Source of the DNA: Alphaproteobacteria bacterium
GTDB lineage: Bacteria > Pseudomonadota > Alphaproteobacteria > Micropepsales > Micropepsaceae
Assembly: GCA_947474645.1 (NCBI GenBank)
Contig: CANJJD010000011.1
Location: 1 to 64,000 of the forward strand
Length of the DNA stretch: 64,000 nt
Reading direction: 5' to 3'
In this document: positions 1 through 64,000 of the stretch, piece after piece
Numbering within the stretch: the stretch's first letter is position 1
Layout of the letters: each line of letters opens with the position of its first letter
Position numbers and translations under genes: made by a program
The notes under the pieces: generated by a model
The model's input: the letters and a program-made list of their open reading frames with translations, nothing else
Database searches by the model: none
Told to the model about the DNA's origin: nothing

Positions 1-82
1 CACCCTTGCCCTGAGAGATCAAAACTTCAATCTGGCGTAGCAAAATCACTATCTGCTCCGCGCTAAAACACTTCTTCGGCAT
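1..82 (-). CDS. IS3-family transposase OrfA, N-terminal fragment (cut by window edge)
   Basis: Reading leftwards from the ATG at 82 gives a peptide starting MPKKCFSAEQIVILLRQIEV, followed by a Gln-Gly-Lys run. This is the characteristic opening of the small HTH protein (OrfA) of many IS3-family elements, where it begins the helix-turn-helix that binds the terminal repeats. An AAAGGA-type ribosome site lies just upstream of the ATG. Only 27 codons are visible. Whether the transposase is intact, and whether OrfB and the frameshift site follow, cannot be seen. Confidence 0.75.
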   Translation of the reverse strand, partial: MPKKCFSAEQIVILLRQIEVLISQGKG

Positions 83-128
83 AACTAAGGTCCTTTCCAA
101 GTCAGTTTCTCTCAAACCGCTTGGTACA
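1..128 (-). mobile_element. End of an IS3-family-like insertion sequence, cut by the window edge
   Basis: The leftmost bases hold the start of a transposase on the minus strand. It is preceded by a short leader that ends in TGTACC when read from the minus strand, so the element terminus is placed at about 128. TG...CA ends are typical of IS3-type elements. The rest of the element lies outside the window, so neither the other inverted repeat nor the target duplication can be checked. The insertion abuts an aldehyde dehydrogenase fragment that begins mid-gene immediately afterwards, which is why 128 is read as the junction. The family assignment rests on the transposase N-terminus only. Confidence 0.7.
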
Positions 129-456
129 AAAAGACCCGGTCAGGTCACCCCATGATGCAGTGGTGGCGCGGGAGGAATTTTTCGGCCCGGTGGCGCTGAT
201 CTTCCCGTTCAGGACCGAGGAAGAAGCCGTGCGGCTGGCCAATGATACTGAGTATGGCCTGGCGGCAACGGTGTTCAGCAAGGATGTGGCGCGGGCGCAC
301 AGGGTGGCGGCGCAGATCGAATGCGGCGCGGTGTTCATCAATGACTTTGTGCGCTCGGACCCGCGGGCGCCGTTTGGCGGCATGAAGGGCTCCGGCGTTG
401 GCCGCGAGCTGGGTGCGCTGGGCGCGCGCGAACTCACCAATGCCAAGCTTGTCTAG
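129..456 (+). pseudogene. 3' remnant of a succinate-semialdehyde-type aldehyde dehydrogenase, interrupted by the IS
   Basis: About 109 codons stay open into the IS end and finish at TAG 454-456. They encode the C-terminal part of an aldehyde dehydrogenase. A REEFFGPVALIF stretch is followed by the ANDTEYGLAA segment and the terminal FGGMKGSGVGRELG motif, whose RELTNAKLV ending resembles succinate-semialdehyde dehydrogenases of the Sad/GabD type. The Rossmann domain, the catalytic Cys and the catalytic Glu are all absent. No start codon with a ribosome site exists, so the fragment is almost certainly non-functional. Whether the 5' half survives on the other side of the IS cannot be seen. Confidence 0.8.
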
Positions 457-474
457 GAAGGAAGCTAGGCGCTT

Positions 475-1206
475 CTAGAGCTTCTCCAGCCCCGTGCTTT
501 TCCACACCGCCTGCGCTTCGGGCCGGGTGATATAAGCCAGAAAAGCGGCGGCTTCCTCAGCTTGCGTCGCATAGCCGGTTACCGCGGCGGTATAGTCGAA
601 GTGCATTTCCACTTCCTTGGGCATCAGGCCCGCCACTTCCACGCCGGGCACGGTGACTTCTTCCGAAGTGGGCCCCAGCGCATACTGGACGCCGTCGCGG
701 GCGATGGCCTGGCCGGGTGTGCCGGCGGTGGGCACCGTCTTGACGCCGGCGAAATCGGGACGCGCCAAAAGCTCCGCCACCATCTTTCCCGCGGCGCTGC
801 CGCGCGCCGGATCGGTGAAGCCCACACCGCTGCCGGCTTTCAGCACGGCGATGAATTTCGGCAAGGTCGAGATATCGGGATGGGGAGCGCCGGCCGCAAC
901 CGCCAGACCGAAATTGGCGCGGCCGATGGGCGTGAAGGGACCGGGTTTGAGGTTGGCCGCCACGTCCGTCAGTTCGGGCAGGGGCAGCAGCACCAGGTCG
1001 CCCGGCACCTTGTTCTTCACATTGTCATGCGCCCTGGTGACGGTGCCGCCGACGATGGTGACCTTCTTGCCGGTTTCGGCGGTCCAGGCCGGTCCAAGCT
1101 TTTGCAGGCCCGGATTGGTGCCGCCCGAGGTGAAGACGGTGATATCGGCCTGTGCGGTCGAGGCAGTCACCAGCAATAAAGCTGCGGCAAGCGCGGTCTT
1201 GGACAT
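475..1206 (-). CDS. ModA-like periplasmic substrate-binding protein
   Basis: This is a 243-residue secreted protein with a clear signal peptide (residues 1-20, ending TASTAQA). It resembles the substrate-binding proteins of molybdate/tungstate-type ABC importers: DITVFTSGG opening, a GFTDPARGSAAGKMVAELL segment and a C-terminal AAFLAYITRPEAQAVW helix typical of ModA-like proteins. An AAGGA ribosome site 8 nt before the ATG at 1206 supports this start over upstream in-frame codons. No ABC permease or ATPase is adjacent, so it is an orphan binding protein here and molybdate specificity is unproven. It lies 80 bp downstream of the VOC gene on the same strand and may be co-transcribed with it. 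Confidence 0.7.
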   Translation of the reverse strand: MSKTALAAALLLVTASTAQADITVFTSGGTNPGLQKLGPAWTAETGKKVTIVGGTVTRAHDNVKNKVPGDLVLLPLPELTDVAANLKPGPFTPIGRANFGLAVAAGAPHPDISTLPKFIAVLKAGSGVGFTDPARGSAAGKMVAELLARPDFAGVKTVPTAGTPGQAIARDGVQYALGPTSEEVTVPGVEVAGLMPKEVEMHFDYTAAVTGYATQAEEAAAFLAYITRPEAQAVWKSTGLEKL

Positions 1207-1286
1207 CGCTGTTATCCTTCTTCCCTGGCCAGCCGCGATACTGCCTGAAAACCAAGGCGTTTTCGCGCAAAATGTTGAGCCCGGGC

Positions 1287-2381
1287 TTAGGGCGCCGGAT
1301 ATTTGCGCAGGGCCCTGGGCTTGTCGGCCATGGCGCCGACCAGCCTTTTGTCGCGTGTCACCCAACTGATCTGCAGGGCGAAGCCGGCCGGCGTGTCGGT
1401 GTGATAGCTCTGATAGGCAGCCTGGTAGATGTCGTCGGGCACGCTTTTATTGTCCGGCCCAATATGGGCGGTGGCGGTGTCGGTGGCGGCGTGGAGGCCG
1501 CGTGCTTCCAATGCGGCGCGCACATTCTCCACGTCCCAGGGCGCGATGCCATACGAGATGTGATCAATGGTCGGCGCTTGGGCCGGTGGCTGCTTGGTCA
1601 GAAAAGGATTGGCGCCGCGAACCAGCACGTCGCCCACGTCCCCCGCCAGCATTTCGACCTGGGTACCTTCGTCAAAGGCGCGCTCCCAGCCCAGCAGGTT
1701 CGCGTAGAAAGAAGTGCTGCGCTTGTAGTTGTTGCCGCGATAGGAGAAGTGATCGAACCACACGGTTTTCCAGCCCGTCGGTGCAAAGGGCAGGGCGAGC
1801 GGCTTGGCCGTCGGCGCTTTCCGGCGCGCGGCGAACAGGCCCTTGTCGTTGCAGATCTGCAGCGGCCAACCATCCGGGTCTTTCACCCAGAAACTCTGGA
1901 ACGCGCCCTTGTTGTCCGCCACCGGCGTCATGCCGCGTTGTTGCAACGCCGCCGCAACGGCCTTGGCATCCCATTTGTCGATCACCCAGCCGAAGCTGCG
2001 GATGGCGGCGCGCGGCGTACCCGCAGCGAAGCTTTCCACCGGCGCGGCGCGGAAGATGCAGCTTCCGATATCGCCGATATCCATGACGGCCTGTTTTCCG
2101 TCATCTTCGCGCAAGGTCCAACCCAGCAGGGCGGCATAGAAGGCCGCTTCCTTCCGGTAATCCACCACGTCCATGGTGACCTGCTCCAGGCCCAGGGTTT
2201 TCCAGCCGGTGGCGGCAAACAGTTCCGGGATCGCCATCGTCGCCTCTGGCATGGTCAGCGGGCATTTGGGCTGGCCGTAGCCGTCGCGGCAGCCGCCGCT
2301 TTGCGCCCAGGCGCTGCCACTCAGCCCGGCGGCGCCCAGGCTGCCCAGCATTTTTCGGCGCGATAACATCTTGTTGCGCAA
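1287..2381 (-). CDS. Exported two-domain VOC (glyoxalase/dioxygenase superfamily) protein
   Basis: The 364-residue protein opens with a Tat-like signal (SRRKMLG followed by a small hydrophobic stretch ending SAWA). Two tandem VOC-type modules follow: the first has FYAALLGWTL, the second has STSFYANLLGWERAF, each followed by a beta-rich stretch. VOC proteins use paired beta-alpha-beta-beta-beta units to bind a metal and small substrates, but the substrate cannot be predicted here. The TTG at 2381 is preceded by GGAGGGG (minus strand, 2385-2391) at good spacing. The ATG at 2369 is the alternative start and places the Arg-Arg motif nearer the N-terminus. It is divergent from ggt. Confidence 0.65.
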   Translation of the reverse strand: MRNKMLSRRKMLGSLGAAGLSGSAWAQSGGCRDGYGQPKCPLTMPEATMAIPELFAATGWKTLGLEQVTMDVVDYRKEAAFYAALLGWTLREDDGKQAVMDIGDIGSCIFRAAPVESFAAGTPRAAIRSFGWVIDKWDAKAVAAALQQRGMTPVADNKGAFQSFWVKDPDGWPLQICNDKGLFAARRKAPTAKPLALPFAPTGWKTVWFDHFSYRGNNYKRSTSFYANLLGWERAFDEGTQVEMLAGDVGDVLVRGANPFLTKQPPAQAPTIDHISYGIAPWDVENVRAALEARGLHAATDTATAHIGPDNKSVPDDIYQAAYQSYHTDTPAGFALQISWVTRDKRLVGAMADKPRALRKYPAP

Positions 2382-2465
2382 CGGCCCCTCCGCTTTGAGG
2401 GACTAGCATATACGACAGGGCGCCCCGGCGGTATAAAGGCGGGGTCAAACACGCTGGGGTTGGCC
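2382..2465. promoter_or_regulatory. Divergent intergenic region between the VOC gene and ggt
   Basis: This 84-bp spacer must carry both divergent promoters. On the minus strand it holds GGAGGGG (2385-2391), ideally spaced for a TTG start at 2381. On the plus strand, TATAAA at 2432-2437 is a plausible -10-like box. A GGGG run (2456-2459) lies 6 nt before the ATG at 2466 and favours that ATG over the in-frame TTG at 2460. No convincing -35 was found. Confidence 0.4.
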
Positions 2466-4364
2466 ATGAAAAAACATCACCGCATCGGTCTTTTCGCATT
2501 GGGCCTTGTTGCTTCTGGCTTGGCCCTGTCGGCGGCGAGCGCGCAACTGGCGACTTCCACCTGCAATTCCGGCGCTGCCAATCCGCCGGCCTGCAAGGCG
2601 TTTCATGGCGACCGGGCAGATGGCTGGCCGATCCAGGGCCGCTCCGAAGTGATGGGCCGCAACGGTATCGTCGCCACCAGCCAGCCCTTGGCGGCGCAAG
2701 CGGGGCTGGAAATCATGCGCAAGGGCGGCAATGCGGTGGATGCGGCGGTGGCCGCGGCCGCGGTGCTCAACCTGATCGAGCCGATGAATGTCGGTATGGG
2801 CGGCGATCTGTTCGCCATCATCTACACCGCCAAGGACCGCAAGCTGCATGTGCTGAATGCCAGCGGCAAGGCGCCCAGCGGCGCAACCATCGCCTTTCTG
2901 AATTCCAAGGGTTATCGCGTCGACCCGGCCAACTGGGGCCCGGGATCGGGCATGGTCCAGCGCGGTATCCTGGCGGCCACCGTGCCCGGCTCGGTATGGG
3001 GCTGGAGTGAAGTTCTGGAAAAATACGGCACCCGCACTTTCAAGGAAGTGCTGGAGCCCGCCGCCACCTATGCGTCCCAGGGCGTGCCGCTGACCGAACG
3101 CGCGGCGTTCGACTGGCACCTGCCCAATGCGCTGGGCCCGGTGGCGTCCGATCCCAGCCGTTGCTGCACGGCGCTGGATCCCGATTCCGTCCGCGCCTGG
3201 TACATCAACGGCAAGCAGCCGGTGGCCGGACAGATTTTCCGCAATCCGGACCTGGCCAAGGCCTTCCGGCTGCTGCAGGCGCAGGGACGCGACGCGTTCT
3301 ATAAAGGTGACATCGCCAAGGCCATTGTCGCCAAGGAAAAGGCGCTGGGCGGCACCATGACCATGCAGGACCTGGCCGACTACAAAGGCGAGTGGGTCGA
3401 GCCGGTATTGAGCAGCTATAAGGGCTTTACGCTCGCCGAACTCCCGCCACCAAGCCAGGGCTTCGCCGCCAACGAGATGCTGAGCATCCTGGCCGCCTGC
3501 ACCGCCAAGGTTTATCCGGGCCAGACCCTGGCCTCGCTGGGTCCGACAGACGCGCGCTACTGGCACATGGCGGTGGAAGCCAAGAAGCTGGCCTATCGCG
3601 ATCTGATCGCCGTCAATGCCGATCCCAATTTCACGCCGGGCTTGAAGGACAAGGTCAAGATGCTGACCTCGGCGAAGCATGCCCAGACTCTGTGCGACAA
3701 GATCGATCCGGCCCGGGCCTCTTCCACCGCGCCGGGCCAGGCCGACGGCGCCGGCGACACCATCGTGCTGACCACCGCCGACCGCTGGGGCAACATGGTG
3801 TCCTGGGTCAACAGCAACTTCTCGGGCTTCGGTTCCGGCGTCACCGTGCCGGGCTATGGTTTCCTGCTGCACAATCGCGGCGGGTTGTTCAGCCTGGATG
3901 CCAAAAGCCCCAACGCCATCGCTCCGCACAAACGTCCGTTCAACACCTTGGCGGCGGCGTTCCTGATGCAGGGCAACGGCACCGCGGGCCAGTTGATGGC
4001 GTTCCAGTTGATGGGCGGCGACATGCAGTCCCAGGGTCATGCCCAGATGGTGGTGAACATGGTGGATCTGGGGGCGAACCTTCAGGCCTCTACCGACATG
4101 GCGCGTTTCCGCCATGTCCAGGTCGGCAACGAACTGTTCCTGGAATCCCAGCTCTATAACAGCGTCGGGCCGAAGCTGCGCGCCATGGGACACAAGGTGA
4201 GCCTGGCCAACGGGGCGGTGATGGGCGGCTTCCAGGCCATCCTGTTCACGCCCGATGCCCGGGAGGCCAAGCCCAATCCGTCACCCACCTCGCAGCAGCC
4301 GGTCAACGGCATGTACCGGGCCGGCTCGGATCATCGCAAGGATGGCCAGGCAACGGCCTGGTAA
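2466..4364 (+). CDS. ggt: Gamma-glutamyltranspeptidase (secreted)
   Basis: This 632-residue protein belongs to the Ntn-hydrolase gamma-glutamyltransferase family, which cleaves or transfers gamma-glutamyl groups from glutathione and related peptides in the periplasm. A signal peptide (about residues 1-27, ending ALSAASAQ) is followed by the large-subunit markers GGNAVDAAVAAAAVLNLIEP and NVGMGGDLFA. The expected autocatalytic Thr aligns with Thr432 in GDTIVLTTAD, upstream of a GN and a GSGVTVPGYGFLLHN block. The canonical TTHYS-like sequence after the nucleophile is replaced by TIVLTT. The gene abuts the convergent peptide transporter without any spacer, and the neighbourhood suggests peptide scavenging. 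Confidence 0.88.
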   Translation: MKKHHRIGLFALGLVASGLALSAASAQLATSTCNSGAANPPACKAFHGDRADGWPIQGRSEVMGRNGIVATSQPLAAQAGLEIMRKGGNAVDAAVAAAAVLNLIEPMNVGMGGDLFAIIYTAKDRKLHVLNASGKAPSGATIAFLNSKGYRVDPANWGPGSGMVQRGILAATVPGSVWGWSEVLEKYGTRTFKEVLEPAATYASQGVPLTERAAFDWHLPNALGPVASDPSRCCTALDPDSVRAWYINGKQPVAGQIFRNPDLAKAFRLLQAQGRDAFYKGDIAKAIVAKEKALGGTMTMQDLADYKGEWVEPVLSSYKGFTLAELPPPSQGFAANEMLSILAACTAKVYPGQTLASLGPTDARYWHMAVEAKKLAYRDLIAVNADPNFTPGLKDKVKMLTSAKHAQTLCDKIDPARASSTAPGQADGAGDTIVLTTADRWGNMVSWVNSNFSGFGSGVTVPGYGFLLHNRGGLFSLDAKSPNAIAPHKRPFNTLAAAFLMQGNGTAGQLMAFQLMGGDMQSQGHAQMVVNMVDLGANLQASTDMARFRHVQVGNELFLESQLYNSVGPKLRAMGHKVSLANGAVMGGFQAILFTPDAREAKPNPSPTSQQPVNGMYRAGSDHRKDGQATAW

Positions 4365-5678
4365 TCAGGCCAGCTTGCGGCGGATTGTTGGTTCCAGCGC
4401 GAACAGTGCTGCGGCGCTGAGCGTGCCGCCGCATGCCAGCACCCAGAAGATCCACCAGCTTGGCGAATCCGCCAGGGTGCCGCCCAGCCAGCCGGCGCAC
4501 AGGCTGCCAAAGCCCATGGTGAAAACCCAAAGCCCCATCAACAGGCCGATGACTTGCGGTGGCGCGCGCTGGCTGATCTCGGCGAGGCCGACAGGGAAGA
4601 CGCACAATTCTGCCAGGGTAATGATCACGTAGAAAGCGACGATCCAGATGGGCGCCACCGGTGCGCCCGCGCTGTTCAGGTCCACCGCCACCATCAGCAC
4701 ATAGGACAAGACCATCAGCACCGTGCCGGTAAGGATCTTGGTGATGATCGGCAGGCGGCGGGCAGTCAGGTCATGCCGGGCCCAGAATTTGGACATAAAG
4801 GGCCCGCCCAAAATGATGATCAGGGGATTGAGCGACAGGAACCAGGTGGTGGGGATGTCGAAGCCCAGCAGGCTCTTGTCTACCCGGTCGCGGACATACA
4901 GGTTCATCACGCCGCCATAGGTCTGCTGGCCGATCATGTAGATTGACGCGAAGAGTGCCATGATCAAGATCAGGCGCACACCTGGATCGCGCCACACCGA
5001 GGCTTCGATGCCGCCGACAGGTTTGGGCAAAGGTTTGACGAAACGCGGAAAGCGGCCTTTGGAAAACCACAGGAACACGGCCAACCCAATCATCATGCCG
5101 ATGCCAGCGGCGAGAAATCCGTAAGCCCAGCCGGCGCGCTCGCCCAAGGTGCCGGCGCCATACGGCGCGGCAAAGGCGCCAAGATTGATGCCCATATAGA
5201 AAAGCATGAAGCCGTGCTTGCGGCGGTTGTCGTCTGGCGCGAAAAGCTGGCCGAGCAGCGCGCCGGCATTGGACTTGAACATGCCCGCGCCGATGATCAT
5301 CACCCCAAGGCCGCAATAGAGCAGAAGAAACTGAAGACCCGCGTCATGCGCGGCGGCCGTTCCTGCCGCGGCCAAAAAGAAGTTCGCTCCCGCCAGGCCC
5401 AGGCAGCCGATTACCACTGCGCGATAGGGCCCCGTGAGCCGGTCGGCGATCCAGCCGCCCAGCAGCGGCGCCATGAACATCATGCCGACGGTGATGCCGA
5501 ATAGCTTGAGGGTGAGACCCTTCTCCATCCCCAGCCCACCGCTGGCCGGATCGGCGGCCATGAACAGGGTGACCAGTCCGATAAAGCCGTAATAGGAGAA
5601 GCGCTCCCAGAATTCGGTGGCCGCGATCAGCATCACGCCGCGGGGCTGGTCGAAGAATTTGGTGGCTGTTCCGGTCAT
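4365..5678 (-). CDS. POT/PTR-family proton-dependent oligopeptide transporter
   Basis: A 437-residue polytopic membrane protein of the proton-coupled di/tripeptide transporter family. The diagnostic ExxER motif in helix 1 is present (E22, E25, R26 in EFWERFSYYG). GGWIADRLTGPYR follows, then a MIIGAGMFKSNAGALLGQLF segment and many hydrophobic helices. The ATG at 5678 sits right before this motif; longer in-frame extensions encode a non-membrane Arg/Pro-rich stretch and are unlikely. It probably imports peptides released by the neighbouring secreted enzymes (gamma-glutamyltranspeptidase, penicillin-acylase-type amidase). It is divergent from the acylase gene and convergent with ggt at zero spacing. 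Confidence 0.87.
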   Translation of the reverse strand: MTGTATKFFDQPRGVMLIAATEFWERFSYYGFIGLVTLFMAADPASGGLGMEKGLTLKLFGITVGMMFMAPLLGGWIADRLTGPYRAVVIGCLGLAGANFFLAAAGTAAAHDAGLQFLLLYCGLGVMIIGAGMFKSNAGALLGQLFAPDDNRRKHGFMLFYMGINLGAFAAPYGAGTLGERAGWAYGFLAAGIGMMIGLAVFLWFSKGRFPRFVKPLPKPVGGIEASVWRDPGVRLILIMALFASIYMIGQQTYGGVMNLYVRDRVDKSLLGFDIPTTWFLSLNPLIIILGGPFMSKFWARHDLTARRLPIITKILTGTVLMVLSYVLMVAVDLNSAGAPVAPIWIVAFYVIITLAELCVFPVGLAEISQRAPPQVIGLLMGLWVFTMGFGSLCAGWLGGTLADSPSWWIFWVLACGGTLSAAALFALEPTIRRKLA

Positions 5679-5785
5679 GGCTTGTCCCCGACGGCGGATT
5701 TTTCCGCCTGCCACAGGCTGACCGCCCTTCAATGTCGCTGGCAAGTGTTTATTGTCGTCCCGGGGATAAAGACAGGGGTCCACCC
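5679..5785. promoter_or_regulatory. Divergent intergenic region between the POT transporter and the acylase gene
   Basis: A 107-bp spacer between two divergent starts. GATAAA at 5765-5770 followed by AGGGG gives a short-leader arrangement like those seen before several other plus-strand genes here. No clear -35 or operator palindrome was seen. Confidence 0.3.
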
Positions 5786-8197
5786 ATGCGCATGATGATC
5801 TGCGGTATTGCCGCGATGCTGCTTTTGCCGCTGGCGGCGCAGGCGGCACCCTCCCAGACTCTGGCCATGCCCGGCCTCAGCCAGCCGGTGGAGATTGTCC
5901 AGGACCGCTGGGGCATCTCGCATATTTACGCCAAGACCGAAAACGACCTGTTCTTCGCGCAAGGCTACAACGCCGCCCGTGACCGGTTGTTCGAGCTGGA
6001 AATGTGGCGGCGCCAGGCCACCGGCACCGTCTCCGAAATCCTGGGACCCAGCGAGCTGAAGCGCGATATCGGCAACCGGCTGTTCCAGTATCGCGGCGAC
6101 ATGAAGCAGGAGCTGAACTGGTACCATCCCAACAGCCAGGCGATCATCGAAGCCTTCGCCAATGGCGTGAATGCCTTCATCGCCCAGACCGAGCGCGATC
6201 CGGGCCTGCTGACGCCGGAATTCAAGATGCTGGGGGTCAAGCCCGGCAGGTGGACCCCCGCCATCGTGGTCTCGCGCTTTAACGGCCTGGCGCGCAACCT
6301 GGACGATGAGATGAACACCGCCTTGTCGGTGCGCGCTCTGGGTGCCGACAAGGTGCGGTCCCTGGCCAGCTACCAGCCGGCCAATCCCAAGATCGAGATA
6401 GATCCGGCGATCGATGCTTCGCTGCTGTCCAAGACCATCCTGGCCTATTACAACGCCATGCGCACGCCGCTGCGCTTCCAGCCCGAACAGGTGCTGGCGG
6501 AATATCGCCGGGCCAAGACGGCGTCGGCAGCCAGCGCGGTGCAGGTCGCCGATCTGGCGCCCACGCAAGCCGAACTGGCCGACCGCCGCGCCGACATGGG
6601 CAGCAACAACTGGGTGGTGAGTGGACGGCTGAGCGAAAGCGGTCTGCCGCTGGTGGTGGGCGATCCCCACCGGGTGCAGCAGATTCCGTCGCTGCGTTAT
6701 TTGGTGCACCTCAACGCGCCGGGCTGGAATGTGATCGGCGCCGGCGAGCCGTCGATTCCCGGCGTGTCCTACGGCCATAATGACTATGGCGGCTGGGGCT
6801 ACACCATCTTTGGCACCGACACCGAAGACCTTTATGTCTATGACATCAATCCGGCCAACCCGCTGCAATACAAGTATGGCAATGGCTGGGAAACCATGAA
6901 GGTGGTGCACGAAAGCATTCCGGTCAAAGGCCGGGCGCCCGAAGAAGTGGATTTGAAATTCACCCGCCACGGGCCGGTGCTGTTCGAGGACAAGGAACAT
7001 CACAAGGCCTATGCCGCGCGTGCCGCCTGGCTGGAGCCGGGCGGATCGCCCTACCTGGGCACCTTGCGGGTGGACCAGGCGCAGAACTGGAGCCAGTTCG
7101 CTGAAGCCATCAGCCATGCCCGCACGCCGGCGCTCAATTTCATCTGGGGCGATAAGAACGGCGATATCGGCTACAACGCCGCCACCATCGCGCCGCGGCG
7201 GATGAATTTCAGCGGCCTGGTTCCGGTGCCCGGCGATGGCCGCTATGAATGGAATGGCTTCCTGCCGATCAAGGACATGCCGCATGTGCTGAACCCGGAC
7301 AAGGGTTTCTACAACACTTCCAATGAGTGGCAGGTGCCCAAGGGCTTTCCCCACATGGAAGCGATCCATTTCATCTGGGCCGATGCTTATCGTGGCCGGG
7401 CGGTGGCGGAATCGCTGGGCGGGGGGAAGAAATTCTCCGTCGCCGACATGACAAACCTGCAGAACTACAATCTTTCCATCCCGGCGCGCAGCATCGTGCC
7501 CATGCTGCGCGACATCACCATCAGCGATCCGGTGGCGCGCAAAGCCGCCAGCAAGCTGCTGCACTGGGATTTCGTGCTGGACAAGGATTCGGTGGAAGCC
7601 GGCATCTATGGAATGTTCCAGCGGCGCGTGATGGAAAATGTGAAGAACACCATCGTGCCGGCTGCGGCGCGCGACACGCTGACCCCGCCCATGACGCGGA
7701 TCGTCGCGTCCCTGGCGGCGCCGGATGGCAGCTATGGCAGCGATCCGGTCGCGGGGCGCAATGCGGTGCTGGTGAAAAGCCTGGAACAGGCCTGCGCCGA
7801 CCTGAACGGGCGGCTGGGCGCCGACATGGAGAAATGGACGCTTGGCGCCTATCACTATGCCCGGATCATCCATCCCATGGCAGGGGCGCTCAGGCCCGAC
7901 CTGGCGGACAAGTTCGATGTCGGCCATTTTCCGCGCGGCGGCGACAACTACACCATCACCGCCACCGGCAACACCGACAACCAGGGCGCGGGCGCGTCGT
8001 TCAAGATCGTCACGGACGTCAATGACTGGGACGCGTCGGTGGGCCAGAACAATCCGGGCCAGTCGGGCGACGTCAATGATCCGCATTACCGGGACCTGTA
8101 CGAACTATGGGCGCGGGGGAAATACTTCCCCATTTTCTTCTCGCGGCCGAAGGTAGACTCGGTGACGGAAAAGACCATCCTGTTGACGCCGCAGTGA
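5786..8197 (+). CDS. Penicillin-acylase-family N-terminal nucleophile amidohydrolase
   Basis: An 803-residue secreted protein of the penicillin/cephalosporin/AHL acylase family of self-processing Ntn-hydrolases that hydrolyse amide bonds. The signal peptide covers about residues 1-18 (ending LAAQAAP). The alpha chain carries VEIVQDRWGISHIYAKTEND. The precursor is expected to be cut before Ser273 in MGSNNWVVSG, which becomes the beta-chain nucleophile, followed by DPHRVQQIPS. The ATG at 5786 places the signal peptide at the N-terminus; upstream in-frame codons add charged residues. Its substrate could be a beta-lactam, an acyl-homoserine lactone or an N-acyl amino acid. It overlaps the next gene by 4 nt (GTGA), implying translational coupling. 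Confidence 0.88.
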   Translation: MRMMICGIAAMLLLPLAAQAAPSQTLAMPGLSQPVEIVQDRWGISHIYAKTENDLFFAQGYNAARDRLFELEMWRRQATGTVSEILGPSELKRDIGNRLFQYRGDMKQELNWYHPNSQAIIEAFANGVNAFIAQTERDPGLLTPEFKMLGVKPGRWTPAIVVSRFNGLARNLDDEMNTALSVRALGADKVRSLASYQPANPKIEIDPAIDASLLSKTILAYYNAMRTPLRFQPEQVLAEYRRAKTASAASAVQVADLAPTQAELADRRADMGSNNWVVSGRLSESGLPLVVGDPHRVQQIPSLRYLVHLNAPGWNVIGAGEPSIPGVSYGHNDYGGWGYTIFGTDTEDLYVYDINPANPLQYKYGNGWETMKVVHESIPVKGRAPEEVDLKFTRHGPVLFEDKEHHKAYAARAAWLEPGGSPYLGTLRVDQAQNWSQFAEAISHARTPALNFIWGDKNGDIGYNAATIAPRRMNFSGLVPVPGDGRYEWNGFLPIKDMPHVLNPDKGFYNTSNEWQVPKGFPHMEAIHFIWADAYRGRAVAESLGGGKKFSVADMTNLQNYNLSIPARSIVPMLRDITISDPVARKAASKLLHWDFVLDKDSVEAGIYGMFQRRVMENVKNTIVPAAARDTLTPPMTRIVASLAAPDGSYGSDPVAGRNAVLVKSLEQACADLNGRLGADMEKWTLGAYHYARIIHPMAGALRPDLADKFDVGHFPRGGDNYTITATGNTDNQGAGASFKIVTDVNDWDASVGQNNPGQSGDVNDPHYRDLYELWARGKYFPIFFSRPKVDSVTEKTILLTPQ

Positions 8198-10554
8198 GAC
8201 GCTGGATTGCAGGACTGGTGCTTGCGCTGGCGCTGGGCGGGCCGGCGTTAGCGGCGCCTGCGGATGGATGGATCAGCCATCCCGCGGCGGCCACGGTCTC
8301 CGGCCCCATCGTGCTGCATTTCCGCCGTGTGCTGGATGTGACGCATGTGCCGAAGGCTTTTCCGGTCACGGTCACGGCCGACAACCGCTTCATCCTGTTC
8401 GTCAATGGCCGCCGCATCGCCACCGGCCCGTCCACCGGCACCCTGCTGCGTTGGCGCGACCGGGGCATTGATCTGGCGCCTTACCTGAAGCCCGGACGGA
8501 ACGTCGTGGCGGCGGCGGTGTGGGATTTTGTGAGACGGGCGACGGACGGGCCGCCTCCCGCCGCCGGCGACTTGCCGCCGCAGATCGCGCCCATTGCCCA
8601 GCAAAGCGTGGGCCTGGGCTTTCGCGTCACCGGCGAAGGGCTGGCGACGGGCGAGGGCAGCTGGCGGGTGAAGATTGATGCGGGCCATGCAGCCGGCAAC
8701 GGCCGCGCCCAGGTGCCGCGTGGCCGCTATTATGTCGCCAGCGCGCCCGAAGTAATTGATGCCGCCAAAGCGGACTGGAACTGGACCGGCGCCAACGAGG
8801 GCAGCGGTTGGGTTGACGCGGTGCCGGCGCCACTGGCCGCCAACCGCACTTTGATTGCAGATCCCTTGCCGCAGCAGAATTTTTTGCCCGCCGCGCCGGG
8901 TATGACGGTGCGCAGCGACCTCGCCGGCGATTTTCCCAAGCATCCGCTGACCGTGCCGGCGAATAGCCATGCCCGCATCCTGCTGCGGCGTGAGGCAATG
9001 ATTTCCGGCTATCCGGAACTGACCGTATCGGGCGGGGCAGGGGCGACGATCAAGCTGACCTATAGCGAGGCGCTGTATGACGCCGAGATGAAGAAGGCCG
9101 ATCGCGACCTGGTGGAGAATCGCCTGGCGCTGGGCCTCTTCGACACCTTCATGCCGGATGGACCACGCCGCAGCTTCATGCCGCTATGGTGGCGGACCTG
9201 GCGCTATGCCGAGCTGGACATCCAGACCGGCGCGTCACCGCTGACGCTGCAATCGCTGCGCGTCTTTGAGACCGGTTATCCGTTCGAGCAAGTGGCGCAT
9301 TTCACCAGCAACGACGCGCAGCTCAACAAAATCTGGCAGGTGGGCTGGCGCACCGCCCTGATCGACGCCCATGAAACCTATATGGACAGCGCCTATTGGG
9401 AGCAGTTGCAATATACCGGCGACACGCGGCTGCAGATGTTGATCTCCTATGCGGTGGCGGGCGATCCGCGCCTGGCGCGGCAGGCGATCGAGGTTTTTGC
9501 CGAATCCGATGTTGAAGGCGGGCTGGAGCAGGGCGCCTATCCCAGCCGCAGCGACAACGTGATTGCCACTTTTTCGCTGGCCTGGATCGGGATGCTCAAC
9601 GACTGGTCCATGGAGCAGCCAGATAAGGCGCTGATCGTCAGCAACCTGCCGCGCATGCGCACTATCCTGAAATGGTTCGAGCCATGGCGCACCGCCAATG
9701 GGCTGCTCGGCAAGAATCCGCAATGGAATTTCATTGATTGGGCCGGTCCCAAGGGCAGCAACCGCGACACCTTTCCCGCTTACGGCGCCGATGGCGGCAG
9801 TTGCCTGATGACCGTGTCGTGGCTGGGGGCGCTGCGCCAGGGTGCGGCGCTGGAAGCCGCCTATGGCGACAAGGCCCAGGCCGCCGCCGACACCGCCCGC
9901 GCGGATGAAGCGCGCGCCGCCATCCGCGCCCATTGCTGGGACAAGGCGCGCGGGCTGTTCGCCGATACCTCCGACCTGAAGCCCCTCAGCCAGCACATGA
10001 ATATCTTGGCGGTGCTGTATGACGCCGCCACGCCGGAAGAAGCCGCCGCCATCCTGGACAAGATCACCGTGCCGGGGCGCGGCATTGATGCGCCAGAGGA
10101 GCTGTACACCTCCACCTATTATTTCGCCTGGTACCTGGTGCGGGCCTTTGAACATGCCGGCCGCGCCGACCGCTATCCCGCCCTGCTGCAAACCTGGCGC
10201 GATCTGCTGGCGCTGCATTACACCACCTGGCCGGAGTCGCGGGGCGAGACCCGCTCTGACACTCATGCCTGGAGCGCCCATCCCACCGCCGACCTGTTGG
10301 GATTGGTGGCGGGCATTCGCCCCGCTGCGCCGGGCTATGCCCGGCTGCGGGTGGCGCCGAACCTGGGTGATCTCACGTCGCTCGATGCGGCAGCCGTCAC
10401 GCCGAAGGGTAAAGTGTCAGTCCGCTATGTCATCAAGGGCGACAGTCTGACGGCAGAGATCGATTGCCCCGCCGCGCTGCCGGGAGAATTTGTCTGGAAG
10501 GGAAAATCTTATCCCCTCACGGGCGCACACAGCCGCTTTGTGCTGCCGCGCTAA
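8194..10554 (+). CDS. Secreted GH78-like (alpha-L-rhamnosidase-type) glycoside hydrolase
   Basis: The 786-residue protein begins at a GTG overlapping the stop of the acylase gene and has a signal peptide (RRWIAGLVLALALGGPALAA). An N-terminal beta-sandwich (FRRVLDVTHVPKAF... FILFVNGRRIATGP) resembles the rhamnosidase N domain. The central (alpha/alpha)6-barrel has DSAYWEQLQYTGDTRLQ, the equivalent of the family's acidic catalytic loop. The C-terminus carries a WSAHPTADLLGLVAGI segment and a beta-domain. These place it in or near GH78, but sugar specificity is inferred only. Its stop overlaps the convergent aldose epimerase by 4 nt. Confidence 0.8.
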   Translation: MRRWIAGLVLALALGGPALAAPADGWISHPAAATVSGPIVLHFRRVLDVTHVPKAFPVTVTADNRFILFVNGRRIATGPSTGTLLRWRDRGIDLAPYLKPGRNVVAAAVWDFVRRATDGPPPAAGDLPPQIAPIAQQSVGLGFRVTGEGLATGEGSWRVKIDAGHAAGNGRAQVPRGRYYVASAPEVIDAAKADWNWTGANEGSGWVDAVPAPLAANRTLIADPLPQQNFLPAAPGMTVRSDLAGDFPKHPLTVPANSHARILLRREAMISGYPELTVSGGAGATIKLTYSEALYDAEMKKADRDLVENRLALGLFDTFMPDGPRRSFMPLWWRTWRYAELDIQTGASPLTLQSLRVFETGYPFEQVAHFTSNDAQLNKIWQVGWRTALIDAHETYMDSAYWEQLQYTGDTRLQMLISYAVAGDPRLARQAIEVFAESDVEGGLEQGAYPSRSDNVIATFSLAWIGMLNDWSMEQPDKALIVSNLPRMRTILKWFEPWRTANGLLGKNPQWNFIDWAGPKGSNRDTFPAYGADGGSCLMTVSWLGALRQGAALEAAYGDKAQAAADTARADEARAAIRAHCWDKARGLFADTSDLKPLSQHMNILAVLYDAATPEEAAAILDKITVPGRGIDAPEELYTSTYYFAWYLVRAFEHAGRADRYPALLQTWRDLLALHYTTWPESRGETRSDTHAWSAHPTADLLGLVAGIRPAAPGYARLRVAPNLGDLTSLDAAAVTPKGKVSVRYVIKGDSLTAEIDCPAALPGEFVWKGKSYPLTGAHSRFVLPR

Positions 10555-11678
10555 CGGGTGCTGAAGCGGTATTCCGTCACTTCGTGCAGCGGCTGGCCCG
10601 GCGTCACCAGCTTGGACGGGAAGTTGGGATGATTGATGGCGTCCAGATAGCCTTCGGTCTCCAGGCTCAGCGCATAAAAGTTGCGATAGATCTTGCCGCC
10701 TTTGCCCTCCACCGTCCGCGTGCCGATATTGTCGCTGTAGAGCTGCACCCCAGGCTGGGTTGTCAGCACATCCATCACGATGCCGGTGCCCGGATCGCTC
10801 AGCTGCGCCGCGCGGCGCAAGGTGCCGGGCTTGCCGTTGATGATCATGCAGATGTCCAGCCCGCCCCGCATGGCGATCTGGTCGAACGGCGAGTTCAATA
10901 CCGTGCCCAGCTTCACGGGCTTCCTGAAATCAAACGGCGTGCCCTTCACCGAAGCGATCTCGCCGGTCACCAGATTGTCGGCATCCTGCGGCGTGTATTT
11001 GTCGGCAAAGACCTGCAAGGTCTGGTTTGATATGTCGCCATTGCCTTCGCCTTGCAGCGCGAAATAGGAATGATTGGTCAGGTTGGCGATGGTCGGCCGG
11101 TCGGAGATGGCGTGGTATTCGATCCGCAAGGCGCGGTCTTTTGTCAGGGTATAGGTCATCACCGTGGTCAGCACGCCGGGAAAGCCGCCATCGCCGTCAT
11201 GGCTGACCAGGGAAAGGATCAGGCTGGGCTCGGGCCCGTCCTTCATTTCCGCCTGCCACAATTTTTTGGAAAAGGCGGCGGTGCCGCCATGGATCACGAA
11301 CTTGGCGTCAGGGCTGGATTTTTCCAACTGATAGGTCTTGCCGTCTATGCTGAAGCTGCCGCCACGGCTGACGCGGCCGACATAGCGGCCGATCACCGCG
11401 CCGAACACGCTGCCCTTCTGGTAGGAAGCGGCATCGTCGAAGCCCAGCTCGGTGTCGGTCTTGGTTCCCTGTTTGTTGGGCACCATCAGGCTGACGATCA
11501 TGCCGCCATAATTGGTGATGCGCGCTTCCAGCCCCTTGGGGCCGGTCAGGGTGAAAAGCTGGATCTTGCCGCCGTCAGCGGTCTTGCCCCAGTCCGCTTC
11601 GGTGATGTTGGCGGCGTGCGCGGACGATGCCGCGGTGACAATCAGAGCCAGTGCGATGGCGAGTTTGAAGCCCTGCAT
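10551..11678 (-). CDS. galM: Aldose 1-epimerase, exported
   Basis: A 375-residue galactose mutarotase-family protein with a signal peptide (about residues 1-22, ending SSAHAA). It would interconvert alpha and beta anomers of aldoses in the periplasm. Family landmarks include the NYGGMIVSL block, GRYVGRVSRGGSF, a NLTNHSYFALQGEG segment with the conserved catalytic-type His, and the C-terminal SLETEGYLDAINHPNFPS block bearing the acidic residue. Cytoplasmic GalM enzymes lack the export signal. It is convergent with the GH78-like gene (4-nt overlap) and divergent from the amidohydrolase gene, consistent with extracytoplasmic sugar handling. Confidence 0.87.
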   Translation of the reverse strand: MQGFKLAIALALIVTAASSAHAANITEADWGKTADGGKIQLFTLTGPKGLEARITNYGGMIVSLMVPNKQGTKTDTELGFDDAASYQKGSVFGAVIGRYVGRVSRGGSFSIDGKTYQLEKSSPDAKFVIHGGTAAFSKKLWQAEMKDGPEPSLILSLVSHDGDGGFPGVLTTVMTYTLTKDRALRIEYHAISDRPTIANLTNHSYFALQGEGNGDISNQTLQVFADKYTPQDADNLVTGEIASVKGTPFDFRKPVKLGTVLNSPFDQIAMRGGLDICMIINGKPGTLRRAAQLSDPGTGIVMDVLTTQPGVQLYSDNIGTRTVEGKGGKIYRNFYALSLETEGYLDAINHPNFPSKLVTPGQPLHEVTEYRFSTR

Positions 11679-11778
11679 TGTAACGCCCCCCGGATTATTT
11701 CATGCTTGGCGCCAGCATAAGCGCATCGGTCCAGGCGGGCTAGGTTCGCTGCAATGCATCATTCGGGGGAGACAGATC
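11679..11778. promoter_or_regulatory. Divergent intergenic region between galM and the amidohydrolase gene
   Basis: A 100-bp spacer that should contain both promoters. A GGGGGAGA stretch (11765-11772) is the ribosome site for the ATG at 11779. No clear promoter hexamers or palindromes were recognised. Confidence 0.3.
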
Positions 11779-13134
11779 ATGCGGCGCATCGTCATCACAA
11801 CGGCACTCAGTTTCGCGCTGGCGGGCGCAGTCCAGGCCCAGGTCGGCGGAAAGGACACGCCCTGGCGCGGCGCCGGGCCTCAGCCCTGTTTCGGCATCGA
11901 TGGCGGGGTGAACATATGTCCCGCGCCATCCCGGATGCGTGTGGTGCGCGCCGGCCATCTGTTCGACAGCAAGACCGGCACCTTGTTGGCCAACCAGGTG
12001 GTGGTGATCGAAGGCGACAAGATTTTGGAGGTCGGCCCGGCCGGCAAGGTCAAGATTCCGGCAGGCGCGCAGGTGATCGATCTCAGCCGTCAGACGGTGC
12101 TGCCCGGCATGGTGGACATGCACACCCACATGTTCAATTCCCTCAAGCCCGGCACCTCCAAGGAAACCGCCACCCTGCTGGCGGTGCAGAACATCCAGGC
12201 CGATCTGCATGCCGGCTTCACCGCCGTGCGCGACATGAGCAGCCATGGCAACGGCTATGGCGACGTGGACATCCGCAATGCCATCAACCGCGGCGAGATT
12301 GATGGTCCGCGCGCCCAGGTTTCCACGCGCGGCATCGCCTGGGGTGCGCCGGGCGCCAAGCCGCTGGAGCCGGGCGAAAGCGCCGTGGTCCACAATGCCG
12401 AGGAAGCCCGCGCCGCGGTGCGCGACCAGGTCGGCCGTGGCGCGGACTGGATCAAGCTGTTTCCCGCCGGGGGCTATTCCTTCGGCGCCGATGGCAAGCC
12501 CGCTTATGTCGTGACCTATCCCATGCCGGTGCTGCAGGCGCTGATCGATGAAACGCACAAGCTGGGCCGCAAGACCGCCTGCCATGCCTTCGGCGGCGAA
12601 GGGCAGAAGAATGCCATCCTCGCCGGCTGCGACAGCATCGAGCACGCCTTCGGCCTGACCCAGGAAGAGGCCGACATGATGGTGGCCAAGGGCCTGTCCT
12701 ATGATCCCACCTTGCAGCGCTATACCGAGCCCTACATGGACGACAACGATGCCCGGAATACCGGCGGCAAGTACCGCATGATCCCCATCTTCCAGAATGC
12801 CGTGACCCTGGCGTCCCGCACCAAGGGCCTGAAGATCACGGTGGGCAGCGGCGTGGACGGCTCGACCTTCCCGCACGGCACCCAGGCGCTGGAGATCGTC
12901 GCGCTGGTCAACCAGGCGCATATGAGCCCCGCCAGCGCCATCCAGGCGGCCACCATCAACAGCGCCGAAGTGCTGGGCTGGCAGGACCGCATCGGTTCGC
13001 TGGAAAAGGGCAAGTATGCCGACCTGATCGCCGTGCCCGGCAACCCGCTGGCGGACATCACCGCGCTGCAGCGGGTCAACTTTGTGATGAAGGGCGGCAA
13101 GATCGTGCGCGACGATCCGCTCAGCCGCCGGTAA
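11779..13134 (+). CDS. Secreted metal-dependent amidohydrolase (Xaa-Pro dipeptidase/imidazolonepropionase-like)
   Basis: A 451-residue amidohydrolase-superfamily enzyme with a signal peptide (residues 1-20). The metal ligands are visible: H115 and H117 in MHTHMF, H269 in ACHAFGGE, H289 in SIEHAFG and the catalytic-type D360 in GSGVDGSTF. The N-terminal beta-sandwich strand VVRAGHLFDSKTG and the C-terminal GSLEKGKYADLIAVPGNPL return to the small domain, as in imidazolonepropionase-like and secreted dipeptidase members. The substrate is probably a small peptide or cyclic amide; this is inference. Its end overlaps madM by 14 nt in a convergent arrangement. Confidence 0.85.
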   Translation: MRRIVITTALSFALAGAVQAQVGGKDTPWRGAGPQPCFGIDGGVNICPAPSRMRVVRAGHLFDSKTGTLLANQVVVIEGDKILEVGPAGKVKIPAGAQVIDLSRQTVLPGMVDMHTHMFNSLKPGTSKETATLLAVQNIQADLHAGFTAVRDMSSHGNGYGDVDIRNAINRGEIDGPRAQVSTRGIAWGAPGAKPLEPGESAVVHNAEEARAAVRDQVGRGADWIKLFPAGGYSFGADGKPAYVVTYPMPVLQALIDETHKLGRKTACHAFGGEGQKNAILAGCDSIEHAFGLTQEEADMMVAKGLSYDPTLQRYTEPYMDDNDARNTGGKYRMIPIFQNAVTLASRTKGLKITVGSGVDGSTFPHGTQALEIVALVNQAHMSPASAIQAATINSAEVLGWQDRIGSLEKGKYADLIAVPGNPLADITALQRVNFVMKGGKIVRDDPLSRR

Positions 13135-13885
13135 AGGCCCGCACGGTGAAATAGAGAATCGACGGTCCCACCAGGCAGCCCACGCCGGTATGGAAGGTGG
13201 CGATCAGTGCGCCATAGGGCACCAGCTTGGGATCGGTGGCGGCCAGCCCGCCGGTGACGCCGCTGACCGTGCCCATCAGCCCGCCATAGGTCATGGCCGA
13301 GCGCGGATTGTCGAGCCCGATATAGGGCGCGATGAACGGCGTGCCGATCATCACGAGGATGGCTTTCAGCACGCCCACGCCGATGCTGAGCGCCATCACC
13401 GGCGAGGAGGCGCCGATCGCAGCCCCGGTTACCGGTCCCACGATATAGGTGATGGCGCCCGCGCCGATGGTGGTGAGGCTGACCGCGTCCGTGTAGCCAT
13501 AGAAGCGCGCCACCGCCACGCCGATGACAAAGGGGATGATGGTCCCCAATCCCAGCGCGAAGGCGCCCAGCAGGCCGGCGCGCCGGGCCTGGACCACATC
13601 GACTTCAAACGCGGTGGCGACAATGGCGAAATCGCGCAGCAGGTTGCCGCCCAGCAGGGCGATGCCGGCGAACATGGGAATGTCGGCAATGCCTTTCTGG
13701 CCGTTGGTGATCACGCCGCCCGCATAGGCCAGCCCCAGCCCGGCCAGGATGGCGATGGCCGAGCCATGGATGCGTCCCCCGGTGAGATATTTGGAGACCA
13801 GGTGGGACAGATAGATGATCGCGCCGACCACGGCGAAGGCGGTGATCAGGCCCTGTTTGGTCAGAAGTTCAACCAGGAAACTCAT
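13121..13885 (-). CDS. madM: Malonate transporter subunit MadM
   Basis: A 254-residue membrane protein matching MadM, the larger subunit of the two-component MadLM malonate:cation symporter. It has about eight hydrophobic segments, including GGRIHGSAIAILAGLGLAYAGG near the N-terminus and repeated glycine-rich helices such as YIVGPVTGAAIGASSPVMAL. It overlaps madL by 4 nt, so the two subunits are translationally coupled. The gene is not flanked by malonate decarboxylase (mdc/mad) genes but by a malonyl-CoA synthetase on the opposite strand, which suggests that imported malonate is activated as a CoA thioester. Confidence 0.88.
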   Translation of the reverse strand: MSFLVELLTKQGLITAFAVVGAIIYLSHLVSKYLTGGRIHGSAIAILAGLGLAYAGGVITNGQKGIADIPMFAGIALLGGNLLRDFAIVATAFEVDVVQARRAGLLGAFALGLGTIIPFVIGVAVARFYGYTDAVSLTTIGAGAITYIVGPVTGAAIGASSPVMALSIGVGVLKAILVMIGTPFIAPYIGLDNPRSAMTYGGLMGTVSGVTGGLAATDPKLVPYGALIATFHTGVGCLVGPSILYFTVRAFTGG

Positions 13886-14247
13886 GCCCGGCCGCCCTTG
13901 TCGATCCGGCTGATCAGCGCCACCACCGCGGCGCAGGCCGCCACGGTCAGCACGGCGGCGATGATCACCATGGGGCCGCCGCCGGCGGCGGACAGCACAT
14001 TCTGCTGCGCCGCCATGGCGACCACGATGGGGATATACATGGTGGCCCAGAATTCGGTGCCCAGCTTGATGCCTGCGGACAGGGCGCCGGTATGGGCCAG
14101 CCAGACCCGCGCCGAAATCAGCAGCACCATGGCGATGCCGACGCCGCCGACATTGGCCTTGACGTGCAGGGCCATGCCCAGAAGATCGCCCAAACCCACA
14201 CCGATCAGGGTGCAGATCGCCAGCAGCGCAACGCCGTAGATTGTCAT
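13882..14247 (-). CDS. madL: Malonate transporter subunit MadL
   Basis: A 121-residue integral membrane protein with four predicted helices, corresponding to MadL, the small partner of MadM. Recognisable segments are ALLAICTLIGVGLGDLLG near the N-terminus and GIKLGTEFWATMYIPIVVAMAAQQNV in the middle. The ATG at 14247 is preferred over an in-frame one six codons upstream because family members begin immediately before the first hydrophobic helix. It is the first gene of a madL-madM operon and is divergent from matB across 66 bp, implying shared control. Confidence 0.87.
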   Translation of the reverse strand: MTIYGVALLAICTLIGVGLGDLLGMALHVKANVGGVGIAMVLLISARVWLAHTGALSAGIKLGTEFWATMYIPIVVAMAAQQNVLSAAGGGPMVIIAAVLTVAACAAVVALISRIDKGGRA

Positions 14248-14313
14248 TCCATCCCCTCGGCCCACCGGATTATTCTTGCCAAAACGCTAGAGCAGCCGTC
14301 CCATACAGGCAAC
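14248..14313. promoter_or_regulatory. Divergent promoter region between madL and matB
   Basis: Only 66 bp separates the malonate transporter operon from the malonyl-CoA synthetase operon, so promoters and any operator must be compact and probably co-regulated. No matR/GntR-type regulator gene lies beside it, and no palindrome was confidently identified. Confidence 0.4.
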
Positions 14314-15819
14314 ATGACCGACAACCTGTTCACCCGCTTTTCGTCTCCCGCCTTGCACCGCAACAAGACCTTCCTGGCGCCGCCGGGACGGCAGGCCGTC
14401 AGCTTCGCGCAGGCCTTCGACCAGGCGGGACGCTACGCCCAAGTGCTGACGGCGCATGGCGCCAAAAAGGGCGACCGCGTCGCCGTGCAGGTGGAGAAGA
14501 GCGCGGAGAATATTTTCCTGTACCTGGCCTGCCTGCGCGCCGGGCTGGTCTATCTGCCGCTCAATACCGGCTATACCGCCGGCGAGCTCAGTTACTTCAT
14601 CGGCGATGCCGCACCAGCGATCTTTGTCTGCGCCCCGCGCGATCTGGAGATGCTGAAGGGAATTTTTCCGCAAGGCACCGTGCTGACCTTGGGCGATGAC
14701 GGCAAAAGCGGCAGCCTGTTGGAGGAAGCCGCCGATCAATCGCCGGATTTCCCCGATGCCGTGCTGGGCAAGGACGATTTGGCCAGCATTCTGTACACCT
14801 CCGGCACCACCGGCGTTTCCAAGGGCGCGATGCTGACCCATGGCAATCTATGGTCGAATGCCGAAGTGCTGCGGCGGGAATGGCGCTTCACCCAGGACGA
14901 TGTGCTGCTGCACGCCCTGCCGATCTTCCACATCCATGGACTGTTCGTGGCCACCAACATCTGCCTGGCGGCGCGGGCTTCCATCATCCTGCTGCCCAAG
15001 TTCGATATCGCGGAAATCTTTCGCAGCCTTCCCGCCGCCACCGTCATGATGGGCGTGCCGACTTTCTATGTCCGGCTGCTGCAGGACCCGCGCCTGAACC
15101 GCGAGACGTCGAGGCACATGCGGCTATTCGTGTCCGGCTCGGCGCCGCTGCTGGCGGAGACTCACCGGGAATGGTCGGCGAAGACCGGCCAGGCGATCCT
15201 GGAACGCTATGGCATGACCGAAACCAACATGAACACTTCCAATCCCTACGAGGGCGCGCGCAAGCCGGGCTCGGTGGGGCGGCCGCTGCCGGGCACGGAA
15301 TTGCGCATCGCCGATGACGGGGGCAAGGCATTGCCGCAAGGCGAGATCGGCATGATCGAGGTGCGCGGCCCCAATGTCTTTGCCGGCTATTGGCGGATGC
15401 CCGACAAGACCGCGGCGGAGTTTCGCGCTGACGGCTTCTTCATTACCGGCGATCTGGGGATGATAGACGAAGACGGCTATGTCCATATCGTGGGCCGGGC
15501 CAAGGACCTGATCATCAGCGGGGGCTTCAATGTCTACCCCAAGGAAATCGAAAGCCTGATTGACGAGCTGCCGGGCGTGGCGGAAAGCGCGGTGATCGGT
15601 TTGCCCCACAAGGATTTCGGCGAAGGCGTCACAGCCGTGGTGGTGCTGAACAAGGATGCGGCACTGACGCAAGATCAGATCATGGCGGCGCTGAAGGACA
15701 GGCTGGCCAAGTTCAAGCAGCCCAAGGCGGTGTTGTTCACCGACCAGTTTCCGCGCAACGCCATGGGCAAGGTGCAGAAGAAATTGCTGCGTGACCAATA
15801 CAAGGACCTGTACGCCTGA
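14314..15819 (+). CDS. matB: Malonyl-CoA synthetase (malonate-CoA ligase)
   Basis: A 501-residue acyl-adenylate-forming enzyme that makes malonyl-CoA from malonate, ATP and CoA. The phosphate-binding loop (Y161 to K171, YTSGTTGVSKG), the ERYGMTETNMNTSNPY block, the GYWRMPDKTAAEF segment and the C-terminal hinge through GRAKDLIISGGFNVYPKEIE are all typical of MatB. The catalytic Lys is in NAMGKVQKK near the end. MatB identity rests on the HGNLWSNAEVL and RETSRHMRLFVSGSAPLL blocks and on the adjacent madLM transporter. The ATG at 14314 precedes the conserved start. The stop overlaps the next start (TGATG). Confidence 0.9.
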   Translation: MTDNLFTRFSSPALHRNKTFLAPPGRQAVSFAQAFDQAGRYAQVLTAHGAKKGDRVAVQVEKSAENIFLYLACLRAGLVYLPLNTGYTAGELSYFIGDAAPAIFVCAPRDLEMLKGIFPQGTVLTLGDDGKSGSLLEEAADQSPDFPDAVLGKDDLASILYTSGTTGVSKGAMLTHGNLWSNAEVLRREWRFTQDDVLLHALPIFHIHGLFVATNICLAARASIILLPKFDIAEIFRSLPAATVMMGVPTFYVRLLQDPRLNRETSRHMRLFVSGSAPLLAETHREWSAKTGQAILERYGMTETNMNTSNPYEGARKPGSVGRPLPGTELRIADDGGKALPQGEIGMIEVRGPNVFAGYWRMPDKTAAEFRADGFFITGDLGMIDEDGYVHIVGRAKDLIISGGFNVYPKEIESLIDELPGVAESAVIGLPHKDFGEGVTAVVVLNKDAALTQDQIMAALKDRLAKFKQPKAVLFTDQFPRNAMGKVQKKLLRDQYKDLYA

Positions 15820-16598
15820 TGGACAAGATGCGCGCCGCCTGTGAACTGCTCTACCGCCACTGGGCGGACGGCATCACGCTGGAAAGCCTGCCGCCCGAGC
15901 TTCGTCCCGTGGACAGGGCGGAAGGCTATCGCGCGCAGGCTTTTATCGAAGGCTTTAGCAACAAACCCCTGTTCGGCTGGAAAATCGCCGCCACCAGCAT
16001 CAATGGGCAACGCCATATCGGGGTGGATGGTCCGCTGGCGGGGCGCATCCTGGCAGAGCGGGTGATTGCCGATGGCGGCGTGTTCAAGCTGGGCAATTGC
16101 CTGATGCGGGTGGCGGAGCTGGAGTTCGCCTTCCGCATGGGCGCCGATCTGGCGCCGCGCGCAACGGAATACACCCAGGATGAAGTGCTTGCCGCTGTCG
16201 CCACTCTGCATCCGGCAATCGAACTGCCGGATTCCCGTTTCGCCCACTTCGAGACGGCGGGCCTGGCGCAACTGGTGGCCGACAATGCCTGTGCCCATTA
16301 TTTCATGTTGGGCCCGGCGGCGGATGGCGATTGGCGGGCGCTGGACCTGGCGGCGCATCCGGGCAAGGCATTCCGCAACGGCGCGCTTGCGGAGGAGGGC
16401 GTGGGCGCCAATGTGCTGGGCGATCCGCGCATCGCCCTGACCTGGCTGGCCAATGAACTGTCGCGTCACGGCATGGCGTTGAAGACGGGCCAGGTTGTCA
16501 CCACCGGCACCTGCGTCAAGCCGCTGGCCATCGCCGTGGGCGATACCATCGAAGGCGACCTAGGTGTGCTTGGCCGGGTCTCGGTGCGGGTTATCTGA
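15819..16598 (+). CDS. 2-keto-4-pentenoate hydratase-like (MhpD/FAH superfamily) protein
   Basis: A 259-residue protein of the fumarylacetoacetate-hydrolase-like fold, closest to 2-oxopent-4-enoate hydratases and decarboxylases. It has GWKIAATSINGQRHIGVDGPLAGR near residue 50, an AELEFAFRMGADL metal-site segment with the conserved glutamates, and a C-terminal GQVVTTGTCVKPLAIAVGD block. Its start overlaps the matB stop, so the two are translationally coupled. No ring-cleavage pathway genes are nearby, so aromatic degradation is unlikely; a role on malonate-derived or short-chain keto acids is possible but unproven. Confidence 0.75.
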   Translation: MDKMRAACELLYRHWADGITLESLPPELRPVDRAEGYRAQAFIEGFSNKPLFGWKIAATSINGQRHIGVDGPLAGRILAERVIADGGVFKLGNCLMRVAELEFAFRMGADLAPRATEYTQDEVLAAVATLHPAIELPDSRFAHFETAGLAQLVADNACAHYFMLGPAADGDWRALDLAAHPGKAFRNGALAEEGVGANVLGDPRIALTWLANELSRHGMALKTGQVVTTGTCVKPLAIAVGDTIEGDLGVLGRVSVRVI

Positions 16599-16625
16599 TA
16601 TAAAGACGCATACAGGGGTGGGAAC

Positions 16626-18446
16626 ATGATCCGGATTGCTGCGCTTTTGCTTGGGCTGGCCATTGGCCCGGCCATGGCGCTGGAGGAATGGCCGACCTAT
16701 GGCCACGATTATGGAGACAGCCGCTATTCGCCCCTGGCCCAGATCACGCCGGCCAATGTCGCCGGCCTCAAGCCGGTCTGGACCTATCATATGCGTCCGC
16801 CGGGGCGCGAAGCCCGCGGCTTTGCGGCCTCGGAGAACACGCCGCTGGTGGTGGGCGGCACCATGTTCGTCTCCACGCCGTATGGCCGGGTGGTGGCGCT
16901 GGATGCGGAAACCGGCAAGCAGCGCTGGGCCTATGAAGTGCCCGGCGGCGACCAGCCGGCGACGCGCGGTGTCTCTTACTGGCCCGGTGCAAAACCCCAG
17001 ATCGTGTTCGGCACCCGCGGCGGGCTTTTGATCGCGCTGCATGCCGCAAACGGCGCGCCGGTGAAACGCTTCGGCAAGGACGGCGTGGTCAACCTGCGCA
17101 GCGCTGCGGTGTTGCAGGGCTTTCCCGACGCCGCGCTGGGCGTCACCTCCGCGCCGGTGATCTACAAGAACCTGATCATCACCGGCTCGCGCACCCAGGA
17201 GACGCCGCAACAGGGCGCCTCCGGCAGGGTCCGCGCCTTCGATGTGCGCACCGGCCGTGAGGTCTGGCACTTTAATGGCGTGCCGCAGCCAGGCGAGAAA
17301 TTCCACGACACCTGGGAAGGCGAAAGCTGGGTCAAGCGTTCCGGCGTCAATGTCTGGGTGGGGCTGATCCTGGATGCCAAGCGCGGCATCGCCTATCTGC
17401 CGTTCAGCGCCCCCACCTTCGACCAGTCGGGCAATGACCGCAAAGGCGAATCCCTGTTCTCCAATTCGCTGGTGGCGGTGGATGCCGCCACGGGCAAGTA
17501 TCTGTGGCACTTCCAGGCGCTGCGTCACGACCTGTGGGACTATGACCTGCCGCTGACCACCTTGGTGGATGTGAAAAAAGACGGCCGCACCATTCCGGCG
17601 GTGGCGGTGATGAGCAAGGCCAGCCTGCTCTTCCTGCTGGACCGCGTCACCGGCAAGCCGATCTATGACATCAAGGACATTCCCGTCCCCACCGACACCG
17701 ACATGGTGGGCGAGAAAGTATCGCCCACCCAGCCCGCCTCCATCACGCCGCCGCTGGGCCGCACCTCGTTCAACATGGCCGAACTGGCCAACCTGACGCC
17801 GCAGCAGAAGGACGGCTGCGAGAAACTGATCAAGGAACAGAATGTCGTCGGCGCCGCTTATTTCCAGCCGCCGCGGGTGGACAGCGCCGTGGCGCGCTTT
17901 CCCGGCAACTGGGGCGGCATTGACTGGAGCCACGCCGCCTTCGATCCCCAAAGCGGCTATTACATCGTCAACGCCAGCGAGATCGCCTCGCAGCAGATGA
18001 TGATCAAGAAGCCCGACGGCAGCTATGACATGAAGTATGGCTACCAGTGGTTCTGGGACAAGGTCAGCCACATGCCCTGCCAGGTTCCGCCCTGGGGCAA
18101 TCTCTACGCCATAGACCTGAGCACCGGCGCCATCGCCTGGACGAGCGTGCTGGGCGTCACCGACGGGCTGGCCGATCCCAATACCGGCCGGCCCAATGTC
18201 GGCGGACCCATCGCCACCGGCGGAGGGCTGGTCTTTATCGGCTCCACCGACGACAAGCGCCTGCGGGCCTTTGACACGAAAACCGGCAAGGAGTTGTGGA
18301 CCTTCCGCCTGCCGGCCTCGCTCTACGGCACGCCGCTGACCTACCAGGGCCGCAGCGGCAAGCAGTATGTCGCGGCCGTCACCACGGGCGGATTTTGGGG
18401 CGAAAATGCAGGCTCCGACGAGGTTACAGCCTTCGCCTTGCAATAG
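16626..18446 (+). CDS. Secreted PQQ-dependent dehydrogenase, mGDH-like beta-propeller (copy 1)
   Basis: A 606-residue periplasmic quinoprotein with a signal peptide (about residues 1-19). Repeated PQQ propeller motifs such as VVALDAETGKQRWAYEV and AFDTKTGKELWTFRLP mark the eight-bladed fold. RGVSYWPG and KRFGKDGVVNLR resemble membrane glucose dehydrogenase, but the N-terminal five-helix membrane anchor of that enzyme is missing, so this is a soluble periplasmic form. It probably oxidises a sugar or alcohol and passes electrons to quinone or cytochrome. It is followed 56 bp later by a paralogue. TATAAA at 16599-16604 and an AGGGGTGGGA stretch lie upstream. Confidence 0.87.
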   Translation: MIRIAALLLGLAIGPAMALEEWPTYGHDYGDSRYSPLAQITPANVAGLKPVWTYHMRPPGREARGFAASENTPLVVGGTMFVSTPYGRVVALDAETGKQRWAYEVPGGDQPATRGVSYWPGAKPQIVFGTRGGLLIALHAANGAPVKRFGKDGVVNLRSAAVLQGFPDAALGVTSAPVIYKNLIITGSRTQETPQQGASGRVRAFDVRTGREVWHFNGVPQPGEKFHDTWEGESWVKRSGVNVWVGLILDAKRGIAYLPFSAPTFDQSGNDRKGESLFSNSLVAVDAATGKYLWHFQALRHDLWDYDLPLTTLVDVKKDGRTIPAVAVMSKASLLFLLDRVTGKPIYDIKDIPVPTDTDMVGEKVSPTQPASITPPLGRTSFNMAELANLTPQQKDGCEKLIKEQNVVGAAYFQPPRVDSAVARFPGNWGGIDWSHAAFDPQSGYYIVNASEIASQQMMIKKPDGSYDMKYGYQWFWDKVSHMPCQVPPWGNLYAIDLSTGAIAWTSVLGVTDGLADPNTGRPNVGGPIATGGGLVFIGSTDDKRLRAFDTKTGKELWTFRLPASLYGTPLTYQGRSGKQYVAAVTTGGFWGENAGSDEVTAFALQ

Positions 18447-18502
18447 GCTGTCGGGCCTGTAAATCTCCCAAAAAAGGCGCTGGCGCCGGTTTGGGGAGCA
18501 AC

Positions 18503-20362
18503 ATGAAATCGAATATCCGTCTCTGTGTGATGGCCGCTGCTTTGCTGGGTGGCACCGTGTTGGCCCAAGCCGCGACCGACTGGCCCAATTATGGCAATGA
18601 CGCCGGCGCCCAGCGCTATTCGCCCCTGACCCAGATCACCACGGCCAATGTCTCCCAGCTCAAGGTGGCCTGGACCTATCACATGAAGACGCCGGGCGCG
18701 CCCCGCGTCGCCACCACCCAGACCACGCCTTTGGTGGTGAATAACGTGATGTATCTGGGTTCGCCTTACGGCAAGATCGTCGCGCTCGATCCCGTTACCG
18801 GCAAGGAAATCTGGGTGCTGGACCTGCCGGGCAATGAACGGCCGGCGCCGCGCGGCATGACCTATTGGCCGGGCGACGCCGATCATGCGCCGCGGCTGTT
18901 GTTCGGCACCAATGGCGGCAAGCTGGCGGCGGTGGACGTCAAGACCGGCAAGATGGCCGAAGGTTTTGGCGAGAAGGGCCTGGTCAACCTGCGCACGCCG
19001 GAAATCATGCGCGGCTTCGACAAGAATTACGCTTTGACCTCGCCGCCCGGCGTCTACAAGAACCTGGTGCTGACCGGCGGCTCCAATCCCGAAGATCCGC
19101 GCGGCATCTCGGGCGACGAACGCGCCTGGGATATTCGCACCGGCAAGCTGGTCTGGACTTTCCATGCCGTGCCGCGCGAAGGCGAGTTCGGCAACGACAC
19201 CTGGCCCAAGGATGGCTGGCAGAACCGTTCCGGCGTGAACATCTGGAACATGATCACCATCGACGACAAGCGGGGCATTGCCTATCTGCCCTTCACCGGG
19301 CCGGCCAACGACCGCTGGGGCGGCGACCGCCATGGCGCCAACCTGTTCGGCAACAGCCTGGTGGCGGTGGACGCCAATACCGGCAAGCGGCTGTGGCACT
19401 TCCAGCTTGTGCATCACGAGATCTGGGACCATGACCAGCCCACCCCGCCCATGCTGTTCGACGTCAAGAAGGACGGCAAGACCATTCCCGCCGTGGCGGC
19501 GATGAACAAGTCGGCCTATCTCTTCATCCTCGACCGCGTCACCGGCAAGCCGATCTATCCGGTCAAGGAAGTGCCGGTGCCGCAGAGCACGGCACCCGGC
19601 GAAAAAAGCTGGCCCACCCAGCCGATCCCGGTGACACCGCCGCCGCTGGCCAAGCAGAGCTTCACGGCGGCCACTGACATCGTGACCCTGACGCCGGAAC
19701 TGGAAGCGGTCTGCCGCAAACTGATCACCGACCGTAAGATCCAGGACAGCGTGGCCTTCTCGCCGATCCCCGCGGGCGTGCAGAATGCGCGCTTCCCCGG
19801 CAGCGGCGGCGGCCCCGAATGGGGCGGCGGCGCCTTCGATCCCAAGCTCGGTTATTTCATCGTCAACACCCAGGAGCTGGGCTCGATCGAGGGGCTGGAG
19901 AAAAAGCCCGGCGGCTGGTGGGCATCGGCCTATGGCCCGGACAGCTTCTTCATCAACCCGGACGAAAAGCAGGGTTACATGCCGTGCCATCAGCCGCCCT
20001 GGGGTGATCTGTGGGCGGTGAACGTCAACACCGGCAAGGTCGCCTGGCGCGTCAATCTTGGTGTCACCGACTCCATGCCGGAAGGGAAGAAGAATACCGG
20101 CCGCCCCAACCTGGGTGGGCCGCTCACCACCGGCAGCGGGCTGATCTTCATCGGCGCCACCGATGACAGCCGCTTCCGCGCCTTCGAGACTCGCACCGGC
20201 AAGGAAATCTGGACCCACAAGCTGGACGCATCCGCACACGCCTCGCCGATCACCTACCAGGGCAAGGACGGCAAGCAGTATGTCGCCGTGGTGGCCACCG
20301 GCGGGTCCTTCGTGCACAGCCCCGCGGTAGGCGACAGCCTGGTGGTGTTCGGCCTGCCATAG
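18503..20362 (+). CDS. Secreted PQQ-dependent dehydrogenase, mGDH-like beta-propeller (copy 2)
   Basis: A 619-residue tandem paralogue of the preceding quinoprotein, with its own signal peptide (about residues 1-23, ending VLAQAA). Conserved stretches include NYGNDAGAQRYSPLTQIT, RGMTYWPGD, LWHFQLVHHEIWDHDQPTPP, CHQPPWGDLWAVN and ITYQGKDGKQYVAVVATGG. The substrate-facing loops differ from copy 1, for example the C-terminal GGSFVHSPAVGDSL, suggesting a different sugar or alcohol. Upstream in-frame codons exist, but the ATG at 18503 follows a TTTGGGGAGC ribosome site and opens a clean signal peptide. The gene ends shortly before an intrinsic terminator. Confidence 0.87.
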   Translation: MKSNIRLCVMAAALLGGTVLAQAATDWPNYGNDAGAQRYSPLTQITTANVSQLKVAWTYHMKTPGAPRVATTQTTPLVVNNVMYLGSPYGKIVALDPVTGKEIWVLDLPGNERPAPRGMTYWPGDADHAPRLLFGTNGGKLAAVDVKTGKMAEGFGEKGLVNLRTPEIMRGFDKNYALTSPPGVYKNLVLTGGSNPEDPRGISGDERAWDIRTGKLVWTFHAVPREGEFGNDTWPKDGWQNRSGVNIWNMITIDDKRGIAYLPFTGPANDRWGGDRHGANLFGNSLVAVDANTGKRLWHFQLVHHEIWDHDQPTPPMLFDVKKDGKTIPAVAAMNKSAYLFILDRVTGKPIYPVKEVPVPQSTAPGEKSWPTQPIPVTPPPLAKQSFTAATDIVTLTPELEAVCRKLITDRKIQDSVAFSPIPAGVQNARFPGSGGGPEWGGGAFDPKLGYFIVNTQELGSIEGLEKKPGGWWASAYGPDSFFINPDEKQGYMPCHQPPWGDLWAVNVNTGKVAWRVNLGVTDSMPEGKKNTGRPNLGGPLTTGSGLIFIGATDDSRFRAFETRTGKEIWTHKLDASAHASPITYQGKDGKQYVAVVATGGSFVHSPAVGDSLVVFGLP

Positions 20363-20385
20363 GCGGTTCGCAAGACGCAAAAAAG

Positions 20386-20415
20386 GGCGCGGTCTTCGCA
20401 GACCGCGCCTTTTTT
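20386..20415 (+). terminator. Intrinsic terminator after the tandem quinoprotein genes
   Basis: A perfect 9-bp stem (GGCGCGGTC 20386-20394 with GACCGCGCC 20401-20409) closes a 6-nt loop. It is preceded by an A-run and followed by T6 at 20410-20415 plus a further T4. The A-run also allows use from the opposite strand, so it may stop the convergent DUF4142 transcript as well. It is the only canonical intrinsic terminator I recognised in the window. Confidence 0.92.
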
Positions 20416-20434
20416 CTTTTGGCCTAACCCGCGC

Positions 20435-21049
20435 CTACCGGCCGGCGTTGCGGGTGGTGGGATCCAGCTTTTCGGCCATGGCCAGATGCGTGGCCACGGT
20501 CTTTCCGGTGGTGGAGGCGAAGTCGCGCATGGCGTTGATCTTGCCGCTCCTGGCATAGCGGCGCATCAGGATATCGGCTTCCTTGTGGGCGGCGATCTGC
20601 TGGGCGATGTAACGATGGTCGAAATTGCGCGGCCGCGCCCCGCGCAGGTCGTCCAGCATGCCGCGGCGGCGGGCATCCACGCGCTCGGGCAGGGTGGCGT
20701 TGATGTTGTAGTTGCGGATGGTCCGCTTCAGCCTGGCCGTGGAAACGGTATGGGCGTCGATCATCTTGCGGGCGAAGGCGCGCACCGCGGGCGAACGGGA
20801 GCGCTCCAGGGCGATCCGGCCGGCGGAGACTTCATACATGTCGTTCATGGCGGCGGCATTGACGAAGCCCGGCGTGGTGCGGACCATTTCGGCCACCAGC
20901 CGGCCGACCATGCCGGCGGTGGTATCCTTCACCGCGCTCAGGGGTTCAAACCGGGTGTCGAGGCTGGGGCGGCGCTCTTGCGCGGCGGACACGGCAATGC
21001 CGCTCAAGAAAATCAACGCCGTCATAGCGCCAAGCAGTTTGCCGTTCAC
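20435..21049 (-). CDS. DUF4142-domain exported protein
   Basis: A 204-residue protein with a signal peptide (about residues 1-23, ending SAAQ) and a DUF4142 region of mostly helical, ferritin-like character (FVNAAAMNDMYEVSAGRIALERS, then SPAVRAFARKMIDAHTVSTARLK). DUF4142 proteins are extracytoplasmic and of unknown function, often induced by stress. I chose the GTG at 21049, which has a GGGAGA ribosome site and starts directly before the hydrophobic signal; the upstream ATG at 21127 would add an atypical polar extension. It lies 90 bp downstream of korB on the same strand but is probably functionally separate. Confidence 0.75.
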   Translation of the reverse strand: MNGKLLGAMTALIFLSGIAVSAAQERRPSLDTRFEPLSAVKDTTAGMVGRLVAEMVRTTPGFVNAAAMNDMYEVSAGRIALERSRSPAVRAFARKMIDAHTVSTARLKRTIRNYNINATLPERVDARRRGMLDDLRGARPRNFDHRYIAQQIAAHKEADILMRRYARSGKINAMRDFASTTGKTVATHLAMAEKLDPTTRNAGR

Positions 21050-21139
21050 CGATAGTCTCCCCAGATAGCCCGGCGGGACTTTATCAGCGCCAGTTTGGGA
21101 AAGGAAGTTGCGGAAAGTTCCCCCCAAAGCCCGTGGGCC

Positions 21140-22195
21140 TCAGCTATGGGAGGCGTTGTAGGCGGCAAGGCCTTTGCTGCCGGGGCACAGATCCTTTTCC
21201 GACAGCCGGTTCAGGGCTGCGTCCACCGTATTGAGGTTGGCGTGCATGTCCTTGGCGTTGTTGTCCATGTAGATCAGGCCGGTCACCAGTTCGCCCGCCG
21301 CGGCGCGGCTCTGCAGGTAGTTCATCGCCCCGATGCGGTCGAAAGGATCGTAATCGGCCGCCAGCTTGGACAGGCGCAGGGTCGAGCCGTCATGCAGTGC
21401 CACTTCCTCGGTGGTGCCGGGGGCATACTCAACCTTGATGCTCGCGCGCGGCTCCATCAGGTCCAGTCGGTTGACCGCCTCGTTATGCTCGCGCACGAAA
21501 TCATAGGCCTTGGTCGAGCCGGCATGGTTGTTGAAGGCGACGCAGGGGCTGACGATGTCGATAAAGGCCGGGCCGGGATGGCTCATCGCCGCCATGATCA
21601 GCGGCACCATCTGCGCCTTGTCGCCGGAGAAGCTGCGGCCCACAAAAGTGGCGCCCACCATCAGGGCCATGCTGACCAGGTCGAGAGGGGAGTCGGCATT
21701 GAAGCCGCCGGCCTTGCTCTTGGAGCCCTTGTCGGCGGTGGCGGAGAACTGGCCCTTGGTCAGGCCATACACGCCGTTATTCTCGGTGATGTAGACCATG
21801 TTCACGCCGCGGCGCACGCAATGCACGAATTGGCCCAGGCCGATGGAGGCGGAATCGCCGTCGCCTGACACGCCCAGATAAAGCAGTTCCTTGTTGGCCA
21901 GGTTGGCGCCGGTCAGCACCGACGGCATGCGGCCATGCACGGAATTAAAGCCGTGGCTCTGGCCCAGAAGGTAATCGGGCGTCTTGGACGAACAGCCGAT
22001 GCCCGACAGCTTGGCCACCCGGTGCGGCGCGATGTTCAGCTCGAAACAGGCCTGGATTATGGCGAAGGAAATCGAGTCATGGCCGCAGCCGGCGCACAGG
22101 GTCGAGATCGAGCCTTCATAGTCCCGGTGGGTGAAACCCAATTTGTTCACCGGGATGCCGGGATGGCGCAGCTTGGGCTTGGCGATATAGGTCAT
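21140..22195 (-). CDS. korB: 2-oxoacid:ferredoxin oxidoreductase, beta subunit
   Basis: The 351-residue thiamine-pyrophosphate subunit of a 2-oxoacid (probably 2-oxoglutarate) oxidoreductase. The CAGCGHDS segment supplies Fe-S ligands near the N-terminus. The TPP-Mg binding stretch runs from GDGDSASIGLGQF to ENNGVYGLTKGQFS. Together with the alpha subunit it decarboxylates the 2-oxoacid to an acyl-CoA and reduces ferredoxin or an equivalent acceptor. Its start overlaps the korA stop by 4 nt, so stoichiometric translation is expected. It is the last gene of a three-gene operon. Confidence 0.88.
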   Translation of the reverse strand: MTYIAKPKLRHPGIPVNKLGFTHRDYEGSISTLCAGCGHDSISFAIIQACFELNIAPHRVAKLSGIGCSSKTPDYLLGQSHGFNSVHGRMPSVLTGANLANKELLYLGVSGDGDSASIGLGQFVHCVRRGVNMVYITENNGVYGLTKGQFSATADKGSKSKAGGFNADSPLDLVSMALMVGATFVGRSFSGDKAQMVPLIMAAMSHPGPAFIDIVSPCVAFNNHAGSTKAYDFVREHNEAVNRLDLMEPRASIKVEYAPGTTEEVALHDGSTLRLSKLAADYDPFDRIGAMNYLQSRAAAGELVTGLIYMDNNAKDMHANLNTVDAALNRLSEKDLCPGSKGLAAYNASHS

Positions 22196-24018
22196 TCCGC
22201 GGCTTCCCTGGAGGTGAGCGACATGCGTTCGGCGATGGCGGCGATGATGAAGCGGGCGGTGATCACCTGGCCGTCATAATGCAGGATGGAGATGAAGCGC
22301 GCCGGATCGATGCCGCATTCATTGACCAGCAGGCTGCGCATCTGGGCATCGCGGTTCTGTTCGACCAAAAAGACCTGGTCATAGGCGTTGATGAAGTCGG
22401 TCACCGCTTCGCTGAAGGGAAAGGCGCGCAGCCGCATCGTGTCCAGGTGAATGCCGTCGGCAGCCAGCGCCGCCAGGGCCTCGCGCATGGCGGGCGCGGT
22501 GGAGCCGAAATAGATCACCCCGACCTTGGCCTTCTCGCGGGCCTTTTCGATCACCGGCGAAGGCACCAGGCTCTTGGCGGTCTCGAACTTGCGCAGCAGC
22601 CGCTGCATATTGTCCTGATAGACCGCGCCTTCCTCGCTGTATTTGGCGAAGCGGTCGCGGGACGAGCCGCGGGTAAAATAGGCACCCTTGCTGGGATGGG
22701 TGCCGGGCAGGGTGCGGTAGGGGATGGCGTCGCCGTCCACGTCCAGGTAGCGGCCGAAGGTCTTGCCGGCCTCCAGCTCCTCGGCGGTCATCACCTTGCC
22801 GCGGTCGTAAACCCGCTTGTCGTCCCAGGTGAAGGGCTCGCACAGCCAGTCATTCATGCCGATATCCAGGTCTTCGAGCACAAAGATCGGGGTCTGAAGC
22901 CGCTCGGCCAAATCGAAGGCCTGGGCGCAAAATTCGAACAGCTCGCGCGGATCCTCAGGGATCAGCAGCACATGCTTGGTGTCGCCATGGGATGCATAGG
23001 CGCAGACCAGCAGATCGGACTGCTGGGTGCGGGTGGGCATGCCGGTGGACGGCCCGCCGCGCTGCACGTCGATGATCACGGCGGGGATTTCCGCGAAATA
23101 GGCCAGGCCGAGGAATTCCTGCATCAGGGAAATGCCAGGACCGGATGTGGCGGTGAAGGCGCGGGCGCCGTTCCAGCTTGCCCCGATCACCGTGCCGATG
23201 GCGGAGATTTCGTCTTCCGACTGCACGATGGCGAACTTGTTCTTGCCGGTCTCTGCATCCACCCGGTACTTGCGGCAATGCTTGGCGAAGGCTTCGGCGA
23301 CCGAAGTGGACGGCGTGATGGGATACCAGGCCGCCACCGTGGCGCCGCCATAGACGCAGCCCAGGCCGGCGGCGTCATTGCCGGTGACAAAGATGCGCTT
23401 GCCCACTTCGTTGGCGCGCTCGACCGTGAGGCTGCAGGCATCCCCCAGATGATCGCGGGCATAGTCGTAGCCCATGCGCAGCGCCTGATGGTTGGGCGCG
23501 ATCAGGGTCTCCTTCTTGCTGTATTGTTCGCCGATCAGCTTCTCCAGCACTTCAATCTCGATTCCGAGAAGCTGGGTGAGGGCGCCGATATAGATGATGT
23601 TCTTGAATAGCTGGCGCTGGCGCGGATCCTTGTAGGCCGCGTTGCTGATCTCGGTCAGCGGCATGCGGATGATGTTGATGTCGTCGCGAAATTTCGAGTC
23701 CGGGATCGGGCGCGAGGAATCGTAGAACAGGTAGCAGCCCGGATCGATCGAGGCGACATCCTTGTCCCAGGTCTGGGGGTTCATCGCCACCATCAGGTCC
23801 ACGCCGCCGCGCCGTCCCAGCCAGCCCTTGCCGGAAACGCGCACCTCGTACCAGGTGGGCAGGCCCTGGATGTTGGACGGGAAGATGTTGCGCGAGGTGA
23901 CCGGAACGCCCATGCGCAGGATGGCGCGGGCGAACATCTCGTTGGCGGATGCCGAGCCCGAGCCGTTGACGTTGGCGAACTTCACCACGAAATCATTGAC
24001 GGATTTTATTTGTGACAT
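22192..24018 (-). CDS. korA: 2-oxoacid:ferredoxin oxidoreductase, fused gamma/alpha subunit
   Basis: A 608-residue fused subunit. Residues 1 to about 190 form the gamma domain (NDFVVKFANVNGSGSASANE, then GLPTWYEVRVSGKGWLGR). The rest is the alpha domain with the YPITPSTSVAEAF motif, TATSGPGISLMQEFLGLAYF and RGGPSTGMPTRTQQSDLL, which bind the pyrimidine side of TPP and the substrate. This fusion is typical of aerobic and facultative proteobacterial KorA. The ATG at 24018 lies inside the end of the upstream flavoprotein gene (13-nt overlap), indicating coupling. Confidence 0.9.
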   Translation of the reverse strand: MSQIKSVNDFVVKFANVNGSGSASANEMFARAILRMGVPVTSRNIFPSNIQGLPTWYEVRVSGKGWLGRRGGVDLMVAMNPQTWDKDVASIDPGCYLFYDSSRPIPDSKFRDDINIIRMPLTEISNAAYKDPRQRQLFKNIIYIGALTQLLGIEIEVLEKLIGEQYSKKETLIAPNHQALRMGYDYARDHLGDACSLTVERANEVGKRIFVTGNDAAGLGCVYGGATVAAWYPITPSTSVAEAFAKHCRKYRVDAETGKNKFAIVQSEDEISAIGTVIGASWNGARAFTATSGPGISLMQEFLGLAYFAEIPAVIIDVQRGGPSTGMPTRTQQSDLLVCAYASHGDTKHVLLIPEDPRELFEFCAQAFDLAERLQTPIFVLEDLDIGMNDWLCEPFTWDDKRVYDRGKVMTAEELEAGKTFGRYLDVDGDAIPYRTLPGTHPSKGAYFTRGSSRDRFAKYSEEGAVYQDNMQRLLRKFETAKSLVPSPVIEKAREKAKVGVIYFGSTAPAMREALAALAADGIHLDTMRLRAFPFSEAVTDFINAYDQVFLVEQNRDAQMRSLLVNECGIDPARFISILHYDGQVITARFIIAAIAERMSLTSREAAE

Positions 24019-25877
24019 GCGTACCCCGTCTTGGGCGCGTTCAGCAGGAATTTCTGCATGTCCCAGGCGCCGGTGGGGCAGCGCTCGGCGCACAGCCCGC
24101 AATGCAGGCACAGGTCTTCGTCCTTGGCCATCACCCGGCCGGTCTTGAGCGCGGTGGAAATGTACAGGTCCTGGTCGGGATGCAGCGCCGGGGCCGTCAG
24201 CCGGTGGCGCAAATCTTCTTCCGCGCCATTGGCGGTGAAGGTGATGCAATCCATCGGGCAGATGTCCACACAGGCGTCGCATTCGATGCATTTTGGGGTG
24301 TCGAACACGGTCTGGACATCGCAGTTCAGGCAACGCTCGGCTTCTGCAAACGCCTGCTTGAGGTCAAAGCCCAGTTCCACTTCCAGCTTCACATCCTTCA
24401 GCGTTTTTTCGATGGGGGCGTGGGGCACCTTGAAGCGATGGTCATTGGAGATGTCGTTGTCATAGCTCCATTCATGAATGCCCATCTTCTGGCTGGACAG
24501 ATTGACCATGGGCGGCGGGCGCTGGCCCACGTCCTTGCCCTGGCAGAGCAGGTCCATGGAGATGGCGGCGTCATGGCCATGCGCCACGGCCCAGATGATG
24601 TTCTTGGGACCGAAGGCCGCGTCGCCGCCGAAAAAGACGCGTGGATTGGTGGACTGGAAGGTGGCGGGATTGACCACCGGCATGTCCCACTTGTCGAATT
24701 CCAGGCCGACATCGCGCTCGATCCAGGGAAAGGCGTTCTCCTGGCCCACCGCCACCAGCACGTCGTCGCATTCCATCACCACGTCCGGCTCGCCCGACGG
24801 CACCAGGCTGCGGCGTCCCTTGGCGTCGGTCTCGGCTTTGACCTTCTGGAAGCGCACGCCGGTCAGCTTGCCGCCGCTGTTCAGGAACTCTACCGGCACC
24901 AGGAAATTGTGGATCGGGATTCCTTCATGCATCGCGTCTTCTTTTTCCCAGGGGCTGGCCTTCATTTCGCCGAAGCCGGAGCGCACCACGACGTTGACCT
25001 GTTCGCCGCCCAGGCGCCGCGAGGTGCGGCAGCAGTCCATCGCGGTATTGCCGCCGCCCAGCACAATGACGCGTTTGCCGATCTTGGTGGTGTGCCCGAA
25101 CGACACCGATGCCAGCCAGTCAATGCCGATATGGACATTGGCGTCCGCTTCCTTGCGGCCGGGGATGTCCAGCTCGCGCCCGCGCGGCGCGCCGCAGCCG
25201 ACAAAGACGGCGTCATACTTCTCGGCCAGGAGACTTTTCAAAGAAGTGATCTTCTGGCCCAGCCGCAGCTCGGGCTTGAGATCCAGGATGTAATTCACTT
25301 CCTCGTCCAGCACCGTTTCGGGCAGGCGGAATTTGGGAATCTGGGTGCGCATCATGCCGCCGGCATTGGCGTCGCCGTCATACAGCACGACTTCATATCC
25401 CAGCGGCAGCAGGTCGCGCGCGACCGTCAGCGAAGCGGGACCGGCGCCGATCAGCGCCACCCGCTTGCCGTTCTTCTGCGCGGCGGGCGCGGGCATGCGG
25501 TGCTTCACATCGGTCTTGTTGTCGGCGGCGACGCGCTTGAGGCGGCAGATGGCGACCGGCTCGGCCTTCTTGGTGACTTCCTCGACGCGGCCGCGGCGGC
25601 ACGCCGGCTCGCAGGGGCGGTCGCAGGTGCGGCCCAGCACGCCGGGAAACACGTTGGAGTGCCAGTTGACCATGTACGCGTCGGCATAACGGCCGGCCGC
25701 GATCATGCGGATATATTCAGGAACGGGGGTATGGGCGGGGCAGGCCCATTGGCAGTCCACCACCTTGTGGAAGTAATCGGGATTGGCGATGTCGGTGGGC
25801 TTCATCCCAGCGACAGACGGACCATTCACCGCGCCCGACGCTTGCCGGGACGCTTCACTCACCGATGCACCACTCAT
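24006..25877 (-). CDS. GltD-like FAD/NAD(P) oxidoreductase with ferredoxin domain, putative electron-transfer subunit of Kor
   Basis: A 623-residue flavoprotein. An N-terminal Fe-S region (CQWACPAHTPVPEYI, then CDRPCEPACRRG) resembles the glutamate synthase small subunit. The FAD Rossmann loop is VALIGAGPAS and the NAD(P) loop is VIVLGGGNTAMD. Two C-terminal 4Fe-4S motifs follow (CIECDACVDICPMDC and CLHCGLCAERCP). It lacks a glutamate synthase partner and overlaps korA, so it most likely couples the 2-oxoacid oxidoreductase to NADP, as described for a 2-oxoglutarate:NADP oxidoreductase of Thauera-type bacteria (recalled, not checked). The exact start is uncertain: ATG 25877 and ATG 25805 are both possible. 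Confidence 0.8.
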   Translation of the reverse strand: MSGASVSEASRQASGAVNGPSVAGMKPTDIANPDYFHKVVDCQWACPAHTPVPEYIRMIAAGRYADAYMVNWHSNVFPGVLGRTCDRPCEPACRRGRVEEVTKKAEPVAICRLKRVAADNKTDVKHRMPAPAAQKNGKRVALIGAGPASLTVARDLLPLGYEVVLYDGDANAGGMMRTQIPKFRLPETVLDEEVNYILDLKPELRLGQKITSLKSLLAEKYDAVFVGCGAPRGRELDIPGRKEADANVHIGIDWLASVSFGHTTKIGKRVIVLGGGNTAMDCCRTSRRLGGEQVNVVVRSGFGEMKASPWEKEDAMHEGIPIHNFLVPVEFLNSGGKLTGVRFQKVKAETDAKGRRSLVPSGEPDVVMECDDVLVAVGQENAFPWIERDVGLEFDKWDMPVVNPATFQSTNPRVFFGGDAAFGPKNIIWAVAHGHDAAISMDLLCQGKDVGQRPPPMVNLSSQKMGIHEWSYDNDISNDHRFKVPHAPIEKTLKDVKLEVELGFDLKQAFAEAERCLNCDVQTVFDTPKCIECDACVDICPMDCITFTANGAEEDLRHRLTAPALHPDQDLYISTALKTGRVMAKDEDLCLHCGLCAERCPTGAWDMQKFLLNAPKTGYACHK

Positions 25878-26111
25878 GCTGCTGACTGCTTCCCCAATGA
25901 CACGCCCCAAAAGGACCAACGTCTGACGGATTCAGCTATGTGTGCGTATGGTCCTGTGCGCTTGTGCTCTTCTTGTTTCCAGCATGTCCGGGAATTGGCC
26001 GGCTGCTTTATTCGAGTCCCTGTGGGCTCATACTAGCGAGGGTAAATGCCACGCAAAAGGCTTGTTGCACCGCGTCATAGGCGCGGCGGAAAATCGTTCG
26101 GTGACAATCGC

Positions 26112-27359
26112 TTAATTTTCCGCTGTCAGCCGCTGCGCGGGCCGCATGGTAAAGGCCAGGCCCATGCCGACCAGCATCAGCACAATGCTGCCCAGGAACG
26201 GTAGCTGCCAGTTGCCGGTCTGGTCGATCAGAAAACCGCCGACCACGGGCGAGACGATCGCCGCGAAGGCCGAGCCGGTGTTCATGAGGCCACTGGCGGT
26301 GCCCGAATGGTCGGGCGCGATGTCCATCGGGACAGCCCACATCGGGCCGATGGTCATCTCGGCGAAGAAGAAACCGGCCGACAGGCTGATCGCCGATATC
26401 ACGAGGTCGTGGCTGAACATCAGGGGCAGCAGCGACAGACAAGTCAGGCCCATGCACACAGACACCATCAGGCTGCGGGCGCGGTTCAAATTGCCGGTGC
26501 GGGCGTAGATGCGGTCGGTGACGATGCCGCCCAGCGTGTCGCCGACCACGCCGGCCAGGAAGACGCCGGACGAGAACAGCGCCATGCTTTTCAGGTCCTG
26601 GCCCTCATGCTGGAAATATTGCGGGATCCAGCTCAGGAACAGCCACAGGGTCCAGCCGTAGCAGAAATAGACGATGGTGACCGGCGCCATGCGCTTGATC
26701 AGCGGTCCCCACGGCACCGGTTGGCCTCTGGGCTTGGGTGGCGGCAGCGCGGCGCGTTCTTCCGCCGTCATGCCCGGATGGTCCGCCGGATTTTCCCGGA
26801 AGATGAAAATCCAGCCGAGCAGCCAGGCAAAGCTGATCGCGGCGCAGACAAAGAAAGAGGCGCGCCAGCCATAGGCCGTCATCACCGTCACGATCAGCGC
26901 CGGCGCCAGCGCATTGCCCAGCCGCGCCGCCGAATGAGTGATGCCTTGGGCAAAGCCGCGGTCCTTGGCCGCGACCCAGCGCGACATGGCGGAGGTGGCG
27001 GCGGGGAAGGTGGCGCCTTCGCCCAGGCCCAGCAGCACGCGCGCAATCAGGAGTGAGATCAACCCGCCCGCCATGCCCGTAAGGACGGTGGCGCCGGCCC
27101 AGATCAGGCTGCAGGCGATCAGGGTGCGGCGGGTGCCGAATCGGTCGCTGACCCAGCCGCCGATCACCTGGAAGATCAGATAGGGATAGGCGAAGGCGGA
27201 AAAGACCAGCCCGATCTCGGTCTTGGAGAGATTGAATTCCGTGCCGAAGCCCAGCGCGCCGACCGAGGCAGTGCTGACATTGACCCGGTCGATATAGGTA
27301 ATGAGGTACATCAGCGACAGCATCGCCAGCACGACGCCGGTGGGGCGAAAGAGCTTCAT
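26112..27359 (-). CDS. MFS transporter, anion:cation symporter (ExuT/GudP-like) type
   Basis: A 415-residue twelve-helix major facilitator. The opening LSLMYLITYIDRVNVSTAS and the loop GGWVSDRFGTRRTLIACSLIWAG are typical of the ACS family that imports hexuronates, aldarates, galactonate or related organic anions. RVLLGLGEGATFPAATSAMSRWV is the matching helix-4/5 signature. The substrate cannot be fixed from sequence. It lies 60 bp downstream of an aminotransferase gene on the same strand, so a joint transcript is plausible; a carrier for a carboxylic acid such as glyoxylate or glycerate precursors would fit but is inference. Confidence 0.8.
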   Translation of the reverse strand: MKLFRPTGVVLAMLSLMYLITYIDRVNVSTASVGALGFGTEFNLSKTEIGLVFSAFAYPYLIFQVIGGWVSDRFGTRRTLIACSLIWAGATVLTGMAGGLISLLIARVLLGLGEGATFPAATSAMSRWVAAKDRGFAQGITHSAARLGNALAPALIVTVMTAYGWRASFFVCAAISFAWLLGWIFIFRENPADHPGMTAEERAALPPPKPRGQPVPWGPLIKRMAPVTIVYFCYGWTLWLFLSWIPQYFQHEGQDLKSMALFSSGVFLAGVVGDTLGGIVTDRIYARTGNLNRARSLMVSVCMGLTCLSLLPLMFSHDLVISAISLSAGFFFAEMTIGPMWAVPMDIAPDHSGTASGLMNTGSAFAAIVSPVVGGFLIDQTGNWQLPFLGSIVLMLVGMGLAFTMRPAQRLTAEN

Positions 27360-27419
27360 GTCAGTCCCTCCGCGCCTTGATGGCGCTTATTGTCATTATA
27401 CCGTCGCGTTTGTGACACT

Positions 27420-28637
27420 TTAGGCAGGGTGTGCCGCAAAATATTCCATCGCGGCATCCACGCCGCGCCCGGCCAGGTTCACGCCCGCCAGTTTCAGCCC
27501 CATTTCGCAGCCCGCCAATGTGGCCAGCAAAGTCAGGTCATTGCTGTTGCCCAGATGGCCGATGCGGAAGGTGCGGCCCTTGATCTTCCCCAGGCCTGCG
27601 CCCAACGACAGGTCGAAACGTTCCAGGATGGACTTGCGCAATTTGTCCGCATCAATCCCTTTGGGCACGATGATGCTGGTCAGGATGGGGGAATGCAGAT
27701 CCTTGTCGGCGCATTGCACCGGCAGGCCCCAGGCCTCCACCGCGCCGCGCACGCCAGCCGACCAGCGCTTGTGGCGGGCAAAAATCTTGTCGAGAGTCTC
27801 GGCCTCGATCATCTCCAGCGCTTCGTGCAGGCCGTAGAGAAGGTTGGTCGCGGGCGTGTAAGGGAAATAGCCCGTCTTGTTCATCTCGATGATTTCGTCC
27901 CAGGCCCAATAGGACTTGGGCAGCTTGGCGGTCTTGGACGCTTCGATGGCGCGCGGCGACAAAGCGTTGAAGCTCAGTCCGGGCGGCAGCATCAGGCCCT
28001 TTTGCGAACCGCTGATGGTGCAGTCCACGCCCCATTCGTCATGGCGGAAATCGGCGCTGGCCAGGCCCGAGATGCTATCCACCACCAGCAGCGCGGGATG
28101 CTTGGCCGCATCAATTGCTTTGCGAACCGCCGGAATGTCGGAGGTCACGCCGGTGGAGGTTTCGTTATGGACCACGCACACCGCCTTGATGCGATGCTCC
28201 TTGTCCGCCTCCAGCCGTTCCTGAATCAGTGCTGCCTGCACACCATGGCGCCAGCCGGGCGCTTCGGGCAGTTCGGTGTCGCTGCCCTTCCATTCCAGGA
28301 TCTCGGTGGACAGCCCAAGCCGGCCCGCCAGCCGCGACCACAGATGCGCGAACTGGCCGGTTTCATACATCACAATGTGATCGCCCGGACTGAGCAGGTT
28401 GACCAAAGCCGCTTCCCAGGCGCCGGTGCCGGAGGCGGGATAGATCATCACCGGATGCTGGGTCTTGAAGATGCGCTTGATGCCCTGGGTGAGCTTCAGC
28501 CCCAGGGCGCCGAATTCGGGCCCGCGATGGTCGATGGTGGGCAGGCTCAGCGCGCGCAGGATGCGGTCCGGCACCGGGCTGGGGCCGGGAATCTGCAGGA
28601 AGTGATTGCCGGTGGGATGGAAATCGAGCGTGAGCAT
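27420..28637 (-). CDS. Class V aminotransferase, serine-glyoxylate aminotransferase-like
   Basis: A 405-residue PLP enzyme of the alanine/serine-glyoxylate aminotransferase group. IPGPSPVPDRILRAL at the N-terminus, YPASGTGAWEAALVN, the HNETSTGV block, DSISGLAS and the PLP lysine in SGSQKGLMLPPG are all family landmarks. The C-terminus has FRIGHLGNSNDLTLLATLAG. It would convert glyoxylate plus serine (or alanine) to glycine plus hydroxypyruvate (or pyruvate). It is divergent from a FAD/Fe-S 2-hydroxyacid dehydrogenase that could supply glyoxylate, a sensible metabolic pairing. Confidence 0.87.
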   Translation of the reverse strand: MLTLDFHPTGNHFLQIPGPSPVPDRILRALSLPTIDHRGPEFGALGLKLTQGIKRIFKTQHPVMIYPASGTGAWEAALVNLLSPGDHIVMYETGQFAHLWSRLAGRLGLSTEILEWKGSDTELPEAPGWRHGVQAALIQERLEADKEHRIKAVCVVHNETSTGVTSDIPAVRKAIDAAKHPALLVVDSISGLASADFRHDEWGVDCTISGSQKGLMLPPGLSFNALSPRAIEASKTAKLPKSYWAWDEIIEMNKTGYFPYTPATNLLYGLHEALEMIEAETLDKIFARHKRWSAGVRGAVEAWGLPVQCADKDLHSPILTSIIVPKGIDADKLRKSILERFDLSLGAGLGKIKGRTFRIGHLGNSNDLTLLATLAGCEMGLKLAGVNLAGRGVDAAMEYFAAHPA

Positions 28638-28755
28638 GACCCGCCTGTATCTTTGTGTTCTTTGACCAAAATGCTAGGATTTGCGGGACAGAATTGCAAA
28701 CTTCACAAACAAGATGGCGGGATAACCGCTTGCGCCCCTGAAGGCCCGATTTCCC
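28638..28755. promoter_or_regulatory. Divergent intergenic region, aminotransferase / FAD-Fe-S dehydrogenase
   Basis: A 118-bp spacer between two genes of related glyoxylate/2-hydroxyacid chemistry. Both promoters must lie here. I see no firm hexamer pair; a GAAGG (28739-28743) precedes the GTG start at 28756 at longer than ideal spacing. Confidence 0.35.
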
Positions 28756-31752
28756 GTGTTGAACAAGCCCGCGGCGTCCAACGAAACCACCAACAGCCTT
28801 TCGCGCCGGCTTGCCGCCGAGACAGAAGGCGAAGTGCTGTTCGAGGATGGTGACCGCGGCCGTTACGCCACCGACGCTTCCATCTACCAGGTGATGCCGG
28901 TGGGCGTGTTTGTGCCCCGCACTGCGCGCGACGTGGCCGTCGCCATCGACATTGCCCGCGACCTGAAAGTGCCGATCGTGCCGCGCGGCGCCGGCACCAG
29001 CCAATGCGGCCAGACGGTGGGCGCCGGGCTGGTGATCGACAACAGCAAATACCGCCGCGCCATCCTGGACGTGGACGTGGAAAACCGCACCGCCCGGGCC
29101 GAGCCGGGATTGGTGCTGGATCATCTCAATGCCGCGCTGAAGAAGCACGGGCTGTGGCATCCGGTGGATGTCTCCACTAGCGCCCAAGCGACCTTGGGCG
29201 GCATGGCCGGCAACAATAGCTGCGGCTCGCGTTCCATCGCCTACGGCAACATGGTGCACAATGTGTTGGGCGCCACCGCCTGGCTGTCGGACGGCAGCGA
29301 GGTGGCGTTCGGTCCGGTGACCGGACTCAGCGGGCGGGGTGCACAGATCGCCGATTTTGTGCGCAAGCTGGCGGCGGAACACCGCGATGATATCGAAGCC
29401 AATTGGCCCAAGGTGATGCGGCGGGTGGCCGGCTACAACCTGGATATCTTCAACAACCAGAATGAGCGGCCTTACACCAAGGACGGTAGCGTAAACCTGG
29501 CGCATCTTCTGGTGGGCTCGGAAGGCACCCTGGCGTTCACCAAGGACCTGACCCTCAAGCTGGTGCCGCTGCCGAAGAACAAGGTGCTGGGGGTGGTAAA
29601 TTTCACCAGCTTCCACACCGCGATGGACAGCGCCCAGCACATCGTCAAGTTGGGTCCCAGCGCGGTGGAGCTGGTGGACCGCATCATGATCGAGCTGGCG
29701 CTGTCCAATCCCGCCTTCCGTCCAACCATGGAAACCGCGCTGATCGGCAAGCCCGCGGCCATCCTGCTGGTGGAATTCGCCGGCGAGGACAAGCCGGCGC
29801 TGGTGAAGAAGCTGAATGGCCTGGTGGCGCTGATGGGCGACCTGGGCCTCCCCGGCAGCGTGGTCGAAATGGAATCCGACGCGCCGCAGAAGAACCTGTG
29901 GGAGGTGCGCAAAGCCGGCCTCAACATCATGATGAGCCTGAAGGGCGACGGAAAACCCGTCAGCTTCATCGAAGATTGCGCCGTGCCGCTGGTGCATCTG
30001 GCGGACTACACCGCCGCCCTGACCGAAGTATTTGAGCGTCACGGCACCCATGGCACCTGGTACGCGCATGCCAGTGTCGGCACCCTGCATGTGCGCCCGA
30101 TCCTGGACATGCGGCGCGGCGGCGCCGTCAAGATGCGCAGCATCGCCGAAGAGGCCAGCGCGCTGGTGCGCAAATACAAGGGCGCCTTCAGCGGCGAGCA
30201 TGGCGACGGGCTGTGCCGCGGCGAATGGGTGGAATGGCAATTTGGGCCCCGGATCAACGAGGCATTCCGCGCCATCAAGCAGCACATGGACCCCATCGGG
30301 CTGTTCAGCCCGAACCGCATCATTGATCCGCCGCGCATGGATGACGGCAACCTGTTCCGCACCCCGCCGCCGGGCAGCGCCAAGCCTTACACCGTGCGGT
30401 CTTTGACGACCGCGCTGGACTGGTCGGAATGGGATGTGCAGAACGATCCCGTCACCGAGAAAACTTCGGCATCCGGCAGCGGCGGCGATCCGGCGCGCGG
30501 CTTCGCCAAGGCAGCGGAGATCTGCAACAATAACGGCCATTGCCGCAAATTCGATAGCGGCACCATGTGCCCCAGCTATCGCGTCACCCGCGATGAACAG
30601 CATGTGACCCGCGGCCGCGCCAATGCGCTGCGGCTGGCGCTGTCCGGGCAGTTGGGCGAAGGCGCCCTGACCAGCCAGGCGATACACGACACGCTGGACT
30701 TGTGCGTCTCCTGCAAAGGCTGCCGCCGCGAATGTCCTACCGGCGTGGACATGGCCAAGATGAAGGTGGAGTTTCTGGCCCATTATAAAGCCCGGCACGG
30801 CTTCACCTTGAAGGACCGGCTGGTGGCGCATCTGCCCGATTATGCCGGTGCTCTCAGCCGCATCGCTGGGCTGGCGAACTTGCGCGACCGGCTGCCGGGC
30901 TTGGCCTGGCTGAGTGAAAGGCTCACCGGCTTTTCCGCAAAGCGCGCGCTGCCACGCTGGCGCGGCGATACCTTCTGGGCGGCGCATGATGCATCGCTGT
31001 TCTCCAGCCGCGCGGCGGCGATCGCAGCGGCGCCCAAGGCCGCCGCCTTGTTCGTGGACACCTTCAACGGCACGTTTGAATCCGAGAATGCCCATGCCGC
31101 GGCGCGCATCCTGAAAAAAGCGGGCTACACGATCACGCTGGTGGCCAAGGAGGAGGGCCAGCATTGCTGCGGCCGTACCTTCCTGGCCGCGGGCATGGTG
31201 GACAAGGCCAAGGCGAAACTATCGGCGCTGCTGGACGATGTGCTGCCGCTGGCCGAGGCCGGCATCGCCATTGTTGGGCTGGAGCCGTCCTGTCTTTTGA
31301 CCTTGCGCGATGAAGCCCTGTCCCTGGGCTTCGGCGACAAGGCCAAAAAGGTGGCCGCCCAGGCGCTGCTGCTGGAAGAATTCCTGGCGCGCGAAGCCAA
31401 GGCGGGGCGCTTTGCCCTGGCCCTCAGGCCCGCGCCCGCGCCCATCCTGCTGCATGGCCATTGCCATCAGAAAGCGTTCGGCGCCGTGACGCCGGTGCTG
31501 GAGGTGCTGCGCCTGATCCCGGATGCAAAACCCGAATTGATCGAAACCTCCTGCTGCGGCATGGCCGGCAGTTTCGGCTATGACCATTACGAGGTGTCGA
31601 TGCAGATGGCGGAGCTCAGCCTGCTGCCGGCGGTGCGCGCCAATCCGCACGCCATCATCGTCGCCGACGGCACCAGTTGCCGCCAGCAGATCGGCCATGG
31701 CGCCGGCCGCAAGGCCCGCCATGTCGCAGTGCTGCTGGACGAACTGTCCTAG
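28756..31752 (+). CDS. FAD-linked oxidase fused to Fe-S/CCG domains (YdiJ-like D-2-hydroxyacid dehydrogenase)
   Basis: A 998-residue two-part enzyme. The N-terminal half has the PCMH-type FAD domain (VPIVPRGAGTSQCGQTVG, then GGMAGNNSCGSRSIAYG) and the FAD-oxidase C domain with KYKGAFSGEHGDGLCRGEW. Next come two 4Fe-4S motifs (CNNNGHCRK...CP and CVSCKGCRRECP). The C-terminal half carries GlpC/heterodisulfide-type CCG motifs (QHCCGRTF, ETSCCGMAGSFGYD). This layout matches YdiJ/Dld-type dehydrogenases that oxidise D-lactate, D-2-hydroxyglutarate or glycolate. The start is GTG 28756 or the adjacent TTG. Its stop overlaps the convergent kinase gene by 4 nt. Confidence 0.87.
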   Translation: MLNKPAASNETTNSLSRRLAAETEGEVLFEDGDRGRYATDASIYQVMPVGVFVPRTARDVAVAIDIARDLKVPIVPRGAGTSQCGQTVGAGLVIDNSKYRRAILDVDVENRTARAEPGLVLDHLNAALKKHGLWHPVDVSTSAQATLGGMAGNNSCGSRSIAYGNMVHNVLGATAWLSDGSEVAFGPVTGLSGRGAQIADFVRKLAAEHRDDIEANWPKVMRRVAGYNLDIFNNQNERPYTKDGSVNLAHLLVGSEGTLAFTKDLTLKLVPLPKNKVLGVVNFTSFHTAMDSAQHIVKLGPSAVELVDRIMIELALSNPAFRPTMETALIGKPAAILLVEFAGEDKPALVKKLNGLVALMGDLGLPGSVVEMESDAPQKNLWEVRKAGLNIMMSLKGDGKPVSFIEDCAVPLVHLADYTAALTEVFERHGTHGTWYAHASVGTLHVRPILDMRRGGAVKMRSIAEEASALVRKYKGAFSGEHGDGLCRGEWVEWQFGPRINEAFRAIKQHMDPIGLFSPNRIIDPPRMDDGNLFRTPPPGSAKPYTVRSLTTALDWSEWDVQNDPVTEKTSASGSGGDPARGFAKAAEICNNNGHCRKFDSGTMCPSYRVTRDEQHVTRGRANALRLALSGQLGEGALTSQAIHDTLDLCVSCKGCRRECPTGVDMAKMKVEFLAHYKARHGFTLKDRLVAHLPDYAGALSRIAGLANLRDRLPGLAWLSERLTGFSAKRALPRWRGDTFWAAHDASLFSSRAAAIAAAPKAAALFVDTFNGTFESENAHAAARILKKAGYTITLVAKEEGQHCCGRTFLAAGMVDKAKAKLSALLDDVLPLAEAGIAIVGLEPSCLLTLRDEALSLGFGDKAKKVAAQALLLEEFLAREAKAGRFALALRPAPAPILLHGHCHQKAFGAVTPVLEVLRLIPDAKPELIETSCCGMAGSFGYDHYEVSMQMAELSLLPAVRANPHAIIVADGTSCRQQIGHGAGRKARHVAVLLDELS

Positions 31753-32165
31753 AAAGTCATCACCAGCCGGTTGCCGCCGGGGCGGGGCTGGTAGACGGCG
31801 CTGGCGCAAAGCCCCGTCACCATGGCGATCCCGGCCTGGCCTTCGGGACGCTCCTCCAGCGCAAGCGCCTCATTGTCCGGCGCTTTCCAGCGTGTGGGAT
31901 CGAAAGGCGGCGCGTCGTCTTCATAGGTGATGGTCAGGCGGGGCAGGGGCGCCAGGCCCAGCCGGACCGGCTTGGCGCATTCCCCGCCATAGCCATATTT
32001 GATGGTGTTGGAGAAAAGCTCCTCGACCACAATCAGCGCCCGTGATACCAATTCACTGTCTATTTTCCAGCTATTGCAGGCCTGTTCCAGCGCGCGCAAC
32101 GCCGCAAACAGGCCGTCCATTGTTGCGGCATATTCCAGTTCTGCGGGCCCGGGGGTGTTTTCCAT
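31749..32165 (-). CDS. RsbW-like HATPase serine kinase/anti-sigma-type regulator
   Basis: A 138-residue GHKL ATPase domain. The N-box is VEELFSNTIKYGYGG, the G1-like box is DDAPPFDP and the G2-like GQAGIAMV segment follows. Small soluble HATPases of this type phosphorylate STAS antagonists and/or bind a regulator in partner-switching systems. A STAS protein and a SpoIIE-type phosphatase are encoded 1-5 kb away. The ATG at 32165 overlaps the ATG of the divergent fecR-like gene; alternatives are ATG 32171 and ATG 32120. None has a clear ribosome site. Catalysis versus binding only is undetermined. Confidence 0.8.
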   Translation of the reverse strand: MENTPGPAELEYAATMDGLFAALRALEQACNSWKIDSELVSRALIVVEELFSNTIKYGYGGECAKPVRLGLAPLPRLTITYEDDAPPFDPTRWKAPDNEALALEERPEGQAGIAMVTGLCASAVYQPRPGGNRLVMTF

Positions 32166-32610
32166 GCGCATCAAATCATTGGCATTGAGCTTGGTGTTGG
32201 CGCTGGCATGCGCCGGCGCCGCGCAGGCGGCGGACGACTCCATCGGCCAGGTCAAGACCAAGAAGGGCGATGTGTTGGTGCTGCGTCAAGGTCAGGCCAA
32301 GCCTCTGAATGTCGGCGATCATGTTCTTCAATCCGATACGGTCAAAACCGAAAAGGGCGCTTCGGTCGGCATAACCTTCCTGGACAACAGCATGATGTCC
32401 CTGAGGCCGGCCAGCGAACTTGCGCTGGACGAATTCAAATTCAATTCTACGACGCGCGAAGGGGTTTTCAATACAAGGCTGGCCAAGGGGACCCTGGCGG
32501 TCAAATCCGGCCAGATCGTGCAGCAAAAGCCCGAGACCATGCATATTCGCACGCCGGCCGCCCTGCTCGGCGTGCGCGGCACCGAATTTGTCGTGAATGC
32601 GGGCGGCTAA
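32164..32610 (+). CDS. Exported FecR-domain protein
   Basis: A 148-residue protein with a strong signal peptide (about residues 1-22, ending AGAAQA) and a single FecR domain: QVKTKKGDVLVLRQGQAKPLNVGDHVLQ followed by GASVGITFLDNSMMSLRPASEL and a terminal IRTPAALLGVRGTEFVVNA. FecR domains here are free periplasmic modules, not sigma regulators, and often sit beside CHASE2 or OmpA genes. The ribosome site is a GGGGG run 8 nt upstream of ATG 32164. It is divergent from, and overlaps the start of, the HATPase gene, and lies just 1 nt before the lipoprotein gene. Confidence 0.87.
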   Translation: MRIKSLALSLVLALACAGAAQAADDSIGQVKTKKGDVLVLRQGQAKPLNVGDHVLQSDTVKTEKGASVGITFLDNSMMSLRPASELALDEFKFNSTTREGVFNTRLAKGTLAVKSGQIVQQKPETMHIRTPAALLGVRGTEFVVNAGG

Positions 32611-32611
32611 G

Positions 32612-33229
32612 ATGCGCAGCGCTTGCCTCGCGATCCTGGGCGCCGCCTTGCTGCTGGCCGGCTGCGCTTCCCATGAAATGGTGGTGGTGCTGCCGGCCGC
32701 CGACGGACATGTCGGCGGGGTGGTGGTGCGTCCCGACAAGGGTGAGACGGTGGTGCTGGACAAGCCCTATGCCTCCGGCGTGCCGGGCGATGCCCGCGTG
32801 GGCACGGCGACGGCCGAGAGCGTGGACAAGGATTTCCACCAGGTGCTGGAGGCCCGTCCCATTCCGCCCGCGACCTATCAGCTCTATTTCGTCTACGGCA
32901 AGGATGACCTGACCGCGGATTCGGAAGGCAAGTTCTCCAGCCTGTTCGCCGATATCGCCAGGCGCAAGGCGGCCGAAATCGTCATCACCGGCCATACCGA
33001 TCCGGTCGGCAGTGATAGCGACAATGACAAGCTGTCCCTGGACCGCGCCAACATCATCAAGACCCGGTTCCAAACGCTGGAAAAGCAACACCAGCCGCCG
33101 TCCGACCTGACCATCACCACCGTGGCGCGCGGCAAGCGCGATGCCCAGGTACCTGCCGGCGTCAATTGCAGGAACTCCACCGAGGCGGCCTGCGAAGCCG
33201 CCCGCAACGTCGAAATCACGGTGCAATAG
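32612..33229 (+). CDS. OmpA-domain lipoprotein
   Basis: A 205-residue protein (from ATG 32612; an in-frame ATG exists at 32597) with a lipobox LLLAGC. The C-terminal OmpA-like peptidoglycan-binding domain has ADIARRKAAEIVITGHTDPVGSD, then LSLDRANIIKTRF and a terminal ACEAARNVEITVQ. The TGHTDPVGS segment is the characteristic meso-DAP contact. The long linker between the lipid anchor and the domain would span part of the periplasm. It follows the FecR gene directly (same transcript) and its 3' end overlaps the convergent CHASE2 phosphatase gene by 14 nt. It probably anchors an envelope sensor to the wall. Confidence 0.87.
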   Translation: MRSACLAILGAALLLAGCASHEMVVVLPAADGHVGGVVVRPDKGETVVLDKPYASGVPGDARVGTATAESVDKDFHQVLEARPIPPATYQLYFVYGKDDLTADSEGKFSSLFADIARRKAAEIVITGHTDPVGSDSDNDKLSLDRANIIKTRFQTLEKQHQPPSDLTITTVARGKRDAQVPAGVNCRNSTEAACEAARNVEITVQ

Positions 33230-35417
33230 GCCCGTTCCAGCGCACCGCCAGGATCGTCAGATCGTCTGACGCGTCCGCTCCCGCCACGAAATCGTCCGCC
33301 GCGTCATGCAGCGCCTTGGTCGCGGTGTGTGCGCTGATATCGTTCGCCAAGCCCGCCAGAACTTCCTCCGCCCGCGCCCGGCCCATCACGTCACCTTCGG
33401 CCGTCATCGCCTCAGTGATGCCGTCGGTGATCACGCACAGCATGTCGCCGGGCTTCAACTGGACGCTGTCTTCCGGATAGTCGAAGTCCTCCACGATGCA
33501 CAGCGGCGGACCTCCCACGCCTTTCAGGGAATGCGGCGGCTCCCCCCGCCGCAGCAGGAAGGGCTGGTCATGGCCGGCATTGCAGAAGCGCAGCTCGCCC
33601 GTCGCCAGGTTCAGGATGCCCGCAAAAAGCGTGATGAACAGCATCTCAGGATTGTCGCGGCTGATCTCGCGGTTGCTGCGATTGATGATGGCGCCGATGT
33701 CATGCTCCCCGCGCAGGGCGCAGCTTTTGCACAGCGATTTTCCCAGCGCCATGAACAAGGCGGCGGGCATGCCCTTGCCGCTGACATCGCCCACCGCGAA
33801 GAACAGGTGATCATTGTCCATCTTGAAAAAGTCGAAAAAGTCGCCGCCGATCTGCCGCGCCGGAATCATCAGCGCATCCATGTCGAAGCGGGCATCGCCT
33901 GCCACGCTGGCAAGGCTGGGCAGGATGCCGGCCTGGATGCGATGGGCCGCTTCCAGCTCGCCCGCGGTCTTGGCGGCGGCCAGCCGCAGGCGGCGGCGCT
34001 GGGCGTCAGCCTGCGCAAAGCCCGCGCTCAGCAGCGCCATCATGACGGCGGCCTGGCCGATCATCGGGGTGGCAATGTCCAGCAGGATGCGGGAATGCAG
34101 CCACAGGCCAAAGCCCAGCCCGGCCAGGCACAGCGGCACTGCCGCGCCCAATATCAGTCCGCCGCGCGGCCGCAGCGACGGCGCCAGCAGGATCAGCAAC
34201 AGCGCGAAGAATAAAGTCAGGCCCGCTTCGGCCATCTCTGCCCAGTGCGGGCGGCGCGCAAATGTGCCGTCCAGGATATTCTCCAGAAGCTGGGCGCGGA
34301 TTTCCACGCCCTGGATCTGGTCCACCGGCGTCATGCGCAGGTCCACCCGGCCAAGGCCGGTTTCTCCCAGCAGCACCATGGCCCGTTCGAACCGCTGCGG
34401 CGGGACGCGGCCCTCCAGCACGTCAACGGCCGAGACAAAGCGCTGCCGGTCGCGCTGGGAAAAATTCACCCAGATGCTGCCGTCTTCCTGGGTGGGGATG
34501 TCCAGACCGCCGACCGAAACGCTTTCCACCCCATGGGATGACAGATGCAGGTCCACATGATCGGCGCTGGGATTGCGCACGGCCAGGCGCAGCATTTCCA
34601 GCTCCAGTCCCGGCGCCGGCCGTCCCGAGACCAGCGACACCATGGGCAGGCGGCGAAAGGCGCCATCCGGATCGGGGATCACCGACAGCATGCCATGGCC
34701 GACGCCGTCGGCTTCATCGAACGCCGCGATGCTGCGGGTGGTGAAGGGAAAGTCCGGAAGAATGTCTTCCAGATGTTCGCGCGGGTCGCGGCCGGCCAGC
34801 AGGGTGCCCAATCTTGCGCGCAGGATGCCCGGCGCATGCTCCAGGATCGCTGTCAGATACGCCGGCGGCTCCATTCTCTGCAGGAAGGGCGCCAGCCTGC
34901 CGCTGTCATGGCTGCCGTCATTTTCCGGAATGCCGACGCCGATGGCGACCGGCTTGCCCGCCAGGGTGCGGGCCAGCAGATCGTCATGGCGCGGCAGGGC
35001 TTGCAGTTCCGACACCGCCGGCGCCGACAGCCTGCCATCGCCGATATGGCGCAGCCATTGTTCGGGCGAAAGCTGGTCCGCCTCCGGCCACAGCATGTCG
35101 ATGCCCAGCGCGGCCGGTCCGGCCTCCAGGATCTTGGCGATCAGCCGCGCCTGGATCTGCCGCGGCCAGGGCCATTGCCCCACCTTTTTCAGGCTTTGGT
35201 CGTCTATGGCGACGATCACCACCGCATCGGTGTGCTGGTCGCGCGTGAACAGCCGTTGATAGGAATCGAACAGTGCAAAACGCGGCGCGTCGAACAGCGC
35301 GGGCGCGGCCAGTTGCAGGACCAGGAACGGGATCAGCACCGCCCAGGCGGCGCGCCGGCCCCAGCCGGTGGCCGCCAGCCGGCCAAGCCCCTTAAACGTC
35401 AAGGACCAGCCCGTCAT
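33216..35417 (-). CDS. CHASE2-domain SpoIIE/PP2C-type serine phosphatase
   Basis: A 733-residue membrane sensor phosphatase. A first helix near residues 24-40 is followed by the periplasmic CHASE2 domain (DAVVIVAIDDQSLKKVGQWPWPR, AALGIDMLWPEAD, DGSIWVNFSQRD). Three further helices lie at about 395-475. A coiled-coil-like stretch EAAHRIQAGILPS leads to the PP2C domain with ARQIGGDFFDFF, GDVSGKGMPAALFMA, DGITEA and a terminal SDDLTILAVR, whose acidic metal ligands are intact. It would dephosphorylate a STAS partner in response to an envelope signal. Its start overlaps the MBL gene by 26 nt in the STAS-MBL-CHASE2 operon. Confidence 0.9.
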   Translation of the reverse strand: MTGWSLTFKGLGRLAATGWGRRAAWAVLIPFLVLQLAAPALFDAPRFALFDSYQRLFTRDQHTDAVVIVAIDDQSLKKVGQWPWPRQIQARLIAKILEAGPAALGIDMLWPEADQLSPEQWLRHIGDGRLSAPAVSELQALPRHDDLLARTLAGKPVAIGVGIPENDGSHDSGRLAPFLQRMEPPAYLTAILEHAPGILRARLGTLLAGRDPREHLEDILPDFPFTTRSIAAFDEADGVGHGMLSVIPDPDGAFRRLPMVSLVSGRPAPGLELEMLRLAVRNPSADHVDLHLSSHGVESVSVGGLDIPTQEDGSIWVNFSQRDRQRFVSAVDVLEGRVPPQRFERAMVLLGETGLGRVDLRMTPVDQIQGVEIRAQLLENILDGTFARRPHWAEMAEAGLTLFFALLLILLAPSLRPRGGLILGAAVPLCLAGLGFGLWLHSRILLDIATPMIGQAAVMMALLSAGFAQADAQRRRLRLAAAKTAGELEAAHRIQAGILPSLASVAGDARFDMDALMIPARQIGGDFFDFFKMDNDHLFFAVGDVSGKGMPAALFMALGKSLCKSCALRGEHDIGAIINRSNREISRDNPEMLFITLFAGILNLATGELRFCNAGHDQPFLLRRGEPPHSLKGVGGPPLCIVEDFDYPEDSVQLKPGDMLCVITDGITEAMTAEGDVMGRARAEEVLAGLANDISAHTATKALHDAADDFVAGADASDDLTILAVRWNGPIAP

Positions 35418-36351
35418 AGGCGATGACGACGTTCAGCTTCTTGTCGGTGCGGGTGATTTCCTCGAAGCGGATGGTTTCCTTGAACACACCTTCCAGCCGG
35501 GCATCGTCATAAACCGGCTCGTGATGGAACAAAGCGAGCTTTTTGGCGCCCGCCATCTGGCACAACTCCACGCCCATCACGTTGCTGGAATGGCCCCAGT
35601 CTTCTTTCATCGACACCGAGTCGGCCAGGGAATACATGGCGTCGAACACCACCAGGTCGGCATTGCGGAAGAAGTCCGCCGCCCGCTGCATCTCCGCCTT
35701 GTCTTCCGGCTTGTGCTCGGAATCGGTGGTGTAGACCACCGCCTTGCCGTCCTTCTCGATGCGGTAGCCGTAGGAATCGTTGCCGTGCATCTGCCGCGTG
35801 CCGGTGACCTTGGCGCCGGCGATGTCATAAGGCTTGTCCATCTCCAGCTTGACGAACTCGATCTTGGCGGCCAGCGCGGTGAACTCGACCGGAAAGCAGG
35901 GTTCGTGGTTCTGGTTGCGGATCGCCTGCTCCAGTTTGTCGTGGCAGCTATAGATCACCACGTGGTTGCCCGGGATGAAGCAGGGAATGAAAAAGGGAAA
36001 ACCCATGATATGGTCCCAATGCACATGCGATACCAGGATGTGATAGGTCTGCGGCGATTTGGGACCGTGCTTGGCGATGGCGGCCAGCGAGAATTCGCGC
36101 ACGCCTGAGCCCAGGTCGCACAGCAGATATTCCGGCCCGCCCACATCCACCTGCACGCAGGAGGAGTTGCCGCCGAAGGTGCCGGATTCGGCGAAGCTCA
36201 ATTCCTGGTCGCAAAAGGCTTCCGCCTTTTCCGGCGTGTCCAGGTTCTTGGCCGAACCCTTGACCAGTGCGCTCACCAGTTTCTTGCGCACCGCCTTGGC
36301 GCCGAGCGGCGTGGGCAGGGAGCCACGCGTACCCCAGAAAGTGACTTTCAT
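35392..36351 (-). CDS. MBL-fold metallo-hydrolase in the STAS/PP2C operon
   Basis: A 319-residue metallo-beta-lactamase-fold enzyme. It starts KVTFWGTRGSLPTP and has a FGGNSSCVQVDVGG block, the metal motif HVHWDH and later His/Asp ligands (YTTDSEHKPEDKAE, DWGHSSNVMGVELC, FHHEP). GTRGS-type proteins of this fold include phosphodiesterases and RNase Z-like hydrolases, so the substrate could be a cyclic nucleotide or other phosphoester. It overlaps both its STAS and CHASE2 neighbours, so it belongs to the same signalling operon. Its role in the circuit is not known to me. Confidence 0.82.
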   Translation of the reverse strand: MKVTFWGTRGSLPTPLGAKAVRKKLVSALVKGSAKNLDTPEKAEAFCDQELSFAESGTFGGNSSCVQVDVGGPEYLLCDLGSGVREFSLAAIAKHGPKSPQTYHILVSHVHWDHIMGFPFFIPCFIPGNHVVIYSCHDKLEQAIRNQNHEPCFPVEFTALAAKIEFVKLEMDKPYDIAGAKVTGTRQMHGNDSYGYRIEKDGKAVVYTTDSEHKPEDKAEMQRAADFFRNADLVVFDAMYSLADSVSMKEDWGHSSNVMGVELCQMAGAKKLALFHHEPVYDDARLEGVFKETIRFEEITRTDKKLNVVIAYDGLVLDV

Positions 36352-36719
36352 GACCGCGACGCTTCCAGATGCGGCAGCGAATCCGGGTCCAGCTTGGTGA
36401 CGGCGTCACGCACGGTGTCGAATACCGCCAGCACCTGGCCGAAATGGCCGATGTCGAACACTTCTTTCACCAGGGGCCGCAGGCCGGTGAGCGCGAAGCC
36501 CTTGTTCTGCGCCTTGGAGGCTTTCAGGACGATGACCAGTGCGCGAAAGCCGCCGCTGGTGATCAGGTCCACGCTCGACAGGTCCAGCACCAGCGCGGTC
36601 TTTGCTTTACCCAAGGCGGCGGACAGCGCGGCCTGGAACTGGTCGGCGTTGGAAAGGTCGATCCGTCCGGGCGCGGCAGCTAACAGAACGCCGCCGGCGC
36701 TTTTGTCTTTCAAATCCAT
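36348..36719 (-). CDS. STAS-domain protein (anti-sigma factor antagonist-like)
   Basis: A 123-residue single STAS domain, as in SpoIIAA/RsbV antagonists. The phospho-acceptor loop VLDLSSVDLITSGGFRALV aligns Ser55 with the usual phosphoserine, although the canonical DSSG is TSGG here. RIDLSNADQFQAAL at the N-terminus and a GFALTGLRPLVKEVFDI segment complete the fold. It would be phosphorylated by a HATPase kinase and dephosphorylated by the downstream SpoIIE-type phosphatase. It overlaps the MBL gene by 4 nt. manD lies 74 bp upstream on the same strand, so a separate promoter is likely. Confidence 0.87.
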   Translation of the reverse strand: MDLKDKSAGGVLLAAAPGRIDLSNADQFQAALSAALGKAKTALVLDLSSVDLITSGGFRALVIVLKASKAQNKGFALTGLRPLVKEVFDIGHFGQVLAVFDTVRDAVTKLDPDSLPHLEASRS

Positions 36720-36793
36720 GGTGCCCCAGACGCCCCAATAATACTTTATCTAATGACATCAGCCTAAGCCGCCGGGGGCTTTGCGGGCAAGTC

Positions 36794-38005
36794 TTACCAG
36801 TTGGTCAGCGAGCCATCTTCCAGCCGGTTCACCGGCAGATAGGCGCGTTTGTAGGGATATTTGGCCGCCAGCGCCTCATCAAGCTCCACCCCCAGGCCGG
36901 GGCCTTCGCCCGGATGCAGCGCGCCGTCCTTGTAGGAATAGGTGCGGCGGAAAACCTCGTCGGTCACCTCGGCATGGTGCATCCATTCCTGGATGCCGAA
37001 ATTGGGAATCGACACATCGAAGTGCAGCGCCGCCGCCATGGAAACCGGCGACAGGTCGGTGGCGCCATGGCAGCCGGTGCGCACATTATAGATGTCGGCC
37101 AGGGCCGCGATGCGGCGCAAGTGCGTGATGCCGCCGGCATGTACCACCGTGGCGCGGATGTAATCGATCAACTGTTCCTCGATTAGCTGCTTGCAGTCCC
37201 AGATCGAGTTGAACACTTCGCCCACCGCCAGCGGCGTGACGGTGTGCTGGCGGATCAGGCGGAAATTGGCCTGGTTCTCCGCTGTCACCGCATCCTCCAG
37301 CCAGAACAGGCGATAAGGCTCCAGCTCCTTGCCCAGCCGCGCCGCTTCGATGGGCGTCAACCGATGATGCACGTCATGCAGAAGATGCACGTCCCAGCCC
37401 AGCACATCGCGCGCCTTTTTGAACAGTTCAGGCACCGAGCGCAGGTATTTTTCGCTGGACCATGAATATTCCGATGGAATGTCACTGTCGGCAGGGTCGT
37501 AAGGCTTGCCGGCCTTCCCCACGCCATAGGTGGCTTTCAGGCCCGGCACGCCGGACTGCAAGCGCACCGCCTTGTAGCCCTCGGCGATATATTTTTGCGC
37601 TTTCTCCAGCGTCTCTTCGATCGTGTTGCCGTTGGCATGGGTATAGACCATGGCGCCATCGCGGCTCTTGCCGCCCAGCAACTGATACAGCGGCAGCCCC
37701 GCCACCTTGGCCTTGATGTCCCACAGCGCCATGTCCACCGCGGCGATGGCCGACATGGTGACGGGCCCGCGCCGCCAATAGGCGCCGCGATAGAAATATT
37801 GCCAGGTGTCCTCGATGGTGTGGGCGTCGCGCCCGATCAGGCAGGGTACCAGGTGGTCGGTGAGATAGCTGGCCACCGCCAGTTCGCGGCCGCTCAGGGT
37901 GGCATCGCCCAGCCCCGTGACGCCGTCCGAAGTTTCGATCTTCAGGGTGACGAAATTGCGCCCCGGGCAGGTGACGATGACTTTGGCGGACACGATCTTG
38001 AGCAC
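36794..38005 (-). CDS. manD: D-mannonate dehydratase, enolase superfamily
   Basis: A 403-residue enolase-superfamily acid-sugar dehydratase closely resembling the ManD described from Novosphingobium: [17 protein letters not shown] opening, [15 protein letters not shown], a HDVHHRLTP metal/base loop, [43 protein letters not shown] and a terminal [12 protein letters not shown]. It would convert D-mannonate to 2-keto-3-deoxygluconate in hexuronate catabolism. No other hexuronate genes are adjacent, although an ACS-type carrier lies about 9 kb away. It is divergent from the large propeller/cytochrome gene. Confidence 0.88.
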
Positions 38006-38177
38006 GGCGATCCCCTTCCAACCCGGATGAGCGGGCTTAAGCCGCCTTGGCCTGTTTTACGCGGTTTCACCCGATTGCGAAACAATTGCCCCACACGCGA
38101 AAAGCCGGGGCAAGGCGGCCTTTACGGCACCGGCGCGGCGTCTATTATCCCCGGCCAATAGCCCCAGGGAAATCGCC
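38006..38177. promoter_or_regulatory. Divergent intergenic region with a possible promoter for the propeller/cytochrome gene
   Basis: Within this 172-bp divergent spacer, TTTACG (38122-38127) and TATTAT (38144-38149) are separated by 16 bp, a plausible sigma-70-type pair pointing right. An AGGGAAAT ribosome-like site lies before ATG 38178. No operator palindrome was recognised. Confidence 0.35.
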
Positions 38178-40808
38178 ATGCGTTTCAGGACTTATGCCAT
38201 CGCCGCCGCCGCGCTTGCCCTGTCGGTGGCGGTGGGTTTTTCGGCGACCAAGCCCGCAGCGATCAAGTCTGCACTGAAGGGGCCCCTGACATCGCAGCTC
38301 AACCGGCTCTGGCCGGCCAAGGTCCAGACCAAGCAGCCCAAGTTCCCGCCCACGCTGTCGGCGGCGCAGGAGATGAAAACCTTCCACATGGCGCCGGGCT
38401 TCCAGGTGCAGTTGGTGGCCTCCGAGCCCCTGGTGGTGGATCCGATCCTGGGCGAGTTCGACGGCAACGGGCGTCTTTGGGTCGTCGAGATGCAGGGCTA
38501 TGCCGTGGGCCAGAAGATGATCAACATGGAAGATCCGATTGGGCATGTGGTCATCCTGGAAGATACCGATGGCAACGGCGTCTATGACAAGCGCACCGTT
38601 TTCCAGGACAAGCTTTCGCTGCCACGCGCATTGAAGATCCTGGACAATGGCTGCGCCCTGATCGGCGAGCCGCCCAATCTGGTGAAAGCCTGCGACACCA
38701 ATGGCGATTTGAAAGCCGACACCAAGGAAATCCTCAAGGACGGCTTCGGCCGGGTTGGCAATATCGAGCATGCCGCCAATTCCCTTTATTGGGGAATGGA
38801 CAACACCATCAATGTGGCCGAGCACAATTATAATGTGCTGCCCAAGAACGGCGGCAAGTTCGAGATCGTGCCCAACCTGGTGCGCGGCCAGTGGGGCGTG
38901 ACACAGAATGACGGCGGCTTGATCTTCCGCGACTTCAACACCGATCCCTTGTTCGTCGATTATGTGCCGGCGCAGTATTATGTGCGCAATCCCAATCTCA
39001 CCCGCACCGCGGGGCTTTACGAAAACCTGGTGGACCAGACCAAGTCGGCGGTGTGGCCGGTGCGGCCGACGCTTGGCGTCAATCGCGGCTATCGCCCCGA
39101 AGTGCCGCGCCCCGATGGCTCGGCCTATTATTATCAGGGCGTTTCCTCGCCCATGATCTATCGCGGCAACGCCTTGCCGAAGGAATTCTACGGCCAGGCC
39201 TTTGTGGTCGACAGCCCTACCAACCTGGTGCATCTGCTCAAGTTGAACGAAGGCGCGGACGGCACGCTGACCGGCGCCGACTATTGGTCCAAGGGCGAAT
39301 TCATGGCCTCGACCGACGAGCGCTTTCGTCCCACCTGGCTGATCCCCAGCCCGGATGGCAGCTTCCTGATCGTGGACATGTATCGCGGCGTCAGCCAGGA
39401 CGAGCCGATCCAGAGCGACTACCTGAAGAATTATATCCAGCAGCATCGGCTTTGGGACGGTATCCATAAGGGCCGCATCTGGCGGGTGATCCATACCGGC
39501 ATGAACAAAAATGCCGCGCCCAAGCCGCGCATGATCAGGGAGACGCCGGCGCAACTGGTGGCGCATCTGTCCGATCCGGGCGGCTGGTGGCGCGATACCG
39601 CCCAGCAACTGTTGGTCCAGCGCAACGACAAGTCGGTGGTTCCGGCGCTCAAGCAGTTGGCTGCCACGGCGCCGGACTGGCGCACCCGGACACAGGCGCT
39701 GTGGACCCTGTCGGGCATGGGTTCGTTGGACGCGGAAGCCGTGACCAAGGCGCTGGGCGACTCCAACGCTTATGTGCGGCTGGCCGGTGTGCGGGGCGCC
39801 GAACCGTTCCTGGCCAAGGGCGATGGCGCGCTGGCGGTGGCAGTGCTGAAACTGTCCGACGATTCCAGTTGGACGGTGCGCCGGCAATTGGCGGCCTCCC
39901 TGGGCGCGATGCCGCGCGAAGGCCGCGTCACGCCGGTCGTGGCACTGATGAAAAAATACGGCAGCGATGCCGCGACGGTGGATGCCGGGATCAGCGGCCT
40001 GAAAGGTCTGGAAGCCGATGCGCTGAACGCGATCATGTCCGGCAGCGACGCCAATGCCGATACGGTGGAAATGCTGGCAGGCGCTGCCGCCAAAAGCCGC
40101 GACGTTGCGCAGGTGCAAAAGCTGCTGGCCGCCGCAACCGATACCGCCAAGCCCGCCAGGCTGCGGCTGGTCATGCTGAACGGCGCCGCCACGGGCTTTG
40201 CCGGCATCGATGCCCGTCCGCCCGCGAGGGTGGCTGGCGGCCGGGCCGGCGGCATGGAAGGGATTATCATCAGGCCCACGCCGGCGGTGAAAGTGTTCGC
40301 GTTGCCGGCAGAACCGGTGGCGCTGTCGTCATTGGCAAAGGAGAGCGGTGACATGGGCGCCGCCGCCAAGATTGTGCTGGATGACCTGACTTGGCCGGGC
40401 AAGCCGGTGCCGCCCGCGCCCAAAAATACCCGCACCCCGGAAGAGGAAGCCTTGTTCAAGGCGGGCGCTGGGGTTTACGCCACCAGTTGCGCCGGCTGTC
40501 ACCAGGATAATGGCCAGGGCATACCGCGCGTGGCCGCCCCGCTGGCCGGCTCCAAGTTGGTCATCGGCCGGCCCGACATGCCGATCCGGGTGCTGCTGAA
40601 TGGCAAGGAAGGCCCGATCGGCGAGATGCCGCCGCTGGGCCAGTCGCTGAGCGACGAGCAATTGGCGCAGGTGGTGACCTATATCCGCGGCGCGTTCGGC
40701 AACACCGCGGCGCCCGTCCGTCCCATCCTGGCCAAGGAGTATCGGCAGCTCTACACCTTCCGCAAAAAGCCCTGGACCGACCAGGAATTGCAGGCGCCGA
40801 TTCGTTAG
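38178..40808 (+). CDS. Secreted beta-propeller dehydrogenase-like protein with HEAT-like repeats and C-terminal cytochrome c
   Basis: An 876-residue protein with a signal peptide (about residues 1-22). The N-terminal two-thirds resembles propeller dehydrogenases of the planctomycete membrane-bound type: APGFQVQLVASEPLVVDPI, DTDGNGVYDKRTVF, NLVKACDTNGDLKADTKE, then SPDGSFLIVDMYRGVSQ. A helical repeat region at about 470-650 (LKQLAATAPDWRTRTQALW) looks HEAT-like. The last domain is a class I cytochrome c: C771, C774 and H775 in CAGCH, with the Met ligand in GEMPPLG. It probably oxidises a sugar or alcohol and transfers electrons via its own haem. Its stop overlaps the ABC gene. Confidence 0.82.
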   Translation: MRFRTYAIAAAALALSVAVGFSATKPAAIKSALKGPLTSQLNRLWPAKVQTKQPKFPPTLSAAQEMKTFHMAPGFQVQLVASEPLVVDPILGEFDGNGRLWVVEMQGYAVGQKMINMEDPIGHVVILEDTDGNGVYDKRTVFQDKLSLPRALKILDNGCALIGEPPNLVKACDTNGDLKADTKEILKDGFGRVGNIEHAANSLYWGMDNTINVAEHNYNVLPKNGGKFEIVPNLVRGQWGVTQNDGGLIFRDFNTDPLFVDYVPAQYYVRNPNLTRTAGLYENLVDQTKSAVWPVRPTLGVNRGYRPEVPRPDGSAYYYQGVSSPMIYRGNALPKEFYGQAFVVDSPTNLVHLLKLNEGADGTLTGADYWSKGEFMASTDERFRPTWLIPSPDGSFLIVDMYRGVSQDEPIQSDYLKNYIQQHRLWDGIHKGRIWRVIHTGMNKNAAPKPRMIRETPAQLVAHLSDPGGWWRDTAQQLLVQRNDKSVVPALKQLAATAPDWRTRTQALWTLSGMGSLDAEAVTKALGDSNAYVRLAGVRGAEPFLAKGDGALAVAVLKLSDDSSWTVRRQLAASLGAMPREGRVTPVVALMKKYGSDAATVDAGISGLKGLEADALNAIMSGSDANADTVEMLAGAAAKSRDVAQVQKLLAAATDTAKPARLRLVMLNGAATGFAGIDARPPARVAGGRAGGMEGIIIRPTPAVKVFALPAEPVALSSLAKESGDMGAAAKIVLDDLTWPGKPVPPAPKNTRTPEEEALFKAGAGVYATSCAGCHQDNGQGIPRVAAPLAGSKLVIGRPDMPIRVLLNGKEGPIGEMPPLGQSLSDEQLAQVVTYIRGAFGNTAAPVRPILAKEYRQLYTFRKKPWTDQELQAPIR

Positions 40809-41521
40809 TGATACAGGCCCTGACCGTAAACACGCTGTCGCGCCGCCATGGCGCGGTGGGGGCCGTTGATGGGATCAGCTTTGCCATTGCGGCGGGCGAG
40901 GTGTTCGGCTTGCTGGGCCCGAACGGCGCAGGAAAAACCACCACCATCGAGTGCCTGCTGGGCCTGGTGCGGCCCGATGCGGGCAGTATCGCTATCTGCG
41001 GCGTGGATGCGCGTGCCCAGCCCCGCGCGGCGCGGGCCAGGACCGGCGCGGTGCTGCAAGTCACCGGCCTTCCGGACAAGATCACGCCGCGCGAGGCGCT
41101 GGATGTGTTCGGCGCTTTCTATCCCTCGCCCTTGAACACCAATGTGCTGCTGGAGCGGTTCGGCCTGCGCGAGAAGCAGGACGCGGCTTATGAAAGCCTG
41201 TCGGGCGGCCAGAAGCAGCGCCTGGCCCTGGCGCTGGCCTTTGTGGGTGATCCGCAACTGCTGGTGCTGGACGAACCCACCGCCGGCCTTGATCCCCAGA
41301 TGCGCCGGGAGCTGCATGATCATATCCGGGCGATGAAGGCGGCGGGTCGCGCCGTGCTGCTGGCGACCCACGACATGGACGAAGCCCAGGCTCTTTGCGA
41401 CCGCATCGCGGTGATCGCTGCGGGGCGGATCGTGGCTACGGGCACGCCGGCCGAACTGATCGCGGGCTCCGGCGCTAGCCTGGAAGACGTGATCCTGACG
41501 CTGACAGGTGGGGCGCGATGA
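40808..41521 (+). CDS. ABC transporter ATP-binding protein
   Basis: A 237-residue ABC ATPase of the drug/lipid exporter (CcmA/DrrA-like) class. Walker A is GPNGAGKTT, the signature is LSGGQKQRLALALA, Walker B is LLVLDEPTAGLDPQ, and a His follows in ATHDMDEA. It starts at GTG 40808, overlapping the previous stop by 1 nt, and its last codons overlap the permease start (ATGA). Both overlaps imply one transcript from the propeller/cytochrome gene onwards. The substrate is unknown. Confidence 0.9.
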   Translation: MIQALTVNTLSRRHGAVGAVDGISFAIAAGEVFGLLGPNGAGKTTTIECLLGLVRPDAGSIAICGVDARAQPRAARARTGAVLQVTGLPDKITPREALDVFGAFYPSPLNTNVLLERFGLREKQDAAYESLSGGQKQRLALALAFVGDPQLLVLDEPTAGLDPQMRRELHDHIRAMKAAGRAVLLATHDMDEAQALCDRIAVIAAGRIVATGTPAELIAGSGASLEDVILTLTGGAR

Positions 41522-42912
41522 CGGCGCTGCTGCACCTGACCCTGCTGGGCCTGAAGCTGAATTTCCGCAACCGGATGGCGATGCTGTACGGCTATCTGTT
41601 TCCACTGATCTTCCTGGTGGCGTTCTGGGCGGTCTATCGCAACGATCCGGTGCCGCTGGTGCTGCATCTGGGCCAATTTCTCACCGTCACCATCCTGGGC
41701 AGCGCCTGTTTCGGCTTGCCCACCACCATTGTCAGCGAGCGCGAACGCGGGGTGTGGCGGCGCTACCGCCTGTTGCCCGCTCCGGGCTGGACGTTTCTGG
41801 CCAGTGTGCTTCTGGCGCGTGCGGTGCTGCTGGCAACGGCGGCGCTGCTGCAATTGGCGCTGGCCTTTGCGCTCGGTATGCCATGGCCCACGCAACCGGC
41901 TGATCTGTTGATCGCTTTCGCCGTGGCGTCCTTTGCTTTCCTGGGCTTCGGTCTGGTCATCGCCATGCTGGTGGACAATGTCCCGGCGGTGCAGGCGCTG
42001 GGCCAATGCATCTTCCTGCCCATGCTGATGATCGGCGGGGTGGCGGTGCGGCTGGAAAGCCTGCCCGCCTGGGCGCAGCATCTCTCCCTGTTCTTTCCCG
42101 GGCGCTATGCGGTGGAGGCGTTGCAGCTTTCCGCCACCGGCGCGGGACTTTCGGGCGCGGGATTCGACCTGGCCGCCTTGCTGCTGACCGGCGTGGCGGG
42201 GGCGGTTGCGGCCGCCGCCATGTTCCGCTGGGACAAGGCCTTTGCGCCGCGCCGCGCCTGGCTGCTGCTGGCCATCGGCATGTGGGTGGCGGTGGGCGTG
42301 GCGGCCGAAATGCGCGGCCGCGCCACGGTCAGCGCCGTGCAGGACACGCGCGAGGTCGGCACTTCGCGCGATTATGTCGCCGCACCGCCAAAGCAACAAG
42401 CCGCGCCTGCATTGCCCGCTGCCTGGCGCGAGGTCACACAAGCGGACATGGACCGGATCGCCTTCGACCGCCTGCCGCCGGATGAGGGGATCATCTCGCC
42501 GCTGTCGCGCGGCGACGAGGTGCCCGATCCTGCCATCGTCCCTTCGCTGGACCGCATCCGCGATGCGCTGCCAGGCTGGGCGCCGGGCAATGTCAGCGAT
42601 CCGGTGCAGCGAGCGCGCAACCTGCTCAGTATCGCGGCGGTGCCTGACATATTGCAGATGGAACAGGTGGAGCGCTTTGTGCCCCGGCTGGTGTTCGCGC
42701 GGCTACAAGCGGTGACCCCGCCCCGCGATTTGCCGAAAATCCTGTACTGGATCGCGATGCATCCGGACGAGGGCGAGGATCGCGCCATGCATCAACTGGG
42801 CGTGTTCGGGCTGCCGGACATCACGGGCCCCACCAAGCCGGTGCGGGGACGGGTGATGCTTTATGCCTTCAAGCTGCTGGGCCGTCTGGCCGGGCCGCTG
42901 CCAAATAACTAG
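41518..42912 (+). CDS. ABC-2 type permease with an unusual C-terminal extension
   Basis: A 464-residue protein. Residues 1 to about 250 form a six-helix ABC-2 permease (KLNFRNRMAMLYGYLFPLIFL, TTIVSERERGVWRRYRLLPAP, MLMIGGVAVRLESLPAWAQHLSLFFPGRYAVEAL). A seventh hydrophobic stretch, LLLAIGMWVAVGVAAE, leads into a roughly 190-residue soluble tail from about residue 275 (KQQAAPALPAAWREVTQADMD to LGRLAGPLPNN) that I do not recognise. ABC-2 permeases usually end after helix six. The tail probably lies in the periplasm. The gene is convergent with the TonB receptor. Confidence 0.82.
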   Translation: MTALLHLTLLGLKLNFRNRMAMLYGYLFPLIFLVAFWAVYRNDPVPLVLHLGQFLTVTILGSACFGLPTTIVSERERGVWRRYRLLPAPGWTFLASVLLARAVLLATAALLQLALAFALGMPWPTQPADLLIAFAVASFAFLGFGLVIAMLVDNVPAVQALGQCIFLPMLMIGGVAVRLESLPAWAQHLSLFFPGRYAVEALQLSATGAGLSGAGFDLAALLLTGVAGAVAAAAMFRWDKAFAPRRAWLLLAIGMWVAVGVAAEMRGRATVSAVQDTREVGTSRDYVAAPPKQQAAPALPAAWREVTQADMDRIAFDRLPPDEGIISPLSRGDEVPDPAIVPSLDRIRDALPGWAPGNVSDPVQRARNLLSIAAVPDILQMEQVERFVPRLVFARLQAVTPPRDLPKILYWIAMHPDEGEDRAMHQLGVFGLPDITGPTKPVRGRVMLYAFKLLGRLAGPLPNN

Positions 42913-42925
42913 ACGCGTAGGCGAG

Positions 42926-42948
42926 GCCGATAGCGACAGCGTATCGGC
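42926..42948. terminator. Hairpin between convergent genes, possible weak bidirectional terminator
   Basis: A perfect 7-bp stem (GCCGATA 42926-42932 with TATCGGC 42942-42948) surrounds a 9-nt loop in the 44-bp space between the ABC permease and the TonB receptor. There is no T-tract, so it may be a transcript-end stabiliser or a weak terminator rather than a classical intrinsic one. Confidence 0.35.
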
Positions 42949-42956
42949 GAGCGGCC

Positions 42957-44858
42957 TTAAAGTGATGCGCTGATACCGCCGCGCACCACCAGGCCGGGGG
43001 TGGGAAAGCCCACCACATCCTCATAGCGCCGGTCGAAAATGTTATCGACGCCCAGCTTCAAGGCCAGGTTGGGCAGCACTTCATAAGAGACGGCCAGGTC
43101 GGCCCGTACATGGCCGGGCAGGGCGACATCGCCGGTGGGCACGGCATTGTCAGTCATGGCGCCGGTGTGATTGAGGTCGAAGTTGACCGTCCAGGCCGGT
43201 TCCGGCTGCCAGTTGACGCCAACGCCCGCCAGCCAGCTCGGCACATCGCGCAGTGACGCGCCGGTCAATGTTTTGCGGGCATTGGTATAGGACAGGCGCG
43301 GCGTGGCGCGCAGCGTGCCCCAATCCCGCAAGCCCAAAGCCAGCTCCAGCGATGTCTCGATCCCGCGCACATGCACGGTGGAAAGATTGACCAGCTTGGG
43401 CACCGCGCCGGGGCGGAAATCGATCAGGTCGCGGTAATTGGTGGCATAGGCTTCCACCTTCCAGCGCCCCCAATCGCCCAGCTTCTGGGTGACGCCGCCT
43501 TCGAAATTTTCCGCTTCTTCGGGTTTCAGGTTGGGATCGCCGACGATCGGGTTGCCCAGGGCGAAAAAGCTGGGAAGCTTGTAGGCCTTGCCCCATGACA
43601 GTTGGAACTGGGTGCCGGAATCCGGAAACGCATAATCGGCCCGCAGTTGCGGGCTGAAATGATGCGTGGCGCCGGTATCGTCATAACGCCCACTGGCTGA
43701 CAGGCTGAACTGCGGCAGGACCTGGTAACGCGCCTCTCCAAAGCCCGCCCACAAGGTGCGATCCAGCGCGAAGCGGGTGGGCAGCCGCACCGGACCGAAC
43801 TGCAGGAAGCCGTTATCCACGCCATGATCGGCCTGCATGTCCACGCCCAGCGCCGCTTCCAGTCCCGGCAGCGGCGACAGCCGGTTGGTCCAGGTCACTT
43901 CATGGCGCGTGAAACTCGCCTTGTCGCCATTGGCGGGAATGCCGCCGGGTGTCTGCGCGCTGGGCGCAACGCCGGGGGATGTGGCATCAGAGGCGCGATC
44001 ATAAAAGCCGTAATCCAGCGCCATGTTCCACCAGCCCGTGATACCGCGCAGGGCATGGGCGCCCAGCACGCCTTCCTGGATGTCGCGGCGATCGAGGGTA
44101 CGCAAGACCGCCAGTCGTGGGCCGCCGCTGGAATCGGGAAAGGATGTGGCGGTGCTGTCGCTGTAGCGGCCGGTGAAGTTGATCGCGGTGCCGGCGATCT
44201 CGGGCAAGGTCAGGGCACCGTCCAGCGCGGTGCTTTTCAGGTTGCTGCCCGCCACGGGCATCCCGCTGTCGGTATAGGACAGGCCGATATTGCCGGTGGC
44301 GCCGCCAATGGGGCCGCCGACATGGCCTGCGGCGCGGACAAAGCCGAAGCTGCCGCCTTCCGCTTGCAGTCCGGCGTCGAGCGTGGGGCCGCCGCGCCGC
44401 GAAATGATGTTGATCACCCCGCCCACCGCGTCGGAGCCGTAAACTGCCGAAGCGGGACCCCTTACGAACTCGATCCGCTCGATGTCGTTCAGGTCCAGGG
44501 TGGAAAAATCATAGGAGCCGCCGCGGGTGTTGGTGGGATCGTTGGCCTTCACCCCGTCCAGCAGCACCAGGGTGAAGTTCGGCTTGGCGCCGCGGGTGAA
44601 CAGCGACACCACGCTGCCGCGCCCGCCCGATTGCTGCACGAACACGCTCGGCAGGTCGCGCAGCAGGTCCACCACGCTGGCGGGATCGCGCGCCGCAATG
44701 GTGGCCGCGTCGATCACTGAAACATTGCTGGCCGATTCGTGCGCCGAAAGCCGGGTGGCGGTGACGATGATGTCTTCACTTTGCGCGTGGGCGCCGGACG
44801 GCAGGAGGCTCGCGCAAACAAGCGCCCAGGCGATCCCCTCTGAAACTTTCTTCATCAC
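42957..44858 (-). CDS. TonB-dependent outer-membrane receptor (BtuB-like)
   Basis: A 633-residue receptor with a signal peptide (about residues 1-25) and a TonB-box-like DIIVTATRLS. The plug domain has VVDLLRDLPSVFVQQSGGRGSVVSLFTRG, LVLLDGVKANDPTNTRGG and IERIEFVRGPASAVYGSDAVGGVINI. A 22-strand-type barrel ends DNIFDRRYEDVVGFPTPG. Plug features resemble vitamin B12/BtuB receptors, but siderophore or sugar ligands are possible. Only 62 bp separate it from the quinoprotein gene and no cobalamin riboswitch is visible there. Two ATGs in tandem (44858, 44855) are possible starts. Confidence 0.87.
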   Translation of the reverse strand: MMKKVSEGIAWALVCASLLPSGAHAQSEDIIVTATRLSAHESASNVSVIDAATIAARDPASVVDLLRDLPSVFVQQSGGRGSVVSLFTRGAKPNFTLVLLDGVKANDPTNTRGGSYDFSTLDLNDIERIEFVRGPASAVYGSDAVGGVINIISRRGGPTLDAGLQAEGGSFGFVRAAGHVGGPIGGATGNIGLSYTDSGMPVAGSNLKSTALDGALTLPEIAGTAINFTGRYSDSTATSFPDSSGGPRLAVLRTLDRRDIQEGVLGAHALRGITGWWNMALDYGFYDRASDATSPGVAPSAQTPGGIPANGDKASFTRHEVTWTNRLSPLPGLEAALGVDMQADHGVDNGFLQFGPVRLPTRFALDRTLWAGFGEARYQVLPQFSLSASGRYDDTGATHHFSPQLRADYAFPDSGTQFQLSWGKAYKLPSFFALGNPIVGDPNLKPEEAENFEGGVTQKLGDWGRWKVEAYATNYRDLIDFRPGAVPKLVNLSTVHVRGIETSLELALGLRDWGTLRATPRLSYTNARKTLTGASLRDVPSWLAGVGVNWQPEPAWTVNFDLNHTGAMTDNAVPTGDVALPGHVRADLAVSYEVLPNLALKLGVDNIFDRRYEDVVGFPTPGLVVRGGISASL

Positions 44859-44920
44859 GCCACATGCCGCTTTTGAGCGGCCGGGACGCTAACGGCGCGC
44901 GCCGGTCAAGGCAAACGGCA

Positions 44921-46708
44921 TTATTGTGGCAGAGCGAAAACATAGACCATGTTGCCGCCGCTGGGCTGGTCCAGGTCGGGCCGCACCGCGATGGGTCCGT
45001 TGTTGAAGCCGCCGCCGGCGGCCACGGCGATATACTGGCGCCCGCCGACCTTGTACGTGACCGTGGCGCCGAATACCTGGCTTCCCAGCCGCGTCTGCCA
45101 CAGCAAGGTGCCATCCTTCTGGTCGAAGGCGCGCAGGTAGCGGTCCATCGAGCCGTTGAACAGGATGCCGCCGGACGTGGCCAGCACCGGCGAATAATTC
45201 GAGGCCGGCGTCTCCCAGCTCCACAAGGTCTGGCCGGTTTCCACCGAAATGGCGTCCAGCCGTCCGATATTGGTGGAGCCGTCGGCCAGGACCTGGGCCC
45301 CGATGGTGTTGTACTGGTCCTTGGGCTTGGAGGGGATGTTGTCCACCCGCACGCGATAGTCGGCGCACAGGTTCTGGAGCTGCACATACAGCACGTTGTT
45401 CTCGGGGCTGTAGGCCGAGAAAGGCCAGTCGCGCCCGCCGGCATGTGTCGGGCATTGGTGATAGGTCTTCTTGTAATCGGTCATGAACATTTCGGGGTTG
45501 GGCGTGACCTTGCCCTTTCTGTCGATGCTGTTGACCAGGTTTTGAAACACCGTGGACTTGGCCCACAGAAAGTCGCCCTTGGCGGCGTCGAAGCTCCACA
45601 CGATGGAGGTCTTGCACGGCACGCCCGTCAGGGTGCGGCGGCTGGCGGTCGCGGCCTTGCGGCCGATGGCCATCATGCCCTTGGCTTTGGGATCGGGCGC
45701 GACCTTGGTGGTGATGGGCAGCATCTCGAAGGTGCATTCCTGGTCGGCATTGTCCTGCGGGATGACTTGGTGCTTCCACACGATCTTGCCGGTCTTGGGT
45801 TCGACGGCGAAGCGGGTGTTAGTGCCCGCCAGGGTGGCGACGCCCTTGACGCCGCGTTGGGTGTCGGATGACGGACCCACGCCACTGGAGCCGTAAAAGG
45901 CCAGATTCAGTTGCGGATCATAGGTGATCGGTCCCCACACGCCGGTCATCCAGCGCTGGTCGAACGGCATGCCGCCCCAGGTCTCGTCGCCCGGTTCACC
46001 CGGCTTGGGGATCAGCGTGTTGCGCCACAATTCCTTGCCGGTCACCGCATCGTGGCCGGTGACATAGCAGCCTTGCGGCGCTTCCTGGCAACTGGCGCCC
46101 GCGATCACCACGCCATCCACCACGATGGGACCGGTGGTGTTGGTGATGTAGAGATCGCCACCGCGATTGACCTCCCACAACTCCTTGCCGGTCTTGGCGT
46201 CCAGCGCCATCAGGAAGTTGTCGCGCGTGATGGTGTAGACCTTGTCGTCCCAGAGAAAGACGCTGCGCTTGCGCTGGCCCCAGAAATTGTTGTGCATCGC
46301 CTCCTGCGACGGCAGGGTGCGGCGGTACTGCCAGAGAAGATCGCCGGTCGCCGCATCGATGGCCTGGATCACGTCATTGGGATTGCCCAAAAACATCACG
46401 CCCTTGTAGACGATGGGCGTCGCCTCGTTGATGCCGGGCTCCATGAGGCGCGACCACACCAATTGCAGGCCCTTCACATTGGTCTTGTTGATCTGGTCCA
46501 GGGTCGAGAAGCCATAGGCTTCGTAATTGCCCCGCATCATCAGCCAGTCATTGGGATCGGGCTTGCGCAGAACCGCATCCGTCACCGGCACGAATTCCTT
46601 CAGCGGGTGCGGCGCGATGGTAACGCCCTTGATGGATTCCGGCGCCTGCGCCAGCGCCACGCAGCCGGAGGCCAGCAACAAACCCAATGTCAGCTTCTTG
46701 AACGACAT
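44921..46708 (-). CDS. Secreted PQQ-dependent alcohol-dehydrogenase-type quinoprotein
   Basis: A 595-residue periplasmic eight-bladed quinoprotein of the methanol/ethanol-dehydrogenase side of the family. It has a signal peptide (about residues 1-20), NDWLMMRGNYEAYGFSTLDQIN, repeated ALDAKTGKELWE-type blades, DETWGGMPFDQRW and the C-terminal GGMVYVFALP-like ending (GGNMVYVFALPQ). The adjacent-cysteine pair (CCDVVNRG in typical alcohol dehydrogenases) that gates electron transfer to cytochrome is not present; the aligned segment reads NNFWGQRKRSVFLW. Substrate is unknown. It lies downstream of an aldehyde dehydrogenase gene on the same strand. Confidence 0.85.
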   Translation of the reverse strand: MSFKKLTLGLLLASGCVALAQAPESIKGVTIAPHPLKEFVPVTDAVLRKPDPNDWLMMRGNYEAYGFSTLDQINKTNVKGLQLVWSRLMEPGINEATPIVYKGVMFLGNPNDVIQAIDAATGDLLWQYRRTLPSQEAMHNNFWGQRKRSVFLWDDKVYTITRDNFLMALDAKTGKELWEVNRGGDLYITNTTGPIVVDGVVIAGASCQEAPQGCYVTGHDAVTGKELWRNTLIPKPGEPGDETWGGMPFDQRWMTGVWGPITYDPQLNLAFYGSSGVGPSSDTQRGVKGVATLAGTNTRFAVEPKTGKIVWKHQVIPQDNADQECTFEMLPITTKVAPDPKAKGMMAIGRKAATASRRTLTGVPCKTSIVWSFDAAKGDFLWAKSTVFQNLVNSIDRKGKVTPNPEMFMTDYKKTYHQCPTHAGGRDWPFSAYSPENNVLYVQLQNLCADYRVRVDNIPSKPKDQYNTIGAQVLADGSTNIGRLDAISVETGQTLWSWETPASNYSPVLATSGGILFNGSMDRYLRAFDQKDGTLLWQTRLGSQVFGATVTYKVGGRQYIAVAAGGGFNNGPIAVRPDLDQPSGGNMVYVFALPQ

Positions 46709-46723
46709 GACTCATCCCCTGTT

Positions 46724-46737
46724 GGCGCCGCGGCGCC
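46724..46737. repeat. 14-bp perfect palindrome upstream of the ADH-type quinoprotein
   Basis: GGCGCCGCGGCGCC is a perfect palindrome placed 15 nt before the quinoprotein start at 46708, in the 69-bp space after the aldehyde dehydrogenase gene. It could be an operator or just GC-rich chance sequence. A related imperfect GGCGC/GCGCC element lies near 18478 before another quinoprotein gene. Confidence 0.3.
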
Positions 46738-46777
46738 GATTTTGGGGAATGATAACGTTTTTTCCGTGGCTGGCTAC

Positions 46778-48226
46778 TCAGCCGCGGCTGCGGATCACCA
46801 GGTTGCGGATCTCGGTCATGTCTTCCATGGCAAAGCGTACGCCTTCGCGGCCCAGCCCGGAATCCTTCACCCCGCCATAGGGCATGTTGTCCACCCGGTA
46901 GGAGGGGACATCGCCGATCACCACCCCGCCCACTTCCAGCTTGTCCCAGGCGCGCATCGCCTTGAACAGGTCGCGGGTGAAGATGCCGGCCTGCAGGCCG
47001 AACTTGGAATCATTGACCTGATCCAGCACCGCCTCGAAATCGCTGAACTTCGACAAAGTGGCGACGGGGCCGAAGGCTTCCTCGCAGTTCAGCTTGGTGG
47101 ACTTGCCGACATTTTCCAGCAGGGTGGCCTGCAGCATGGCGCCGTCGCGCTTGCCGCCGCACAGGACCGTGGCGCCGGCGGCGGCGGCTTCCTTGATCCA
47201 GTTTTCCAGCCGCTCGGCTTCCTTTACGTCGATCATGGGACCGATGAAGGTATTCTCGTTCTGCGGGTCGCCGCACACCAGGGCGCCGGCGCGTTCGACC
47301 AGCTTCTTCTTCAGGGTCTCGTAAATGGACTCATGGATGAAGATGCGCTGCACCCCGATGCAGGACTGGCCGGATTGATAGAAGGCGCCGAAGGTGATGC
47401 GTTCCACCGCATCGTCCAGGTCGGCATCGGCATCCACCACCACGGCGGCATTGCCGCCCAGTTCCAGCACCACTTTCTTCTTGCCGGCCTTGGCCTTCAG
47501 CGCCCAGCCCACATCGGGCGAGCCGGTGAAGGACAGAAGCTTCAAGCGTTCGTCGGTGGTGAAAAGATCGCTGCCATGCCGGGTGGCGGGCAGGATGGAG
47601 AAGGCGCCCTTGGGCAGCTTGGTCTCGGCCAGCACCTCGCCGATGATGATGGCGCCCAACGGCGTGCGCGAGGCGGGCTTCATCACAAACGGACAGCCCA
47701 CCGCCAGGGCCGGCGCGATCTTGTGCGCCGCCAGGTTCAGCGGGAAGTTGAATGGCGAGACGAAAGAGCAGGGCCCGATCGGCACCCGCTTCCAGATGCC
47801 CAGATAGCCCTTGGCGCGCGGGGCGATGTCCAGCGGCTGGACCTCGCCCAGGATACGCACCGATTCCTCGGCGGCGATGCGGAAGGTGTCGATCAGGCGG
47901 CTGACTTCGCCGCGGCTGTCCTTGATCGGCTTGCCCGCCTCGATGCACAGGGCATAGGCCAGTTCCTCGAACCGCTCCTGGAAGCGCTTGACGCAATGCA
48001 TCAACACGTCCTGGCGCTCATAGGCCGCCATCCGTGCCATCGGCTCGGCCGCCTCGACGCAGGCGGCGATGCCCGCATCGATGGCGGCAGCGTCCGCCAG
48101 GGCGACGCGGGTCGCCACTTTCCCGGTATATTTGTCGGTGACTTCCAAATCCTGGTTGGGGGATTTGGCTTCATTCGCCAGATAATAGGGATAGGCGGCT
48201 TTCAGGCCCTGTTTCGCGTCCGGCAT
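46778..48226 (-). CDS. NAD(P)-dependent aldehyde dehydrogenase family protein
   Basis: A 482-residue aldehyde dehydrogenase. The Rossmann and active-site motifs are intact: SFVSPFNFPLNLAAHKIAPALAVG, FTGSPDVGWAL, the general-base Glu in VVLELGGNAA, the nucleophile Cys in GQSCIGVQRIF, EEAFGPVATLSKF and PYGGVKDSGLGREG. It is closest in flavour to the broad lactaldehyde/phosphonoacetaldehyde/glyceraldehyde-3-phosphate (non-phosphorylating) subgroup, which I cannot resolve further. It follows the acetolactate synthase gene by 7 nt, clearly one operon, and precedes an ADH-type quinoprotein, suggesting an alcohol/aldehyde oxidation sequence. Confidence 0.87.
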   Translation of the reverse strand: MPDAKQGLKAAYPYYLANEAKSPNQDLEVTDKYTGKVATRVALADAAAIDAGIAACVEAAEPMARMAAYERQDVLMHCVKRFQERFEELAYALCIEAGKPIKDSRGEVSRLIDTFRIAAEESVRILGEVQPLDIAPRAKGYLGIWKRVPIGPCSFVSPFNFPLNLAAHKIAPALAVGCPFVMKPASRTPLGAIIIGEVLAETKLPKGAFSILPATRHGSDLFTTDERLKLLSFTGSPDVGWALKAKAGKKKVVLELGGNAAVVVDADADLDDAVERITFGAFYQSGQSCIGVQRIFIHESIYETLKKKLVERAGALVCGDPQNENTFIGPMIDVKEAERLENWIKEAAAAGATVLCGGKRDGAMLQATLLENVGKSTKLNCEEAFGPVATLSKFSDFEAVLDQVNDSKFGLQAGIFTRDLFKAMRAWDKLEVGGVVIGDVPSYRVDNMPYGGVKDSGLGREGVRFAMEDMTEIRNLVIRSRG

Positions 48227-48233
48227 ATCGTCC

Positions 48234-49880
<1,647 letters not shown>

Positions 49881-49955
49881 TGGGGTCCTCGTTCGGAAAA
49901 TATCTTTGCAGAATGAAAGCGGCAGGCCGGGAATCCGGCCTGCCGTATTTGAAAA

Positions 49956-51311
49956 TCAGACGACGCCGAAAGCCAGCATGGCGTCTGCGACTTTCTTGAA
50001 GCCGGCGATATTGGCGCCGCGCACATAGTCGACATGGCCATCCTTGTCCTTGCCATATTCCAGGCAGCGGGAATGAATGCCGAGCATGATGTCCTTCAGC
50101 ATTTGCTGAAGCTCTTCTTCCTTCCAGGCGCGGCGGCCGGAGTTCTGGCTCATTTCCAAGCCCGACACGGCGACGCCGCCGGCATTGGCGGCCTTGCCCG
50201 GCGCATACAGAATGCGGGCCTTCTTGAAGACCTCGATGCCGGCCAGATCGGTCGGCATGTTGGCGCCTTCCGACACCGCGATGCAGCCATTCTTGACCAA
50301 GGTCTCGGCGTCCGCGCCGTTCAGCTCGTTCTGGGTGGCGCAGGGCAGGGCGACATCGCACTTGACGCCCCAGGGCCGCGCGCCGCCGCCGGTAAAGGTG
50401 GCGCCCTTGAACTCCTTGACGTACTCGGACATGCGGCCGCGGCGCTTGTTCTTCAGCACCTTCACCCAATCGATCTTTTCCTGGGTGATGCCGTCCGGGT
50501 CATGGATGAAGCCTTCGGAATCCGACAGGGTCAGCACCTTGCCGCCCAACTGCACGACCTTTTCGGCGGCATGGGTGGCGACGTTGCCCGAGCCGGAAAT
50601 GACGGCGGTCTTGCCCGCAACGCTGTTCTTCTTGGCTTCCAGCATGTTCTGCAGGAAGTAGACCGCGCCATAGCCGGTGGCTTCGGTGCGGATCAGGCTG
50701 CCGCCATATTCCAGGCCCTTGCCGGTCAACACGCCGGTGAACTCGTTGGTGATGCGCTTGTACTGGCCGAACATGTAGCCGATCTCGCGGCCGCCCACGC
50801 CGATATCGCCGGCCGGCACGTCAATGTCGGCGCCGACATGACGATACAGCTCGGTCATGAAGGATTGGCAGAAGCGCATCACTTCATGGTCCGACTTGCC
50901 CTTGGGGTTGAAGTTGGAGCCGCCCTTGCCGCCGCCCATGGGCAGGCCGGTCAGGCTGTTCTTGAAGGTCTGTTCGAAGGCCAGGAACTTCAGCACGCTT
51001 TCGGTGACCGACGGGTGGAAGCGGATGCCGCCCTTGTACGGCCCGATGGCATTGTTGTTCTGCACCCGCCAGCCGCGCTGCACGCGAATGTTGTTCTTGT
51101 CGTCTTCCCAGCAGACGCGGAACGAGATCACCCGGTCCGGCTCGGCGATGCGGCGCAGGATCTGATATTCGTGATAGGCGGGCTTGCCCTGGATGAAGTC
51201 GAAGATGTCGTGCGCGGCTTCGTGCACCGCCTGGACGAATTCCGGCTGGCCCGGGTTGCGGCGCTCGACGCCCTTGATGAAGCCGTCCAGGTCAACATGG
51301 TCGTTGGACAT
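49956..51311 (-). CDS. gdhA: NADP-dependent glutamate dehydrogenase
   Basis: A 451-residue hexameric-type glutamate dehydrogenase, of usual length for the NADP-specific bacterial enzyme. FRVCWEDDKNNIRVQRGWRVQ, the GGIRFHPSVTESVLKFLAFEQ substrate loop, LPMGGGKGGSNFNPKGKSD with the catalytic-region lysines, and the SGSGNVATHAAEKV nucleotide loop are all present. It aminates 2-oxoglutarate to glutamate with ammonia. The ribosome site GAGGAAA lies just before ATG 51311. It shares the strand with the downstream acetolactate synthase gene (75-bp gap) and may head that transcript. Confidence 0.93.
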   Translation of the reverse strand: MSNDHVDLDGFIKGVERRNPGQPEFVQAVHEAAHDIFDFIQGKPAYHEYQILRRIAEPDRVISFRVCWEDDKNNIRVQRGWRVQNNNAIGPYKGGIRFHPSVTESVLKFLAFEQTFKNSLTGLPMGGGKGGSNFNPKGKSDHEVMRFCQSFMTELYRHVGADIDVPAGDIGVGGREIGYMFGQYKRITNEFTGVLTGKGLEYGGSLIRTEATGYGAVYFLQNMLEAKKNSVAGKTAVISGSGNVATHAAEKVVQLGGKVLTLSDSEGFIHDPDGITQEKIDWVKVLKNKRRGRMSEYVKEFKGATFTGGGARPWGVKCDVALPCATQNELNGADAETLVKNGCIAVSEGANMPTDLAGIEVFKKARILYAPGKAANAGGVAVSGLEMSQNSGRRAWKEEELQQMLKDIMLGIHSRCLEYGKDKDGHVDYVRGANIAGFKKVADAMLAFGVV

Positions 51312-51729
51312 TGGTATTTCCTCGCTGTTGTGTTGGGATTTTTATGAAGGCGTCATGGCCGCGCGCGCCGGCGCGAAGTGCATGGGAATGCTGGGGGTAG
51401 AGGTGCCGGCCCTGCCGGGCAGCGCCCTGTTTGGCGCATAGATCTGTATCATTGCATGCGCGCCCCGGGATCAGGTTTCCGCAGCCGCTTGGCGCCAGAA
51501 CCTGTTATTTCCGAGGAGCTCCCCAAAACCCCAAAAGAGTAAATCCCGCAGCCCCCGGAGAGTCAACGAAAGGGCCGGCAAATGCCCCGCTTGTGCTTGA
51601 TTTTTAAGCGCTTTGACGGCCGCCCCGTGTCAAGGACTTGTGACAGGCGCGCGTCCCCTTTGGTGACGCCTCGCGTCCCTTGCGCGCTGCTTTCTGCTAT
51701 AGGGGCGCTTGTCCCGTCACGAGGTTCTG
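51312..51729. promoter_or_regulatory. Divergent 418-bp region between gdhA and the SLOG-cyclase gene
   Basis: This is the only gene-free stretch over 300 bp in the window. It must hold the gdhA promoter and that of the cyclase fusion. I see no recognisable riboswitch, sRNA or conserved box; short A/T-rich pieces such as TTGATTTTTAAG (51598-51609) could be promoter elements. GAGG at 51721-51724 is the ribosome site for TTG 51730. Two in-frame upstream codons (TTG 51709, CTG 51727) are less well placed. Confidence 0.4.
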
Positions 51730-54105
51730 TTGGCCCAGACTTCCAATATCCTGCGCGTCGCCGCCATCGGCCATCGTGTGATCTCGCTGAAGACACGGGG
51801 CGCGGTCGCGCGTTCGGTCGGCCATATCCTGGCCGCTATTGCGGGAGGCGCCCAGCGTCCCGAAGGCCTTGAACGGGCGGTGATATCGCCCCTTGCCCAG
51901 GGCGCCGACCAGTTGATCGCCGCCGTGGGGTTGGAACAGGGCTACCGGCTGGAAGCCATCCTGCCGGCGGCGCAGCCCGACTATGAGAAGACGTTCAACC
52001 TGGGCGATCCGGACGAGGAGATCGCTGCCTTCCGGGCGCTGCTGGATACGGCGCGCCAGGGGCTGGGCGCCGAGGAATTGCCCGGCGACCTGAGCCATGA
52101 GGACAGCCGCAACCGCGCCTTCCTGTCTTGCGCCGACGCGATGATCCGCAAAAGCGACATGGTGCTGGCGATCCTGTCGGCCGACCGCTGGGATTCCCAG
52201 ACCGGCAAGACCGCCCGTGATGCCGTCGCGCTGGGCTTGCCGCTGCTGATGATTGATCCGGCCATGCCGGGCCAGCCCCTGCTTCACCGCAAGGAGGGCA
52301 TCGTTCCGGCCACCGACGAGGCCATTGCCGAGATGGTGCGCGCGCTGCTGGACCGCCGCTTTCCCAATGACGTGGCCCGCGCCAAGGCGGCGCTGGCGGC
52401 GGGCGATTTTCTCACCGCGCTGGATCTGTTGCGCCATGCGCCGGACGATCCGGACCTGGAGCGCCGCACCGAGCGCGACTACCTGCTGGTGCTGGCGCTG
52501 GCGCGGGCCGGCGCACCGCGCCTGGGACTGGAGCGTTTCCGGGAGCGGCTGGCGCGCAGCCCCCTGGAGAAATTGCCGGCCGACATGGCGCGCGACATTG
52601 CCGCGCTGGAGGCACGCTGCCTGAAAGATATCGCGCTGGAAGAGCCTGTGGAGGCGCGGGCCGAGGCGTTCCTCCTGGCCGCCGATGCCTATGAAACCGT
52701 CTATCGCCGCTTCGGCGGCTATTATCCCCTGATCAATGCCGCCACCCTGTTCCTGCTCGCCGGCGAGCAGGAGACGGCGGAAAAGCTGGCGCGCCAGACG
52801 CTCAAGGAAGTGGCGGATTCAAAGGATTACTGGGGCCTCGCGACCCGCGCCGAAGCGCTGCTGGTGCTGGGAAAAAGCGACGAGGTGGGCCCCGTCCTGA
52901 GCCATGCCAGCGCGATGGGCGTGTCGGCGTCCGCCATGGCCTCCACCAAGAAACAGTTGCTGGCGGTCTGTGCCGCGCGGGGCTCCGCCGCCTGCCTGCT
53001 GGATGATCTCAAGGTGCCGTCGGTGATCTATTATTGCGGCCACCGCAACCTGGACGATGCGGATGCCGCAAAGCTGCAGATCGCCGCCCAGATGGCGCTG
53101 CTCAATACCGGCTTTGCCTATGGTTCGCTGTGCAGCGGCGGCGACATATTGATGGCGGAAGCGGCGCTGGCGGCAGGAATAGAACTGCATGTCGTGCTTC
53201 CCTACCGCGCCGAGGATTTCGTCAAGAGCTCGGTGTCGCCAGGCTGGGAGGGGCGCTTTGCCGCCTGCATGGCCAGGGCCCGCACCGTTTCCTATGTCAT
53301 CGACAATGACGTGCTGCAGCATGACTGCGTCAAAGCCCTGTGCAGCAGCCACGCCATGGGCATGGCGCGCCGTCATGCCGATGCCCTGGCGACCGGCGTC
53401 TGCCAATTGGCGATCTGGAACGGCGCGCCCGCCAAGGCGGTGGCCACCGCGGCGGCCGAGGTAGCCAAATGGTCGGCGCTGGGGCTTCCCAGCGTCATCA
53501 TCCCGCCAACCGGCGCGCCTTACCGGCTGACCGCGCCCACCCCGCCGCCGGACGATCACATCAGCCCGGACGTGGTGCCGCGCGCCTTTTTGTTCGCGGA
53601 TGTGCGGGGTTTCAGCAAGCTGCCCGAGCGGCACATGGAGCTTTTCGTCCATACCTACATGGCCGGACTGGGCGAGGCGATCGAGCGTTTCGCGGGCGAT
53701 ATCGATTACCGCGCCACCGCCGGCGACGGGATTTTCCTGGTCTTCCGTACCCCTGCGCATGCGGCGGCCTGCGCCATTGCCATGCAGGATTGCTCGGAAT
53801 CCTTTGACCGGGACCGCCACGGCATCGAGGTGCATCTGCAACTGCGGATTGCGGTCCATTACGGCCCGTGCCATCCGCTGCACGATCCCATCCTGAAGAA
53901 AGATTCTTTCGCAGGCCGGGAAATCATTCGCGCCGCCCGCATCGAGCCGGTCACCCCACCCGGCGAAATCTATGTCACCGAGCAGCTTGCCAGCGCGCTG
54001 TTCCTGGCGGGCACCAAGGACTGGCGCTGCGACTATGTCGGCATCCAGCCCACGGCCAAGGGCTTCGGCAATTTCCGCATGTATTCCATCAAGCCGCACG
54101 GCTAG
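51730..54105 (+). CDS. SLOG-like / TRAFs-binding-like / class III nucleotide cyclase fusion protein
   Basis: A 791-residue soluble protein starting at TTG 51730 (GAGG 5 nt upstream). An N-terminal SLOG-type Rossmannoid (VAAIGHRVIS, SPLAQGADQLIAAVGLEQGY, then ADRWDSQTGKTARDA) precedes a helical region at about 210-410 with YRRFGGYYPLINAATLFLLAGEQE, typical of TRAFs-binding (MAP3K/DUF4071) repeats. A second SLOG-like unit (YYCGHRNLDDADA, GFAYGSLCSGGDILMAEAAL) leads to a C-terminal class III cyclase: metal Asp624 in FADVRGFS, Asp666 in TAGDGIF and Arg737 in RAARIEPV. The transition-state Asn position is Ile733. It probably makes or senses a nucleotide signal; product unknown. Confidence 0.8.
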   Translation: MAQTSNILRVAAIGHRVISLKTRGAVARSVGHILAAIAGGAQRPEGLERAVISPLAQGADQLIAAVGLEQGYRLEAILPAAQPDYEKTFNLGDPDEEIAAFRALLDTARQGLGAEELPGDLSHEDSRNRAFLSCADAMIRKSDMVLAILSADRWDSQTGKTARDAVALGLPLLMIDPAMPGQPLLHRKEGIVPATDEAIAEMVRALLDRRFPNDVARAKAALAAGDFLTALDLLRHAPDDPDLERRTERDYLLVLALARAGAPRLGLERFRERLARSPLEKLPADMARDIAALEARCLKDIALEEPVEARAEAFLLAADAYETVYRRFGGYYPLINAATLFLLAGEQETAEKLARQTLKEVADSKDYWGLATRAEALLVLGKSDEVGPVLSHASAMGVSASAMASTKKQLLAVCAARGSAACLLDDLKVPSVIYYCGHRNLDDADAAKLQIAAQMALLNTGFAYGSLCSGGDILMAEAALAAGIELHVVLPYRAEDFVKSSVSPGWEGRFAACMARARTVSYVIDNDVLQHDCVKALCSSHAMGMARRHADALATGVCQLAIWNGAPAKAVATAAAEVAKWSALGLPSVIIPPTGAPYRLTAPTPPPDDHISPDVVPRAFLFADVRGFSKLPERHMELFVHTYMAGLGEAIERFAGDIDYRATAGDGIFLVFRTPAHAAACAIAMQDCSESFDRDRHGIEVHLQLRIAVHYGPCHPLHDPILKKDSFAGREIIRAARIEPVTPPGEIYVTEQLASALFLAGTKDWRCDYVGIQPTAKGFGNFRMYSIKPHG

Positions 54106-54246
54106 GCCGGTCAAGAAGGGGCCGAGCGGTTTGCCGCAGTATGACAATTTGTCATATCGGCCCTTTGCTTTCCAACCAAAGGCGAAACTGGTACGAAAAC
54201 CAAGGACTTTCGGCGGATAAAGCGCCGGGCGTGGTAGGGGGTTTTT

Positions 54247-55599
54247 GTGACGGGCATTGGGCAGGGGGAGTTTGCGCGCGCCTTTGGCTGGACGCTGCTG
54301 CTCGCCGTGCTTTTCGCCAATCCCGCCGCCGCGGCCAGTGCGCCGGGCACCCATGAAGGCGTCGCCTCCTGCGGCGGGTCCACCTGCCATGGCCGCCTGG
54401 CGCCCACCGGCAAGACCGTGCGGCAGAACGAACTCATCACCTGGCAGGACACCACGTCGGCCGCCGGTTCGCACAGCCAGGCCTGGCAAGTGCTCACCCG
54501 TTCGCGCGCGCAAGGCATCGCCCAGCGCCTGGGACTGGGGCGCGCCGAGAACGCCAAGGACTGTCTGGGTTGTCATGCCGGGCCCGCAGCGGCGCGCGGT
54601 TCCAAGTATCAGGTTTCCGACGGCGTCGGCTGCGAGACCTGTCATGGCGGCGCCGGCGGCTGGCTGGTGAGCCATTACGCCGTGAACAGCACCCATGCCG
54701 CCAATGTGAAAAACGGCATGACGGCGCTGGACGATCCGCGCACCCGCGCCAATCTGTGCCTGGATTGCCATTTCGGCAGCGCCAAGCCCGGCCAGTTCGT
54801 CACCCACAAGATGATGGCAGCCGGTCATCCGCGCGTGTCGTTCGAACTCGACCTCTACAGCGCCTTGCAGCGCCATTATGATTTCGACGCCGATTATGTG
54901 AAGCGCAAGCCGCTGGCCAGCGGCATCAAGTTCTGGGCGGTTGGCCAGGCGCTGGCGGTGGAGCGGCAGCTCAGCCTCTATGGCGACGGCGTGCACACCA
55001 ATGAAGGCGCCTTCCCGGAATTCTATTTCTTCGATTGCCAGAGCTGCCACCGCCGCATTTCCGACGAACCCAATGCGGCGCTGACCGCCGAGGCCAATCC
55101 GGCGCGTCCGCTGCCGCCGGGCACGCCACCTTTCAATGACGAAAACATGATCATGCTGTCGGCCATCGCGCGTGTCGCGGCCCCGGGCGAAGGCGCCAGC
55201 TTCGATGCGGCGGCGCGCAGCTTTCATACCGCCATGGCCCAGAACCATGTCACGACGGCCGCGGCGTCCCAGCTTGCGGGCGCGGCCCGCGCGCTGGCCA
55301 ATGCGCTGGCCACCCACACCTTCAACCGCGGCGAGACTTTTGCCGCGCTGGAAGCGGTGCTGAACGGGGCGGCGGCGCGCTATACCGATTACCAGGGCGG
55401 CGCCCAGGCGGTGATGGCCGCCGACACGCTGCTCAATGCGCTGGTGGCGCAAGGCCATGTCAATCGCGCAAACGCCGAAGGCGTGCGCCCACAGATCAAC
55501 CGGCTTTACGCCGCGGTGCGTGATACCAATGCCTGGCGCCCGGCGGAATTTCGCGACGCGATCCGGCAACTGGCCGGCGCGGTGGGGAGACTGAAATGA
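54247..55599 (+). CDS. Five-haem cytochrome c554-type periplasmic protein (one CX4CH motif)
   Basis: A 450-residue secreted multihaem cytochrome. A signal sequence (about residues 1-30) is followed by five haem motifs: CGGSTCH (C42-H48, CX4CH), CLGCH (C106), CETCH (C129), CLDCH (C171) and CQSCH (C264). The arrangement resembles cytochrome c554/c-prime proteins, which shuttle electrons in the periplasm. Residues 300-450 are haem-free and helical. It begins at GTG 54247 with an AGGGGG ribosome site and overlaps the next gene by 4 nt. It is the first gene of a four-gene porin-cytochrome-like operon and probably its periplasmic electron carrier. Confidence 0.85.
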   Translation: MTGIGQGEFARAFGWTLLLAVLFANPAAAASAPGTHEGVASCGGSTCHGRLAPTGKTVRQNELITWQDTTSAAGSHSQAWQVLTRSRAQGIAQRLGLGRAENAKDCLGCHAGPAAARGSKYQVSDGVGCETCHGGAGGWLVSHYAVNSTHAANVKNGMTALDDPRTRANLCLDCHFGSAKPGQFVTHKMMAAGHPRVSFELDLYSALQRHYDFDADYVKRKPLASGIKFWAVGQALAVERQLSLYGDGVHTNEGAFPEFYFFDCQSCHRRISDEPNAALTAEANPARPLPPGTPPFNDENMIMLSAIARVAAPGEGASFDAAARSFHTAMAQNHVTTAAASQLAGAARALANALATHTFNRGETFAALEAVLNGAAARYTDYQGGAQAVMAADTLLNALVAQGHVNRANAEGVRPQINRLYAAVRDTNAWRPAEFRDAIRQLAGAVGRLK

Positions 55600-57629
55600 T
55601 TTCGCGTATGCGTCCGTTGCTGAGCATGATGTTGAGCAGCCTTCTGGTCTTGAGCGCCTGCGGCAAGAATGACGGCAGCGCCAGCTCCAACACCAGCGCC
55701 ACCAATTCCACGCCCAGCCCGGCCGCCGCCAGCACCGCCGCCACCGGCAGCACCAGCGGCGGCGCCACCACCACTCCCGCCACCAGCCTGTTTAACGTGC
55801 CGGACGCGCAGAACCTGACCGTCGCCGATGTGCAGAAGATCATTTCTCGCGCCGTGGCCGAAGCCAGCGCGCAGGGCAAGCCGGCGGCGATCTCGGTGGT
55901 CGACCGGGTCGGCAACGTCCTGGCCGTTTACACCATGACCGGCGCGCCGGCGAACACCACATTGCGCGCCGCGCCGATCCCCGCCAACAACACCGACCTG
56001 GAAGGCCTGTCGGTGCCGGCCGCAGGCGCCGCCATCGCCAAGGCGATCACCGGCGCCTATCTGTCGAGCGGCGGCAACGCCTTTTCGACCCGCACCGCCA
56101 GCGAGATCGTGCAGCAATTCTTCCCGCCGACCGCCGCGATCACGCCCGGCCTGGAAGGTGGCCCGCTGTTCGGCGTGCAGTTCAGCCAGTTGCCCTGCTC
56201 GGACCTGGCCTCCCGCTTCAATGCCGCGGGCGGCCCCGGCGCCTTTATCGGCCCCAAACGCTCGCCGCTGGGCCTGGCGGCCGATCCGGGCGGCTTTCCC
56301 CTCTACAAGAACGGCGTGCTGGTGGGCGGCGTCGGCGTGATGGCCGATGGCGATTACGGTTTCGACACCGACATCTCCAATACCGACAATGACGTGGACG
56401 AGAATATCGCCTTCGCCGCCACCACCGATTTTGCGGCGCCTTCCACCATCACCGCCAACCGGATTCTGCTGGACGGCACGTCGCTACGCTACAGCGACGC
56501 AACCGCTTCCACCTTGAAGTCCAGTCCCGCTGCGGCGCCCGGTTTCTCCACCGCCGGCGCGGTCGGCAGCCTGACGGTGGTGACCGGCTACTTCGCCGGC
56601 GCCATCATTGACGGCCAGGCCTATGGCACGGAAAACTCGGGCATCCGCAAGGCCTCCGCCGCGGAGTTCAACAATCTGGACGCCTTCATCCTGACCAATG
56701 GCGCGGGCAACAACCGCTATCCCGCCATCGCGGGCAGCGACGCCGCCGATGTCGGCACCGCGCTCAGCGCCGCCGAGACCGCCGCCGTACTGGAAGAAGC
56801 CTTCAAGATCATGGCCCGCTCCCGCGCCGCCATCCGCCAGCCGCTGGACAGCCGGGCCCAGGTCTCGGTCTCGGTGGTGGATACGCGCGGCAAGATCCTG
56901 GGCGTGGTGCGCGCCCCCGATGCGCCCATCTTCGGCATTGACGTGTCGCTGCAAAAGGCGCGCACCGCGGCCTTCTTCTCCAACAAGAACGCCGCGTCCG
57001 ACCTGAACGGCGATCCATCCGCCGATGTGCGCACCTTCATTCCGGCAGCCCGCACCTTCCTGAATGACACCACTGCCTTCACCGGCGCCACCGCTTTTTC
57101 CTCGCGCTCTATCGGCAACCTGGCGCGGCCCTTCTTCCCGGACGGGAATTTCAACAATCCCAACGGCCCCTTCTCGCGGCCGCTGCCCAAATGGAGCCCG
57201 CTCTCCACCGGCCTGCAATCGGCGCTGGTCCTCACCAACCTGGCCCAGCATGTGAATTTCGTGAGCGGCGCCTCGGCCACCGACACGCCGCAGCGCTGCA
57301 GCTTCATTCCCGATGCCGCGGCCGGCCAGAACCGGCTGCAGAACGGCATCCAGATATTCTCCGGCGGCGTACCGATCTATCGCGGCAGCACCCTGGTGGG
57401 CGCGGTGGGCACGTCGGGCGACGGCATTGACCAGGACGACATGGTCTCGTTCCTGGGCCTGTTCAATGGCGGCGCGCGCGTCACCGGCATCGGCGAGGCG
57501 TCGAACTTCATCCGCTCCGACAATGTGATTGTCCAGATCAACGGCCAGTCGGTGCGGCTGCGGTACGTCAACTGTCCCTTCGCGCCGTTCCTCGATACCA
57601 ACGACCAGAATGTGTGCCAGGGCAAATGA
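55596..57629 (+). CDS. Lipoprotein with two GlcG/HbpS-type (DUF336) domains
   Basis: A 677-residue predicted lipoprotein (lipobox LVLSAC, Cys22) with a Ser/Thr/Ala-rich linker to about residue 65. Two GlcG/HbpS-family haem-binding-like domains follow. The first has LTVADVQKIISRAVAEASAQ and ISVVDRVGNVLAVYTM; the second, after about residue 405, has ETAAVLEEAFKIMARSRAAI and VSVVDTRGKILGVVRAPDA. Each has a long insertion. The family binds haem or small ligands in other bacteria. Position between a five-haem cytochrome and an outer-membrane barrel gene, with 4-nt overlaps on both sides, suggests a role in haem delivery or complex assembly. Confidence 0.75.
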   Translation: MISRMRPLLSMMLSSLLVLSACGKNDGSASSNTSATNSTPSPAAASTAATGSTSGGATTTPATSLFNVPDAQNLTVADVQKIISRAVAEASAQGKPAAISVVDRVGNVLAVYTMTGAPANTTLRAAPIPANNTDLEGLSVPAAGAAIAKAITGAYLSSGGNAFSTRTASEIVQQFFPPTAAITPGLEGGPLFGVQFSQLPCSDLASRFNAAGGPGAFIGPKRSPLGLAADPGGFPLYKNGVLVGGVGVMADGDYGFDTDISNTDNDVDENIAFAATTDFAAPSTITANRILLDGTSLRYSDATASTLKSSPAAAPGFSTAGAVGSLTVVTGYFAGAIIDGQAYGTENSGIRKASAAEFNNLDAFILTNGAGNNRYPAIAGSDAADVGTALSAAETAAVLEEAFKIMARSRAAIRQPLDSRAQVSVSVVDTRGKILGVVRAPDAPIFGIDVSLQKARTAAFFSNKNAASDLNGDPSADVRTFIPAARTFLNDTTAFTGATAFSSRSIGNLARPFFPDGNFNNPNGPFSRPLPKWSPLSTGLQSALVLTNLAQHVNFVSGASATDTPQRCSFIPDAAAGQNRLQNGIQIFSGGVPIYRGSTLVGAVGTSGDGIDQDDMVSFLGLFNGGARVTGIGEASNFIRSDNVIVQINGQSVRLRYVNCPFAPFLDTNDQNVCQGK

Positions 57630-59518
57630 GAAAACTCCGCGCGATCCTGCTGACGACTTCACTGCTGGCGGCCTTGCCCGCAGCTGCCCAGGAACAGACC
57701 AGGCCTGAGGCGGATAGCCCCAATGCCCGGGCGGCCGCGGCGCTGGAGGCGCCGCCGGCGCTGGTGCTCGATCCGATCAAGCCTCCCCTCCGGCTGGCGC
57801 AGAAGGACGAAGCGCCCAGGACGCAGGACTCCACCCCGGGCCGGAATATTCCGGGCCGCATGCGCAATTACGAATTGCCGGTGCTGCAGAACAATCCGGG
57901 CGCGGTGGAAGCGCCGCCGCCCGAGCCTTTCCCCACCAATAGCTGGGTGCCGGTGCCGGACCGCTGGCGCATCGTGGACGCGCTGGGCGTGGGCGGGCAG
58001 TGGTGGGACCCCTACAACCAGAACGTCATCAAGGGCGACCGGCCCATCCTGGGCACCGAAGACTGGTTCGTGGACCTGATCGGCGTGTCCGACAGCGTGG
58101 CGGAGCTGCGCTCCTTCCCCACCCCGGTCAGCATCCAGACCAGCCAGCGTCCCGGCAGCCTGGACGTGTTCGGCCAGGCCGATAGCGCGCTCTATACCCA
58201 GACCTTCATCGCCGGCGCCAGCATCTACAAGGGCTCCACTGCCTTCAAGCCGCCGGAAATCGAATTCCGATTCGCCGTGGCGATGAACGTCAACTATGCC
58301 CAGGTGTCGGAACGCCGCGTGCTGTCGGTGGACCCGGGCAAGCCCACCCATCGCCTGGACGGGCTGGTGGGCCTGCAGGAAGCGTTCGTGGATTATCACA
58401 TCCGCAATGTGGATGAGCGCTACGACTTCGATTCCATCCGCGTCGGCATCCAGCCCTTCACCACTGACTTCCGGGGTTTCCTGTTCCAGGACAACCAGCT
58501 TGGCGTGCGCCTGTTCGGCGACCGCGACAACAATCGCTACCAGTACAATCTGGGCTTCTTCGCGCGGCTGGAGAAGGACACCAATTCGGGCCTGAACGAC
58601 ATCACCCAGATGGTGCGCAACGACTATGTCATGGTGGCGAATGTCTATGCCCAGGACCTGCCGGTGCCCGGTTTCACCTCCGAGTTGACCGCGATCTACA
58701 ACATGAACCGCGAAGCCGACCGCATTCACATCGACTTTAACGGCTTTCCCGCGCGCCCGGCGCTGCTGGGCGATATCCGCCCCCGCGAGTATGACGTGGT
58801 CTATCTGGGCTATTCGGGCGACGGCCATTGGGACGACATCAACCTGACCGTCACCGGCTATGGCGCGCTGGGCGAGGACCGCAACAACATCTTCACCAGC
58901 CGGCCGGCGGACATTTCCGCCTTCTTCCTGGCCGCCGAGCCTTCGGTGGATTTCGACTGGATCCGGCTGCGGCTGTCGGCGCTCTATGCCTCGGGCGACG
59001 ACAATCCTTACGACGATCATGAAGGCGGCTTCGACGCCATCTTCGAAAATCCGCAATTCGCCGGTTCCGACACCAGCTACTGGATCCGCCAGTCGGTGCC
59101 GTTCGCCGGCGGCGGCCGCGCCGTCTTCCTGAGCAGCCGCAACGGCATCCTCAACGATCTGCGTTCGTCCAAGGAAGAAGGCCAGTCCAACTTCAACAAT
59201 CCCGGCACCATGCTGCTGGGCGGTGGCGCGGACTTTGACGTGCTGCCCGAGCTTCGCGTTTCCGCCAATATCAACCATCTGTGGTTCTCGGACACCACCG
59301 TGGTGCAGGCGCTGCGCCAGGAAGGCTCCATCTCGCAGGATCTGGGCTGGGATACTTCGCTGGCGCTGACCTATCGTCCCTGGCTGACCCAGAATGTCGT
59401 GTTCCGGGCGTCGGGCGCGGTGCTGTCGCCGGGGCCCGGCTTTAGCGACCTGCTCACCAACTCCAGTCATGACGGGCAGTATTATTCCATGCTGTTCAAC
59501 GCAATTCTGACATTCTAG
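57626..59518 (+). CDS. Predicted outer-membrane beta-barrel protein of the cytochrome operon
   Basis: A 630-residue exported protein (ATG 57626 overlaps the previous stop) with a signal peptide (about residues 1-21, ending AALPAAAQ). A roughly 90-residue Pro-rich N-terminal segment precedes a long amphipathic-strand region (for example VDYHIRNVDERYDFDSIRVGI, YQYNLGFFARLEKDTNSG, INLTVTGYGALGED, LRLSALYASGDDNPY) and a C-terminal Phe (MLFNAILTF), a hallmark of outer-membrane barrels. There is no CXXCH. In MtrCAB-like systems such a barrel sheaths a multihaem cytochrome. It is not clearly homologous to MtrB by eye. Confidence 0.7.
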   Translation: MRKLRAILLTTSLLAALPAAAQEQTRPEADSPNARAAAALEAPPALVLDPIKPPLRLAQKDEAPRTQDSTPGRNIPGRMRNYELPVLQNNPGAVEAPPPEPFPTNSWVPVPDRWRIVDALGVGGQWWDPYNQNVIKGDRPILGTEDWFVDLIGVSDSVAELRSFPTPVSIQTSQRPGSLDVFGQADSALYTQTFIAGASIYKGSTAFKPPEIEFRFAVAMNVNYAQVSERRVLSVDPGKPTHRLDGLVGLQEAFVDYHIRNVDERYDFDSIRVGIQPFTTDFRGFLFQDNQLGVRLFGDRDNNRYQYNLGFFARLEKDTNSGLNDITQMVRNDYVMVANVYAQDLPVPGFTSELTAIYNMNREADRIHIDFNGFPARPALLGDIRPREYDVVYLGYSGDGHWDDINLTVTGYGALGEDRNNIFTSRPADISAFFLAAEPSVDFDWIRLRLSALYASGDDNPYDDHEGGFDAIFENPQFAGSDTSYWIRQSVPFAGGGRAVFLSSRNGILNDLRSSKEEGQSNFNNPGTMLLGGGADFDVLPELRVSANINHLWFSDTTVVQALRQEGSISQDLGWDTSLALTYRPWLTQNVVFRASGAVLSPGPGFSDLLTNSSHDGQYYSMLFNAILTF

Positions 59519-59523
59519 GGCGC

Positions 59524-62500
59524 ATGACGGCGGGCTGGCACAAGAAGGCGCTTCTGCTGGCGGCGATGGCCCTGCTGGCGGGCGCGGCCACGACAAGGCT
59601 GCTGGCCAACGATGAAGAAGCCGCCATTGAGCGCCACTATGCCAAGACGCCGGACGCCCCGTTCGGCCAGACGCAAGCCGAGGCCGACGCCAAGAGCGCG
59701 GGCTGCATTTCCTGCCACAGCGCGTCGGATGCGCCGTCCATGCACGACAACCAGGCGGTGCTGCTGGGCTGCGCCGACTGCCATGGCGGCGACGCCACGG
59801 TGAAGGCGGCCGCGGGGCTTCCCAAGACCGATCCGCAATATGCCGCCGTGCGCGACAAGGCGCATGTGCTGCCGCGCTATCCCCATAGCTGGCATTTTCC
59901 CAGCTCCGCCAACCCGAAGGAAAGCTACACGCTGCTCAACCGCGAGGCGCCCGAATATGTGCGCTTCGTCAACCCCTCGGATTACCGGGTGGTGCGCGAA
60001 TCCTGCGGCGCCTGCCATCTCCAGCAGATCCAGGCTTCGGAACGCTCCCTGATGGCCACGGGCGCCATGTTCTATGAAGGCGCCTCCTATAATAACGGCA
60101 TCGTGCCGCTGAAGGGCGGCTACGAAAATGTGCTGGGCATACCCGGCCTGGGCATCGGCGAGGCCTATACCCGCACCGGCGAGGCCGCCAAGGTCCTGTC
60201 GCCCGGCGCGCCAGCCGGCACCGTCACCGAAGCGCAGAAAAATCGCGGCGCGCTGGCGGCGCTGATCCCGCTGCCGGCCTGGCAGGTTGTGCCGCCCGGC
60301 GACATCTTCCGCGTGTTCGAGCGCGGCGGCCGTAATATCAGCTCGCTGTTCCCGGAAATCGGCCTGCCCAGTCCCACCGGCTCCATCCAGCGGCTGGAAG
60401 AGCCGGGCCGTCCCGACCTCAAGCAGTCCAACCGCGGCCCCGGCACCGGGCTGCGCGTCGCCATTCCGATCCTCAACATCCACAAGACGCGCCTCAACGA
60501 TCCCTTCATGTGGTTCATGGGCACCAACGACCAGCCGGGCGATTACCGCCAGTCCGGCTGCGCCGGATGCCATGTCATCTATGCCAACAGCCGCGAGCCG
60601 CGCGAAAGTTCAGTCTATGCCCAGCACGGCCGGGACGGAAAAAGCCAGACGGTGGATCCCACCATCAACAAGGAGGAATCCGGCCACCCCATCAAGCACC
60701 AGTTCACCCGCGCCATTCCCACCGCCCAGTGCATGAACTGCCACATGCACCAGCCCAACATGTTCCTGAACACCTATCTTGGTTACACCATGTGGGATTA
60801 CGAGGCCGATGCGCCGTCGATGTGGCCCAAGGAGCAGAAATATCCGACCTCCGAGGAGATGCGCAAAGTCCTGGACCGCAATCCGGAAGGCGCGGCCCCC
60901 AAGGGCAAATGGGCCGATGTGGATTTCCTGCGCAATGTCTATGACCTGAACGACAAGCTGAAGGACACCCAGTTCGCCGACTATCACGGCCATGGCTGGA
61001 ATTTCCGCGCCATCTTCAAGCGCGACCGCGATGGCAATTTGCTGGACAAGGACGGCAAGGTGGTGGCCAACGACGATCCGGAAAAGTGGCGCAAGAAGGG
61101 CGTGGGCAAGTTCGCCCCCATCGGCGTCAATCCCGGCAAGGCGGTGCACATGATGGACATCCATGCCGAAAAGGGCATGCAGTGTTCGGATTGCCATTTT
61201 GCCCAGGACAGCCATGGCAGCGGGCTGATCATGGGCGAGGTCGCCAACGCCGTGGAAATCGGCTGCAAGGATTGCCACGGCACGGTTTCCGCCTTGCCGA
61301 CCCTGAAGACGTCAGGCCCCGCCGCGCCGCCGGGCGGCACCGACCTTCTGCAACTGCGCAACCAGGACGGCAGCCGCCGCTTTGCCTGGTCGGACGAGGG
61401 CGGGCGCCGGGTGCTGACCCAGACCTCGTCGCTGGATTCGTCGCTGAAATGGACCGTGTCGCTGGTCAAGGACACGGTGGATCCCACTAGCCCCAACTAC
61501 AATGAGAAGGAAGCGCGCGCCAAGCTGATGGGCCGCACCGCCGGCGACGGCAAGCAGATGCAATGGGGCCCGGGCGTGAAAGAGGCCAATCTGGCGCACA
61601 AGGACAGCGAGATGGCCTGCTTCACCTGCCACACCTCCTGGACCACATCCTGCGGCGGCTGCCATCTGCCGATCGAGGCCAACTGGAAAACCGACAGCCA
61701 CAAGTATGACGGCATGGAGGCGCGCAACTACGCCACCTACAATCCGCAAGTGGCGCGCGACGACATGTTCCAGCTCGGCGTGCATTCCACCATCAAGGGC
61801 AACACCATCGCCCCGGTGCGCTCAAGCTCGGCGCTGGTGCTGAGCTCCACCAACATCAACCGCGACCGCATCTATGTGCAGCAGCCGCCCATCGCGGCCA
61901 ACGGGTTCTCCAGCCAGGCCTTTGCGCCGCATTTCCCGCACACGGTTCGCACCACCGAGACCAAGACCTGCAGCGATTGCCATGTCTCGGCCGCCAATGA
62001 CAACAATGCCATCATGGCGCAGCTCCTGCTGCTGGGCACCAACTTCGTCAACTTTGTCGGCCTCAATGCCTATACCGGCCTGGAAGGCGGCATCGAGGCG
62101 GTGCGCGTCACCGAATGGGATGAGCCGCAGGCGGTGTTCGGTTCCTACCTGCAGAAATTCGCCTATCCCGACTATTACAAGGCCCATGTCGAGCGCAACA
62201 AGCGCGAGCTGGTGAACTGGCGGCGCGGCGATCTCTTCGGCAAGGGTGACACCAATGTCGAGGACATCTTCAACGTCACCCATTCCACGCCCGATGCGGT
62301 GCGCTGCCTGCAATTGCGCGGTGAGTATCTCTATACCGCGCAAGGCCGCGGCGGCTTCCAGGTGCTGGACGTGGCCAGCGTCGCCAACAAGGACATCTCC
62401 CAGAGGATCATCACCGCGCCCTTCTCACCGCTGGGCCAGCGGATTCGCGTGTCCTCGAAGAATGCCACCTGCATGGCGCTGCCGACCGGCCAGTCCATCG

Positions 62501-63540
62501 CGCCTGAGCGCAACACGCCGCAGATGCAGAAGTTCAACCAGGAGCAGCCCTTCCACCCCATCTACAATTACGCCTTCATCACCGACGCGGAAGAAGGCCT
62601 GATCCTGGTGGACATCAACACTTTCACCGACGGCAATCCGCGCAACAACAATATCCGCCGCGCCCTGACCTGGAATCCCGATCGCGTGCTGGACGGCGCG
62701 CGCCACATCACCCTGGGCGGTTCCTACGCCTATATCGCCACCCCGCGCGGTCTGGTGGTGGTGGATTTGAAGGATCCCATGAAGCCGCGCGTGGCGGCGC
62801 AAGTGGCCCTGCCCGACATGCGGGCCTCGGCGCTGCAGTTCCGCTATCTGTTCGTCACCGATCGCAACGGGCTGGAAGTTCTGGACGTCACCAAAATGGA
62901 CAAGCCGCATGTGATCGAAGGCGCCCGCGTCCCGCTGGACGATGCCCGCCGCGTCTATCTGGCGCGCACCTATGCCTATGTCGCGGCCGGCAAGGACGGG
63001 CTGGTGATCCTGGACATCAAGAATCCGGAAAAGCCCAAATCCTATTGGCACAAGCCGTTTGAAAATGCCGACAGTCAGGACGTAATTGTTGGCTCCACCA
63101 ACGCCTCGCTGTTCGCCTATGTCGCCGACGGCAAGAACGGCGTGAAGGTACTGCAGCTCACCAGCCCCGAAAGCCAGCCCAACTTCTACGGCTTCTCGCC
63201 GCCGCCCAAGCCCGAACTGATCGCCTGGGCCAAGACCGCGACGCCGGCGCTGGCCTTGTCCAAGGGCCTGGACCGTGACCGCGCCGTGGACGAGACCGGC
63301 AACCAGATCGCCGTCTTCGGGCGGTTGGGCTCGCGCCCCTTCCGCCGCGACGAGATGGAAAAGTTCTTCGTGGACTGGAAGGGCCAGGAATATCGCGTCA
63401 GCGACGCGCCGGTGAAGGCCGATTTCATCGGATTGCCGGACCAGTCCAAGCCCCCGGTGCAGGCGGAGGACGGCGACAAGAAATCCGGCGCGCCGCGCCG
63501 CGACGCCGTCGCGCGTCCCAGGAAGATGGCGCGCAACTAG
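59524..63540 (+). CDS. Giant decahaem cytochrome c fused to LVIVD-type beta-propeller repeats
   Basis: A 1338-residue exported protein (signal peptide about residues 1-29). Ten CXXCH motifs start at C61, C83, C161, C346, C403, C554, C581, C699, C710 and C816; residues 30-820 are therefore a decahaem module with long spacers. After about 910 come repeating LVIVD-type blades (DAVRCLQLRGEYLYTAQGRG, ALQFRYLFVTDRNGLEVLDV, YAYVAAGKDGLVILDIKN, LFAYVADGKNGVKVLQL). The tail past 1240 is charged. The propeller may hold the protein to a partner or surface. It is the last gene of the operon; its stop overlaps the convergent phosphodiesterase gene. Confidence 0.85.
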   Translation: MTAGWHKKALLLAAMALLAGAATTRLLANDEEAAIERHYAKTPDAPFGQTQAEADAKSAGCISCHSASDAPSMHDNQAVLLGCADCHGGDATVKAAAGLPKTDPQYAAVRDKAHVLPRYPHSWHFPSSANPKESYTLLNREAPEYVRFVNPSDYRVVRESCGACHLQQIQASERSLMATGAMFYEGASYNNGIVPLKGGYENVLGIPGLGIGEAYTRTGEAAKVLSPGAPAGTVTEAQKNRGALAALIPLPAWQVVPPGDIFRVFERGGRNISSLFPEIGLPSPTGSIQRLEEPGRPDLKQSNRGPGTGLRVAIPILNIHKTRLNDPFMWFMGTNDQPGDYRQSGCAGCHVIYANSREPRESSVYAQHGRDGKSQTVDPTINKEESGHPIKHQFTRAIPTAQCMNCHMHQPNMFLNTYLGYTMWDYEADAPSMWPKEQKYPTSEEMRKVLDRNPEGAAPKGKWADVDFLRNVYDLNDKLKDTQFADYHGHGWNFRAIFKRDRDGNLLDKDGKVVANDDPEKWRKKGVGKFAPIGVNPGKAVHMMDIHAEKGMQCSDCHFAQDSHGSGLIMGEVANAVEIGCKDCHGTVSALPTLKTSGPAAPPGGTDLLQLRNQDGSRRFAWSDEGGRRVLTQTSSLDSSLKWTVSLVKDTVDPTSPNYNEKEARAKLMGRTAGDGKQMQWGPGVKEANLAHKDSEMACFTCHTSWTTSCGGCHLPIEANWKTDSHKYDGMEARNYATYNPQVARDDMFQLGVHSTIKGNTIAPVRSSSALVLSSTNINRDRIYVQQPPIAANGFSSQAFAPHFPHTVRTTETKTCSDCHVSAANDNNAIMAQLLLLGTNFVNFVGLNAYTGLEGGIEAVRVTEWDEPQAVFGSYLQKFAYPDYYKAHVERNKRELVNWRRGDLFGKGDTNVEDIFNVTHSTPDAVRCLQLRGEYLYTAQGRGGFQVLDVASVANKDISQRIITAPFSPLGQRIRVSSKNATCMALPTGQSIAPERNTPQMQKFNQEQPFHPIYNYAFITDAEEGLILVDINTFTDGNPRNNNIRRALTWNPDRVLDGARHITLGGSYAYIATPRGLVVVDLKDPMKPRVAAQVALPDMRASALQFRYLFVTDRNGLEVLDVTKMDKPHVIEGARVPLDDARRVYLARTYAYVAAGKDGLVILDIKNPEKPKSYWHKPFENADSQDVIVGSTNASLFAYVADGKNGVKVLQLTSPESQPNFYGFSPPPKPELIAWAKTATPALALSKGLDRDRAVDETGNQIAVFGRLGSRPFRRDEMEKFFVDWKGQEYRVSDAPVKADFIGLPDQSKPPVQAEDGDKKSGAPRRDAVARPRKMARN

Positions 63541-64000
63541 TCCTTGATGAAGGGCACTTCGTAGGTCACCGCCGCCGGGAAATCGCCGGCCGGGCAGGCA
63601 TGCATCACCATTTCGCCCTTGTCCCACAACAGCAGCATGAAACCGGGCGCGCGCTCCGTCAGCAGTTCGCGATGGTCGGGCACGCGAAGATCAATGGGGC
63701 TGAGATCCAGGGCAAGCTGGATGGAGGTGGCGGTGGAAACCTGCACCAGGTGCCCGGCGAAAACGCCGCTGAAGGCGCGGTGCATGTGGCCGCAGACCAG
63801 GCCCTTGATCTGGCTCTGGCCGCGAATGACATCGGCCAGGCGGATTTTCCAGGGCGCATCCGCCGGCTCGTCCATCCAGACGATGCCGCTGGCGATGGGC
63901 GGGTGATGCAGCGCCAGCAGGGTGGGGGTGTCCGGCGCCTCCGCCAGGGTGCGCTTCAGCCAGGCGGCGCGCTTCTCGCAGAAGCCGCCATGTTCCTTGC
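63537..64000 (-). CDS. CpdA/Icc-like metallophosphoesterase, C-terminal part (5' end beyond window)
   Basis: The minus-strand C-terminal 153 codons of a metallophosphoesterase. LALHHPPIASGI carries the metal His pair and GLVCGHMHRAFSGVF carries the GHxH motif, as in CpdA/Icc cAMP phosphodiesterases and related class III cyclic nucleotide phosphodiesterases. The N-terminal metal ligands lie outside the window, so specificity is unproven. It is convergent with the decahaem gene with overlapping stops. A nucleotide cyclase domain is encoded 10 kb away, which makes a signalling link possible but not shown. Confidence 0.78.
   Translation of the reverse strand, partial: KEHGGFCEKRAAWLKRTLAEAPDTPTLLALHHPPIASGIVWMDEPADAPWKIRLADVIRGQSQIKGLVCGHMHRAFSGVFAGHLVQVSTATSIQLALDLSPIDLRVPDHRELLTERAPGFMLLLWDKGEMVMHACPAGDFPAAVTYEVPFIKD

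Follow-up and report, generated by a model that had tools for sequence, protein, structure and literature searches.

Gene content of the locus

The window (the whole stretch of 64,000 nucleotides analysed) carries near its end four genes that, according to the ORF calls, all lie on the plus strand where the sequence-only reading had placed them. The first (54247..55599, +) encodes a periplasmic pentahaem cytochrome of the c554 type, with four CXXCH motifs and one CX4CH motif; it scores 39.3 bits against Pfam Cytochrome_C554 (cut-off 20.8) and matches the solved structure of cytochrome c554, 1bvb, with an E value of 6.9e-7. The second (55596..57629, +) encodes a lipoprotein with two HbpS/GlcG-like domains, a member of PF03928 with 88.6 bits over four stretches (cut-off 25). 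Its lipobox cysteine, Cys22, is conserved in 65 of 65 aligned sequences, and the only histidine of the window protein is conserved in 92% of the same 65; on unaligned HbpS ORFs, a simple lipobox pattern matches just 59 of 69. The third gene (57626..59518, +) encodes an outer-membrane barrel for which AlphaFold predicts 18 strands. The fourth (59524..63540, +) encodes a decahaem cytochrome (ten CXXCH) fused to a C-terminal LVIVD beta-propeller, which belongs to PF08309 (74.9 bits, cut-off 20.2). The longest ORF of the barrel spans 57614-59518, and we prefer the in-frame ATG at 57626, which produces a 4-nt ATGA overlap with the HbpS gene. With this start the junctions are, in order, a 4-nt overlap, a second 4-nt overlap and a 5-nt gap; the claim of a four-gene operon joined in this manner is borne out.

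The operon makes up the outer half of a larger, eight-gene unit, whose other members lie on the minus strand and are given in coordinates of the full contig, numbered identically to the window. A metallophosphoesterase gene enters the window with its 3' part (63537..64000, -) and spans 63537-64361 of the contig as a whole. Its product is nearest to cyclic-nucleotide phosphodiesterases of the SpdA/CpdA type, though under their cut-offs, and its metal-site residues are conserved in 49 of 49 sequences. Past the window end, and convergent to the operon, follow the genes for an FHA-TM-decahaem cytochrome (64457-66358, -), a two-haem-b membrane protein (66363-67244, -) and a FAD/2xCNB/4x[4Fe-4S] protein (67248-69911, -); the start of CcmF is 110 bp from the last. 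The FHA cytochrome has ten CXXCH motifs in 45 of 45 complete ORFs, one TM in 57 of 60 sequences and the FHA residues Gly31-Arg32 in all 60, while the serine of the FHA ligand site is mostly replaced (retained in 13/60). In the membrane protein, W94/H98/H112 and W267/H271/H285 are invariant in nine sequences, and the full pattern WX3HX13H...SGXXG...WX3HX13H occurs in 38 of 41 complete ORFs and is missing from L018, L078 and L080, with ORFs of 207, 331 and 388 aa. The FAD protein has an N-terminus of the YpdA type, and its Pfam matches are Pyr_redox, 2 cNMP and Fer4, with membership of PF00027 (99.7 bits, two stretches) and a Fer4_11 (pfam13247) score of 45.1 bits (cut-off 26.2). Its 16 Fe-S cysteines and the phosphate-binding cassette residues E441/R450 and E622/R631 are invariant in nine sequences; a loose cassette pattern occurs twice in 21 of 35 FAD proteins and once in the other 14. 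Altogether the unit has an inferred 27 haems, 25 of the c type by motif and two of the b type by homology.

Just upstream of the operon lies a gene for a TPR-S/class III nucleotide cyclase-like protein (51709..54105, +; PF20308, 34.4 bits; PF00211, 27.6 bits). It is a possible source of cyclic nucleotide and an uncertain member of the unit, as its cyclase domain had no match across the 80 named loci described below.

The AlphaFold model of the barrel (pTM 0.66) places its 18 strands after a low-confidence N-terminus of 146 residues. By structure comparison, the barrel is nearest to AlgE and to the Occ/OprD solute channels (AlgE 5d5d: Z 25.7, rmsd 2.9, 357 aligned). MtrB has more than 18 strands, and the modelled barrel is AlgE/Occ-sized and looks small for an MtrA-like plug. 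An MtrB-type chain is absent among the 50 Foldseek matches listed for the barrel, which excludes nothing. The model of the decahaem protein has a C-terminal beta-propeller, a fold also seen in its Foldseek matches; as the matches listed cover the propeller, the absence of a multihaem chain among them likewise excludes nothing. The haem half, with a mean pLDDT of 51.5, is too poor for haem placement. Searches of solved structures with the decahaem and barrel profiles gave no matches.

Conservation and distribution of the unit

The named loci are the best-scoring 80 of at least 562 confirmed decahaem relatives in one genome collection, and this sample therefore leans to close relatives. Haem counts are fixed in their complete ORFs, with 4+1 motifs in 61 of 61 c554 proteins and ten in 72 of 72 decahaem proteins. 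The four-gene order is retained in 58 of the 60 loci whose upstream sequence extends 5.8 kb or more; the exceptions are L059, in which a tblastn match to the HbpS gene is yet present, and L062. Thus the co-occurrence check suggested by the sequence-only reading finds the four genes to be one unit in close relatives. That reading needs correcting in one respect: the operon accounts for the outer half of the system alone, and the genes for electron input are located beyond the end of the window.

A self-contained four-gene system is rejected, because every decahaem-bearing genome searched also has the FAD protein. Among 289 genomes of the class, the FAD protein was found in 20 of 20 that bear the decahaem gene and in 6 of the 269 others (Fisher p 7e-26, ancestry ignored). 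In one of these, G060, the sequence ends within the HbpS gene. All 19 unfragmented decahaem/FAD pairs are on the same contig, less than 8 kb apart. Twelve genomes have no module beside the operon, and in all of them the FAD protein is encoded elsewhere (10 full-length, 2 partial or in pieces). In G515, the cytochrome b and decahaem genes are separated by ~670 kb.

The FHA cytochrome, cytochrome b and FAD protein were found together in 37 of the 59 named loci that extend 7.5 kb or further downstream, and the phosphodiesterase and the input genes are both absent from the locus in 12 of 59. A catalytic domain of the CHASE2-cyclase type occurs in 26 of the 80 named loci (Pfam check on one). In nine decahaem loci of other families, taken from the class sample, the two halves are contiguous and codirectional in every case. 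HbpS, barrel and decahaem genes are together in all nine; the c554 gene is elsewhere in the stretch in five and was not seen in four.

The phylum sample gave full-length decahaem matches in five of 299 genomes, each belonging to the same class, and weak partial matches in nine more. Of 298 genomes in this sample, 10 have the membrane protein, among them the five that bear the decahaem gene. The inner module without the decahaem protein occurs in six genomes of the class and also in other classes. G458, from another class of the same phylum, has the FAD protein, cytochrome b, FHA cytochrome, HbpS protein and barrel; its contig ends 333 bp past the barrel ORF, and to the decahaem profile the assembly offers just a weak match, in the propeller. 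We found the full unit only in Alphaproteobacteria.

Relation to known porin-cytochrome systems

With MtrCAB, PioAB and MtoAB the unit shares the general idea of haems combined with an outer-membrane barrel. The MtrB/PioB family (PF11854) has no match in the genome, a test in which the control set also stayed below the cut-off. The MtrA/DmsE-type model TIGR03508 gives 12.3 bits for the c554 protein and 11.1 for the decahaem protein, against a cut-off of 192.2, and the FHA cytochrome does not match it at E 0.001. A quinol donor of the NapC/CymA type, as in the Shewanella form of MtrCAB, is missing, with no match to PF03264 in this 99.6% complete genome. We therefore reject membership of these systems, and the view that the set differs from MtrCAB is supported. 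The apparent absence of an ombB-type porin-cytochrome set rests on two results: the window barrel matches no Pfam family at E<=1, and no NCBIfam match of this kind comes near its cut-off, the sole one being DESULF_POR1 (11.8 bits versus 250).

The ext clusters of Geobacter (PMC5877670) likewise combine a porin with a b cytochrome and a number of multihaem cytochromes, and they include ExtM. To ExtM the decahaem part shows a weak but significant relation (68.5 bits, E 3.5e-19), far under the 800-bit cut-off of the equivalog NF040943, and membership is rejected. In addition, no rhodanese is found among the Pfam matches of the eight genes, and the input is of the NAD(P)H/FAD type, compared to Rieske/b in ext. 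PCC3 (He et al. 2017, PMC5566968) shares the motifs of the inner membrane protein; it is rejected too, as its cytochromes have medians of 34 and 21 haems, unlike those described here.

The nearest relatives appear in two papers, the only ones bearing directly on the unit among the papers listed by our searches (PMC5566968, PMC13264449). PCC4 is a predicted porin-cytochrome cluster (He et al. 2017, PMC5566968). As described, PCC4 has SGXXG and two WX3HX13H motifs in an inner membrane protein and pfam13247 (subgroup II) in an Fe-S protein, features found here in the membrane protein and the FAD protein, respectively; ten-haem and four-CXXCH cytochromes are present in both. Its three periplasmic cytochromes have 4, 5 and 10 haem motifs, whereas the eight genes here give 4(+1), 10 and 10; the window set has no five-haem protein and instead has the HbpS lipoprotein, an extra decahaem-LVIVD protein and an apparently different barrel. 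Another alphaproteobacterial locus, L124, starts with the same FAD-cytb-FHA(10)-c554(4+1) head, after which come a protein with 5 CXXCH and one that is barrel-like. It is PCC4-like in its 4/5/10 pattern, although the barrel-like protein was judged by eye and has no family match. The window barrel has no significant blastp match to it (profile score -0.5 bits). The inner half of the unit fits the predicted PCC4, as judged from its published description (PMC5566968).

For the outer half, a plausible counterpart is the 'group 1' set of porin-cytochrome clusters, listed briefly in June 2026 for MAGs from Sterkfontein (PMC13264449), with identity judged from the published description. In group 1, a decahaem gene of 4-5 kb adjoins a porin of ~20 strands, and a ferredoxin-NADP reductase is near in 7 of 11 cases (same source); here, by description only, the decahaem gene is 4,017 bp, the barrel has 18 predicted strands and the FAD protein is 3.7 kb away. 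The passages available on group 1 name no LVIVD, HbpS, FHA or cyclic-nucleotide parts. They assign 21 of 36 Sterkfontein porin-cytochrome MAGs to Gammaproteobacteria or Acidobacteriota, compared to Alphaproteobacteria only for the full unit. Given PCC4 and this group, calling the system 'undescribed', as the sequence-only reading did, was too strong.

A putative transenvelope conduit and its alternatives

The gene content, the haem and cluster motifs, the conservation and the co-occurrence are read from sequence, and all signs agree with the electron transfer role first suggested for the operon. We are inclined to believe, with a little more confidence than doubt, that the eight genes form a transenvelope conduit, independent of quinone and gated by cyclic nucleotide, that takes NAD(P)H electrons to the outer membrane. 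The electron path, its direction, the gating, the docking and the acceptor are what we infer. The cytoplasmic flavoprotein would accept electrons from NAD(P)H, pass them to its four [4Fe-4S] clusters and be gated by its own two cyclic-nucleotide-binding domains, with the nucleotide level perhaps set by the neighbouring phosphodiesterase (and by a cyclase nearby in some loci). The membrane protein with two b haems would move electrons across the inner membrane. The FHA-decahaem cytochrome, anchored in the inner membrane with its FHA domain in the cytoplasm, and then the pentahaem c554 would span the periplasm. Finally, the decahaem-propeller protein would dock at the 18-strand barrel together with the HbpS lipoprotein. 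The lack of a NapC/CymA-family match fits a quinone-independent entry. Several observations weigh against the proposal: the largely replaced FHA ligand serine, the single cassette match in some FAD proteins, the small barrel, the poorly modelled haem half, a search for T2SSL that found none, loci lacking phosphodiesterase and input genes, the distant cytochrome b gene of G515, the displaced c554 gene in other families, the unmatched upstream cyclase, and inner modules that occur without the decahaem protein.

At the far end, we are evenly divided on whether the acceptor reduced by the decahaem protein sits at the outer membrane or further out, and we find it rather doubtful that the protein reduces a substrate brought in through the barrel. 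Tentatively, the entry may resemble that of a eukaryotic NOX or ferric reductase, so that an NAD(P)H oxidoreductase, gated by cyclic nucleotide and independent of quinone, would be extended by 25 c haems to the cell surface for extracellular electron transfer. If this were true, aerobes, including many sphingomonads and caulobacters by their genomes, could dump NAD(P)H electrons, or signal with them, at the surface on demand.

The alternative that survives best, though we consider it unlikely, is a periplasmic reductase fed from the cytoplasm and similar to Geobacter Ext, in which a solute passes in or out through the barrel and is reduced in the periplasm by the decahaem-propeller protein, with no wire across the outer membrane. 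The likeness of the barrel to solute channels and the relation to ExtM speak for it, as do the negative search for T2SSL and the absence of a lipobox from the decahaem protein (0 of 77 sequences). So does the report that loss of the porin ExtI lowers selenite and tellurite reduction but not Fe(III) reduction (PMC5877670). However, a fold in common shows no function, the ExtM score is low, and no catalytic site was identified in the decahaem protein. Its family has 13 invariant histidines outside CXXCH in 85 sequences; these suffice for ten bis-His haems, which fits transfer rather than catalysis.

Moving electrons from Fe(II) or Mn(II) up to NAD(P)+ requires energy, and the unit shows no step driven by protons. 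For this reason, and given an NAD(P)H/FAD/Fe-S protein on the cytoplasmic side, we regard as improbable the inward flow that He et al. (2017) proposed for PCC3 and PCC4, in which Fe(II), Mn(II) or some other reduced donor is oxidised outside the cell. The inner module is nevertheless common to the unit and PCC4, and PMC5566968 ties PCC3/PCC4 to Fe and Mn habitats and mentions a Mn(II)-oxidising Erythrobacter with PCC3. It is very improbable that the unit is a complex that senses the redox state of the surface and feeds back on second messengers: three signalling-type domains (FHA, cyclic-nucleotide and HbpS-like) occur within it, beside a phosphodiesterase and, in some loci, cyclases, but its haems and four Fe-S clusters far exceed the needs of sensing and the FHA ligand site is partly degenerate.

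The decahaem relatives belong to genera including Sphingobium, Novosphingobium, Sphingomonas, Erythrobacter, Phenylobacterium and Brevundimonas, which have been investigated for aerobic respiration and the breakdown of pollutants; the laboratory strain Sphingobium herbicidovorans MH is one bearer of the unit. The proposed conduit is a widespread and almost unstudied wiring system that probably carries NAD(P)H electrons to the outer membrane, apparently under cyclic-nucleotide control, in bacteria that in other respects seem to respire oxygen in the usual way. If this is right, such aerobes would own a complete wire from the cytosol to the outer membrane that bypasses the quinone pool and is seemingly switched by a second messenger. 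The question of how PCC4-type conduits are supplied with electrons then becomes directly testable via one flavoprotein. On a plasmid of Sphingopyxis indica, the operon is present without the input module, as seen on the plasmid only. On a plasmid of Sphingobium TomTYG64, all four genes of the operon carry no annotation beyond 'hypothetical'.

The four-gene operon and its conservation

The four genes read from sequence alone as a porin-cytochrome-like operon proved to be present and tightly packed when ORFs and junctions were checked: a c554-type cytochrome (54247-55599), an HbpS lipoprotein (55596-57629), a barrel (57626-59518) and a decahaem-LVIVD protein (59524-63540), all on the forward strand. 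The claim of a pentahaem c554 and a decahaem partner also agreed with the motifs, which were four CXXCH and one CX4CH in c554 and ten CXXCH spread across residues 61-820 of the decahaem protein. Pfam supported the c554, HbpS-like and LVIVD assignments, and for the barrel protein a Pfam search at a threshold as loose as E 1 gave no family. Its AlphaFold model, built from a 16-sequence alignment (mean pLDDT 66.4, pTM 0.66), has 18 strands preceded by a low-confidence N-terminus of 146 residues; the closest solved fold was AlgE (Z 25.7, rmsd 2.9, 357 aligned), followed by the Occ channels (4frt, Z 24.6, rmsd 3.0, 332 aligned). The AlphaFold model of the decahaem protein (residues 30-1225) was good only in the C-terminal propeller, which resembles the YVTN propeller 1l0q (Z 25.3, rmsd 2.3, 255 aligned).

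The contig is 78.8 kb long and the window covers its first 64 kb. A second operon, convergent with the first, overlaps the stop of the decahaem gene. It encodes, on the reverse strand, a metallophosphoesterase (63537-64361; closest curated families, matched under cut-off, the cyclic-nucleotide phosphodiesterases SpdA and CpdA) and three proteins that we call the input module: an FHA-TM-decahaem cytochrome (64457-66358), a cytochrome b561-like protein (66363-67244; Pfam match under cut-off) and an 887-aa FAD protein (67248-69911) that combines a pyridine-nucleotide flavin reductase part with Fe-S ferredoxin and two cNMP-binding domains.

The unit formed by the operon and its input side is real, conserved and widespread. 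A named-genome scan with the decahaem alignment gave at least 562 confirmed relatives from at least 592 pattern hits, of which the best 80 were kept; by title these 80 were all alphaproteobacterial except one titled just Pseudomonadota, and they were chiefly Sphingomonadales and Caulobacterales, with two Parvularculaceae. Among these best 80 of at least 562, the order c554-HbpS-barrel-decahaem was found on a single strand in 58 of the 60 loci whose upstream flank is 5.8 kb or longer. Where 7.5 kb or more of downstream sequence was available (59 of these loci), 37 contained all the input genes, 10 had the phosphodiesterase and, of the input module, some genes or none (the flank stops at 10 kb), and 12 had neither; the FAD protein was encoded elsewhere in the genome for all 12 loci without input genes (10 full-length, 2 partial or in pieces). 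The operon also occurs on megaplasmids of Sphingobium and Sphingopyxis, and a search of the Sphingopyxis plasmid found no input module there.

In an evenly drawn sample of 289 genomes of the class, the decahaem protein was present in 20 (19 whole and one fragment, in G042; six genomes with weak partial matches are left out) and the FAD protein in 26 (whole in 25 and broken into pieces in G042, not counting 219 genomes that had nothing beyond weaker, partial matches). Both occurred in 20 genomes, the FAD protein only in 6 and the decahaem protein only in 0 (Fisher p 7e-26, in a test that ignores shared ancestry), and all 19 whole pairs lay on the same contig with less than 8 kb between. Fifteen loci were fetched from this sample. 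In all nine with the decahaem protein, the input genes and HbpS-barrel-decahaem were contiguous and codirectional; the order in locus L117 is c554-FAD-cytb-FHA-HbpS-barrel-decahaem. Genome G515, from a separate phylum-wide sample, is an exception to the linkage, with about 670 kb between the cytochrome b and decahaem genes. c554 lay within the stretch in five of the nine loci and immediately before HbpS in none. Thus, the exact four-gene order of the sequence-only reading is a feature of the closer relatives, in which the four families do occur together, as that reading requires.

Relation to described porin-cytochrome clusters

He 2017 (PMC5566968) predicted the cluster PCC4 to comprise a porin, 4-, 5- and 10-motif cytochromes, an inner membrane protein and an Fe-S protein. 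Locus L124 comes from a genome that encodes the FAD protein and lacks the decahaem protein, and it matches that published description; its order is FAD-cytb-FHA (10 CXXCH)-c554 (4 CXXCH and CX4CH)-5-CXXCH protein-barrel-like protein. Because L124 fits PCC4 and carries the FAD-cytb-FHA head, it seems that PCC4-like clusters and this unit share an inner module and have exchanged the outer one. The make-up of L124 also suggests that the "4-haem" cytochrome of PCC4 would be pentahaem once CX4CH is included. L126 has the same cytochromes in a different arrangement, and a second c554-type gene lies beyond the PCC4-like barrel of L124 (19139-19999).

Group 1 of a 2026 cave MAG study (PMC13264449), treated there in a few lines, has a large decahaem protein adjoining a porin of about 20 strands, with a ferredoxin-NADP reductase in 7/11. 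Judged on its description it fits this system; however, most of the porin-cytochrome MAGs in that study (21 of 36) were Gammaproteobacteria or Acidobacteriota, which speaks against identity. The sections consulted of both papers do not mention cyclic-nucleotide gating, FHA, HbpS or LVIVD, some of which may appear in He's supplementary domain drawings. By its predicted domains, the unit belongs with the porin-cytochrome systems, and its input, by NAD(P)H and cyclic nucleotides, is unusual.

Proposed electron path and its probable control

The flavin half of the FAD protein is similar to NAD(P)H reductases of the YpdA/Bdr type (7a7b, E 4.9e-32; TIGR04018 at 100 bits, below its cut-off of 339.9). 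Its 16 cysteines invariant in nine diverse sequences would fit four [4Fe-4S] clusters, and the membrane protein retains two WX3HX13H motifs, which He 2017 (PMC5566968) takes as two b haems. With these features, the simplest path would run from NAD(P)H through FAD and four Fe-S clusters of the FAD protein to two haems b of the membrane protein, then to ten haems c of the FHA protein, five of c554 and finally ten of the decahaem-LVIVD protein at the barrel. Alternatively, membrane proteins of this type may trade electrons with quinone, as He 2017 supposed (PMC5566968). In the host genome a haem-copper oxidase subunit I was found and a NapC/CymA-family protein was not; the Cytochrome_C7 model matched the FHA protein only.

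We infer that the unit is probably regulated by a cyclic nucleotide, because its loci encode two binding domains, a phosphodiesterase-like protein and a CHASE2-cyclase-type domain. The Glu and Arg of both pockets are invariant in nine diverse FAD proteins, and a pattern search of 35 recovered both cassettes in just 21. The phosphodiesterase-like protein (metal site fully retained, 49/49) occurred in 59 and the CHASE2-cyclase-type domain in 26 of the best 80 loci of at least 562 relatives. Upstream of the operon, a 798-aa protein with TPR-S and divergent class III cyclase domains (51709-54105, forward strand) had no match in those 80 loci; it could be an unrelated protein involved in signalling or conflict.

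The electrons may reach the cell surface. In favor of this, the decahaem protein keeps the barrel and the HbpS lipoprotein as neighbours (58/60 loci from the best 80 of at least 562, and 9/9 of the class sample), and two-partner secretion genes (an ShlB-type transporter and a large exoprotein) recur upstream, with matches in 27 of those best 80 (for example, L009 1512-9665, L024 2-4655 and L025 1750-4382). Several observations stand against a haem plug inside the barrel, as in Mtr: the barrel has just 18 predicted strands, the ten haems are spaced along about 830 residues, the decahaem protein lacks a lipobox (0/77), and T2SSL, the single secretion marker searched, was not found. Thirteen non-CXXCH histidines invariant in 85 decahaem sequences would be enough for each of the ten haems to be bis-His ligated, an arrangement that suits electron transfer rather than catalysis.

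Flanking genes and variants

Adjoining the FAD gene, cytochrome c maturation genes (70022-74149, forward strand) include CcmF (from 70022), a CcmH/CycH-type TPR protein and, by eye, a CcmG/DsbE-like frame after CcmF; CcmF was near the unit in 4 of the best 80 loci of at least 562 relatives. Beyond them, a reverse-strand cluster (74146-78111) holds a VirB11-like ATPase (PF00437), followed by frames that are VirB10-, VirB9- and VirB6-like by eye, a candidate type IV secretion cluster. Because it adjoins the unit, and a decahaem match was found in only 5 of 37 genomes of the genus, it is possible that the unit is mobile.

A glutamate dehydrogenase gene (49956-51311, reverse strand) is 82% identical to an annotated NADP-specific gdhA beside c554 on the Sphingopyxis plasmid, and a homologue was near the unit in 23 of the best 80 loci of at least 562. 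In another class of the phylum, the FAD protein and the inner-membrane cytochrome b are fused in a single frame of 1120-1125 aa (L157 6843-10202; L158 3046-6420).
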